The translations under genes and the position numbers were made by a program. Shown here one piece after another: positions 1 through 43,105 of a stretch of 43,105 bases of DNA. This DNA is from Bacteroidaceae bacterium (GTDB lineage Bacteria > Bacteroidota > Bacteroidia > Bacteroidales > Bacteroidaceae): the NCBI GenBank assembly GCA_017617575.1, contig JAFZVY010000083.1:1-43105 (forward strand), written 5' to 3'. Every line of letters starts with the position of its first letter. Position 1 is the first letter of the stretch. The notes under the pieces are model-generated. The model was not told where the DNA came from and did not search any database. It was given only the letters and a program-made list of their open reading frames with translations.

Positions 1-226
1 GTTTTGGGCTGATGTCTTAATTAATCATAGTTTTGATGTTCTAAACTGCCACTTTTCGCTTCGAAAACATTATGTTTGCGGGTGGAGAGTGGCATATTTA
101 TTTTTGATACAAAAGATGCTAATGTTTTTGCTATACCATCTTTTTGCTTTATGTATAGACTGGAGAACATGTTTATCAAACAATAATAATCTATGAACGT
201 TAAAATGATGAAGAAAAAATCTTTGA
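1..226. other. Gene-free left edge
   Basis: I see no convincing coding region in the first 226 bases. An ORF on the minus strand crosses this stretch but has no recognisable domain and lies antisense to the better-supported gene at 227-586. A small perfect hairpin (TTTTCG, loop CTT, CGAAAA) sits at 53-67. It could act as a weak terminator for the leftward gene, but it is about 160 bases from that stop codon. Confidence 0.4.
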
Positions 227-586
227 TCAGTCCTCGTCGTAGAGAGATAACTGTATGGCGTTTGGATTCTCCGTTGCCTTTTTAATGTCACAAGGATATT
301 CGAGATAATCTTCGCTTGCAAAGTTGAGTTCTGTCTGAACCACGTAGTTGGAACGTAGCTTGTAGTAGCCACGCTTGTCGTCAACCGTCACGATAATGGA
401 ATTCTTCTTTTGGCTTTGCTGCCAAAGGAACTGTCGGATGGAACTATAAAGGTTGTCGTAGGAAATGGAATCAGAAAATAGGTTACCTTGCTGATTATAG
501 ATATTCCTTGCTATTGCGCTAACCTTCAACCCCTCTGGTCGTAGAGCAAGCAAGTCAATAATCTGTCTATAATACTTATGGTTCAT
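227..586 (-). CDS. Small winged-helix-like hypothetical protein
   Basis: This 119-residue protein has no name I can assign with confidence. Residues 1-70 read like a winged-helix or HARE-type DNA-binding fold: a short helix (YYRQIIDLLAL), then KVSAIARNIYN as a possible turn-helix, then a hydrophobic helix (LYSSIRQFLWQQ) and a beta hairpin (SIIVTVDDKRGYYKL). The C-terminal 45 residues are acidic and probably disordered. A minus-strand promoter-like TAAATTTG lies at 625-632, about 40 bases upstream of the ATG, so the gene appears to be transcribed alone and divergently from the sensor kinase. A regulatory DNA-binding role is inference only. Confidence 0.6.
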   Translation of the reverse strand: MNHKYYRQIIDLLALRPEGLKVSAIARNIYNQQGNLFSDSISYDNLYSSIRQFLWQQSQKKNSIIVTVDDKRGYYKLRSNYVVQTELNFASEDYLEYPCDIKKATENPNAIQLSLYDED

Positions 587-624
587 TTTCTGATGTTGAA
601 TGGATGTTTACCTTTATTTCGATA

Positions 625-632
625 CAAATTTA
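625..632 (-). promoter_or_regulatory. Putative -7 box for the winged-helix gene
   Basis: TAAATTTG on the minus strand matches the Bacteroidetes -7 consensus TAnnTTTG. I see no good -33 TTTG at 19-21 bases upstream, so this is supported by the -7 motif and position alone. Confidence 0.4.
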
Positions 633-706
633 CGCATTATAATCGAAAAAATGTACCTTTAACTTTATTTTTTGAAATTTAAGAATGAAAAATGAACAAT
701 TCTTGT

Positions 707-714
707 TACATTTG
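707..714 (+). promoter_or_regulatory. Putative -7 box for the sensor kinase
   Basis: TACATTTG matches the Bacteroidetes -7 consensus. It lies inside the longest possible reading frame of the downstream gene (first ATG at 692). If the promoter is real, translation must start further on, at the TTG at 737 or a later ATG. The -33 element is not obvious. Confidence 0.45.
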
Positions 715-736
715 CATACTATACCAAGAAGAAATT

Positions 737-3700
737 TTGAAACGGCTTGTTTACATAGTGTCAATGGTGTCAGTAATGATGCTTGCACTTTCGTGCAGTC
801 ATAATGCTGACAAGCACACGAGGGACGTAGTGGATTCACTTAATGTCCTGTCGTGCAAGATGCTCTATGTCTCTGCACATGAGTCGGAGGATATTGCCAA
901 GAAGGCACTTGCCAAGAGTGATGGCTATCATGACGGAAAGATGGAGGCTCTTTGCAATATTGCTCATGCCAAGATGATGCAGATGGACTTTGACTCTGCA
1001 AGGATTATCCTTAATGACGTGAAGTCCTCAACCAATAATGCGCTCTACCTTATGATTGCCGATGTGCGACTTATGAAGCTATGCCAGTTTGTAGCTGCAA
1101 ACAAGGAGTTCTATGAGTACCGCACTGATGCCGACATTCGTATGGAGAGGGTAAAGGAAGACGAGGATGTGATGAATGATCACCAAAGGCTTATATGGAA
1201 GATTGCCAACTGCTGGTATCATCTTAGCCTTACTTCCCATTACAACAACCTCCGATATGATGAAGAAACAGAACAGTCAAAGGAACAGTATCTGAAATGG
1301 TTTCGGGAATTGGGTAATGATAGCGTCATCATATCTGAGATGTTCCGTAAGCACGACCTAAACCATTGGAAGAAATATGGCAATCTCTATTACGAGTCGA
1401 TGGAGCTTGTGAATATTGCCGACACCCTTTCGCTTAACGGAAATAACTATGAGGCACTTGATACTCTTAACAGGGCCCTCCAATGCATAAATGATTATTA
1501 TGGTTTTAAGGACGAGGAGAAACTCCATGTGTTCGACATGATGGATATGAATGAGGTGTCTAAGGAGATGGTTTTGATAAACGACCCGAATGTTAATACC
1601 ATCCCTAACTGGTTTGCCGCTGTCCGTGAGGAACTGAGTATCGTCTATGGAGCACTCGGAATGAAGGATGCCTCTGACTATAACCATAACATCTATTTCG
1701 ATATTCTTGATGCCACACGTCAGGATTTGAGTCTTCAGGAACGACAGGAAAGGCTTGAGCATGAGAACAGGATGCTCAACGTGCTGTTTGGTTCTGTTGT
1801 CGTGATATGTGTGGTTATTATCTGGCTCATGATATTTGTGAGCAAGAGGATTTCCGTACGTAGTATTGAGAAGTCGGAGAAGTTGTCTAAGCTCATAGAG
1901 CTATGTACAGCCATGACGTCTGCCATGCCTTCGGAGGCAACAGACGAGGAGGATGTGGCTAATGCCATTCATGAGGCGGCTGATGATTCCGTTAAGGCTC
2001 TTCTCCCTATGATAAAGGGCGACTGGACAAAGTACAACGTGAAGAAGCTTGACGGCTTCGATAGCGAGATGCTTACCGTCCTTCAGGTTCTCTACAACTG
2101 GATTATTGACAATGGACGCATAGTGGTGGAGATGACCGAGGAGAGCGAGCGTGTGGATAGTGAGCGATACGTTCACGAGAGAAGGATAGAAGATAACAAG
2201 CGACAGTATATAGACAAGGAGACGAGCGTAAGTATCGTAAATGGTATCACTCCGTTCCTCGATAGGGCTATGCGAGAGGTGGAGAAGCTCAAGACCGTGG
2301 ATATAGATGCCAACAGGGACGAGGTGAACGAAAGGCTCGTCTATATCAAGGAGCTTGTGGAGAAGATAGATGCCTTCAACGATGTCCTTGGCCATTGGGT
2401 AAAGATTCGTCAGGGTGCTGTCACGCTTAACATCGAGAATTTTGCGCTTCAGCCATTATTCGACACCCTTGCCAAGGGACGTACTATGTTTGAGGCAAAG
2501 AACATAACGCTTGACATGCCAGAGTCGTCGGATGCCGTGGTTAAGGCAGACCATGCCCTTACGCTCTTTATGATGAACACACTCATGGACAACGCCCGTA
2601 AATATACTCCAGAGGGTGGAGTAGTGAAGGTGAGTGCCGAGGTGGCAGACAACTATGTGGAGATAAGTGTTAAGGACTCTGGAAACGGATTGTCGCCAGA
2701 AGATGTGGATACGCTCAATAACAATAAGGTTTATGACTCCAGCAAGATAGGAGTAAATGAGGATGCGAGTGGCGAGATTCGCAAAAACAAGGGCTTCGGC
2801 TTTGGTCTTATGAATTGCCGAGGCATCATAGAGAAATATCGCAAGACAAACGCCATATTCGACGTATGTGCCTTTGGCGTTGAGAGTAACTTGGGCGAGG
2901 GTAGTCGTTTCTATTTCCGTCTTCCAAAGGGAGTGGTAAGGACGGCACTTACACTTGCTTTCATGATTGTTTCCGGCTATGCTAATGCCAAGGGTGGTGG
3001 AGTTGCCAATAATGATACTGTGATGGATGATGAGCTGAAGCTTGCAGAACAGTATTACGACAGTCTTTACAACTGTAACATGAATCGTGATTATGAGCGT
3101 GCTGTGGCTTTTGCCGATACGGCAATCATGCACCTTAATAGTTACCACCTTCAGCAAGGTGCCGATTCATCTATGCTGATGTATCTCGATGGCGATACGA
3201 TGAACGAACTCAAGTTGGAGAAGCAAGGCTTTGAAACCAACTATACAGTCATAATAGACATCCGAAATGAGGTGGCAATATCAGCCTTATCGCTTAACAG
3301 AAGACATCTGTACCAATACAACAAGGAGATATTCACTCGCTTGTATAAGCAGTTGTCGGATGACCGCACGCTTGAGGATTATTGTAACTCCATGCAGCAG
3401 TCGTCCGTGAACAAGCAGGTGACCATGACCCTCATCATGTTCTTTGTGTTCATACTTCTGTTTGTATATTCGCTTCTGTATTATCGCCACAATATGTTGT
3501 ACATTTTTAATGTGCGACAGTTGCTCAGGTTTACTCGCAAGCTCTTCTCTGCCAAGGAGGAAGAACAGAAATACACGCTTCTCCGTGGCGTGAACGAAAT
3601 AAGGAGCGTTGATGCTATAGGAGTGGCTTACGTAGATGTCAATTCCGTGGATGGACAGCTCATTTATAGCTTTGAGGGAAATACAGAGTGTCGTGTCATG

Positions 3701-4681
3701 CTTGAACAGTTCATGCACCTTTGCTACGAACGACAAGAACACTTGAGTAATGAGCGTGAGCGATTCCTTGCCTTTCCTCTTATCGTGAATACGGAGGGTG
3801 AGAAGAAATGTATCGGAGCCATTGGTATGATGCTTCATGATGCTCATATCTCAAAGAATGATGAACTCACTCTTCAGCTTATAGCAAACTTCTATGCCAT
3901 TCATTCGTACTTCTGTAGTACACGTGTGGACGAACAGAAGGCTGAGCTTGAGCTTAGGCTTGACGAGATGCGTCGTACAAAGCATGAGGACAACCAGATG
4001 CACATTCACAACATGGTGCTTGACAATTACCTCTCAACCATCAAGCATGAGACGATGTACTATCCTGGTCGAATAAAGCAGATAGCGGAATCGGCTCTTA
4101 AAGAACCTGACGAAGCACGTCTCAAAGACCTTGCCGAGATTACCACATACTATAAGGAGGTGTTCTCACTCCTTTGCAGTGGTGCTTCACGCCAGTTGCA
4201 GAGGCGAGTGTTCAAGCGAGAGAAGATAAACGTGAGCGACCTTGTACGTTATGCTAAACGTACGTTTGACAAGCGTAACAAGAAACTTTACCTGCCAATT
4301 ACTCTTGAGGTGGAGGAACTGGAGCAAGGTTTGACGCTCATGACAGATAGGATTATTGCAAATTACATGATAGACTCCCTTCTTTCAGGTGCTTTTGAGG
4401 ATGAATCAAGTGGTGTTTTGAAGTTAAGTTTTGCCAAGTCAGAAAAATTCATTATGTTTGCATTCACAGATTCACGCCTTGAGTATTCAAAGGAAGAACT
4501 GGCAAATCTTTTCTATGCGGACAATGTCAAGTATGATGGCATAACAGGAGTGCTTCATGGTTCACAATATCTGTTGCTTAAACAGATGGTACGTGAGCAT
4601 GATGAATATTCTGGAAACAAGGGTTGTCGCATATATGCTGAACAGGCAGACGAGGGCACCCGTATAGTCATGATGCTGTAG
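737..4681 (+). CDS. Double-module hybrid sensor kinase with complementary defects
   Basis: This is a very large membrane sensor of about 1,314 residues (1,329 from the ATG at 692). I prefer the TTG at 737, which follows AGAAGAAA and gives a lipoprotein-like signal ending in LALSC. Numbering here is from 692. Residues 40-360 are a helical, TPR-like exported region and 362-385 a membrane helix. Residues 500-745 form a kinase core: the phospho-acceptor position is Asn517 (VNGITP), but the ATPase has its N-box (Asn634), DSGNG (662-666) and GFGFG (701-705). Residues 748-766 look like a second signal peptide or membrane helix. A second exported segment, a helix at 911-931, a GAF-like region and a second kinase-like part follow. 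That part has a good H-box (His1119, KHETMYYP) but no recognisable glycine-rich ATPase boxes. I recall Bacteroidales families named DUF5112/DUF5113 of this size, not verified. The response regulator follows after about 110 bases. Confidence 0.85.
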   Translation: MKRLVYIVSMVSVMMLALSCSHNADKHTRDVVDSLNVLSCKMLYVSAHESEDIAKKALAKSDGYHDGKMEALCNIAHAKMMQMDFDSARIILNDVKSSTNNALYLMIADVRLMKLCQFVAANKEFYEYRTDADIRMERVKEDEDVMNDHQRLIWKIANCWYHLSLTSHYNNLRYDEETEQSKEQYLKWFRELGNDSVIISEMFRKHDLNHWKKYGNLYYESMELVNIADTLSLNGNNYEALDTLNRALQCINDYYGFKDEEKLHVFDMMDMNEVSKEMVLINDPNVNTIPNWFAAVREELSIVYGALGMKDASDYNHNIYFDILDATRQDLSLQERQERLEHENRMLNVLFGSVVVICVVIIWLMIFVSKRISVRSIEKSEKLSKLIELCTAMTSAMPSEATDEEDVANAIHEAADDSVKALLPMIKGDWTKYNVKKLDGFDSEMLTVLQVLYNWIIDNGRIVVEMTEESERVDSERYVHERRIEDNKRQYIDKETSVSIVNGITPFLDRAMREVEKLKTVDIDANRDEVNERLVYIKELVEKIDAFNDVLGHWVKIRQGAVTLNIENFALQPLFDTLAKGRTMFEAKNITLDMPESSDAVVKADHALTLFMMNTLMDNARKYTPEGGVVKVSAEVADNYVEISVKDSGNGLSPEDVDTLNNNKVYDSSKIGVNEDASGEIRKNKGFGFGLMNCRGIIEKYRKTNAIFDVCAFGVESNLGEGSRFYFRLPKGVVRTALTLAFMIVSGYANAKGGGVANNDTVMDDELKLAEQYYDSLYNCNMNRDYERAVAFADTAIMHLNSYHLQQGADSSMLMYLDGDTMNELKLEKQGFETNYTVIIDIRNEVAISALSLNRRHLYQYNKEIFTRLYKQLSDDRTLEDYCNSMQQSSVNKQVTMTLIMFFVFILLFVYSLLYYRHNMLYIFNVRQLLRFTRKLFSAKEEEQKYTLLRGVNEIRSVDAIGVAYVDVNSVDGQLIYSFEGNTECRVMLEQFMHLCYERQEHLSNERERFLAFPLIVNTEGEKKCIGAIGMMLHDAHISKNDELTLQLIANFYAIHSYFCSTRVDEQKAELELRLDEMRRTKHEDNQMHIHNMVLDNYLSTIKHETMYYPGRIKQIAESALKEPDEARLKDLAEITTYYKEVFSLLCSGASRQLQRRVFKREKINVSDLVRYAKRTFDKRNKKLYLPITLEVEELEQGLTLMTDRIIANYMIDSLLSGAFEDESSGVLKLSFAKSEKFIMFAFTDSRLEYSKEELANLFYADNVKYDGITGVLHGSQYLLLKQMVREHDEYSGNKGCRIYAEQADEGTRIVMML

Positions 4682-4711
4682 GAAATGAGGAATTAGTAAT
4701 TAGTAATATCA

Positions 4712-4735
4712 TTTGAGACCGTCCTTGGTCTCAAA
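4712..4735 (+). repeat. Intergenic hairpin, GTCCTT-loop family, copy 1
   Basis: TTTGAGACC pairs perfectly with GGTCTCAAA around the loop GTCCTT, a 9-base stem. It is preceded by the AT-rich motif GAGGAATTAGTAATTAGTAATATCA and followed by short AACTTA/AACTCA units. The same arrangement recurs at 13871-13894 and 14913-14936. No T-tract follows on the plus strand, so a simple terminator is unlikely. Confidence 0.85.
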
Positions 4736-4793
4736 AAAATAACTCAAAAACTTACGAACATAAAAACTCAAGAATAGAACAAACCAATATAAT

Positions 4794-5513
4794 ATGGAAA
4801 ACTTCAAAGTAATTATAGTTGAAGACGTAAAACTCGAACTAAAGGGTACGGAAGAGATATTCCGCAATGAAATACCTGAGGCACAGATTATAGGAACTGC
4901 CCAGAATGATACGGAGTTGTGGTTGCTCATTAAGGAGAACCAGCCAGACCTCGTGCTTCTTGACCTTGGTCTTGGTGGCTCTACAACTGTGGGCGTGGAT
5001 ATCTGCCGTATTCTTCGTAAGCGTTATCCAGAGGTAAAGGTGCTTATCTTCACAGGTGAGATACTTAACGAGAAACTTTGGGTTAATGTACTTGACGCAG
5101 GAGCTGACGGTATCATCCTCAAGAGTGGAGAACTCCTTACACGTTCAGACGTTATGAGCGTGATGAGTGGTAAGCGTATGGTGTTCAACCAGCCAATACT
5201 TGAGAAGATTCTTAAGCGTTTCCGTAAGTCCGTACTTGATGAGGCTCGTAAGCAGGAGGCAATTATCGACTACGATATTGACGAGTATGATGAGCGTATG
5301 CTTCGCCATCTTGCCCTTGGCTATACCAAGGATATGATTGCAGGATTGAAGGGTATGCCTTTCGGAGTTAAGTCTATCGAGAAGCGTCAGGTCGATCTTA
5401 TCACTCGTCTCTTTGGTGAGGGGCATACAGGTGTTAATGCCACACGTCTTGTCACGCGTGCCTTTGAACTTGGAATACTTAATGTAGATAATCTTGAAGC
5501 TGATGATGAATAG
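4794..5513 (+). CDS. Response regulator with C-terminal LuxR-like region
   Basis: The product has 239 residues. Residues 4-125 are a receiver domain with all key residues: acidic pair Glu10/Asp11, phospho-acceptor Asp57 (LLDLGLGG), Thr87 (FTGE) and Lys110 (LKSG). Residues 165-235 form a helical output region (MLRHLALGYTKDMIAGLKG, then VKSIEKRQVDLITRLF), which resembles a LuxR/NarL-type helix-turn-helix in layout but is divergent. DNA binding is therefore likely but not certain. It follows the double-module kinase, is probably its partner, and overlaps the next gene by a few bases, so all three probably act as one signalling unit. Confidence 0.9.
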   Translation: MENFKVIIVEDVKLELKGTEEIFRNEIPEAQIIGTAQNDTELWLLIKENQPDLVLLDLGLGGSTTVGVDICRILRKRYPEVKVLIFTGEILNEKLWVNVLDAGADGIILKSGELLTRSDVMSVMSGKRMVFNQPILEKILKRFRKSVLDEARKQEAIIDYDIDEYDERMLRHLALGYTKDMIAGLKGMPFGVKSIEKRQVDLITRLFGEGHTGVNATRLVTRAFELGILNVDNLEADDE

Positions 5514-6273
5514 ACGCAGTGTGTTTGTCATTCTTTGGAAGATTCTTTTCCATCAATTACCATTTATACTACTGTTGGCAATACCGGCAGTAGCTATATG
5601 GTCGTGGGTAAGCAGCCTTTATATTGATGAGTCGGTAAGGAGTCTTCTTAACTCGGATGGCATTCGCTGGAGCGTTGCAAACATCATTACCAACCTTAAC
5701 GCCGTTCCTTTTGCCACGGTATTCTCCTTGCTTATATGTGCAGGGGTATTGTGTGAGTCGGGACTTGTTAGTACTATAATAACTCTGTTGGTAGAGCGTA
5801 ACTGGCATAATGGAAGCGTGTCTCTCAAGCAAAGACGAGCACTTACGCTTGTCGCTTTCTTCGTGGAGTTCTGTGCCGTATGTGTTGTTCTTCAGTACAT
5901 CTTCCGCGGCTCTTTGCTGTTGTCTGCATTTGGTACGTATCATGATTCACCGTTATCAAGAGGATGGCTGGGTTTGCTTATTGTCTTTCTTATAATTATC
6001 GGTAATGTTTTTGGCTATGCGTCAGGAAGGCTTGTGAGCGTTGTGGATTTCATTAACGCTCATACTTTCTTTCTTCGCAAGTGTGCAGGATATTTCATCG
6101 TGGCATTCGTGTCAGCTGAACTTATCGCCTGTATAAAATACACAGGACTGTTAGGCGATGATGCCGTAACAGTCCTGTCATATATTCTTTTTTATTTCCC
6201 TTTGTTATCTTACTTTATCTCGTCTATCTTGTCTTCAAGGATATACCAGATGAAGCCTTTCACATCTTTGTAA
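5506..6273 (+). CDS. Six-helix integral membrane protein, AbgT-like
   Basis: The protein has about 255 residues and six hydrophobic helices, near residues 10-30, 55-80, 100-122, 145-168, 185-205 and 212-238. A frame extends to a TTG at 5494, but ATG codons at 5503 and 5506 overlap the response regulator stop and are better starts, giving translational coupling. The segment GVLCESGLVSTI followed by RRALTLV is reminiscent of part of AbgT-type transporters, but at half the usual length, so I do not assign a substrate. It may be a membrane partner or output of the kinase/regulator pair. Its last 21 codons overlap the end of the convergent helicase-nuclease gene by 64 bases. Confidence 0.75.
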   Translation: MNRRSVFVILWKILFHQLPFILLLAIPAVAIWSWVSSLYIDESVRSLLNSDGIRWSVANIITNLNAVPFATVFSLLICAGVLCESGLVSTIITLLVERNWHNGSVSLKQRRALTLVAFFVEFCAVCVVLQYIFRGSLLLSAFGTYHDSPLSRGWLGLLIVFLIIIGNVFGYASGRLVSVVDFINAHTFFLRKCAGYFIVAFVSAELIACIKYTGLLGDDAVTVLSYILFYFPLLSYFISSILSSRIYQMKPFTSL

Positions 6274-9200
6274 CCCATCTTTCGCAACAGGTTCATGTAG
6301 AGGCTTACCTGTCTCTTGTACTTATTTCCGTGTTCCGTACCTGTCTTGTAGTCGATGACTATAGCTTCCTCTTTGTCTGGAAGTGCTATGATGCGGTCAG
6401 GACGACGGTCCATTGCTATGTTGTCCTTTGACTTGAATATGATGGTGTGCTCGTTAAACACAATCCAATCCTTGGAGTACCATTCCAGAGCTTGCTTGTT
6501 GGTGAAAGCCTTGTAGAGGTCTTTCCTGACGGATTCCTTCTCGTTCTTATCCTTGAAACATCCTTCGTTGTCAATCTGCTCTATGGCTTTGTCTATAGAG
6601 GCGTTGATGTCGTCTGATGTCTCTATGAGCTCAAGAATGCTATGGTAGAGCAAGCCTTTGTCGATAAATGACATTGGGTCGTAGTCGTCCTCGCCCTCGC
6701 TGTCTATGAAACGTGATGACTTGTTTGACTGACGATAGTTGATGAGAGTGTCAAAGTACTTGAAGTTGGCTGTGACGGCTATGTTGTCGTCCTTCTTCTC
6801 CTTCTTCTTCTCTATGTCTCCATTTGCAAGCTTGCGCTCTGCCTTTATGGCTTTCTTCTGTTCCTTTGAAAGTATCTCGCCATTTGTCCATGTGACAATC
6901 TTTCCTTCGTCTTCCTCTTGCTTTGTCATGAAGGAAGGCATGGAGAAGGCAAGAAGTTGTGCTATGTCCTTGACTGCTGGCTTTGCATCGTTTGTGTCGT
7001 CCGCCTTCTTGCTCTTTGTCTTCTTCTCTGGCTCTTTTATCTTGTCAGCATCAGTGATGATGATAAGGTTGTTCTCGGCACGTGTGAAGCCTACATACAG
7101 AAGGTTGAGATTATCCACATCGTTGCGTAGGACTTCTTCCCTGTATTCGCCTGAGAATATTGTGCTGTCAAGCTTCTCCTCAAAGTTCACAGGTGCAAGT
7201 TTAAGGTCGTCGTATGGTGCATCATTAGGTTCGCACCATAGGAGGTTATCCTTCTTGCCAGCCGTTTTCCAGTCGCAGTAAGGCATGATGACGGTAGGGA
7301 AGGCAAGACCTTTACTCTTGTGGATGGACATAATCCTTATACCCTCTGTGGCATTACTTGGGATTGTGCAAGAGCAAAGCTTTGAATCCCAATACTGGAG
7401 GAAGCTATGCAAATCCGTCTTGTTGTCATCGCAATACGAAGCCAACTGGTCGTGGAAAGAGAACATATATGCATCCTGCTTAGGTATTCTGTCAAGCCTA
7501 AGTATCTTATATACTTGCTCGACGAGTTCAAGTAGTGGCAGGAATGTGAGTTCGTTTACCTTTGACGTAAATTCCTCTGGCAGCATTTGAAGCACGTCCT
7601 CCTCTGGCTGGAGGAATATCTTGTTGATGTCATCCTCGTATTCGCCTTCCACCTCTCTCTTGTAGTTGTATGCAAGACAAGCCAAGGCAAATGTGTCCTT
7701 CTGGTCGGCAAGATATCTGAGAGCCATGACAATCATGTTGATGGCAGAAGAGAAGTCAAGACGGAAAGCGTCGTCACTTAGGACATCCACGTCAACCACG
7801 TCCTTGTTGCGCGTGAAGTATTCGCATATAGTAGGGATGTGCTTGTTCACACGAATGAGTATGGCTATCTCGTTTTGGCTTATGCCCTTGTCCATAAGGT
7901 CTCTTATGATAAGAGCCATCTCGTCAAGTGTTGCCTCGGAGTAGTCTTTGTCCTCCGACTTGCTTATTGCCCTTACGCACACGAATCCCATGTCCTCGTT
8001 GTACTTTGCCACTTCCTGACGCACGTCGTGGTAAGCGTTCCTGAGGTCTTCCGATATGAAGTCAAACTGTTGCTTGTAGCCACGGTTAAGCTCATCCACG
8101 GCATTCACGAAGAAAGCGTTGTTGAAGTCTATAATCTTCTGTACGCTTCGGTAGTTCGTGTCGAGGTTCTTTGGCGCAACGTATCCCTGAAACTCTCCGT
8201 TTTCTATGTTGTTGAGTATTTGCCAGTCGCTATTACGCCAACGGTAGATACTCTGCTTCACGTCGCCCACTATGAGACAACTGTTGTTGCTACTTAGACA
8301 GTTGGAAATGAGTGGAGTGAAGTTCTTCCATTGGAGGCTTGAGGTATCTTGGAACTCGTCAATCATGATGTGGTTGAAGCGTGTTCCCATCTTCTCGTAT
8401 ATGAAAGGCACGTCGCTTCCGTCAATCAGTTCGTTGAGGAAGTGTGCCGTATCTGCAAGGAGGAATCTGTTGGCATCAAGGTTAAGGTTGCGCACCTTGG
8501 CGTTGATGACGTTGAGAAGCATAAGATGGTTGATATGCTTCAGTAATATTGTTGGAGTGTTTATCTGGATGTCAAGCTCTTCCTTCTTGTCAATTAAGTC
8601 GGTAAGCAACTTGTGGAATGTTCCGCTCACAAGGTTGAGGAGTATGCTGTCCTGTTCGTCCTTGGCTGTCCATTCGCTTACGTTTTCCGCACACTTCAGG
8701 GCTGTTGCATTCACGTCAAGCGTACCTTTCTCCGCCTTTAGGAAGAAGCTGTAAATGCCACGTCCCTTGTTCTTGAAGTTGTTGGCATCATATCCATGGT
8801 TCTTGCAAGTGTCAAGGAATTGCTTTCCTGCACTTGTGACCGTGTCCAATGCCCCTTGGCGTATTTGCAGGAGTTTCTTCTTGTATTCCTTAAGGAAGTG
8901 GCTATTGCCTATTTCCTCTCTTGCTTGCTGTCCGAGCTGGAGATATTTCTCGTTGAAGATGTTCTTACCGAACACCTCCAGTTCGTTGTTTATGTGCCAG
9001 TTCTTGCTGTCCTCCGTCTTTTCCTCGATAAACTGACCTATGATGCTGAAGAGTGACTTGTCATGCTCCACGTCCTCTATTATGGAGTTGACGGCATCCG
9101 TGAGTACCTCGTTGTCGTTGAGGTCAACACGCAGGTTGGCTGTGAGGTCAAGCTCATGGGCAAGTTCGCGCACGACTGACTGGAAGAAGGAGTCGATGGT

Positions 9201-9533
9201 CTCTATCCTGAATCTGCTGTAGTCGTGAAGAATCTTTGTGAGAGCCTCTTCCGCCTGTTTCCTTATGCTTGTGTCCGAAAGGTTGAGAGCCTTTACCTCG
9301 TCATATTCCTTTATCTTTTCAAAGAAATCCTCCTCGGAAGGGCTTCCTTGTGCTATGTCGTTGAGGTAGTACACTATACGTTCCTTCATCTCGGCCGTTG
9401 CCTTGTTGGTGAAGGTAACCGCCAAGATGGACTTGTATTCATCAGGATTGATGATGAGGTACTTGATGTATTCGGCAGCAAGTGTGAATGTCTTACCACT
9501 ACCAGCCGATGCTTTGTAAACTGTTAACGCCAT
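6210..9533 (-). CDS. AddA/RecB-like UvrD helicase with C-terminal nuclease
   Basis: This 1,107-residue double-strand-break repair enzyme carries the superfamily 1A helicase motifs in order: Walker A ASAGSGKT (residues 8-15), AVTFTNKATAEMKERI, Walker B MIDEFQDTSSLQW, GDVKQSIYRWR, the NYRS motif, IHKSKGLAFPTV and LLYVGFTRAE. The last 130 residues form a PD-(D/E)XK nuclease of the RecB type, with RRPDRII and EAIVIDYKTG. This is the domain order of AddA. An AddB partner is not next to it; rarA lies immediately upstream and overlaps by 10 bases, so the two are probably co-transcribed. Expected role: end resection at DNA breaks in the cytoplasm. The 3' end overlaps the convergent membrane protein gene. 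Confidence 0.92.
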   Translation of the reverse strand: MALTVYKASAGSGKTFTLAAEYIKYLIINPDEYKSILAVTFTNKATAEMKERIVYYLNDIAQGSPSEEDFFEKIKEYDEVKALNLSDTSIRKQAEEALTKILHDYSRFRIETIDSFFQSVVRELAHELDLTANLRVDLNDNEVLTDAVNSIIEDVEHDKSLFSIIGQFIEEKTEDSKNWHINNELEVFGKNIFNEKYLQLGQQAREEIGNSHFLKEYKKKLLQIRQGALDTVTSAGKQFLDTCKNHGYDANNFKNKGRGIYSFFLKAEKGTLDVNATALKCAENVSEWTAKDEQDSILLNLVSGTFHKLLTDLIDKKEELDIQINTPTILLKHINHLMLLNVINAKVRNLNLDANRFLLADTAHFLNELIDGSDVPFIYEKMGTRFNHIMIDEFQDTSSLQWKNFTPLISNCLSSNNSCLIVGDVKQSIYRWRNSDWQILNNIENGEFQGYVAPKNLDTNYRSVQKIIDFNNAFFVNAVDELNRGYKQQFDFISEDLRNAYHDVRQEVAKYNEDMGFVCVRAISKSEDKDYSEATLDEMALIIRDLMDKGISQNEIAILIRVNKHIPTICEYFTRNKDVVDVDVLSDDAFRLDFSSAINMIVMALRYLADQKDTFALACLAYNYKREVEGEYEDDINKIFLQPEEDVLQMLPEEFTSKVNELTFLPLLELVEQVYKILRLDRIPKQDAYMFSFHDQLASYCDDNKTDLHSFLQYWDSKLCSCTIPSNATEGIRIMSIHKSKGLAFPTVIMPYCDWKTAGKKDNLLWCEPNDAPYDDLKLAPVNFEEKLDSTIFSGEYREEVLRNDVDNLNLLYVGFTRAENNLIIITDADKIKEPEKKTKSKKADDTNDAKPAVKDIAQLLAFSMPSFMTKQEEDEGKIVTWTNGEILSKEQKKAIKAERKLANGDIEKKKEKKDDNIAVTANFKYFDTLINYRQSNKSSRFIDSEGEDDYDPMSFIDKGLLYHSILELIETSDDINASIDKAIEQIDNEGCFKDKNEKESVRKDLYKAFTNKQALEWYSKDWIVFNEHTIIFKSKDNIAMDRRPDRIIALPDKEEAIVIDYKTGTEHGNKYKRQVSLYMNLLRKMGYKDVKGFIWYILEDKIDEIK

Positions 9534-10798
9534 AGGTTATCCATCCTTTCTTTCAGTTTCGTTTCTGCTGGATTGTTTTGCGCCTTCCAGAACTGTTGTC
9601 CTTCAGCTCCGTCAGGCAGGAATTGTTGCTTGACAAAATGTCCCTCGTAGTCATGGGCATACTTGTAATCCTTGGCGTACCCAAGTTCAGCCATGAGCTG
9701 TGTAGGGGCGTTGCGAAGATGGAGTGGCACAGGCAGGTTTCCCGTTTCCCTGACGTATTGCAGGGCTGTGTTTATTGCCTCGTATGCGGAATTGCTCTTT
9801 GGACTTGTGGCAAGGTAGATTGTTGCCTCTGCCAAAGGTATTCGTCCTTCGGGCATTCCTATCTTTGAAACCGTGTCAAAGCAAGCGTTTGCGAGGAGTA
9901 GGGCGTTAGGATTGGCAAGACCGATGTCCTCCGAAGCGGAAATGACGAGTCGTCGTGCTATGAATATTGGGTCTTCGCCCCCTTCTATCATTCGTGCGAG
10001 ATAATAGATTGCTGCATCAGGTGCACTTCCCCTTATGCTCTTTATGAATGCAGAGATGATGTCGTAGTGCATTTCGCCATCCTTGTCGTATGCAAGCGGA
10101 TTCTGCTGAAGCGTTTCCGTTACGCATGAATCTGTGATAACCACTTTGTTGCCTTGCTGTGACTCTACCACAAGTTCAAGTATGTTGAGCAGCTTGCGGG
10201 CATCGCCTCCGCTGTATCTCATCATGGCGTCCGTCTCCTTGAAGTCTATCTCCTTCTGCTTGAGGAACACGTCCTTGGTGACAGCCGAGTGCATGAGTTC
10301 AAGAAGGTCATCCTTGCCGAGCGACTTGAGCACGTACACCTGACAGCGGCTGAGGAGAGGGCGTATCACCTCGAATGACGGATTCTCCGTAGTAGCTCCG
10401 ATGAGGGTGACTATTCCCTGTTCCACAGCTCCGAGGAGTGAATCCTGCTGCGACTTGCTGAAGCGGTGAATCTCGTCGATGAAGAGGATAGGGGAACCCG
10501 TGCCTCCAGTCGTCGTCTGTCCGAAGAAACGGGAGGCCTTTGCCTTGTCTATCACCTCACGCACGTCCTTCACTCCTGATGTCACGGCACTAAGAGTGAA
10601 AAAAGGCACATCGAGTGTCCTTGCGAGTATATTGGCAAGGGTTGTCTTGCCCACACCAGGAGGTCCCCAGAGGATAAATGAACTGATGCGTTTCTGTTCA
10701 ATCATCCTACGTATTACGGCACCTTCGCCCACGAGGTGTTTCTGTCCTATGTAGTCGTCCAGCGTCTGCGGACGTAATCTTTCTGCAAGTGGAGCCAC
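9524..10798 (-). CDS. rarA: Replication-associated recombination protein A
   Basis: This 424-residue AAA+ ATPase belongs to the MgsA/WRNIP1 family and acts at stalled replication forks. Walker A GPPGVGKTT is at residues 45-53, Walker B FIDEIH ends near residue 111, and sensor 1 GATTENP lies at 134-140. The C-terminal half contains the helical lid and tetramerisation region typical of the family (GSAPDAAIYYLARMI, RRLVISASEDIG). Length and motif order match the family well. It is the first gene of a minus-strand pair with the AddA-like helicase-nuclease, which places two fork or break repair functions together. It is transcribed divergently from rpoD across a 290-base spacer. Confidence 0.95.
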   Translation of the reverse strand: MAPLAERLRPQTLDDYIGQKHLVGEGAVIRRMIEQKRISSFILWGPPGVGKTTLANILARTLDVPFFTLSAVTSGVKDVREVIDKAKASRFFGQTTTGGTGSPILFIDEIHRFSKSQQDSLLGAVEQGIVTLIGATTENPSFEVIRPLLSRCQVYVLKSLGKDDLLELMHSAVTKDVFLKQKEIDFKETDAMMRYSGGDARKLLNILELVVESQQGNKVVITDSCVTETLQQNPLAYDKDGEMHYDIISAFIKSIRGSAPDAAIYYLARMIEGGEDPIFIARRLVISASEDIGLANPNALLLANACFDTVSKIGMPEGRIPLAEATIYLATSPKSNSAYEAINTALQYVRETGNLPVPLHLRNAPTQLMAELGYAKDYKYAHDYEGHFVKQQFLPDGAEGQQFWKAQNNPAETKLKERMDNLWR

Positions 10799-11090
10799 AG
10801 CGAGAAAATTAAAAATTAAAAGTTAAAAATGCTTTTTGCCGCAAAGCGGCCAATTGGAAAAACAAAAGAAAACATAAGAAAACAAAAGAAAACCTGTTTT
10901 TCTTGTTTTTGTTCTGTTTCTTTAAGGTTTTTCTAATAGGCACCTTAGTGCATTGCGAAAAATACAGGTCAAAATGTTCGCAAAAATAGTAAAAAAAATA
11001 TAAAAAATCAAAAAAGAACTGGAATAATAATCGAGTTACGAAAAAACTTCATACCTTTGCATGCTTTTTTACGCGCTTTTTATAAGTAAT
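10799..11090. other. Divergent rarA/rpoD spacer with hairpin and direct repeats
   Basis: The spacer contains no gene. Near the rarA start it has AT-rich units (AAATTAAAAATTAAAAG) followed by a perfect hairpin, GCCGC-AAA-GCGGC, at 10838-10850. This is the same layout as the intergenic hairpins elsewhere in the window but with a different stem. Two 15-base direct copies of AAAACAAAAGAAAAC lie at 10859-10873 and 10879-10893. The rpoD promoter-like box is at the right end. Confidence 0.6.
11052..11059 (+). promoter_or_regulatory. rpoD -7 box
   Basis: TACCTTTG fits the Bacteroidetes -7 consensus TAnnTTTG. It lies 32 bases before the ATG at 11091 and directly before another in-frame ATG at 11061. 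A transcript starting a few bases downstream would exclude or nearly exclude 11061, which supports 11091 as the true start. Confidence 0.65.
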
Positions 11091-11960
11091 ATGAGACAAT
11101 TAAAGATCACCAAGAGTATCACGAACCGTGAGAGTGCGTCACTCGATAAGTATTTGCAGGAAATCGGTCGTGAAGATTTGATTACAGTAGAAGAGGAGGT
11201 TGAACTTGCGGGAAAAATCCGTAAGGGCGGACCAGAGGGTCGTCGTGCATTGGAAAAATTGACGCGAGCAAATTTACGTTTCGTCGTTTCTGTAGCAAAA
11301 CAGTACCAGAATCAAGGACTAAGTCTTCCTGACCTCATCAATGAGGGTAATCTGGGCCTTATCAAGGCAGCCGAGAAATTTGATGAGACACGTGGATTCA
11401 AGTTCATCAGTTACGCAGTATGGTGGATTCGTCAGTCAATTCTTCAGGCACTCGCAGAACAGTCACGTATCGTGCGTCTTCCACTTAATCAGGTTGGTTC
11501 TCTCAACAAGATTAGTAAGGCATTCTCAAAGTTTGAGCAGGAGAACGAGCGCCGTCCTTCGCCAGAGGAACTTGCAGACGAGTTGGCTATCCCAGTTGAT
11601 AAGATTGCCGACACAATGAAGGTTTCAGGTCGCCACATTTCTGTAGATGCTCCATTCGTTGAGGGTGAGGACAACAGTCTTCTTGATGTGCTCATCAATG
11701 ATGATTCTCCAATGGCTGACCGTTCACTCGTGAACGAGTCACTCGCAAAGGAGATTGACCGTGCGCTTGACACACTCAGTCAGCGTGAGAAGGAAATCAT
11801 CCAGATGTTCTTCGGAATCGGTGATTCTGAGAAGACACTTGAAGAGATTGGAGACCGCTTCAATCTTACTCGAGAGAGAGTTCGTCAGATTAAGGAAAAA
11901 GCAATTCGTAGATTAAGAACAAGCAACCGAAGCAAGTTGCTCAAATCTTATCTCGGATAG
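11091..11960 (+). CDS. rpoD: Primary sigma factor RpoD (sigma-AB type)
   Basis: The gene encodes a 289-residue housekeeping sigma factor that recognises the Bacteroidetes promoter. The reading frame extends to 11061, but the conserved family N-terminus [15 protein letters not shown] starts at the ATG at 11091, and the promoter box sits just upstream. Region 1.2 is at about 15-50, region 2 at 60-130 ([22 protein letters not shown], with WWIRQSI), region 3 at 140-215 and region 4 at 225-285 ([16 protein letters not shown]). The short length without region 1.1 is characteristic of Bacteroidetes. It is monocistronic, closed by a strong terminator at 11976-12005. Confidence 0.97.
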
Positions 11961-11975
11961 GCTATATCTTACATT

Positions 11976-12005
11976 CGGGGGATAGCATGCGAATCCCCCG
12001 TTTCG
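11976..12005 (+). terminator. Rho-independent terminator of rpoD
   Basis: CGGGGGAT (11976-11983) pairs with ATCCCCCG (11993-12000) around a 9-base loop, followed by TTTCGTGTTTT. It starts 15 bases after the rpoD stop codon. Confidence 0.85.
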
Positions 12006-12020
12006 TGTTTTAAAATACTA

Positions 12021-12047
12021 ATACATTCAACAAAATACATTCAACAA
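12021..12047 (+). repeat. 13-base tandem direct repeat
   Basis: ATACATTCAACAA occurs at 12021-12033 and again at 12035-12047, a 14-base period. It lies in the leader of the secreted-protein gene at 12072, so it may be in its 5' untranslated region. No function is evident. Confidence 0.7.
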
Positions 12048-12071
12048 CCTAAAGAATAGAAAAAACTATCT

Positions 12072-12569
12072 ATGAATACAAGACTTCTCATTCTTACTGC
12101 TCTTTTCTTCGGTACAATATGTACAGCCTCTGCACAGTCAGGTAATGGCGGCAAAACTCCAAAGGCTGGCAAGGAAAAGGCAGACAAGAAAAAGGAACCA
12201 CATCGTGAACTCAATCCTTATGAGATTGGTAAGTTACCGGGCACCGTATATGTGTTCGGCTTTTCACAGGAATTTGGCGACACAATAGCATACATTACGG
12301 ATATTACGAAGATTGACAGTCTCATGCTTCAGAAGAAGACTGGCTTCCTTCCTTTCCGCTATGATTTCAGCCAGCAGTTGAAGAACCATCTTGAGGGAGA
12401 AAAGGGCTTGAAGAAGCAGACACCTTGTGTGTTCTTCTCAAAGAACAAGATTAAACTCAGCAAGAAACTCTCAAAGATGAGAAAGCGTTACCTCGGTATG
12501 GAGCATACCACGGTAGTAAACATCGGACAGGAGGAGTTTAAGTTTGTTCATCCACTTGACGTCAAGTAA
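12072..12569 (+). CDS. Small secreted lysine-rich hypothetical protein
   Basis: This 165-residue protein has a standard signal peptide (MNTRLLILTALFFGTICTASA, cleavage after ASA near residue 21) and is therefore periplasmic or surface-exposed. A basic, low-complexity linker rich in Lys, Gly and Pro covers residues 25-48. The rest (50-165) is a compact domain with alternating hydrophobic strands and a basic patch (KNKIKLSKKLSKMRKRYLG). I do not recognise the domain. The stop codon is 5 bases before the clostripain-like gene, so the two are probably co-transcribed. The protein could be an accessory or substrate of that protease, but this rests only on position. Confidence 0.75.
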   Translation: MNTRLLILTALFFGTICTASAQSGNGGKTPKAGKEKADKKKEPHRELNPYEIGKLPGTVYVFGFSQEFGDTIAYITDITKIDSLMLQKKTGFLPFRYDFSQQLKNHLEGEKGLKKQTPCVFFSKNKIKLSKKLSKMRKRYLGMEHTTVVNIGQEEFKFVHPLDVK

Positions 12570-12574
12570 TCAAA

Positions 12575-13825
12575 ATGAGTAATATCATCAAGTCAATAGC
12601 ATATTCGGTTGTTACGGCACTCGTAAGCGTGTCGCTGTTGTCGTGCAAGGGCGATGACGACCCTCTAATCGTAAGCGGAGAGAGAACCATCATCTGCTAC
12701 ATGCCAGCGGAGAACACGTTGGCAGACTTGGTGCGTAATGACATATCCGAGATGGTGGAGGCTGCCAAGTATCTGGGAGAGAAAGACCGTATTGTCGTCT
12801 ATTACGATGGAACGAGCAATCCTCAGATATATGTCATCGATAAGCATACGACGGCACTTTCCATCAATTCGCTAGACCCTGTATTCACATACGCAAGGGA
12901 TGTCAATTCATGCTCTAAGGACGTTATGACCTCTGTGTTCCGATACATTGTGAGTCATTATCCTGCAAAGTCGTATGGCTTGATATTCAACACTCACGGA
13001 CTCAATTGGCTTCCTTCCATCAGCTCCATTGCTTCGGAATCGAGACCACGTAAGACGTTCGGAGTGGATAATGGTATAAATTCACCATATAGCAATAGTG
13101 GTGATGAGATGAGAATCGTTGATTTGGCATCTGCCATAAAGACGCTTCCACATCTTGACTTCATCTTCTTCGACCTCTGCTATATGCAGAGCATAGAGAT
13201 AGCGTATGAGATGCGTAACTGTGCCGACTACATCATCGGTTCACCTGCAGAGATTCCTGGCAATGGTGCTCCTTATGAGGAAATCATGCCTATGCTTGTA
13301 GCTGATAACATCGACTATGGTGCGATTATAGATAAATACGCCACAACGTATGACGGTTGGGAGTTGATACCGGAATCAGGAGTGGCCTTGTCCGTTGTCC
13401 GCTGTGATAAGCTTGACAGTCTCCAGATGGTTACGAGCAAGCTTATATCCAAGTACGGCGACGAGATAAAAAAGTGCCGATATAATGAGACAACGGATTA
13501 CCTGAGCTATCAGCTCAGTGGCTATCGTACAGGATTCTTCGACATGAAGGAGATGATGAGTCGTATGATTACGGAGGCTGACATCCGAAGCTTGGGCATA
13601 GATAAGGAGGAAAATGTGGCTGACTCGCTCGAATGGGCAACGATGTTCAGCAAGGCTGTTCCTTACTCTTATGTAGCCTCAAAGGTCTATTCCGTGGCTT
13701 TGAACAATTCTTTCGTTACAACCAATCCTGAGCGTTGTGGAGGCATATCCATGTCGCTCAATCCAAATGAGACGACTCTGAAACGCATCATTGAAGAGTA
13801 CGAAAGTCTTGAATGGAGATACTGA
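12575..13825 (+). CDS. Clostripain-family (C11) cysteine protease lipoprotein
   Basis: The 416-residue product is an outer-membrane or periplasmic lipoprotein: the signal peptide ends in the lipobox SLLSC with the lipid-anchored Cys24. The peptidase domain covers residues 35-220. The catalytic pair is visible as His141 in FNTHG and Cys202 in FFDLCYM, in the spacing and strand context of family C11 (clostripain). The substrate pocket region around EIPGNGAPYEEI is also typical. C11 enzymes generally cleave after Arg or Lys and are often self-activated. It is co-transcribed with the small lysine-rich secreted protein. Bacteroidales encode many paralogues, so the specific substrate cannot be inferred. 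Confidence 0.92.
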   Translation: MSNIIKSIAYSVVTALVSVSLLSCKGDDDPLIVSGERTIICYMPAENTLADLVRNDISEMVEAAKYLGEKDRIVVYYDGTSNPQIYVIDKHTTALSINSLDPVFTYARDVNSCSKDVMTSVFRYIVSHYPAKSYGLIFNTHGLNWLPSISSIASESRPRKTFGVDNGINSPYSNSGDEMRIVDLASAIKTLPHLDFIFFDLCYMQSIEIAYEMRNCADYIIGSPAEIPGNGAPYEEIMPMLVADNIDYGAIIDKYATTYDGWELIPESGVALSVVRCDKLDSLQMVTSKLISKYGDEIKKCRYNETTDYLSYQLSGYRTGFFDMKEMMSRMITEADIRSLGIDKEENVADSLEWATMFSKAVPYSYVASKVYSVALNNSFVTTNPERCGGISMSLNPNETTLKRIIEEYESLEWRY

Positions 13826-13870
13826 GCCAATGAGGAATGAGTAATTATGAATGAGGAATGAGTAATATCA

Positions 13871-13894
13871 TTTGAGACCGTTCTTGGTTTCAAA
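13871..13894 (+). repeat. Intergenic hairpin, GTCCTT-loop family, copy 2
   Basis: TTTGAGACC pairs with GGTTTCAAA around the loop GTTCTT. Compared with copy 1, one C-to-T change in the right arm turns a G-C pair into a G-T wobble, so pairing is kept. It is flanked by GAGGAATGAGTAATATCA on the left and AACTCAAGAACTTACAAACTTA on the right. Confidence 0.8.
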
Positions 13895-13933
13895 AACTCA
13901 AGAACTTACAAACTTAAAAAAATAATGCCCTCT

Positions 13934-13974
13934 TGCATTAGTCACCCTCCCTTTGGGGAGGGCAGGGGTTGGGC
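13934..13974 (+). repeat. REP-like element, copy 1
   Basis: The core TGCATTAGTCACCCTCCC is followed by a hairpin, CCCTCCC (13945-13951), loop TTTG, GGGAGGG (13956-13962), then a G-rich tail. The same core recurs at 14975 and 15762. This copy ends 15 bases before the start codon of the HprK-like gene. Confidence 0.85.
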
Positions 13975-13989
13975 TTAAACTTAAGAATT

Positions 13990-14874
13990 ATGGAAACATT
14001 ATATTATAAAGTAGCGGGGTTCACATATAGCATAGTATTTGCTGACGACAAAAACACAAGTGAACTAATACAGTCGAGTGAGCCGTTCAAGATTGACGCT
14101 CCAGAGGCTGGCACGGAACTTATATTCACACTTACGGTTGATGATGCTTTCCGCCCAAAACAGAGGGGTGGGGAGATAGGACAGTTTGACTGTGGCGGTT
14201 GCAATCATGGCGTGTATCAGATGGAAGATGGTACGTACCAGATTCTCATAAGTAACGAGATGCAGGAACAATGTTGCATCCTTGAGTGTAAGGGCGACTT
14301 CTCCGAAGGACATCTTGCCCTCAACGGAGACTATCGTATGCGCAACTTCGGCTTGAACAATGCGCTCATGCTCATGTACGCATTCTCCACGGCACCTCAT
14401 AACACTCTTCTCATGCACTCATCCGTTGTCCGTAAGGATGGCAAGGGATATATGTGTCTCGGAGTGAGTGGAACAGGTAAGAGTACTCACACGGGACTCT
14501 GGCTCAAGTACATTGAGGGAACAGACCTCATGAATGATGACAACCCTGTGGTACGTATTACTGACGATGGCGTGGCACGTGTCTATGGTTCACCATGGAG
14601 CGGTAAGACACCATGCTACCGTAATGTGGAAGCACCTATCGGAGCATTCATCCAGTTGCGTCAGGCACCATACAACAAGATTACTCCAGAGAACACCATC
14701 GAGGCATTCTCATCGCTCCTTCCATCATGCTCCGTCATGAAGTGGGACGGCAGATTATACAAGTTTATTTGTTCAACAATAGGACAGATAATCTCAAAGG
14801 TGCCTAACTACCTCCTCGAGTGTCTTCCAGATGAGGATGCTGCAAAGCTGTCGTCATCTACATGCTGCCGATAG
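13990..14874 (+). CDS. HprK/PEPCK-like P-loop kinase of a RiPP-like trio
   Basis: The start is the ATG at 13990; an upstream in-frame TTG lies inside the repeat and is unlikely. The protein has 294 residues. Residues 1-130 are a beta-rich domain with Cys68/Cys71 and Cys95/Cys96/Cys100. The catalytic region has LLMHSSVVR (His143), a Walker A GVSGTGKST (158-166) and the acidic NDDNPVV (182-188), as in HPr kinase and ATP-dependent PEP carboxykinase folds. Homologues of this fold occur as tailoring kinases in lasso-peptide clusters and in Bacteroidales PqqD-containing loci. Its neighbours here are a signal-peptidase-like gene and a PqqD gene, which fits peptide modification. The substrate is unknown. 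No HPr gene is nearby, so the phosphotransferase-system role is unlikely. Confidence 0.85.
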   Translation: METLYYKVAGFTYSIVFADDKNTSELIQSSEPFKIDAPEAGTELIFTLTVDDAFRPKQRGGEIGQFDCGGCNHGVYQMEDGTYQILISNEMQEQCCILECKGDFSEGHLALNGDYRMRNFGLNNALMLMYAFSTAPHNTLLMHSSVVRKDGKGYMCLGVSGTGKSTHTGLWLKYIEGTDLMNDDNPVVRITDDGVARVYGSPWSGKTPCYRNVEAPIGAFIQLRQAPYNKITPENTIEAFSSLLPSCSVMKWDGRLYKFICSTIGQIISKVPNYLLECLPDEDAAKLSSSTCCR

Positions 14875-14912
14875 AAGAATGAGGAATTAGGAATGAGTAG
14901 TGACTAATATCA

Positions 14913-14936
14913 TTTGAGACCGTCCTTGGTCTCAAA
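14913..14936 (+). repeat. Intergenic hairpin, GTCCTT-loop family, copy 3
   Basis: TTTGAGACC, loop GTCCTT, GGTCTCAAA: identical in stem and loop to copy 1 at 4712-4735. It is again preceded by a GAGGAATTAGGAATGAG motif and followed by AAGAACTCACAAACTTA. Confidence 0.85.
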
Positions 14937-14974
14937 ACCTAAGAACTCACAAACTTAAAAAAATAACGCCCTCT

Positions 14975-15019
14975 TGCATTAGTCACCCTCCCCTCGTGGG
15001 AGGGCTGTGGGAGGGGGCC
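14975..15019 (+). repeat. REP-like element, copy 2
   Basis: TGCATTAGTCACCCTCCC is followed by CTCGT and GGGAGGG, then GCTGTGGGAGGGGGCC. It lies directly upstream of the signal-peptidase-like gene. The longest reading frame of that gene begins inside this repeat, which argues that the annotated start should be moved downstream. Confidence 0.85.
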
Positions 15020-15037
15020 AAAAACTCGCAACGTGCC

Positions 15038-15589
15038 GTGGAGTACAAAGACCTAAACATAGCGTTTATGCAGAATGATGAGTTCATACCAGAGGTGTGC
15101 AAACTCATCGACATGGGGCATCAGGTCACAATCCGTGCCCGTGGATATAGTATGCGTCCGTTTATAGAGCATAACAGGGACGAGCTTGTCTTTGGACAGG
15201 TGAAGCGACCTGTCGTCGTGGGTGATGTGGTGCTTGCAGAGATAACCCCAGGCCACTTTGTCTGCCATCGTGTGGATGCGGTAGGGGATAAGCGCATAAG
15301 GCTTCGTGGCGATGGTAACATCTATGGAACGGAGATATGCCGAAGGGAGGACGTGAGAGCCATGCTCGATGCCGTAATTCGCAAGGGTACTCAGTGGAAT
15401 CTTGAGACATCCCGCGTATGGCACATCTATTCATGGCTTTGGGTTCGTCTTCTTGGCATTCGCAAACATCTCCTTGCCATCTACCGCATATTCTGGATGC
15501 ACCAGTTACCTAATCGCATCCGACGACACATCCCTTTCAAGGAGACACTAAAGAAAGTGTTTAAGAAGAAGGAGGAAAGGTATGATTGA
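15038..15589 (+). CDS. S24/S26 signal-peptidase-like protein with Ser-His pair
   Basis: From a GTG at 15038 the product has 183 residues. An ATG at 15068 is the alternative, and the longer frame back to 14996 runs into the REP-like repeat. The fold motifs are GYSMRPFI with Ser38, GDVVL (62-66), VCHRVDAVG with His77, and RGDGN (90-94). This order matches S24/S26 peptidases. The general base position holds His rather than Lys, as in the Sec11/SipW branch of signal peptidases. No N-terminal membrane helix is present; a Trp-rich amphipathic stretch near 125-155 and a basic tail may contact the membrane. Lying between the HprK-like and PqqD-like genes, it may cleave a leader peptide, which is inference. 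Confidence 0.8.
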   Translation: MEYKDLNIAFMQNDEFIPEVCKLIDMGHQVTIRARGYSMRPFIEHNRDELVFGQVKRPVVVGDVVLAEITPGHFVCHRVDAVGDKRIRLRGDGNIYGTEICRREDVRAMLDAVIRKGTQWNLETSRVWHIYSWLWVRLLGIRKHLLAIYRIFWMHQLPNRIRRHIPFKETLKKVFKKKEERYD

Positions 15590-15608
15590 GAATTAAGAAC
15601 TATGCGAA

Positions 15609-15625
15609 GCGGTCTCACTGACCGC
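15609..15625 (+). repeat. Intergenic hairpin in the PqqD leader
   Basis: GCGGTC, loop TCACT, GACCGC. It occupies the position of the GTCCTT-loop hairpins in the other leaders of this trio but has a different stem and loop. It is followed by AT-rich units and a run of AACTTAAGAACTTAAAAACTCAAAAACTTA-like repeats (15720-15752). Confidence 0.7.
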
Positions 15626-15761
15626 AGGGAAGTAATTAAGATTTTATTCAATGAAGAATGAAATGACTCATAATTCATAATTTACAACTCATAACTCACA
15701 AAGAACTCGTTAGAACTAAAAAACTTAAGAACTTAAAAACTCAAAAACTTATAAGGTTTCC

Positions 15762-15805
15762 TGCATTAGTCACCCTCCACTCGTGGGAGGGCTGGGGAGG
15801 GGGCC
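15762..15805 (+). repeat. REP-like element, copy 3
   Basis: TGCATTAGTCACCCTCC, ACTCGTG, GGAGGG, then GCTGGGGAGGGGGCC. It ends 17 bases before the ATG of the PqqD-like gene, the same placement as the other two copies. Confidence 0.85.
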
Positions 15806-15822
15806 AAAAATAATTTATAATT

Positions 15823-16092
15823 ATGAAAATAAAAGATGGATTTGAGTTGATGACAGTATGTGACCAGAACATCATCATCTCTCACGGAGTACAGAATATC
15901 AACTTCTCAAAGGTTATAACACTCAATGAGTCAGCTTCTGTTGTTTGGAATGCCATGGTAGGCAAGACATTCACCATAGCAGATGCAGCCAAGGCACTCA
16001 CAGACGAGTACGAGGTGGACGAGGCAACAGCCCTCGCAGATGCCGAGAAACTCGTGAATGACTGGCTTGATGCAGAAATCATTGAACGATAA
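15823..16092 (+). CDS. PqqD-family peptide chaperone
   Basis: This 89-residue protein is a full-length PqqD-like domain. It shows the N-terminal strands (KDGFELMTVCDQNIIIS, then GVQNINFSKVITLNESAS), the central VVWNAMVGKTFTIADAAKAL and the C-terminal helix EYEVDEATALADAEKLVNDW. PqqD domains are RiPP recognition elements that bind the leader of a precursor peptide and present it to modifying enzymes. Here the gene is the third of a trio with an HprK-like protein and a Ser-His peptidase. No radical SAM, cyclase, transporter or precursor gene is visible nearby, so the partner peptide is either unlinked or unconventional. Confidence 0.9.
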   Translation: MKIKDGFELMTVCDQNIIISHGVQNINFSKVITLNESASVVWNAMVGKTFTIADAAKALTDEYEVDEATALADAEKLVNDWLDAEIIER

Positions 16093-16112
16093 TATTTCGT
16101 AAAAAAAATAGC

Positions 16113-16200
16113 AACACAGAGGACACAGAGAACTCAGAGGAATAAAGAGGTTAAATTAGTTAACGTAAAGCATCCCTGTGCTCTCCGTGCTCTCTGTGTT
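16113..16200. repeat. Imperfect inverted repeat of CACAGAG units
   Basis: The left arm at 16113-16140 (AACACAGAGGACACAGAGAA...) is complementary with some mismatches to the right arm at 16174-16200 (CCCTGTGCTCTCCGTGCT...). The arms are about 27 bases with a 33-base loop. A related single arm occurs at 21136-21165, so it is a dispersed repeat. Confidence 0.8.
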
Positions 16201-16233
16201 TCAGAATTGTTTCCTAAATCTTAATTAACTTCG

Positions 16234-16253
16234 TTGAGCCCTTCGGGGTTCAA
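16234..16253 (+). repeat. Intergenic hairpin with TTCG tetraloop before ung
   Basis: TTGAGCCC pairs with GGGTTCAA (one G-T wobble) around TTCG, an extra-stable C(UUCG)G tetraloop in RNA. It is preceded by AATCTTAATTAACTT and followed by AAAAATCTTAATTCTTAATTC, so it resembles the other composite leaders. It ends 23 bases before the ung start. Confidence 0.75.
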
Positions 16254-16276
16254 AAATCTTAATTCTTAATTCAACC

Positions 16277-16942
16277 GTGGCAACCGTAACCATAGAACCA
16301 TCATGGCAGGCGCATCTGCAGAAGGAGTTTGACAAACCCTACTTTGAGTCGCTCATAGCCTTTGTCAAGCAGGAGTATGCTCATTACACGGTCTATCCTC
16401 CTGGTAGGTTAATTTTCAATGCCTTCAACCTCTGTCCGTTCGATAAGGTCAAGGTCGTGCTTATAGGTCAAGACCCTTACCATGAGCCGGGACAGGCGCA
16501 TGGATTGTGCTTCTCTGTCAATGATGGAGTACAGTTTCCGCCATCGCTCAATAATATCTTCAAGGAGATAAAGGATGATACAGGTGCGGATATCCCAACC
16601 TCTGGCAATCTCACTCGCTGGGCAGAGCAGGGCGTTCTGCTTCTCAATGCCACACTCACCGTTCGTGAACACATGGCAGGCAGTCACCAGAAGCATGGTT
16701 GGGAAGAGTTTACGGATGCCGTCATCCGCACAATAAGCGAGGAGCGTGAAGGCATAGTATTCATCCTATGGGGAAGCTATGCCCAGAGCAAGGCACAGCT
16801 CATAGACACATCCAAGCACTTCATACTCAAGAGTGCGCACCCATCGCCACTCTCTGCCTACCGCGGCTTTTTTGGCAATCACCATTTCAGCCTCACCAAC
16901 TGTTACCTACAGAAGAATGGCAAGACCCCGATTATTTGGTAG
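16277..16942 (+). CDS. ung: Uracil-DNA glycosylase
   Basis: The 221-residue enzyme removes uracil from DNA in base excision repair. The catalytic water-activating motif [13 protein letters not shown] contains Asp66, the uracil-stacking LCFSV follows, and the DNA-intercalation motif [13 protein letters not shown] is near the C-terminus. Length and N-terminus ([18 protein letters not shown]) match family 1 Ung. No in-frame ATG exists upstream, so the start is the GTG at 16277. It lies just downstream of the TTCG hairpin. A bidirectional terminator separates it from the convergent secreted-protein gene. Confidence 0.97.
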
Positions 16943-17008
16943 TCTCTTGGTGTGCGACAAATAACGTCTTTATAAGATTTCTTAATTTTGTTGTTAATAG
17001 ATGAATAT

Positions 17009-17046
17009 AAAATGACGCTTCGCAACGGAATGCGAAGCGTCATTTT
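17009..17046. terminator. Bidirectional terminator between ung and the DUF4859 protein
   Basis: AAAATGACGCTTCGCA (17009-17024) pairs perfectly with TGCGAAGCGTCATTTT (17031-17046) around ACGGAA. The A-run on the left and T-run on the right serve both strands of this convergent gene pair. Confidence 0.92.
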
Positions 17047-17092
17047 AATGTTTAAGAGCCATTGCATTAAGCGAATGTTTCTTGTATTTTAA

Positions 17093-18712
17093 TTATTTGA
17101 TTACCTTGCGTGTTGAGCCGTCTGAAAGGCGAATGATGTTGAAGCCCTTGATGGCAGACTTGCCTGTGCTGATACCGTTTGCGTTGTAAGACTCAACAAT
17201 GTTGTTTGTTGTCTTTACTGACTCTACGGCTGTTACGTTAGCATATTCTGCGTTGATGGTTTCCTTTGCAAGTTCTTCTGTGGCATTGAATGCAACAGTT
17301 ATTATAGATGCCTGTGAGAGTGTGAGTACGAATACTGGTGCGCTATCTGCAGAAGCCTGTTCGCCACGAAGTGATGCATAGTAGATGAGGCTCATTGCAC
17401 CAGACTGGAATGAAACAGGTACAGATTCTGTAGTTGTGTAGATAATCTTGCCGTTATCCTCGCTCACGCTTACTGGGATTGTGAGGTTCTCGATTGACAT
17501 AGGTGGCATAGCTACGCTGAATCCTGAGAATGTTACGTTTGCCTTGCCTTCTGCATCTGTCTTTGTTACGCTGACTGTCTGTGCTGATGTTGCAACGCCT
17601 GTTAATGGAGTGCCTGGCTGTGCAGCAACTGATACACCTACCGCAGCGTATCCTTCGTACTTCTTCTCGTCATTAGACTTGTTGAGTTCTGCGTATGCCT
17701 CTTGACTGATGAAGTGGAGTGTTGCGTTGATGAGTACATACTTCTTGTTGGCAACAACGGCAAAGCTTGCCTTGTAGTCAGAACCTTCGTCCACACGGTA
17801 TGAACGGTTGTACTTTGTTGTTGTACCGTCACCGTTGTCCCATTCCCATACGATGTTGTGGTATGAAGTGCTTGCACGTCGGCGTGTACCGTTGATTGTT
17901 GAACCGCCAGTCTCTGTTGGCGCATCCTCTTTGTACTCTGACCAGTAGTCGTAGAAGTAATAGAAGAGTGAATCTGCCTTATCGCTTATCTTGATGCTAT
18001 ATACGGCTGGAGTGGCATTGCGACTTGCTCGTCCGTCCCATCCACCTGCGTATGTTGTGTATTCTCCATTAACATCACGCCAACCATCGTACCAGTCCTT
18101 GCCAAAGTAAACATTGTAAGAACCATTAGGATTGAGACCGTAGATTGTTGCCTCGCTGATAGCCTTAATGCCAAGTGCATTGATAATCTCAGTTGTGTCA
18201 ATAGCAGAATATGTAACGTCCTCATTCTGGTCAATGATGCTCAAAGACTGATAAGCTTCTACGTCAAATGTCTTGACAAGCTCTGGACCTTCGACCGTGA
18301 AACTGATTGAATATGAAGTGGCATCCTCTGCGATGTTATCGGCAGTTCGAGTGGCGAGGTTCACCTCTGCAAGTAATGCCTTCTTAGTAACAATCTTGTA
18401 CTTATGACCTTCTGCGAAAGGGTAGTCGAATGTTATTGCCACGCTTCCCTGTGCTGAAGCCTGCTCTGCAAGAGGTTCTGTAGCGTCATCTATGAACAAG
18501 TCGTATTCGATTGTTGCCACATTTAAGAATGTAAGTGTGTAATTGTTTGGATTGGTATAGGTGAGTGTTATACCCTCGGCATTAAGTTCTTCAATGCCGT
18601 TATACACTTTACCATCCTCGATGTTCCAAGAAGCTGTGCCCCATTCAAATGTTTGTGCGTTGAGTCCGACAGCAAGTAATACAGCTGTCAAAGTAAGTAA
18701 TAGTTTTCTCAT
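17093..18712 (-). CDS. Secreted DUF4859-like protein with type IX-type tail
   Basis: The protein has about 539 residues. ATG codons at 18718 and 18712 are both possible; the second gives MRKLLLTLTAVLLAVGLNAQ, a clean signal peptide. Residues 160-340 resemble DUF4859, a beta-sandwich seen in Bacteroidetes surface glycan proteins (ATIYGLNPNGSYN, then YDGWRDVNGEYTTYAGGW). The C-terminal 40 residues (VESYNANG, IKGFNIIRLSDG, KVIK) have the form of a type IX secretion sorting domain: YNANG strand, KG-Y/F-hhhh strand, and a terminal basic KVxK. It is probably surface-exposed and monocistronic. Binding specificity cannot be read from the sequence. A promoter-like TACCTTTG lies upstream. Confidence 0.8.
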   Translation of the reverse strand: MRKLLLTLTAVLLAVGLNAQTFEWGTASWNIEDGKVYNGIEELNAEGITLTYTNPNNYTLTFLNVATIEYDLFIDDATEPLAEQASAQGSVAITFDYPFAEGHKYKIVTKKALLAEVNLATRTADNIAEDATSYSISFTVEGPELVKTFDVEAYQSLSIIDQNEDVTYSAIDTTEIINALGIKAISEATIYGLNPNGSYNVYFGKDWYDGWRDVNGEYTTYAGGWDGRASRNATPAVYSIKISDKADSLFYYFYDYWSEYKEDAPTETGGSTINGTRRRASTSYHNIVWEWDNGDGTTTKYNRSYRVDEGSDYKASFAVVANKKYVLINATLHFISQEAYAELNKSNDEKKYEGYAAVGVSVAAQPGTPLTGVATSAQTVSVTKTDAEGKANVTFSGFSVAMPPMSIENLTIPVSVSEDNGKIIYTTTESVPVSFQSGAMSLIYYASLRGEQASADSAPVFVLTLSQASIITVAFNATEELAKETINAEYANVTAVESVKTTNNIVESYNANGISTGKSAIKGFNIIRLSDGSTRKVIK

Positions 18713-18771
18713 AATCACTTTTTCAAATAAGTAAGTTTATTAATCCGTTGTTTTATCCTTGTTTGTTGGTG

Positions 18772-18779
18772 CAAAGGTA
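18772..18779 (-). promoter_or_regulatory. Promoter -7 box of the DUF4859 protein
   Basis: On the minus strand TACCTTTG matches TAnnTTTG, with ATTG (3 of 4 bases of TTTG) 20 bases upstream. A perfect dyad, TACCAT-TTTC-ATGGTA, at 18803-18818 lies immediately upstream of the -33 position and could be an operator. Confidence 0.6.
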
Positions 18780-18890
18780 CGAGTTTTATTTTAGTCTCAC
18801 AATACCATTTTCATGGTAGATGATTGGTTAGTAACTTTTCATGTAGTATGGAGAAATGAACTTATTATGTATTGGAAGGTGAAGTAATAA

Positions 18891-19463
18891 CTACTTTTTC
18901 TCACCTTCCTCATATTTCTTGCCGTTCCACTTTAGCGTGATGCTTTCGCGTGGTTTAGCCTTCTCGTCAAGTTCGAGAGGGTTGATGAAACGGATCGTGA
19001 GTGAGGTGTCACTCGTATTCTGGATGTAATGGGCAAAGTTTGTCGTGTCACTGAAAGTGAAGTAATCAGATGCGTTCAGCAGTTTCCAGTCTGTTGTGTA
19101 GAACTCAATCTGGGAATCTGTCTTGATGGTGTCACATGACACGGAGCGGATAAGTGATATTATCTGCGAGTCGGCAAGAGGCAGCAGCTTTATCTGTACG
19201 TCACTGTTGGCGGATGTACGGATGAAGGCATAGCTGTCTGTGAGTTCAGTCATCTCGCTCTTGCCACCAAGGTTGTTTGTGACGACGGCTTTCATGTTGC
19301 TATCCTTGTAATCTACAAAATCGAGAACGTTGTTCTTCGATAGAGTCGGGAGTATGGAGTCTGGCATCTGGCGGATGATGGTCTTCAGGTCTTGTGCTGA
19401 AGATGTAGATGGTATGAGTAGTACACCCACGAAGAGTGCGAGTATGTTATTCTTCATTTGCAT
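18891..19463 (-). CDS. DUF3256-like secreted protein
   Basis: The long frame reaches 19760 inside the opposite PAP2 gene. The real start is one of two ATGs at 19463 or 19457, giving MQMKNNILALFVGVLLIPSTSSA, a normal signal peptide with cleavage before QDLK. The mature part is about 165 residues, with the pattern FRQMPDSILP/LSKNNVLDFVDYKDSNM followed by a beta-rich region ending in LKWNGKKYEEG. This is the layout of the Bacteroidales DUF3256 family as I recall it; function is unknown. A minus-strand TAACTTTG lies at 19491-19498, 28 bases upstream of the start, which supports the shorter model. It is divergent from the PAP2 phosphatase gene. Confidence 0.8.
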   Translation of the reverse strand: MQMKNNILALFVGVLLIPSTSSAQDLKTIIRQMPDSILPTLSKNNVLDFVDYKDSNMKAVVTNNLGGKSEMTELTDSYAFIRTSANSDVQIKLLPLADSQIISLIRSVSCDTIKTDSQIEFYTTDWKLLNASDYFTFSDTTNFAHYIQNTSDTSLTIRFINPLELDEKAKPRESITLKWNGKKYEEGEKK

Positions 19464-19490
19464 ATACTGTTTGTCGTAAATTATCGGTTG

Positions 19491-19498
19491 CAAAGTTA
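19491..19498 (-). promoter_or_regulatory. Promoter -7 box of the DUF3256-like gene
   Basis: TAACTTTG on the minus strand is a good TAnnTTTG match, 28 bases upstream of the start at 19463. No clear -33 box is seen. Confidence 0.55.
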
Positions 19499-19539
19499 AT
19501 AATAAATGGAGAATATGACGAAGAATGTTGAAGTTTTTG

Positions 19540-19547
19540 TAACTTTG
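19540..19547 (+). promoter_or_regulatory. Promoter -7 box of the PAP2 gene
   Basis: TAACTTTG lies only 4 bases before the ATG at 19552. If used, it would yield a leaderless or nearly leaderless mRNA. No -33 TTTG is visible at the standard distance. Confidence 0.45.
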
Positions 19548-19551
19548 CAAT

Positions 19552-20967
19552 ATGAATAATCCTAAAATACATATACGAATATACGTGTTGCTTTTTATAT
19601 TGCTCGGCAGCATAAGGATGTTGGGCCAAGAACCGGTGGCTCTTGACTCTGCTTTTGTTGATTCCATCGAGAGACTTATTGCTGAGCACGAGAGGGCTGA
19701 CAAGGGATACGACTGGAAGGAACTTGAGCTAATGATGCAGAGTGAGAAAGACTGGCGCAAGTTCAGAATAAAGGAGGAGATGTCAATGGACTATGTCGGC
19801 TGGACCTATCTGGTTAAGGGTATGGTGCATTCTTGCACTCAGCACAAGTACATCACGGAGTCCGTGTTGTTCCAGAACAGACATTTCGGAAAGGAAGACT
19901 ATGCCGTTGCGCTTACCCCCCTTGCTGCTACGTGGGCATTGAAGGCTGCTGGAGTGAATAGCACGAGTAGCTGGGATCGTCTTCTTCTTGCCAATTCTAT
20001 GGCAATGGCTATGCACGTTGGTGTTACGCAAGGCCTGAAAAATATGATTAAGGAGAAACGTCCTAATGGAGAGGATGGCAAGTCCTTCCCTTCAGGTCAT
20101 ACATCCATTGCATATCTGTCTGCCACGGTTCTTAGTCGTGAGTACGGCTACATCAGTCCTTGGATAAGCATAGGAGGATATGGATGTGCCACGGCAACGC
20201 AGTTCCTTCGTATGCGCCATAACAACCATTGGATAAACGACACCTTCGTCGGTGCTGGCATAGGAATGCTTTCTGCCAACTTCGCCTATTTCCTTACGGA
20301 TAAGATGCTTGGCGAATCGGAGATACAAACGCTTGAGAGTCGTAGTTGCTATATGTCACGAATGGCAAAGATGCAAAGCAACCCTTCTGGATTCAAGTAT
20401 ATGATGGGAACGGAGTGGGGCGGAAAGACCGTTAGCATGGATGACCTTGAGGTGCTGTCTGGCTTCGATGGCGAGGCAAGCGTCAAGCTTTCCACTCCTT
20501 ATGTCGTAGGAGTGGATGCCAGTTGGTACTTGTCTCCTTACTTTGCCTTGGAGGCTACGGCACGTATGTCAACAGCTCACGCAAGTGCAGATGCCGTCTC
20601 CCATATGGGCGTGGCACCAACGACAATGGGAAAGAGTATGTCCATGTACCATGTGGATTTGGCTGCCAAGTTCAGCCTCCCTTACAAGTTGACGCAACGA
20701 TTAAGCTATAGGGCGATGGTTGGTATGCGAAACAGCCAGCAACTGACTATTGACTCATATACATATAATACGGATGGCGAAATGGTTTCCACGCCATTTG
20801 TGCGAGTACCTTCTCAGACAAGGTTCGAGGTGGGAGCAGGAATGTCGCTTGATATTCTCAATTCACGCAATCACTCCGCAGGCTTTGTACTTGACTATTA
20901 TCACACGTTCACTTCCATCATGCCAGACCGCCTGGTCGTGGCATCCTCATGGAAAGCGTACTTCTAA
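19552..20967 (+). CDS. PAP2 phosphatase fused to a C-terminal barrel-like domain
   Basis: The 471-residue protein begins with a signal peptide or anchor (LLFILLGSIRMLGQ). Residues 110-250 are a PAP2 (type 2 phosphatidic acid phosphatase) domain with the three motifs: Lys163 and Arg170-Pro171, PSGHT with His183, and Arg220 followed by His226 and Asp230. This family dephosphorylates lipid substrates such as undecaprenyl pyrophosphate or lipid A in the envelope. Residues 285-471 are an amphipathic, beta-rich region ending in a terminal aromatic (KAYF), as in outer-membrane beta-barrels. The combined architecture is outside the usual 200-250 residue PAP2 length. A lipid A phosphatase role is plausible but not shown. 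Confidence 0.88.
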   Translation: MNNPKIHIRIYVLLFILLGSIRMLGQEPVALDSAFVDSIERLIAEHERADKGYDWKELELMMQSEKDWRKFRIKEEMSMDYVGWTYLVKGMVHSCTQHKYITESVLFQNRHFGKEDYAVALTPLAATWALKAAGVNSTSSWDRLLLANSMAMAMHVGVTQGLKNMIKEKRPNGEDGKSFPSGHTSIAYLSATVLSREYGYISPWISIGGYGCATATQFLRMRHNNHWINDTFVGAGIGMLSANFAYFLTDKMLGESEIQTLESRSCYMSRMAKMQSNPSGFKYMMGTEWGGKTVSMDDLEVLSGFDGEASVKLSTPYVVGVDASWYLSPYFALEATARMSTAHASADAVSHMGVAPTTMGKSMSMYHVDLAAKFSLPYKLTQRLSYRAMVGMRNSQQLTIDSYTYNTDGEMVSTPFVRVPSQTRFEVGAGMSLDILNSRNHSAGFVLDYYHTFTSIMPDRLVVASSWKAYF

Positions 20968-21135
20968 GGACTAAAGATGACAAAATCCAAAGAAATAATC
21001 TGTTTTCTCCCTGTAAGACGTACCTCAATTTGGACTAAAAAAAGCGATTTCAATAAGTGAAAGTTTGCCGTCCAAAGGGTACAAACATAAAAAATCACAA
21101 AGTAAACAGAACAACATTCAGAAAAAACAATTTGT

Positions 21136-21165
21136 CCTCTGTGTTCTCTGTGCACTCTGTGTTTT
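21136..21165 (+). repeat. Dispersed CTCTGTG repeat, single arm
   Basis: The sequence CCTCTGTGTTCTCTGTGCAC and the following CTCTGTGTTTT resemble the right arm of the inverted repeat at 16174-16200. Only one arm is obvious here. Confidence 0.7.
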
Positions 21166-21244
21166 AGTGAAACCTAATTTACAATATTGAAAAAGGCATA
21201 AACAATACCAACCCCGTATGTTTTTGCGTAATTATTCCGCTATA

Positions 21245-21362
21245 TTACGGTTTTCCTAACGCTGTGCCTCTGCTATTTCTCCGCTATTCTCCGTTCATAT
21301 AGCGGAGGCATAGCAAAGTCACTACGAACTCATAGCGGAGTCACGACGTTGGAAGAACGTAA
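21245..21362. repeat. Large imperfect inverted repeat (possible MITE)
   Basis: The left arm at 21245-21283 (starting TTACGGTTTTCCTAACG) is complementary, with a minority of mismatches, to the right arm at 21325-21362 (ending GTTGGAAGAACGTAA). The inner segment also contains opposed copies of CTCCGCTAT and ATAGCGGAG. This is consistent with a miniature transposable element or a large RNA hairpin. Confidence 0.65.
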
Positions 21363-21497
21363 TCAGAACCTAATTCTGAAGTATTCCAATGATGACTTGA
21401 ATGCATCTTGTGCAGAAAGACATATTTTGCCCGAAGTACAGTAATTGCGAACGGTACGCTCGCTTATACCGTTCCTCTCGGCAAATTGTGTGACTGA
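21363..21497 (-). pseudogene. Remnant of a MerR/Fic-type helix-turn-helix gene
   Basis: An open stretch of 44 codons on the minus strand reads VTQFAERNGISERTVRNY, then CTSGKI and SAQDAF, ending in a stop. This is the recognisable pattern of a short helix-turn-helix of the kind found at the start of Fic-associated or excisionase-like proteins (turn GISERTVRNY, then GKI, then a normally Ala-Phe-rich segment). There is an in-frame TAA immediately upstream and no start codon, and the downstream part is shortened and out of pattern. It is a decayed fragment. Confidence 0.55.
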
Positions 21498-21529
21498 TTA
21501 TATTCCATTATCGGCAAGAAATGGGTAGG

Positions 21530-21561
21530 GAAATAAGGTTTCTTCGTTTTTACCTTATTTC
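21530..21561 (-). terminator. Possible terminator overlapping the DUF3298 gene stop
   Basis: GAAATAAGGT (21530-21539) pairs perfectly with ACCTTATTTC (21552-21561), including the stop codon of the lipoprotein gene. The stem is AT-rich and no T-tract follows on the minus strand, so this is a weak call. Confidence 0.35.
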
Positions 21562-22460
21562 AATCCCATTGCTTTCTTTGCCTTGTCTGTGATGAATGGC
21601 ATTGCCTTTTCGTAAGGAATGATGAAGGAGACATCGCCTGCGGCATAGCAGGCAATCTCGTAGCGTGGGTAGGAGAGGCAGAGTCCGTCCTTCATTGGGG
21701 CTGGTTCGATGCTTGGAATAGGAATCAATGAGCCGTTTATGAAGAGCTGGTCCTTGATGTCGTCATCCGTCATCTTTGGGTCGCATTCCTTGAAGTATTC
21801 CTTTATTCCTGCCCAGAGGAGAGGCTGCATGTCTTTCAGCTTCTCACGGTCGAGTATGTCCGTGATGAGTTCGCCTGTGTTGATGTTGAATGCGTATGTA
21901 GTGTTGCCATTTGAACCGTGCGCTCCTCCGAGATAGATGTATGTGTTGTAGTTGAACACAACGATGTCCTTGTTCTCGTAAATCATTCGCACGATGTTGT
22001 CCGTGTCAAATACCATCTTTGGCACTACGCTATCGTCCTCGCCATTCTCACGTAGCTCTGCCGTGGTGATGAGGTATTGCGTCTGTGATGCTTCTGCCAG
22101 CTTGTCGAATGTGGCTACGCCCACGTACTGGGCGATATCGACGAGGTTGCCTTCCTTGTATGGCTCTATCTCTGTCTCGGCATACTTGGCACAGGTCTCC
22201 GTGAGGCTCTTGTAGATAACGGCACGTATCTTCTTTGCCTCGTCAGTCCTGTCGGTTGGCAACTCTATGTCGAAGTGGACGGAAGCGTAATCGCAACTGT
22301 CGCTGTAGGTGTAACGCTCAAGTGTGAAGTGGGGTGCATCGTCGTCCACGACCTCGGTTTGGGTGCTGTCTGAGTCGGAGTTGTTGTCCGTGCTTCCCTT
22401 ACATGAATATAGCATTACGAATGCTGAAAGTATTGCAAATTTTATTGATATATATTTCAT
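21555..22460 (-). CDS. DUF3298 (RsiV-like) lipoprotein
   Basis: The 301-residue product has a lipoprotein signal with the anchoring Cys20 (AFVMLYSC), then an acidic Ser/Asp linker. Residues 45-180 are the DUF4163-like region, and the C-terminal 110 residues are DUF3298. The characteristic elements are YIYLGGAHGSNGNTTYAFN, the loop GELITDILD, and the terminal YEIACYAAGDVSFIIPYE. The same pair of domains forms the lysozyme-binding part of anti-sigma factor RsiV, but here there is no cytoplasmic part, so sigma control is not implied. It is probably an envelope protein of unknown ligand. Its promoter-like TATCTTTG faces the mutarotase promoter. Confidence 0.87.
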   Translation of the reverse strand: MKYISIKFAILSAFVMLYSCKGSTDNNSDSDSTQTEVVDDDAPHFTLERYTYSDSCDYASVHFDIELPTDRTDEAKKIRAVIYKSLTETCAKYAETEIEPYKEGNLVDIAQYVGVATFDKLAEASQTQYLITTAELRENGEDDSVVPKMVFDTDNIVRMIYENKDIVVFNYNTYIYLGGAHGSNGNTTYAFNINTGELITDILDREKLKDMQPLLWAGIKEYFKECDPKMTDDDIKDQLFINGSLIPIPSIEPAPMKDGLCLSYPRYEIACYAAGDVSFIIPYEKAMPFITDKAKKAMGLK

Positions 22461-22488
22461 AATATGTCTTTTTTGAAGTTTTTCGTGG

Positions 22489-22496
22489 CAAAGATA
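22489..22496 (-). promoter_or_regulatory. Promoter -7 box of the DUF3298 lipoprotein
   Basis: TATCTTTG on the minus strand, 29 bases upstream of the ATG at 22460. No clear -33 box is seen. Confidence 0.55.
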
Positions 22497-22518
22497 ACAA
22501 TTACTACAATATATTTTC

Positions 22519-22526
22519 TAACTTTG
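22519..22526 (+). promoter_or_regulatory. Promoter -7 box of the mutarotase gene
   Basis: TAACTTTG on the plus strand, 51 bases upstream of the ATG at 22577, so this spacer holds back-to-back promoters. No clear -33 box is seen. Confidence 0.55.
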
Positions 22527-22576
22527 TGGCAAGAAAATTGAACTAACTAATACATTACTTAACTACTACTATTAAA

Positions 22577-22957
22577 ATGAATAAAGGTTATTTACAAAAG
22601 CAGTTTGGACAGAAGACCAAACGCTACGTTCAGTTCCTCGAACTGACCGACAATCCTGAGCTTATCAAGGAGTACCGTAAGTGGCACTCTGAGGAACATC
22701 ATTGGAAGGAGATTCGTGACGGTATTCGTGCCGTGGGAATCCTTGAGATGGAGATTTACATCCTCGCCAACAAGCTTGTGATGATTGTAGAGACTCCTGT
22801 CGATTTCGACTGGGACAGTGCATTCGCTCGTCTTGCCACTATGCCACGTCAGGCTGAGTGGGAAGCATTCGTTGCAGCCTTCCAAGGATGTGCAGCTGAT
22901 GCCAAGAGCGACGAGAAGTGGCAGATGGCAGAGCGTATGTTCTACCTCTATGAATAA
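22577..22957 (+). CDS. L-rhamnose/L-fucose mutarotase family protein
   Basis: This 126-residue protein has the RhaM-type ferredoxin-like fold: RYVQFLELTDNPELIKEYRKWH, then a short acidic/His stretch (SEEHHW), IRAVGILEMEIYILANKLVMIVE, and a C-terminal amphipathic helix ending ERMFYLYE. RhaM-type enzymes interconvert alpha and beta anomers of L-rhamnose; close relatives act on L-fucose. The sugar specificity is not decided by sequence alone. It has its own promoter-like box and a hairpin after the stop, and lies upstream of a secreted beta-galactosidase, which fits use of released deoxysugars from host or plant glycans. Confidence 0.85.
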   Translation: MNKGYLQKQFGQKTKRYVQFLELTDNPELIKEYRKWHSEEHHWKEIRDGIRAVGILEMEIYILANKLVMIVETPVDFDWDSAFARLATMPRQAEWEAFVAAFQGCAADAKSDEKWQMAERMFYLYE

Positions 22958-22973
22958 TAATTTATAAGAATTG

Positions 22974-26009
<3,036 letters not shown>

Positions 26010-26026
26010 TGAATTTGAATAGAAAC

Positions 26027-26061
26027 AACATAGGGTATGTCAGATAGACATACCCTATGTT
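26027..26061. terminator. Bidirectional terminator between lacZ and the BadF-type kinase
   Basis: AACATAGGGTATGTC (26027-26041), loop AGATA, GACATACCCTATGTT (26047-26061): a perfect 15-base stem between convergent genes. Confidence 0.92.
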
Positions 26062-26071
26062 TTGTGTGCTT

Positions 26072-26911
26072 CTATTTGTTGTGGTACTCCACAAGTCCGT
26101 CAAGTGGGGTACGGATAATCTTGCCAACCTTGTATCCGAGTGAATTGGCGGCTTCTGTCACTTCTGGTTTGTAGAAATGGGCGATGCTACCCACGAAGTT
26201 GACTGTCTTATCGTCTGTTACGTCGGAGTAGGCGTAGATGTTACGGATGAAGAACTGCTGGAAGCAGTCAAGGAGTAGGTCGTGGATGCATTGCTCGTCC
26301 CTGTGGCGTGCACAGAAAGGAGAGAGGCTTGCCAGGAAACGGTTTGGCAATGGCTCACGATACACCTTCTGAATGATGGTGGCTGCAGTCTCGTGTGTCT
26401 CACTCAGGAACAGTTTCTTCACCTTGTCAGTCAGTTGTCCCTTTAGGCAGTCGCCCACAAGTCGCTTGCCTATGTATGCTCCACTACCTTCGTCGCCAAG
26501 GATGAAACCGAGTGGTGAAACGTTCATGGATATCTCCCTGCCGTTGAAATAGCATGAGTTAGCACCCGTGCCGAGTATAGCTACTATTCCGTTCTTGTCA
26601 CCACACAATGCCCTTGCAGCACCGAGCATGTCGCTGCCTACTAATATCTTGGCGTTGGAGATGACGCTGCGTATTGCACTCTGTACCTGTGGACACTTCT
26701 CAACGGTACATCCAGCTCCATAGAAGTATATCTCGATTGGTTCCGTTGTGTCAGGTAATTCGCTGAGCAACTCAGAATGAAGTATGCTTGCTATCTGTTC
26801 GTCGGACATCTGAAAAGGATTGATGCCTTGTGTGTTGACGTACTTATGCGAATCACCGTTTTGTATGTACCAAGCGGTTTTGGTTGAACCGCTGTCTGCT
26901 ATTATTGTCAT
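26072..26911 (-). CDS. BadF/BcrA-type sugar kinase-like ATPase
   Basis: The start is the ATG at 26911, giving MTIIADSGSTKTAWYIQ; the longer frame to 26950 adds an unlikely leader. The 279-residue protein has the ASKHA fold: phosphate-1 motif ADSGSTKTAW (residues 5-14), phosphate-2 region AILGTGANSCYFNG, and LGFILGDEGSGAYIGKRLV, all typical of the N-acetylglucosamine kinase branch of the BadF/BadG family. It is likely cytoplasmic and may phosphorylate an amino sugar. Benzoyl-CoA reductase activation is unlikely because no such pathway is present. It lies between beta-galactosidase and GDP-mannose synthesis genes, transcribed divergently from the latter. Confidence 0.9.
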   Translation of the reverse strand: MTIIADSGSTKTAWYIQNGDSHKYVNTQGINPFQMSDEQIASILHSELLSELPDTTEPIEIYFYGAGCTVEKCPQVQSAIRSVISNAKILVGSDMLGAARALCGDKNGIVAILGTGANSCYFNGREISMNVSPLGFILGDEGSGAYIGKRLVGDCLKGQLTDKVKKLFLSETHETAATIIQKVYREPLPNRFLASLSPFCARHRDEQCIHDLLLDCFQQFFIRNIYAYSDVTDDKTVNFVGSIAHFYKPEVTEAANSLGYKVGKIIRTPLDGLVEYHNK

Positions 26912-27009
26912 TAGTCTTGTAGTTTGATATTCCCAATGTTCGGGATGCATATATGATTAATATGAAATCTGACATCCCAACGGGGTTATTTTGAATTTCT
27001 TTACAATTG

Positions 27010-27017
27010 CAAAAATA
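27010..27017 (-). promoter_or_regulatory. Promoter -7 box of the BadF-type kinase
   Basis: TATTTTTG on the minus strand fits TAnnTTTG, about 100 bases upstream of the start at 26911. No clear -33 box is seen. Confidence 0.4.
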
Positions 27018-27093
27018 GTTGTTTTTATCGTCTTTCTTTGCATGGTTTGCCTAAAAAATGGGAAGTGGTGCATATCTTTTTGAAAAAAGTCAT

Positions 27094-27101
27094 TATATTT
27101 G
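27094..27101 (+). promoter_or_regulatory. Promoter -7 box of mannose-1-phosphate guanylyltransferase
   Basis: TATATTTG lies 36 bases upstream of the ATG at 27138. The -33 element is not obvious. Confidence 0.55.
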
Positions 27102-27137
27102 CAGCCATAAATAAAAAATGGTTTTCGAATTTAGTTT

Positions 27138-28202
27138 ATGAGCAAAGCAAATAACAACCTCGTTATAATGGCAGGTGGCGTTGGTAGTCGTTTTTGGCCA
27201 ATGAGTACACCTGAGTGTCCTAAGCAGTTTATCGACGTATTTGGAACAGGACGTACATTCCTTCAGATGACATTCGACCGCTTCAAGGGAGTGGTTGAAC
27301 CTGATAACGTATGGGTGGTAACAAGTGAGAAGTATGCCGACCTTGTCAAGGAGCAGTTGCCAGAGATTCCTGTGAGCAATATCCTTCTTGAACCTTGTCG
27401 CCGTAATACTGCTCCTTGCATTGCTTATGTAAGCTGGAGAATCAAGGCAAAGAATCCTAATGCCAACCTCGTTATCACTCCAAGTGACCATCTCGTTACT
27501 GACGTGGTAGAGTTCCAGCGTGTTATCAACTCTGCCCTCAAGTTCTCTGCTGAGACAGATGCCATCGTGACACTTGGTATGCACCCTACACGCCCTGAGA
27601 CTGGCTACGGATACATACAGGCTGACCTTCAGTCGCCATCGCTCGTAAACAAGGAAATTTTCCGTGTTGATTCTTTCCGAGAGAAACCAGACCTTGCAAC
27701 TGCTACTGAATACGTGAAGAGGAATGAGTTCTACTGGAACTCAGGTATCTTCGTATGGAGTGTGAAGACCATTGTCAATGCCCTCCGTGTATATCAGCCA
27801 GAGTTGGCTCAGATATTCGAGAACATGATGCCAATCTATGGTACAGACAAGGAACAGGCTACTATTAACGAGGAGTTCCCTAAGTGCGAGAACATATCCA
27901 TTGACTATGCCGTGATGGAGAAGGCAGACGAGATATTCGTGTTCCCTGCAGACTTCGGTTGGAGTGACGTAGGTACATGGGGCTCTCTCCATACCATTGC
28001 AGAGAAGGATGCCAACGGCAATAATGCCATCGGTCAGAACATCCGTTTCTATGAGTCAAAGAACTGTGTGGTTCACACTACAGAGGAGCGTCGCGTAATC
28101 ATTCAGGGTCTTGAGGATTATATAGTGGCAGAGAAGGACAACACCCTCCTTATTTGCAAGCTCTCAGAGGAACAGCGCATCAAGGAGTTTTCTGCGGAAT
28201 AA
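27138..28202 (+). CDS. manC: Mannose-1-phosphate guanylyltransferase
   Basis: This 354-residue nucleotidyltransferase makes GDP-mannose from mannose-1-phosphate and GTP. The activation motif GGVGSRFWPMS is at residues 13-23, with CPKQF just after it, and the second substrate-binding motif FREKPD is near residue 180. The length corresponds to the single-domain enzyme; there is no fused phosphomannose isomerase domain, unlike the long ManC of many Gammaproteobacteria. GDP-mannose feeds capsule, LPS and GDP-fucose synthesis. It is monocistronic with a promoter-like box upstream and a strong terminator 25 bases after the stop. Confidence 0.95.
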   Translation: MSKANNNLVIMAGGVGSRFWPMSTPECPKQFIDVFGTGRTFLQMTFDRFKGVVEPDNVWVVTSEKYADLVKEQLPEIPVSNILLEPCRRNTAPCIAYVSWRIKAKNPNANLVITPSDHLVTDVVEFQRVINSALKFSAETDAIVTLGMHPTRPETGYGYIQADLQSPSLVNKEIFRVDSFREKPDLATATEYVKRNEFYWNSGIFVWSVKTIVNALRVYQPELAQIFENMMPIYGTDKEQATINEEFPKCENISIDYAVMEKADEIFVFPADFGWSDVGTWGSLHTIAEKDANGNNAIGQNIRFYESKNCVVHTTEERRVIIQGLEDYIVAEKDNTLLICKLSEEQRIKEFSAE

Positions 28203-28225
28203 CGTTATAATTAATTAATATAATC

Positions 28226-28263
28226 AAGCCGTTCGGACGATATGTCTCGAACGGCTTTTTTTT
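28226..28263 (+). terminator. Rho-independent terminator of manC
   Basis: AAGCCGTTCG (28226-28235) pairs with CGAACGGCTT (28248-28257), followed by a run of T bases. Confidence 0.95.
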
Positions 28264-28384
28264 GAAGTTTTGCGGATAATAATGTCGCACCAAAGGTATG
28301 GACGAAGGAAAAAACAAATAAAAGACAGAGAAAAATAGCTAAAAACAAATATTATTGCAACGAGTAGTTTTATATCAAAAACAA

Positions 28385-28426
28385 AAGAACTTCGGAAGTT
28401 TGAATAAATTCACTTCCGAAGTTCTT
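28385..28426 (-). terminator. Terminator of the tRNA-Arg transcript
   Basis: AAGAACTTCGGAAGT (28385-28399) pairs perfectly with ACTTCCGAAGTTCTT (28412-28426). On the minus strand the hairpin is followed by TTGTTTTTGAT, just past the 3' end of the tRNA. Confidence 0.85.
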
Positions 28427-28435
28427 GTCTTGTTG

Positions 28436-28509
28436 TGACTCGCATAGGATTCAAACCTATAACCTTTTGATCCGTAGTCAAATGCTCTATTCAGTTGAGC
28501 TAGCGAGCC
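28436..28509 (-). tRNA. tRNA-Arg (anticodon ACG)
   Basis: The minus strand folds into a complete cloverleaf of 74 bases. The acceptor stem is GGCTCGC with GCGAGTC (one G-T pair) and discriminator A. The D arm contains AGCTCAACTGAATAGAGC. The anticodon stem TTTGA/TCAAA holds the loop CTACGGA with anticodon ACG. The T arm is ATAGG-TTTGAAT-CCTAT. CCA is not encoded. Anticodon ACG reads CGN arginine codons after deamination of A34 to inosine. Confidence 0.95.
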
Positions 28510-28588
28510 GAAATAAGTACGGTTATTTCCGTTTTGCGTGTGCAAAGATACGGCGTTATTTTGATTCATACAAGAGAAAAGAGGGATT

Positions 28589-30622
28589 TTATTCCTTTTT
28601 CTTCTTGTTTTTCTTCAGTTGGTTCGCTATTGCCCACTGAATTTCCGCTTCTTCCTCCTTATCCATGGCAGACAAGATGTCGCCAAAGAGTTGATGGGCG
28701 GATATGTTGTCTGCCTTTAACGATGTGCAACGGTCGAGGTCGGCACATGCCAATTCATATTCCTGCATGGCAAAGAGTATCTTGCCACGAGTATAGAGCG
28801 ATTTGAAATGAGTTGGCAGGATATCGAGTGCTCCGTTGACGGCTGTGAGCGCATCCCTCAGTTTACCTATGGAAAGAAGTGTGCGTGCCTTGTTAATATG
28901 CGCGTCAATGTAACGTGGATTCATGCGAATAGCCTTGTCGTAGTTGGCTATCGCAGCCTGTGTATCGTGCATATTGACACACTCGTCGCCAAGGAAGAGG
29001 TACTCCTTAGCGTAGTCGTTCATGATGGATTGCTTCTCATCAAGTTCCGCTTGCTTATCCTTCAACTGTTGGCGAAGAGACTCAATCTCCGACTTTAGGG
29101 TGTTGATGACGCCCAGTTTCTTGCGGATGTAACGCCATGCCCAAGGTTTCTCGATGTCGTAGCGAGCATGGATAGCTTTGAAGAAATGGGTAAGGCAGGC
29201 ATCGAAGTCACCCTTATTGAACGCCTCAACGGCATCGCTATATTCTATGTCTGCCCCAGCACGCTTGAGTGCGAGGTCAACGGCTTTCTGATTGTTGAAC
29301 TGTTGCGCAAACTGTACCACGTTCGGATTGACGAATATGTCCGATTGCGTGATAGGTTTCTTGAGTTGTAGTCCTTGTAATGAGCGGCAACGTGAGAGTG
29401 CCACGTATGTCATGCTTCCTGCGAACACTCCGCCTGTGAAGTCGATGGCTGTGCGTGAGAATGTGAGGCCTTGGCTCTTGTGAATGGTTATTGCCCATGC
29501 CAATCGTACAGGGAACTGGGTGAATGTACCGAGTTCTTCCTCCTCTATCTTCTTCTCTTTCTCGTTGTATGTGTAACGGACGTTTGCCCACATGGCACGT
29601 TCCACGTCCAGTTCCTTGCCTTCATCGGTAAGAATGTAGAGGTGGTCGCCTTTTTCGAGGTCAATACCTGTGATTGTACCGATGATGCCATTCACCCAAC
29701 GCTTGTCTTGGTCATTCTTGATGAAGATTATCTGTGCTCCCACCTTCAACTCAAGGTCGAGCAAGGTAGGAAGGGATGATTCGGGAAACTCGCCACGTAT
29801 CTCTCCCTTGAAATGTATAGGGTTGCCCTCAAGGTTGTTGAGGTTCGTCTGGTTGATGCTATCCACTACGTCACGACGTGTGGCGAGTGTGACGAACATT
29901 CCGTTTTCTCCGCTCACGTCTTGGTCAACACACGTGTTGAGTAGTTCAAGATCGTGTGAAGCGAGGTTGTTGGTACGTATATGGTCAAGTACGCTTATGA
30001 AGGCGTTGTCTGACTGGCGATATACCTTTGTCAATTCGATGGATACAAGTTGCATCTCCTTGAACACCCTTGCTGAGAAGAAATGAGGCGTTTCCCAGAA
30101 ACGGTTCAATATCTCTTGCTCGTCACGCGTTACAACAGGTTCAAGCTGAAAGACATCGCCTACGAACAACATCTGCTTGCCTCCGAATGGTTGACGGAAA
30201 TTACCCGAGTAGGTACGAAGGAGTCGGTCGATGAAGTCAATAACATCAACCCTCACCATGGATATCTCGTCGATGATGATGAGTTCGAGCGACTTAATCA
30301 ACTTGATGTGTTCCTTGTTGTACTTGAGGAATTGTTTCAACCTGCTTGGGGTGCTGAAACGTGTGTCGTCGGGTACGAGAGGGTGAAACGGTAGATGAAA
30401 GAATGAGTGCATGGTACTGCCTCCAGCATTAATGGCGGCAATACCAGTAGGTGCCAGAACAACGAACTTCTTCTTCGTGTTCTGACAGATATACTTCAAG
30501 AATGTTGATTTACCCGTACCAGCCTTGCCAGTCAGGAAGACTGATTGGTTAGTGAACTGTATTAGGTTCTGGGCGTTCTTGAACTGCGGATTCTCTGTGT
30601 CTATCGTATTTTGCGTAGGCAT
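28589..30622 (-). CDS. Pif1-like superfamily 1B helicase with C-terminal TPRs
   Basis: The 677-residue protein begins with a Pif1/RecD-type helicase core: Walker A TGKAGTGKST (31-40), APTGIAAINAGGSTMHSFF, Walker B LIIIDEISMV, VGDVFQLEPV, the motif before LTKVYRQ, and the C-terminal AITIHKSQGLTF and TYVALSRCRSL. Residues 450-520 form a linker, with a predicted coiled coil near 515-540 (LKSEIESLRQQLKDKQAELD). Residues 540-665 contain about four tetratricopeptide repeats, typical of protein docking. Expected role: 5'-to-3' unwinding of DNA, with the TPRs recruiting partners. The start overlaps the phoH end by 74 bases, so the two genes are probably co-transcribed. Confidence 0.9.
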   Translation of the reverse strand: MPTQNTIDTENPQFKNAQNLIQFTNQSVFLTGKAGTGKSTFLKYICQNTKKKFVVLAPTGIAAINAGGSTMHSFFHLPFHPLVPDDTRFSTPSRLKQFLKYNKEHIKLIKSLELIIIDEISMVRVDVIDFIDRLLRTYSGNFRQPFGGKQMLFVGDVFQLEPVVTRDEQEILNRFWETPHFFSARVFKEMQLVSIELTKVYRQSDNAFISVLDHIRTNNLASHDLELLNTCVDQDVSGENGMFVTLATRRDVVDSINQTNLNNLEGNPIHFKGEIRGEFPESSLPTLLDLELKVGAQIIFIKNDQDKRWVNGIIGTITGIDLEKGDHLYILTDEGKELDVERAMWANVRYTYNEKEKKIEEEELGTFTQFPVRLAWAITIHKSQGLTFSRTAIDFTGGVFAGSMTYVALSRCRSLQGLQLKKPITQSDIFVNPNVVQFAQQFNNQKAVDLALKRAGADIEYSDAVEAFNKGDFDACLTHFFKAIHARYDIEKPWAWRYIRKKLGVINTLKSEIESLRQQLKDKQAELDEKQSIMNDYAKEYLFLGDECVNMHDTQAAIANYDKAIRMNPRYIDAHINKARTLLSIGKLRDALTAVNGALDILPTHFKSLYTRGKILFAMQEYELACADLDRCTSLKADNISAHQLFGDILSAMDKEEEAEIQWAIANQLKKNKKKKE

Positions 30623-31535
30623 TTACTATTTTTGTGACGAGTTTGTGACGTACGATATCCTTCTCGTTCATCTGAATGATGGAGATACCCTTCACGTCCT
30701 TCAGCACCTCTGTTGCTTCCTTGAGACCAGACTTAACGCTTCGTGGAAGGTCTATCTGGGTCATGTCGCCTGTGATAATCATCTTCGTTCCCTGTCCCAT
30801 ACGGGTAAGGAACATCTTTATCTGCTGGGTGGTGGTGTTCTGTGCCTCGTCAAGGATGACAACGGCATCGTTGAGGGTACGTCCACGCATGAAGGCGAGA
30901 GGTGCAATCTGGATGACGTTCTGCTCCATATACTCCGTAAGTTTCTGGGCAGGTATCATGTCTTGGAGGGCGTCGTAGAGAGGTTGAAGGTATGGGTCAA
31001 TCTTATCCTTCATGTCACCTGGGAGGAAACCGAGTTTCTCGCCAGCCTCAACGGCAGGACGTGAAAGGATAATCTTGCGAATCTCCTTGTTCTTCAACGC
31101 ACGTACGGCAAGTGCTATACTCATGTATGTCTTACCCGAACCAGCAGGACCGATGGCAAAAATCATGTCGGTAGTATTGAATGCCTCCACAAGTTTCTGC
31201 TGGTTGTCGCTGCGAGGGATGATAGGCTTACCTGTCACGCTATATACGATGGCGGAGTTATCCGAGCTCTCCTCCTTGGTGCGTTCGCCCTTAATGATGT
31301 TGAGGATGGTGTCCTCGTTGAGTGAGTTGTACTTGATGCAATGTTGCTGCATCTTGTCGATGTTGTCCTCAAAGGCACACATCTCCTCCTCGTCGCCCAT
31401 CACCTTGATGATGTTGCCACGAGCGATAATGCGTAGTTTTGGATACAAAGCCTTAATCATCTGGATATGGACATTCTTCACGCCATAGAAAGTGACAAGG
31501 TCGATGTTCTCAAGAACGATATGCTTTTCTATCAA
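30549..31535 (-). CDS. phoH: PhoH family ATPase
   Basis: This 328-residue P-loop ATPase has the PhoH/YbeZ layout: an N-terminal RNA-binding-like region with YPKLRIIARGNIIKVMGD, then GPAGSGKTYMSIALAV (Walker A 129-136), SRPAVEAGEKLGFLPGD and Walker B VVILDEAQNTT, GTKMIITGD and the C-terminal VRHKLVTKIVNAYAKY. PhoH/YbeZ acts in RNA metabolism, usually with the RNase YbeY, which is not in this window. It sits between queF and the Pif1-like helicase on the minus strand, suggesting one transcript. The C-terminal tail after AYAKY is within the overlap with the helicase start. Confidence 0.95.
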   Translation of the reverse strand: MIEKHIVLENIDLVTFYGVKNVHIQMIKALYPKLRIIARGNIIKVMGDEEEMCAFEDNIDKMQQHCIKYNSLNEDTILNIIKGERTKEESSDNSAIVYSVTGKPIIPRSDNQQKLVEAFNTTDMIFAIGPAGSGKTYMSIALAVRALKNKEIRKIILSRPAVEAGEKLGFLPGDMKDKIDPYLQPLYDALQDMIPAQKLTEYMEQNVIQIAPLAFMRGRTLNDAVVILDEAQNTTTQQIKMFLTRMGQGTKMIITGDMTQIDLPRSVKSGLKEATEVLKDVKGISIIQMNEKDIVRHKLVTKIVNAYAKYDRHRESAVQERPEPNTVH

Positions 31536-31558
31536 GTTTGTAAGATTTTTTATATGTA

Positions 31559-31583
31559 AGAGCTCACCGAAGCCGGCGAGCTT
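31559..31583 (-). terminator. Hairpin between queF and phoH
   Basis: On the minus strand AAGCTCGCCG and CGGTGAGCTC pair around GCTT, with one mismatch and one wobble. No strong T-tract follows directly, although an AT-rich ATAAAAAATCTTAC lies just beyond. It may attenuate rather than end transcription into phoH. Confidence 0.45.
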
Positions 31584-31590
31584 ATGAAGA

Positions 31591-32055
31591 TTACATATTG
31601 TGATTCATCATTCTGTAGTTAGCCATTTCCTCATACTTCGTTCCCGGACGACCGTAGTTGGCGTATGGGTAGATGCTGATGCCTCCACGTGGAGTGAAGA
31701 TGCCAGTCACCTCAATGTACTTTGGATCCATAAGGCGGATGAGGTCTTTCATAATCTTGTTGACGCAATCCTCGTGGAAGTCGCCATGATTACGGAAAGA
31801 GAAAAGATAGAGCTTGAGGCTCTTGCTCTCAACCATGCGCTGGTCAGGGAGATATGATATGCGAATTTCAGCAAAGTCTGGCTGACCTGTGATAGGACAG
31901 AGGCTTGTGAACTCAGGGCAGTTGAACTGTACCCAATAGTCATTCTCGGGGTGCTTATTCTGGAATGTCTCCAGAACCTCTGGGGCATAATCCTGACGGT
32001 ATTCAGTTTTCTTGCCAAGGCTTTTGAGCCCCTCTGTTTCGCGTCCGTTGCTCAT
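31591..32055 (-). CDS. queF: NADPH-dependent preQ0 reductase (type I QueF)
   Basis: The 154-residue enzyme reduces 7-cyano-7-deazaguanine to preQ1 in queuosine synthesis. The nucleophilic cysteine is Cys53 in [12 protein letters not shown], with Asp60. The QueF motif [16 protein letters not shown] (76-91) and the following HED (94-96) are present. Length matches the short, single-domain type I enzyme. A near-perfect promoter (TTTG, 19 bases, TAACTTTG) lies upstream, with about 55 bases of leader. I do not see a clear preQ1 riboswitch in that leader. The gene is the first of the queF-phoH-helicase series. Confidence 0.96.
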
Positions 32056-32110
32056 TAAAATATGCTTTTGTTTTAGTGAAAATATACTTTGAAACTACTT
32101 AATTTAGCTG

Positions 32111-32141
32111 CAAAGTTACTGCAAAGTAGAGTAAAAGCAAA
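32111..32141 (-). promoter_or_regulatory. queF promoter
   Basis: On the minus strand the -33 box TTTG (32138-32141) and the -7 box TAACTTTG (32111-32118) are separated by 19 bases, the canonical Bacteroidetes spacing. Confidence 0.85.
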
Positions 32142-32159
32142 GAATGAATGGCATTATTT

Positions 32160-32190
32160 TTTGAAAATAACATTATATTGTATATCTTTG
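32160..32190 (+). promoter_or_regulatory. Promoter of the GT2-DUF4922/SpoIID/transporter operon
   Basis: TTTG (32160-32163), 19 bases, TATCTTTG (32183-32190). Both boxes fit the consensus exactly. The leader to the ATG at 32309 is about 115 bases, long enough to carry regulation, but I see no known riboswitch. Confidence 0.85.
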
Positions 32191-32308
32191 CACAAATGTT
32201 ACATTTATCCTTTCGGATGGAAATCTGTAATAACAAGAGAAAGTGAAGTAAAGCAGAGACCATCCAAGGATTAATCTATAATGTTGAAAGACCCAAAATA
32301 TTATTGTT

Positions 32309-34807
32309 ATGAAAAAAGGAATTGATTGCTTCCTTTCTTGCGCCAATCCTTCGTTGATTGACGGCTTGATAGTAGAACTGAAGGCTCAGAAGCATGTCAA
32401 TAATGTGTTTATCCTCTCTCCCTCTTCTGAAATTCAGGAGTACAAGGGTTGCAAGATATTGACAATATCAAATGTGTTGTCGTCAGATGCCATCAAGGTT
32501 ATATTTGACCATGCCGTATCTGACTACGCTATCGGTTTCTCTCACCCAGAGACCGTTTCGCTTGGCTATGGTGCTATCCAGCGCATGTTTAATGTAGCAA
32601 ACGGTCTCGGAACAGCCATTCTCTATGCTGACCGCTACAAGGTAAAGGAGGGACAGAGCTACGCTTCGCCAACAATTGACATCCAATATGGTAGCGTACG
32701 CGATGACTTCGACTTCGGTTCGGTAGTTCTCTTCTCCATAGGCATGATGAAGCGTTTCATGGAAGAGAGGCAGAACCGTCCACTCGTATATTCCGGATGG
32801 TATGAGTTTATGCTCTACCTCCTTCGCCATAAGTATGAGGCACCTTTGTTCCACCTTCACGAGTATCTCTATACCGAAGAGGAACTTGACCTCCGCAAGA
32901 GCGGAGAGAAGCAGTTTGACTATGTCAACCCACGCAATCGTGAGGCACAGATTGAGAAGGAGATGGTAGTGACTGAGCATCTCAAGGAGATAGGCGCATA
33001 CATCTCTACGGAATCAATCATGGATATCGACCACTCAAAGGGCGACTTTGACGTTGAGGCTTCGGTCATCATTCCTGTGCGCAACCGTGAAAAGACAATA
33101 GAGGATGCTGTACGTTCAGCACTCTCACAAAAAGCAACATTTGACTTTAACGTCATCGTCGTGGATAATCATTCCACTGATGGCACTACTGATATATTGA
33201 AGCGGCTGGCAACTGAGGACAGTCGTGTGAAGCACATCATACCTTCACGCACAGACCTCGGTATCGGCGGTTGCTGGAATCTTGCCTGCAACGACGAGGC
33301 TTGCGGACGCTTTGCCGTTCAGCTTGACAGCGACGACCTCTATAGCGGAGAAGACACGCTCCAGCGTATCGTGGATAAATTCTACGAGGAGAAGTGCGCT
33401 ATGGTCATCGGTTCGTACCGTATGTGCAACTTCCAGCTTGAGACACTTCCTCCGGGTCTTATCGACCATAAGGAATGGACTGATGACAACGGTCGCAACA
33501 ATGCCCTCCGCATCAACGGGCTTGGCGCACCACGGGCATTCTTCACTCCTCTACTCCGTAAGATTGGTGTTCCTAACACAAGCTACGGTGAGGATTATGC
33601 ACTCGGTCTTGCATTCTCACGCAAGTATAAGATTGGTCGTATCTTCGATGAGCTATACCTTTGCCGTCGTTGGGAAGGCAACTCAGATGCAGCACTCTCG
33701 CCAGAGAAGGTTAATGCCAATAACGCATACAAGGACGGTCTTCGTACCATCGAGATACTTGACCGCCGTAATCTCAACAACTACTGGAACTGTGAGGCAA
33801 CCGTGGATATTGCCAACGAGTTATTCGACCTCCAGATGGATAAGTGGGCAGAGGTGGCAGAGCGTTATGAGCAGTTGAAGAACGTTGCTGTCAATCATCT
33901 TATCTGCGACCAAGTGAAACTTGTCACTCAGTTCAACCCAGCACGTATTGCAAGTACGGGAGCCAAGATTGACACCAAGAGCATCAAGGAACGTCCTTGC
34001 TTCCTCTGTGAGCACAACCGTCCAGAGGAACAGACGGATTACTCCATAGCAAAGCGTTACCAGTTGCTTGTCAATCCTTTCCCAATCCTTCCACGTCATT
34101 TCACCATAGCGTCACGTCATCATCAGCCACAGGCAATCATCGACAGATACGAGGACATGATGAATATCACGGACGGATTTGGCGACGAGATGCTTGTGTT
34201 CTACAACGGCCCTCTTTGCGGAGCATCTGCCCCTGACCACATGCACTTCCAGGCAGGAAGTCGTGGTGTAGTTCCTTTGGAGCGCGACTGGGACAACAAC
34301 TACCGTAGGACACGTTCACGTGTCTATCCTATCAGCGAGGATGAATTGCTTGAGGCAAGCCGTCTCGAACAACTTGCGGACAACACAGGTATCTTCAGTC
34401 TTCGTGGATATGTGTGTCCGGGAGTAATCATCATCACTCGTACAGCTTCGGCTAATGCTTATCTTTTCAAGAAGATCTATGACGTTCTTCCTATACCAGA
34501 GGGAGCAACAGAACCGATGATGAATATCCTTGCATGGAAGGAGAACAGTACAACTGATGGCTCACCACGTATCGTGAGCGTCATCCTTCCACGTGCAAAG
34601 CATCGTCCTGACTGCTACTACGCTGAAGGTGATGACAAGATACTCGTAAGCCCGGGTGCTCTCGACATGGGAGGTCTAATCATCACTCCTCGTGAGGAAG
34701 ACTTCCGCAAGATTACCCCAGACATGGCTGGTAGCATCATACGTGAGTGCGGCATGTCGCTTGACGATGAGTTGGCGATGATTATGAACATGAAGAAAGT
34801 ACAATGA
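32309..34807 (+). CDS. GT2 glycosyltransferase fused to a DUF4922 nucleotidyltransferase-like domain
   Basis: The 832-residue protein has three parts. Residues 1-245 are an alpha/beta domain I do not recognise, possibly a second GT-like fold. Residues 250-470 are a family 2 glycosyltransferase (ASVIIPVRNREKTIEDAVRS, VVDNHSTDG, and the metal motif LDSDD at 339-343). Residues 555-832 resemble DUF4922: CFLC (564-567, a likely metal site), NPFPILPRHFTIAS and the histidine-triad motif HMHFQ (His644, His646, Gln648). The last is the hallmark of GalT/Apa2-type nucleotidyltransferases or phosphorylases. The ATG of the SpoIID-like gene overlaps this stop (ATGA). I infer coupled sugar activation and transfer, perhaps in cell-wall or glycan salvage; the substrate is unknown. 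Confidence 0.88.
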   Translation: MKKGIDCFLSCANPSLIDGLIVELKAQKHVNNVFILSPSSEIQEYKGCKILTISNVLSSDAIKVIFDHAVSDYAIGFSHPETVSLGYGAIQRMFNVANGLGTAILYADRYKVKEGQSYASPTIDIQYGSVRDDFDFGSVVLFSIGMMKRFMEERQNRPLVYSGWYEFMLYLLRHKYEAPLFHLHEYLYTEEELDLRKSGEKQFDYVNPRNREAQIEKEMVVTEHLKEIGAYISTESIMDIDHSKGDFDVEASVIIPVRNREKTIEDAVRSALSQKATFDFNVIVVDNHSTDGTTDILKRLATEDSRVKHIIPSRTDLGIGGCWNLACNDEACGRFAVQLDSDDLYSGEDTLQRIVDKFYEEKCAMVIGSYRMCNFQLETLPPGLIDHKEWTDDNGRNNALRINGLGAPRAFFTPLLRKIGVPNTSYGEDYALGLAFSRKYKIGRIFDELYLCRRWEGNSDAALSPEKVNANNAYKDGLRTIEILDRRNLNNYWNCEATVDIANELFDLQMDKWAEVAERYEQLKNVAVNHLICDQVKLVTQFNPARIASTGAKIDTKSIKERPCFLCEHNRPEEQTDYSIAKRYQLLVNPFPILPRHFTIASRHHQPQAIIDRYEDMMNITDGFGDEMLVFYNGPLCGASAPDHMHFQAGSRGVVPLERDWDNNYRRTRSRVYPISEDELLEASRLEQLADNTGIFSLRGYVCPGVIIITRTASANAYLFKKIYDVLPIPEGATEPMMNILAWKENSTTDGSPRIVSVILPRAKHRPDCYYAEGDDKILVSPGALDMGGLIITPREEDFRKITPDMAGSIIRECGMSLDDELAMIMNMKKVQ

Positions 34808-36036
34808 AAGAACCCAAGATAAGCGTAGGCATACTTCATGCCGACCATATCCGCTTTGCCTTGAACACGGCCTATACTGTAGGTTCAGATGAGGTGAAGG
34901 GTGAGGAAGAGGTGTCCTTAATTGACGGACGTATCTCTTGGCGTGGCGTGACTTACGACGAACTGATATTTGAACCGAAGGAGGCGTCTGCCTCCTTTTG
35001 TTTGTATGATGTCGTCATCGGCATCAACTTCCATTGGGAGAGAAAGGAGAACCAGACATTCAAGGGCATTCTCAAGTTCATCATAGACGAAGGAACGCTT
35101 TGTGCCGTAAACATCCTCGGTGTGGAGGATTACCTCAAATGTGTAATCTCAAGCGAGATGAGTGCCACGGCAAGCCTTGAGTTTCTGAAGGCTCATGCTG
35201 TCATAAGCCGTTCGTGGGTACTTGCACAGATAAGATGCAAGAATCATGGCACGGCTGAAAACGGTATGACTTCATCTTCAAATGATGGAGATACTATTAT
35301 AAAATGGTACGACCACGATGCACACCAGAACTTTGACGTGTGTGCCGATGACCATTGCCAGCGTTACCAAGGCATTACTCGCATCAAGAGTCAGACGGCA
35401 CTTGAGGCCATTGAGGCAACACGAGGCAAGGTCTTGATGTATGGCGATGATATATGTGATGCTCGTTTCTCCAAGTGCTGTGGCGGTATGATGGAAGAGT
35501 TCCAGAACTGTTGGGAGGATTCTCCTAAACCATACCTTGTGGCAAAGCGTGACGCAATAGGCGACAGTGGTGACTTCTGCAACACGAATGACAAGAGCAT
35601 CCTGTCACAGGTTCTTAATGGCTACGACCAAGAGACAGCCGACTTCTATCGTTGGACGGTTCGCTATACGACGGACGAACTTTCTGAACTTGTCCGTCGT
35701 AAGTCAGGCATAGATTTTGGTAGGATAACCGACCTCATTCCAATTGAACGAGGAGCATCCGACCGTCTTATCCTCCTCAAGATTGTGGGAGAGAAAAAGA
35801 CTGTCACCGTGGGCAAGGAACTGGAGATAAGGAAGTGGCTCAGCGAGTCGCACCTCTATTCTTCTGCCTTCGATGTGGAAAAGACAACGGATGGTTTCAT
35901 CCTTCATGGCAAAGGTTGGGGACATGGTGTAGGTCTCTGCCAGATAGGTGCAGCCGTTATGGGTAGCAAGGGATATAGGTATGACGGCATACTTATGCAC
36001 TACTATCCTAATTCGGAGATAAAAGAGATATATTGA
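34804..36036 (+). CDS. SpoIID/LytB-domain protein lacking a signal peptide
   Basis: The 410-residue protein is a SpoIID-like lytic transglycosylase domain protein. Visible motifs are LGVEDYLKCVISSEMSATAS followed by EFLKAHAVISRSW, then KSQTALEAIEATRGKVLMY, FSKCCGGMMEEFQNCW, and the C-terminal GKGWGHGVGLCQIGAAVMG. These are the conserved SpoIID segments, including the glutamate of SSEMS. Unlike classical SpoIID it has no N-terminal signal or membrane helix, so it is predicted cytoplasmic. It overlaps the previous stop by the ATGA quartet and is followed by two AmpG-like transporters. A cytoplasmic muropeptide-cleaving role after import is a reasonable inference. Confidence 0.88.
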   Translation: MKEPKISVGILHADHIRFALNTAYTVGSDEVKGEEEVSLIDGRISWRGVTYDELIFEPKEASASFCLYDVVIGINFHWERKENQTFKGILKFIIDEGTLCAVNILGVEDYLKCVISSEMSATASLEFLKAHAVISRSWVLAQIRCKNHGTAENGMTSSSNDGDTIIKWYDHDAHQNFDVCADDHCQRYQGITRIKSQTALEAIEATRGKVLMYGDDICDARFSKCCGGMMEEFQNCWEDSPKPYLVAKRDAIGDSGDFCNTNDKSILSQVLNGYDQETADFYRWTVRYTTDELSELVRRKSGIDFGRITDLIPIERGASDRLILLKIVGEKKTVTVGKELEIRKWLSESHLYSSAFDVEKTTDGFILHGKGWGHGVGLCQIGAAVMGSKGYRYDGILMHYYPNSEIKEIY

Positions 36037-36041
36037 TAATG

Positions 36042-36107
36042 TCAAATCTATAATCTCAAATTTATGCCTACGGGTCTTTGTTCGGGACGCATAGATTATA
36101 GATTTGA
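36042..36107 (+). repeat. 14-base inverted repeat between SpoIID and MFS genes
   Basis: TCAAATCTATAATC (36042-36055) and GATTATAGATTTGA (36094-36107) are exact complements separated by 38 bases that contain GGGTCTTTGTTCGGG. It may form a hairpin reducing read-through into the transporters. Confidence 0.75.
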
Positions 36108-36156
36108 GATATGATTTGAGGTTCCCAACGGAACACATACATTTGTAATAATTAAG

Positions 36157-37446
36157 TTGACGACAAAAAGAAGACATAGCCCTTGGCTCTGGATACCAAG
36201 TTTGTGTGCAGCAGAAGAGATACCATCAGCGATGGTAACTTATGTTGCGCTACTGATGTTTATTCAGTTTGGGCAGAGTAACGCTTTGTCATCACTCCTT
36301 GGTGGATTGCTCTTTCTTCCTTGGATTATGAAGTCGTATCTTCGTAGTAAGGTGCGAAACGCAGGATGTTTCAAGAAACACATACATCTTGTTGAGGCTT
36401 GCATCTTCGTGTGCTTGTATGGCACGACGCTGTACCTTGACAAGTTCTCTCCAAACACGCTTGTGCTCTTTGCCATTATGTTTGTCGTTTGCTTCTTCTG
36501 TGCATGGCATGAGTTGTTGGCAAAGATGTACTACAACCGTATGCTCTTTCCACGCCAGCAGTTGCTCTATAACAAGACAAAGATATTTGCTTCCCAGAGC
36601 ACGGTTGTGCTCACATACGGAGTATTGATTATCGTGGTTGGCTCTGCCGAGGTGTTCTTCCGCAGCTATCGCAAGGCATGGGCAATGGAGAGCTATCTTG
36701 TGGCAGGAGTGTTCTTGTTTTTCCTTATCTTGAACTTCCTCGTTCTTCAGAATCCACGTATTCATAATCCATATAGGCACGAGTCACTTATCCATGCCGT
36801 GAAGAATGAGATACATATCGTTGAACGCATTCGTCAGAAGCAATATTCGTTCAGGGTCATAGCTTCCTTGTTCTTCTTGTTGCTTCCGCAAGCATTGATG
36901 TTCCAGACACGCGTGTTCTTCCTTATGTCTCCAATAAAGATGGGTGGACTTGCCTGTAGCATACAGGATGTAGGATTTGCACAGGGAACGATTGGCGTTA
37001 TAGCCTTTTCCATAGGCGTGACGCTTGGCAGGATGTTCGTTGACCGTTACGATTATGGCAGGATGTTTTGGTACATGGCTGTTCCTTTGACCTTGTCGCC
37101 AATATGTTATGTGTTCATGTCGCAATATCCTGTGTATGACGATATGCAAGCACTATGTTGCATGACATTCCTTGCACAATTGTGCTTCGGATTTGGGTTG
37201 AATATATGTATGTACTTTGTACATTATATATCTAATGAGAGATACCGTAACACGATAAACTACCTCTACGTGCCACTTGTGGCAGGAGTGATGCTTGTGC
37301 CGATGTGTGTGTCTGGTTACCTGACCGACATCATTGGTTTCAAGTCGTTCTTCCTTCTCGATTTGCTTTGCGCTCCCGTTGCGTGGATTGTAGTTGCCGT
37401 GTTGAGTATAAAGCAGGTATTGGGCAAAGAGTTAAATGAGGGATGA
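36157..37446 (+). CDS. Major facilitator transporter, AmpG-like (first of two)
   Basis: This integral membrane protein has about 429 residues and roughly 12 hydrophobic helices. Its N-terminus SPWLWIPSLCAAEEIPSAM aligns by eye with PYAWVPSLYLGEALPFTAV of the next gene, so the two are distant paralogues. There is no ATG near the conserved start; the TTG at 36157, preceded by AATTAAG, is the best choice. The family resemblance is to AmpG/MFS transporters of cell-wall fragments, but this copy is divergent, with many cysteines and aromatic residues. It is probably co-transcribed with the SpoIID-like gene, although a hairpin lies between them. Confidence 0.8.
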   Translation: MTTKRRHSPWLWIPSLCAAEEIPSAMVTYVALLMFIQFGQSNALSSLLGGLLFLPWIMKSYLRSKVRNAGCFKKHIHLVEACIFVCLYGTTLYLDKFSPNTLVLFAIMFVVCFFCAWHELLAKMYYNRMLFPRQQLLYNKTKIFASQSTVVLTYGVLIIVVGSAEVFFRSYRKAWAMESYLVAGVFLFFLILNFLVLQNPRIHNPYRHESLIHAVKNEIHIVERIRQKQYSFRVIASLFFLLLPQALMFQTRVFFLMSPIKMGGLACSIQDVGFAQGTIGVIAFSIGVTLGRMFVDRYDYGRMFWYMAVPLTLSPICYVFMSQYPVYDDMQALCCMTFLAQLCFGFGLNICMYFVHYISNERYRNTINYLYVPLVAGVMLVPMCVSGYLTDIIGFKSFFLLDLLCAPVAWIVVAVLSIKQVLGKELNEG

Positions 37447-37514
37447 TACCTCTTGACTTCTGTTGCACAAATCTTGCAATTTAATTTTTAATTTTCTAAT
37501 TCATAATACTTAAA

Positions 37515-38789
37515 ATGAAATCGACAAAACCATACGCATGGGTTCCTTCGCTTTATCTTGGTGAAGCACTTCCTTTCACGGCAGTAATGATTGTTTCCGT
37601 GATTATGTTCAAGGAGTATGGACTTACCGATGGCGAGATAACCGTATATACAGGTTGGCTTGGATTGCCTTGGGTCATCAAGCCAATATGGAGTCCTATT
37701 ATTGATAATATGATGACCAAGCGATGGTGGATTCTTGCCATGCAGTTTGTCATGGGTGTTGCCTTGGGACTTGTGGCTTTCACCCTGCCTACGTCATTCT
37801 GGTTGCAAGGTTCATTGGCTCTGTTCATGATAATCGCCTTTGCAAGTTCCACTCATGACATATCTGCTGATGGCTTCTATATCCTCGGCCTTGAGGACAA
37901 AGACCAAGAACTGTACGTAGGTGTGCGTAACACCTTCTACCGTATAGGTATGATTATCGGACAGGGAGGACTTGTCATGCTTGTAGGTGCCATGCAAGAC
38001 GGTTTGTTTGGCAACAGCCTTGCAGGTTCAGCCATGCCTTGGATGACGGCATTCATCATCCTTGGCGTACTTATGGTACTGTTGTCGCTATATCATTCCC
38101 GTATGCTGCCAAAGGTGGAGAATGGTAATGTGAACGAGACATTTAACGTAAAAGTACAGGCACAGGAGTTTGTCAATACTCTCAAGGTGTTCCTCACCAA
38201 GCCTTACCTTGCATCTGCCATAGCATTCATACTCCTCTATCGTCTGCCAGAGGGGTTGCTCACCAAGATCGTTCCTCTCTTCCTTACTCGCAGCAGAGCA
38301 GAAGGAGGGCTTGAACTGAGTAACTATGACTTCGGATTTGTCAGCGGAACGCTTGGCGTCATCGGTCTCCTTGCAGGAGGTATTATCGGCGGTTGGGCAG
38401 TATCAAAGTGGGGACTCAAGCGTTGTCTGTGGCCTCTCGTTCTCAGCATCACCTTGCCTGACTTCGTGTATGTCTATCTTAGCTACGTACCAACGGACAA
38501 CCTTTGGATTATCGGTAGCTGCCTTTGCTTTGAACAAGTTGGCTACGGTCTTGGCTTTGCTGCTTACACACTGTTCCTTGTCACCTTCTCGCGTGGCGAG
38601 CGTAGCACATCCGTCTTCTCTATATGTACGGCAGGACAGTACCTCGGAGGTGTGATGATTCCGGGCATGGTGTCAGGACTTATATCTGAGAACATCGGCT
38701 ACCAGCAGTTCTTTATGCTTATCATGGCATTCTGTTTGGTGACATTTGCAGTAACTGCATGGGTAAGCAAAGGATTGAAGAATGAATAA
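37515..38789 (+). CDS. ampG: AmpG-like muropeptide transporter
   Basis: The 424-residue protein is a 12-helix MFS transporter. It has the AmpG signature features WVPSLYLGEALPF, the loop GLPWVIKPIWSPIID, and ASSTHDISADGFYILGL, which corresponds to the family motif with TxDIAxDG. Later segments include LLYRLPEGLLTKIVPLFL and GLGFAAYTLFLVTFSRGE. AmpG imports GlcNAc-anhydroMurNAc peptides across the inner membrane during peptidoglycan recycling. With the SpoIID-like and GT2-DUF4922 genes upstream, it supports a cell-wall salvage operon. The gene symbol is used by resemblance; the substrate is not proven. Confidence 0.85.
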   Translation: MKSTKPYAWVPSLYLGEALPFTAVMIVSVIMFKEYGLTDGEITVYTGWLGLPWVIKPIWSPIIDNMMTKRWWILAMQFVMGVALGLVAFTLPTSFWLQGSLALFMIIAFASSTHDISADGFYILGLEDKDQELYVGVRNTFYRIGMIIGQGGLVMLVGAMQDGLFGNSLAGSAMPWMTAFIILGVLMVLLSLYHSRMLPKVENGNVNETFNVKVQAQEFVNTLKVFLTKPYLASAIAFILLYRLPEGLLTKIVPLFLTRSRAEGGLELSNYDFGFVSGTLGVIGLLAGGIIGGWAVSKWGLKRCLWPLVLSITLPDFVYVYLSYVPTDNLWIIGSCLCFEQVGYGLGFAAYTLFLVTFSRGERSTSVFSICTAGQYLGGVMIPGMVSGLISENIGYQQFFMLIMAFCLVTFAVTAWVSKGLKNE

Positions 38790-38799
38790 TTAAGAATCA

Positions 38800-38821
38800 T
38801 GCGAGCCGTCCTTGGCTTGCA
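38800..38821 (+). repeat. Intergenic hairpin, GTCCTT-loop family, variant copy
   Basis: TGCGAGCC, loop GTCCTT, GGCTTGCA. The loop is identical to the copies at 4712 and 14913, while several stem positions differ yet still pair (one G-T). It is preceded by AATAATTAAGAATCA. It lies in the leader of the FISUMP lipoprotein gene. Confidence 0.8.
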
Positions 38822-38855
38822 CATATCCATAACCATTATAAATATAGTAAGCAAA

Positions 38856-39548
38856 ATGAAGAAAATTTGTTTTTTGTTATCACTTGTGTTACTTGCATCA
38901 TGTGATTTCGACCTCGATGAGGAAAAAAAGGAAGAACCAAAGAAGGAAAGTGTCATTCCTGAGTATGTAGACCTCGGGCTTACTTCTGGTCTTAAATGGG
39001 CAACAAAGAATGTAGGTGCTTCTACTCCTACAGATTTCGGCTATTATCTTTCATGGGGAGAGATAAGTGAAAAATTAAACTATGACTGGTCAGTTTATCG
39101 TTGGTGCTCAGGCAAGGAAAATACTCTTATTAAGTATTGTTGTGACGCAGAAAGTGGTAGGGTAGATAGCCTTAAAGTCCTTGAGGCTGCAGATGATGCT
39201 GCATCAAAACTTATGGGTAAAGATTGGCGTATGCCTACTTATTCCGAGTATGATGAACTTATTAATGAGTGTACTTGGAAATGGGTGACTTCTTACAATG
39301 GTGTTAATGTAAATGGCTATGTCATTACAGGTAGTAATGGTAAGTCAATCTTCTTCCCAGCAGGTGGTGCAATGATGGGTACAAATCTTTATTCTAAGGA
39401 CATAACTGGTGGATATTGGTCTTCTTCTCTTCGTGAGGACAAGTCTCTTAACAATAGTGCTATCCTTATTATGTTCGAGGAAGGGGAATATAGGCTTGAG
39501 AGCGAATATCGTATGAACGGATTTAATGTTCGTGCTGTTCGCAAGTGA
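38856..39548 (+). CDS. FISUMP-domain lipoprotein
   Basis: The frame extends back to 38799 across the hairpin, but the ATG at 38856 gives MKKICFLLSLVLLASCDFD, a lipoprotein signal with a proper lipobox (LLASC, Cys16). The mature 214 residues begin with an acidic/lysine linker. The domain is of the Fibrobacter succinogenes major paralogous (FISUMP) type, related to DUF1566: EYVDLGLTSGLKWATKNVGA, YYLSWGE, then GKDWRMPTYSEYDELI, FFPAGGAMMG, GGYWSSSL and the terminal FNVRAVRK. Such domains have a C-type-lectin-like fold and are found on Bacteroidetes surfaces. The ligand is unknown. A terminator follows. Confidence 0.9.
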   Translation: MKKICFLLSLVLLASCDFDLDEEKKEEPKKESVIPEYVDLGLTSGLKWATKNVGASTPTDFGYYLSWGEISEKLNYDWSVYRWCSGKENTLIKYCCDAESGRVDSLKVLEAADDAASKLMGKDWRMPTYSEYDELINECTWKWVTSYNGVNVNGYVITGSNGKSIFFPAGGAMMGTNLYSKDITGGYWSSSLREDKSLNNSAILIMFEEGEYRLESEYRMNGFNVRAVRK

Positions 39549-39581
39549 TATGTTTTTTTTGAACTTTTATACTAACCGTAT

Positions 39582-39610
39582 AAAGGGCGAAGTGGTGAAC
39601 TTCGCCCTTT
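39582..39610 (+). terminator. Terminator of the FISUMP gene
   Basis: AAAGGGCGAAGT (39582-39593), loop GGTGA, ACTTCGCCCTTT (39599-39610): a perfect 12-base stem. The T-run after it is short. Confidence 0.8.
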
Positions 39611-39628
39611 AGTTTACCCTACTAAAAT

Positions 39629-39919
39629 ATGAAGTACAAAGTCTATGCCGTTCTTTTTATTACCACTAGTTTGTTTTTGCCGTTTTGTGGTAAAGGAAGT
39701 GGATGTCTAAACATCCGCCTTCGGTCATTATGCTGATTCTATAGATGTGGTTCGCATTATGGATGCCTTCCACAGAATGAAGGATGAATCATAATCATGC
39801 CTTCAACTATGTGCATCGCACCATATCCTAATCCATAAACTCATGTCGTCGAGTATTTATAAGATGTCTATGGCTATGATGAAGTCATAGCTAACAATAT
39901 GAAGCGATGGTTACTGTAG
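39629..39919 (+). pseudogene. Decayed secreted-protein gene of unknown family
   Basis: An ATG at 39629 begins MKYKVYAVLFITTSLFLPFC, which looks like a signal peptide, and the frame stops after 35 codons at 39736. Downstream segments read in shifting frames with stops between them: ADSIDVVRIMDAFHRMKDES, HAFNYVHRTIS and VVEYL, stop, DVYGYDEVIANNMKRWLL. These are amino-acid-like in composition, so the region is best read as a gene broken by frameshifts and stop codons. I cannot name the family. Confidence 0.55.
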
Positions 39920-40132
39920 CGCAATTTTTTTACGACCTGGACGGTTTTGCTTATTGTGGAAAAAGCCAGAAAAGTTTAGGGTAATACAGATATATAAATT
40001 ATTCTAAAAGTGACTTCGGTTTTATTCTCTCAAACGTGCATAGTTGTTGGGCGAAAACTTATCCTTTTTTAATGCGTTTTGTCAAACTTTTTAACAATTT
40101 ATCACATAATATTGCAGTTTGATTGTATTTTG

Positions 40133-40164
40133 TTTTGATAAGAGCAAAAATATTACGACTTTTG
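40133..40164 (+). promoter_or_regulatory. Probable promoter of the PKD protein gene
   Basis: TTTTG (40133-40137), 19 bases, GACTTTTG (40157-40164), which matches TAnnTTTG except for the first base. The leader would be about 120 bases. Confidence 0.6.
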
Positions 40165-40291
40165 CAATGACCAAACGATATGAGGGTTATATTTGGACAA
40201 AATAAAACTTATTTAGTGCCTTAATGCAAGGCATACAATAATCATTTGAAACTAATAAAATAAGTATTACATATAAAAAATTAAAAAAGGT

Positions 40292-41116
40292 ATGAAGAAA
40301 TTTCTAACTCTTTTCTATCTGATTGCTGTATTGTTCAGCGTTTCTTTGTCAGCCATGGCAGATACGTGGACATACACATGGGATAAAAATAAGGCTTCTG
40401 GTGGACAGGGGTTCCTTAATCCCTCTAATAAGGAGTTACTGAGTCAAACAGCAGAAATCAATGGCATCAACTGGACATTTGTGTCTAACACTTATGCAAC
40501 GTATTTTGCAAAGAATGGACAACAGTTTGGTACTGCAAATAATCCTGTTCTTCATGGTGTTCTTTCAACTTCTGACTTGAGCGGTAAGATTAAGTCTGTC
40601 AGCTTTGATGTTAAGAAGAAGACGGCTGAGCAGGATGTTGCGGTTAGCGTACAAGTAAATGGCAAGGTTTACGGTACTTCTGCGTCTCTCACAACAGATG
40701 TCGTAACATATACTTTTACTCCAGCCGAAGGTACAGAGGAAGAGGGTAAGATAGAAGTGATTTTTGACCAAAAGGAGAATAATACTGGAACAATCATCTT
40801 CATCAAAATGACTATTGAGTATGAGGGTGATGGCAGTAGTACAACAACAGTAGTTGACCTCAAGGATCCAGAACTTGATTTCGCTGTTAAGGAAGTTACT
40901 ATGTACGCAAGTGATGAGGAAGAACCAATAAACAATCCTCTCACGAACCCATTCAATTTGTCTCCAATTGTTTATAAGTCTTCTGATAATACTGTTGCCG
41001 TACCAGACAAGAATGGTGATGTGTATTCACCAGGTAAGGTGGGTGAGGCTGTTATCTATGCTGTTTTCGAGGGAAATGAGGAATATCGTGTAGATACTGC
41101 TTCTTTCGTAGTTTAG
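40292..41116 (+). CDS. N-terminal part of a secreted PKD protein, ended by an in-frame TAG
   Basis: The 274-residue reading frame starts at an ATG preceded by AAAAAAGG and has a signal peptide (FYLIAVLFSVSLSAMA). Residues 25-185 form a beta-sandwich (WTYTWDKNKASGGQGF, later IKSVSFDVKKKTAEQDV). Residues 190-274 are an immunoglobulin-like, Big_2-type repeat (VYKSSDNTVAVPDKNG, then VGEAVIYAVFEGNEEYRVDTASF). It stops at a TAG at 41114-41116. The very next codon is ATG in the same frame and the downstream product has no signal peptide but does have a sorting tail, so the two frames appear to be one gene of 881 codons. The break may be a recent mutation, read-through or a sequence error. Confidence 0.85.
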   Translation: MKKFLTLFYLIAVLFSVSLSAMADTWTYTWDKNKASGGQGFLNPSNKELLSQTAEINGINWTFVSNTYATYFAKNGQQFGTANNPVLHGVLSTSDLSGKIKSVSFDVKKKTAEQDVAVSVQVNGKVYGTSASLTTDVVTYTFTPAEGTEEEGKIEVIFDQKENNTGTIIFIKMTIEYEGDGSSTTTVVDLKDPELDFAVKEVTMYASDEEEPINNPLTNPFNLSPIVYKSSDNTVAVPDKNGDVYSPGKVGEAVIYAVFEGNEEYRVDTASFVV

Positions 41117-42937
41117 ATGGTGGAAAAGCCAACTGTTGATCCTAATCCAGTTGACGATTCTCCTCTCAAGGCAGACTTCGCATCTGACGAGAGCAAGACT
41201 ACTTACTATCAGATGGGATGGGATTCAACTGACGAAGCTGAAACATGGTCTTACTATGGTAAGGTAGAACGTCCTTGGACTCTTACCAAGGCTCCAGCGA
41301 TTAGCGGAACAAATAGTTTTAATACTATTGATGAAGATAGCAAGTTATCTTTGACTGTTCGTGGAAATGATGAGATAGAACTTAAGGAACGTGCGATTTC
41401 TCCTTATATGACTGTAATGTCAAATAGTGAGGTTGAGTTCTATGCATGCTTCCATGGCGTATGGGTTGTCAATGGAAGATGGAAGCTCAATATCTATGAT
41501 AATGATAATGGCGGCGTTCAGGAGACGCTTGTCGATGGCTTTATGTATGCACAGGAAACAGGTTTTGTCGGTCCTAACTGGATAAGATTCAACGTGCCTC
41601 TTGAAAAGTATGCTGGTCATAGATGTGCTTTCGAGTTCTCTTACGAAGGAATGGGTGGTGAGAGCGTAAGCTTTGACGGCTTCAAGCTCAATCAGGTTAG
41701 TGAGGCAAGTGATGCAGCCATAAATATTGTCGTAGGTCAGAGCGTTCACTTCAAGAGCACAGGTACTGGTACTCCAGATTCATATGAGTGGACATTTGAG
41801 GGTGGTGATGTTGCAACAAGTACAGATGCTGCACCAGTTGTCACTTACTTTACCCCAGGTGAATATTCCGTTACTCTCGTTGTACACAGAGGTGAAGAAA
41901 AGGATGAAATGACTAAGGAAAAGGTGGTTGTTGTAAAGGAAGCAGCTCCAACTGCATGGATTGGTGCTATCGAAGATTCTTACTACTCGCCATGGGTGTA
42001 TAGCTTCGTTCCTACTAATGTACCAGTTAAGTTTACTAATGAATCTACAGGTTATCCAACGTCATTTAACTGGACATTTGAGGGAACTGACATTGCAACA
42101 AGTACAGATGCCACTCCAACTGTCACTTACACATCTGTGGGTGTTTTCGATGTTAAGCTTGAGGTCGCTAATTCTGTTGGCAAGAACAAGGATGAGTTAG
42201 GAGACGCTATTCAGGCTGGTGGAACTCAGGATGTATGGAACATAGCAAATAACGAATTGGAGGTATTTGATGTTGCTACAATATATGGTGGATATTATGG
42301 TGGTTCAAACCTTTATGGAATGAATGCCTATGCAGAACATTTCCACAAGCCACTTGCACCTGCAAGTGTGGATGGAGCAACAATATATTTTGCTTACACA
42401 ACGTCTGAAGATCCAGATGCTCTTATGACTGTTTCTCTCTGTTTCGCCGATGAGAATGGATTGCCTGGTAAACCAGTTGCAAGCAAGAGCCTCAAGATTT
42501 CTGAGCTCGCTTATGACGAGGAAAAGATTGTCGGAACAAAATTCATGTTTGATGAGGCTGTTGATGTTGATAGCGAGTTCTTCATCACAGTATCTGGCTT
42601 CCCTGTATTGGATGCAAAGAACAAGGTGGTAATGTTTGCTGTATGTCGTGACTATGGTTCATTCACTTCTACATGTCATCTTCTCGAGGATGAGGATGAG
42701 AACTACAATCCACTTGGTACTTATACATGGTATAAGAATGAAGAGGCAATATCATTCCTTTTGACTGCTCATCTTACATATAAGGAGACAGTTTCTACTT
42801 CAATCGATGCTCCACGCAACGTGGCAGAAGGCAAGTCAATCTTCACTCTTGACGGTAGAAAGGTTGAGAATGCAGACAAGGCTGGTGTCTATGTTGTTCG
42901 CGAGGGCAATAACGTTCGCAAGATTACTGTAAAGTAA
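41117..42937 (+). CDS. C-terminal part of the PKD protein with type IX sorting domain
   Basis: The 606-residue frame begins directly after the TAG and lacks a signal peptide, so it cannot be exported by itself. Residues 25-190 look like a jelly-roll module (YTVMSNSEVEFYACFHGVW-like strands and WIRFNVPLEKYAG). Two tandem PKD domains follow at about 205-280 and 295-370, sharing WTFEG and ATSTDA. After a further beta-rich module, the C-terminus (IFTLDGRKVENA, GVYVVREGNN, KITVK) is a type A sorting domain of type IX secretion. The reading pattern continues the upstream frame with no frameshift. A terminator is 31 bases downstream. Confidence 0.87.
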   Translation: MVEKPTVDPNPVDDSPLKADFASDESKTTYYQMGWDSTDEAETWSYYGKVERPWTLTKAPAISGTNSFNTIDEDSKLSLTVRGNDEIELKERAISPYMTVMSNSEVEFYACFHGVWVVNGRWKLNIYDNDNGGVQETLVDGFMYAQETGFVGPNWIRFNVPLEKYAGHRCAFEFSYEGMGGESVSFDGFKLNQVSEASDAAINIVVGQSVHFKSTGTGTPDSYEWTFEGGDVATSTDAAPVVTYFTPGEYSVTLVVHRGEEKDEMTKEKVVVVKEAAPTAWIGAIEDSYYSPWVYSFVPTNVPVKFTNESTGYPTSFNWTFEGTDIATSTDATPTVTYTSVGVFDVKLEVANSVGKNKDELGDAIQAGGTQDVWNIANNELEVFDVATIYGGYYGGSNLYGMNAYAEHFHKPLAPASVDGATIYFAYTTSEDPDALMTVSLCFADENGLPGKPVASKSLKISELAYDEEKIVGTKFMFDEAVDVDSEFFITVSGFPVLDAKNKVVMFAVCRDYGSFTSTCHLLEDEDENYNPLGTYTWYKNEEAISFLLTAHLTYKETVSTSIDAPRNVAEGKSIFTLDGRKVENADKAGVYVVREGNNVRKITVK

Positions 42938-42968
42938 GATTTATTACTTTACTAATCCAATAAATTTG

Positions 42969-43001
42969 GAGGCAAGTGCATTCATGCGCTTGCCTCTTTT
43001 T
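42969..43001 (+). terminator. Terminator of the PKD protein gene
   Basis: GAGGCAAGTGC (42969-42979) pairs with GCGCTTGCCTC (42986-42996) with one G-T pair, followed by TTTTTA. Confidence 0.92.
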
Positions 43002-43043
43002 ATTTGTGTTACTATGTTTGTAAGAAACATTATATATAATATC

Positions 43044-43075
43044 TAAAAAAATAGGGCAACGCATTTGCGTTGCCC
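43044..43075 (-). terminator. Terminator of a leftward gene beyond the window
   Basis: GGGCAACGC, loop ATTT, GCGTTGCCC (43054-43075). On the minus strand it is followed by TATTTTTTTAG, so it probably ends a minus-strand transcript whose gene lies to the right of the window. Confidence 0.75.
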
Positions 43076-43105
43076 ATATCTTGATTTTATAATGATTTTC
43101 TTTTA

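Follow-up and report, generated by a model that had tools for sequence, protein, structure and literature searches.

The DNA analysed here, called the window throughout, is a 43,105-nucleotide stretch from a Bacteroidaceae bacterium (GenBank assembly GCA_017617575.1, contig JAFZVY010000083.1, forward strand), in which a single open reading frame (ORF) encodes an internally duplicated sensor histidine kinase and is followed by a response regulator (Table 1). The two modules of the kinase align to one another in an hhalign profile alignment (E 8.5e-28). Pfam places DUF5112 once and DUF5113 twice in the protein, with scores above the curated cut-offs (118.4 bits against 29.4 for DUF5112; 213.3 bits against 27.1 for DUF5113), and at least two DUF5113 stretches were found both in the window protein and in all six relatives scanned, in agreement with an earlier, sequence-only reading of this DNA that had proposed two separate exported sensor segments. 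Many members of the family also carry a cytoplasmic stretch ahead of the DHp of module 2. Residues are numbered from the ATG at 692; position 737 is a TTG in the same frame (codon 16), and a start there instead would give a short lipoprotein signal. The residues and motifs on which the following analysis turns are all present in the ORF, namely Asn517 (AAT, 2240-2242), N634, DSGNG at residue 662, GFGFG at 701 and KHETMYYP at 1118, the last containing His1119 (CAT, 4046-4048).

Table 1. Coordinates of the kinase, its component features and the adjoining regulator in the window.
Feature	Position	Strand	Basis or remark
Two-module sensor histidine kinase ORF	692..4681	+	1329 aa
N-terminal lipoprotein-type signal, Cys35 at its end	737..796	+	Cys at column 35 in 151/163 aligned sequences and 93/100 DUF5112-chosen sequences
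DUF5112, exported, residues 47-196	830..1279	+	Pfam PF17139, E 4.8e-34
DUF5113 copy 1, with TM1 at its end (TM1 from about residue 361)	1376..1849	+	PF17140, E 1.1e-30
Module 1 degenerate H-box, residues 512-525	2225..2266	+	Conservation and profile alignment
Module 1 catalytic ATP-binding domain (N634, DSGNG, GFGFG)	2570..2929	+	PF02518, E 1.7e-15; conserved boxes
Internal signal-peptide-like segment, residues 746-766, putative cleavage after Ala766	2927..2989	+	Motif statistics
DUF5113 copy 2, with TM3 at its end (TM3 from about residue 910)	3026..3487	+	PF17140, E 3.1e-35
Module 2 H-box KHETMYYP	4043..4066	+	H1119 in 163/163; profile HMM alignment to ordinary kinases
Module 2 pseudo-ATPase domain, HATPase-derived, start approximate	4214..4678	+	Profile match to PDB 3a0t, E 2.2e-7; boxes lost
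Response regulator, receiver plus DUF5932	4794..5513	+	Pfam; presumed phosphate acceptor

Conservation was assessed principally in 100 homologues picked through the N-terminal DUF5112 domain and hence blind to the H-box and ATP-box motifs. The full alignment holds 163 sequences, of which single columns or domains cover 153-162, and a set thinned to less than 70% identity holds 80. An initial collection of homologues (80 kept of 137) was not used for any claim about His1119, because the patterns with which it was searched included the His1119 box.

Module 1 has kept its ATP-binding boxes, as the sequence-only reading maintained. N629, N634, K637, D662, G664, G666, G703, G705 and G737 are each present in 100/100 of the DUF5112-chosen set, the exception being G701, the first glycine of the second box (90/100). 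The patterns N....N[AG], DxGxG and a GxGxG-type string each occur in 162/162 module 1 domains, and HATPase_c was found in all 53 of those scanned. The H-box of this module, by contrast, is degenerate. Asn517 had been taken to occupy the place of the phospho-acceptor His; hhalign sets N517 opposite H1119, and the best PDB match sets 517 opposite the His of a SHEIRTP box with low per-residue confidence, so that the assignment depends on profile alignments and is uncertain by about one residue. The two H-boxes share an Arg at +8 (R525 in 160/161; R149 K14 of 163 at 1127), and the conserved Pro, found at +5 in ordinary kinases, is at +4 in module 1 and at +6 in module 2; hence the slot is safely stated as 516-518. 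No His is conserved at any of these three positions. Conservation of Asn517 and His1119 as a pair had been proposed as a check, and the two are not so conserved: position 517 drifts through 15 residue types in 100 sequences (N27 T21 Y18 A8 H6 G4 M4 D2 E2 L2 R2, with Q, V, C and S occurring once each), with a column entropy of 3.1 bits against 0 bits at 1119.

Module 2 presents the complementary pattern, and both halves of its earlier description, an H-box around His1119 and no recognisable glycine boxes, were borne out. K1118, H1119, E1120 and P1125 are each invariant in the DUF5112-chosen set (100/100); His1119 is retained in every sequence of the full alignment and in 80/80 after thinning, and a profile HMM sets it opposite the corresponding His in two ordinary kinases. 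Among 160 module 2 domains, N....N[AG] occurs in 3, DxGxG in 4, a GxGxG-type string in 9 and a loose GxG in 73, and the pseudo-ATPase domain has conserved columns of its own. Position +4 from His1119 (residue 1123) is Y92 W5 F2 S1 of 100 and does not conform to the phosphatase motif HE/DxxN/T, which marks the bifunctional subclass of split kinases (PMC3591291); since the canonical Thr or Asn is missing there, any phosphatase activity would need to be non-canonical. Neither module combines a conserved His with conserved N and G boxes as an orthodox class I histidine kinase does; instead, judged by motif conservation, the ATP-binding and phospho-acceptor functions appear to lie on separate modules, an arrangement shared with split histidine kinases, which in addition consist of two distinct polypeptides in a complex. 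This complementary division of boxes and His is a trait of the family. With the conserved ATP boxes in module 1 and the conserved His in module 2, each half looks incapable of working by itself.

The regulator expected beside the kinase was found intact downstream of it in 169/174 evaluable loci, and in a chosen panel it is present in 9/9 genomes with the kinase compared with 0/20 relatives without it. Its receiver residues are likewise preserved (E10, D11 and D57 in 152/153; T87 and K110 in 153/153).

The reading that we favour, at a probability of roughly 0.7, is that of a duplicated, complementarily degenerate kinase in which the module 1 ATPase would phosphorylate His1119 and the phosphate would pass to the adjacent regulator, both modules being required. 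As the profile alignment shows, an ancestral kinase comprising an exported DUF5113 sensor, a transmembrane segment, a DHp and an ATPase was duplicated head to tail within one gene; conservation shows that complementary loss followed, of the phospho-acceptor from module 1 and of ATP binding from module 2. Phosphorylation of His1119 would then take place across a two-module complex, either in cis or between two chains, and Asp57 of the adjoining DUF5932 regulator would be the next acceptor, as its co-conservation and intact receiver residues suggest. By analogy with ChpT or Spo0B, the pseudo-ATPase domain of module 2 probably serves for docking. A requirement for both modules would allow two periplasmic sensors to gate one signal, and, in the many members that have it, the cytoplasmic stretch ahead of the second DHp may act as a further gate on it. 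The core of the sequence-only reading, with catalysis in module 1, the acceptor in module 2 and neither sufficient alone, thus finds strong support in comparative sequence and the co-conserved regulator. That reading had not noticed the duplication of the halves, the degenerate ATPase-derived domain retained in module 2 or the likeness of the joint to a cleavable signal peptide.

Other arrangements of the same parts can be considered. Module 2 might be a relay of the ChpT/Spo0B kind, receiving phosphate on His1119 from another kinase or by back-transfer from a response regulator, with the module 1 ATPase acting elsewhere or serving only a regulatory role. The anatomy of module 2, a His-bearing DHp followed by a HATPase-derived domain without ATP boxes, is what such a relay would have, but both half-activities are kept in one chain wherever the alignment covers them (His1119 in 163/163, N....N[AG] of module 1 in 162/162) and Pfam detects no receiver domain in the window ORF or six relatives, so that we consider this unlikely, although a receiver encoded elsewhere could still be the donor. 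A smaller chance attaches to module 2 having a non-canonical yet working ATP site and phosphorylating itself, module 1 then being a separate kinase or a regulatory ATPase. At an E-value of up to 1, HATPase_c is still matched by 28 of 54 module 2 domains, 6.8e-9 being the best value; a single member of g2 and another of g3 contain two HATPase stretches each, and most tails are near full length, with a median of 214 residues after His1119; however, neither the Asn box nor the glycine boxes show conservation, and fewer than 185 residues follow the His in 24/159 proteins whose ORF is clear of the locus ends. Slightly less credible again is a functional H slot in module 1 of some lineages, which would make the division only partial. 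Homologues with His at 517, the observation named beforehand as contrary to the split, do exist nominally (11/161, among them named loci and members of the genera g215 and g225 from the DUF5112-chosen set), but H-E/D occurs there in 0/163, other members of these genera have unrelated residues at 517, and His1119 was lost in none of the 163 sequences, including those with His517.

A further proposal extends the favoured mechanism and is not exclusive of it. The internal segment between the modules resembles a signal peptide, and cleavage of the nascent chain by signal peptidase I (in members with a lipobox, by signal peptidase II) would make the protein a polyprotein whose kinase-only and substrate-only products would meet again in the membrane. 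Its uncharged core is shorter than those of TM1 and TM3 (median 16 against 20 and 22, respectively), and the internal segment reaches a hydrophobicity of at least 1.6 less often (99/160 against 161/161 and 155/155) and often starts with a basic P[KR]GxxK/R (94/162). With cleavage patterns and tail windows that were picked after the sequences had been looked at, x[AGS]Q, a motif comparable to the Bacteroidetes Q-rule (PMC5837995), occurs in 50/162 internal segments against 3/161 in TM1, 0/153 in TM3 and a maximum of 29 in shuffled sequences; the corresponding figures are 27/162, 2/161, 5/153 and 20 for the lipobox and 89/162, 9/161, 8/153 and 69 for xA/G[QESDN]. N-terminal signal peptides of the same named loci, a crude set with at least one non-secreted sequence inside, give 47/157, 26/157 and 99/157 for the three motifs, and it is this likeness in rates that suggests that the protein may be cut into a split kinase. 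The motifs are also consistent within certain genera, with x[AGS]Q in 5/5 of g227 and, under a slightly wider pattern than for the count above, a lipobox in 10/11 in g2 and g3.

Several observations run against such a cut. Plain AxA occurs in 37/162 internal segments, below its shuffle maximum of 41; 30/100 DUF5112-chosen members have no cleavage motif under these patterns, and most genera are mixed; and the TM3 control also exceeds its own shuffles for the lipobox (5 against a maximum of 3). The halves are never seen as separate genes, each of 180 homologous loci containing one kinase ORF (11 ORFs touch a locus end), and a segment that follows a large cytosolic domain is in an unusual place for a signal peptide. 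Bradyrhizobium FbcH is a precedent for internal signal cleavage of a bacterial polyprotein; no account of this precedent was found in the literature searched. On balance, processing at the joint has, in our estimation, nearly but not quite an even chance. The fuller picture, of a membrane polyprotein yielding kinase-only and acceptor-only sensors at a fixed 1:1 ratio that must agree before the regulator is phosphorylated, is put forward a little more tentatively.

The sensor is found in gut and rumen bacteria, and its named homologues include Prevotella and Phocaeicola. DUF5112, the marker of this protein, was matched in 233/301 sampled genomes of the bacterial family (137/168 of the good ones). 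When DUF5112 and DUF5113 were looked for outside the family, in search of an ancestor with one module, the matches were only weak and mostly partial. The stretches inspected from 27 of these outside loci (in 24 of them, short pieces of the C-terminal 420 residues of the longest ORF, plus 3 further loci) proved to be from TPR-type sensors, regulators, kinases or other proteins; KHETMYYP was not seen in them by eye, although the inspected stretches were often incomplete and its absence is not proven. Within the family, a profile of residues 388-1329 gave matches in 16/20 genomes, drawn from 68 without DUF5112 (best E 9.4e-15), most of them to the ATPase part and a few to the C-terminal part. Two of the C-terminal matches (L308, L309) belong to long sensor proteins of another kind.

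If the favoured reading is true, the family would provide a natural membrane-bound split kinase in which two sensors are combined by AND logic, as well as a clean example of duplication followed by complementary degeneration within one chain; a kinase cut by signal peptidase would be a new route to a two-part receptor. Bifunctional split kinases are predicted, in the CheA3/CheA4 study, to permit ultrasensitive or bistable switching (PMC3591291); since the window kinase does not match the phosphatase motif, it may or may not share this property.

The window protein is a member of the DUF5112/DUF5113 Pfam proteins, for which no functional description was found in the literature searched. Its kinase core is homologous to that of ordinary single-module Bacteroidota kinases (L341 and L342, and TPR-TM kinases such as L105 and L107), presumably the ancestral type, which unlike the window kinase unite a His in an SHDLR-type box and an ATPase in one module. 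In Spo0B a His-bearing, kinase-like DHp is joined to an ATPase-like domain that makes no use of ATP, and module 2, with its DHp His and box-less ATPase-like domain, would be of similar build. ChpT is described in the same terms, and as fed by a hybrid kinase (PMC3433190), whereas the window ORF is without a receiver domain according to Pfam. A close functional likeness is to CheA3/CheA4 of Rhodobacter sphaeroides, a split kinase with ATPase and acceptor His on different partners, neither of which autophosphorylates alone and from which transfer to a dedicated regulator is proven (PMC3591291). The window kinase would share that division of labour and a dedicated regulator, with transfer proposed here from comparative data, but CheA3 and CheA4 are two CheA-type proteins, whereas here two membrane sensor modules, arisen by internal duplication, stand in one ORF and are linked by a signal-peptide-like joint.

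The window encodes a two-module sensor kinase (table below) in which Pfam places DUF5113 in two stretches. Residue numbers in the sequence-only reading hold when counted from the ATG at 692; the start it had put at 737 is a TTG in the same frame, an alternative start giving a tidy lipoprotein signal that ends at Cys35. The following gene encodes a response regulator with receiver and DUF5932 domains (Pfam). Overlapping the end of the regulator gene is a 259-aa ORF (5494-6273, forward strand) with a weak, two-stretch Pfam match to AbgT transporters (PF03806) and BLAST relatives, anywhere in the locus, in 102 of the 180 fetched loci.

Features of the two-module kinase gene in the window
Feature	Position	Strand	Remark
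Two-module kinase ORF	692-4681	+	1329 aa
Asn517 codon	2240-2242	+	AAT
His1119 codon	4046-4048	+	CAT
DUF5112	residues 47-196		Pfam
HATPase_c	residues 627-746		Pfam, single match in ORF
DUF5113 copy 1	1376-1849		separate match in genome search
DUF5113 copy 2	3026-3487		separate match in genome search

Searching named genome contigs by sequence pattern yielded 137 relatives, of which 80 loci were kept (the named set), each with one matching ORF. Because the search patterns included the His1119 box, a second set was chosen by the N-terminal DUF5112 only. This domain matched 233 of 301 same-family genomes (29 with coordinates taken from a second search), and 100 regions covering 99 genomes and 24 genera were hand-picked for spread, with no random draw, giving 100 distinct proteins, some ending at contig ends; among 50 of them, a half-sample, pairwise identity was 25-78% (median 35%). 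The sets overlap, and the 180 loci plus the window comprise 163 distinct sequences (the combined set). Short frames among the DUF5112 matches in genomes G452 (273 aa) and G653 (688 aa) may represent gene fission. G452 and G494 have two DUF5112 matches each, and in G472 the two-module kinase is present twice, on separate contigs (L260, L261).

Conservation of the two modules is complementary. In the DUF5112-chosen set, N629, N634, K637, D662, G664, G666, G703, G705 and G737 of module 1 are each present in 100/100 proteins, so the ATP-binding boxes are kept as originally described, with the qualification that column 701 is G in only 90 (S6, E1, N1, gap 2). K1118, H1119, E1120 and P1125 of module 2 are equally invariant (100/100); His1119, rightly recognised earlier as the H-box of this module, is retained in 80/80 proteins after thinning to below 70% identity and in 163/163 of the combined set. 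The residue four positions after it is Y92 W5 F2 S1 (n=100), the usual phosphatase Thr/Asn being absent. The alignment does not bear out the proposal that Asn517 and His1119 are conserved as a pair, since column 517 holds 15 residue types (N27 T21 Y18 A8 H6 G4 M4 D2 E2 L2 R2 Q1 V1 C1 S1; n=100). His at 517, which the sequence-only reading had set against itself, does occur in 11 of 161 ungapped sequences of the combined set, but H-E or H-D within residues 508-524 is found in 0/163, and 144/163 have no His across 508-525.

Several alignments bear on the phospho-acceptor position, or H slot. His1119 falls on the His of the SHDLRSP / SHDLRTP boxes of two ordinary kinases (L341, L342) by profile alignment; module 1 and module 2 profiles align over 473 columns (E 8.5e-28) with N517 opposite H1119, although alignment of the kinase parts alone begins downstream of the H-box. 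For module 1, the best PDB match by profile is 7z8n (E 1.9e-14), which sets 517 opposite the His of SHEIRTP with only middling per-residue confidence. An Arg at +8 is common to both modules (R525 in 160/161; column 1127, R149 K14 of 163). The conserved Pro stands at +4 from the slot in module 1 and +6 in module 2; the module 1 assignment is therefore possibly off by one residue.

The ATP-binding boxes are nearly absent from module 2: N....N[AG] occurs in 162/162 module 1 versus 3/160 module 2 domains, DxGxG in 162/162 versus 4/160 and a GxGxG-type string in 162/162 versus 9/160. Module 2 thus lacks recognisable glycine boxes, as first noted, and a loose GxG string occurs in 73/160. By profile comparison its C-terminal domain is nonetheless a HATPase descendant, because its profile finds the solved sensor 3a0t (E 2.2e-7; which we take to be ThkA) and ordinary Bacteroidota kinases (best outside match E 1.3e-14), and PF02518 matches 28/54 of these domains at E up to 1. 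The domain has its own conserved columns, e.g. R1301 (99/100), G1311 (97/100) and F1274 (100/100), which suggests that it retains a non-catalytic task such as docking. Fewer than 185 residues follow His1119 in 24/159 proteins (median 214; ORFs touching the locus end left out); the shortest tails, 127 in L029 and 137 in L080, may belong to broken ORFs.

Both halves of the kinase carry DUF5113, TM, DHp and CA, and this shared domain order shows an internal tandem duplication; DUF5112 is restricted to the first half. Single-module kinases of the phylum are a plausible ancestral type. Among 384 genomes of the order, outside-family DUF5113 matches numbered eight, none better than E 8.6e-5. One of them (G120) exceeded the cut-off through the sum of neighbouring matches in the frame; its product is a TPR protein in which a kinase part was not seen. 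Two same-family genomes of genus g227 with no DUF5112 match (G437, locus L308; G475, locus L309) each contain two neighbouring long sensor ORFs; the first in L309 has HATPase and receiver matches, and Reg_prop is the sole match of the second ORFs, both of which are incomplete at the stretch end.

Of the 180 loci, some of which are shared by the two sets, 6 have too short a flank to judge; in 169 of the remaining 174 the DUF5932 regulator follows directly downstream of the kinase. It is not nearby in L080 and four loci of genus g233 (L187, L191, L192, L255); G440, the genome of L192, carries it on a different contig and so retains both partners without adjacency. In a hand-chosen panel of 33 genomes kinase and regulator are co-inherited: the regulator was found in 9/9 genomes with the kinase, in 0/20 same-family genomes without a DUF5112 match (taken from 68 such) and in 0/4 outside genomes. 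Its receiver residues are conserved (E10, D11 and D57 152/153; T87 and K110 153/153).

The hydrophobic joint between the modules (2927-2989, residues 746-766), which follows the module 1 ATPase, has to bring the module 2 sensor out of the cytoplasm. Compared with the spans ending the DUF5113 copies, TM1 and TM3, it has a shorter uncharged run (median 16 versus 20 and 22) and is less hydrophobic, reaching a hydrophobicity of at least 1.6 in 99/160 versus 161/161 and 155/155; it starts with P[KR]GxxK/R in 94/162. With patterns chosen after the sequences were seen, x[AGS]Q, the motif expected of signal peptidase I sites under the Bacteroidetes Q-rule (PMC5837995), occurs towards the end of 50/162 joints versus 3/161 TM1 and 0/153 TM3 (shuffle mean 18.5, maximum 29), and a lipobox in 27/162 versus 2/161 and 5/153 (shuffle mean 9.5, maximum 20). 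After thinning to 60% identity the counts are 27/89 versus 3/89 and 0/87, and 14/89 versus 1/89 and 2/87. These rates are near those of N-terminal signal peptides in other named-locus proteins, a crude set (x[AGS]Q 47/157, lipobox 26/157); in the window protein, Ala-Asn-Ala occupies 764-766. We read the joint as a putative signal peptide kept under selection, although plain AxA (37/162) stays below the highest shuffle count (41), the control TM3 lipobox also exceeds its own shuffles (5 versus a maximum of 3), 30/100 joints have no motif under the patterns used, and motif type is constant in only some genera (lipobox 10/11 across g2 and g3, x[AGS]Q 5/5 in g227), the others being mixed. Cleavage at the predicted site would separate the kinase half of the protein from the acceptor half.

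In the mechanism we propose, the module 1 ATPase would phosphorylate His1119, whether in cis, across a dimer or in a mixed bundle, and Asp57 of the regulator would then receive the phosphate. Phosphorylation would be tuned by the two DUF5113 sensors and perhaps also by the cytoplasmic segment that precedes the module 2 DHp (35 to ~190 residues, alignment columns 955 to 1119). No paper naming DUF5113, DUF5112 or DUF5932 was found in a search covering few subscription papers, and the excerpts matching two-kinase-domain phrases concern other systems. A proven polyprotein would, if true, go beyond a variation on known split-kinase logic. The closest known logic is that of CheA3/CheA4, where, as excerpted from PMC3591291, ATPase and acceptor are on separate proteins, and the closest anatomy to module 2 is that of ChpT, as excerpted from PMC3433190.
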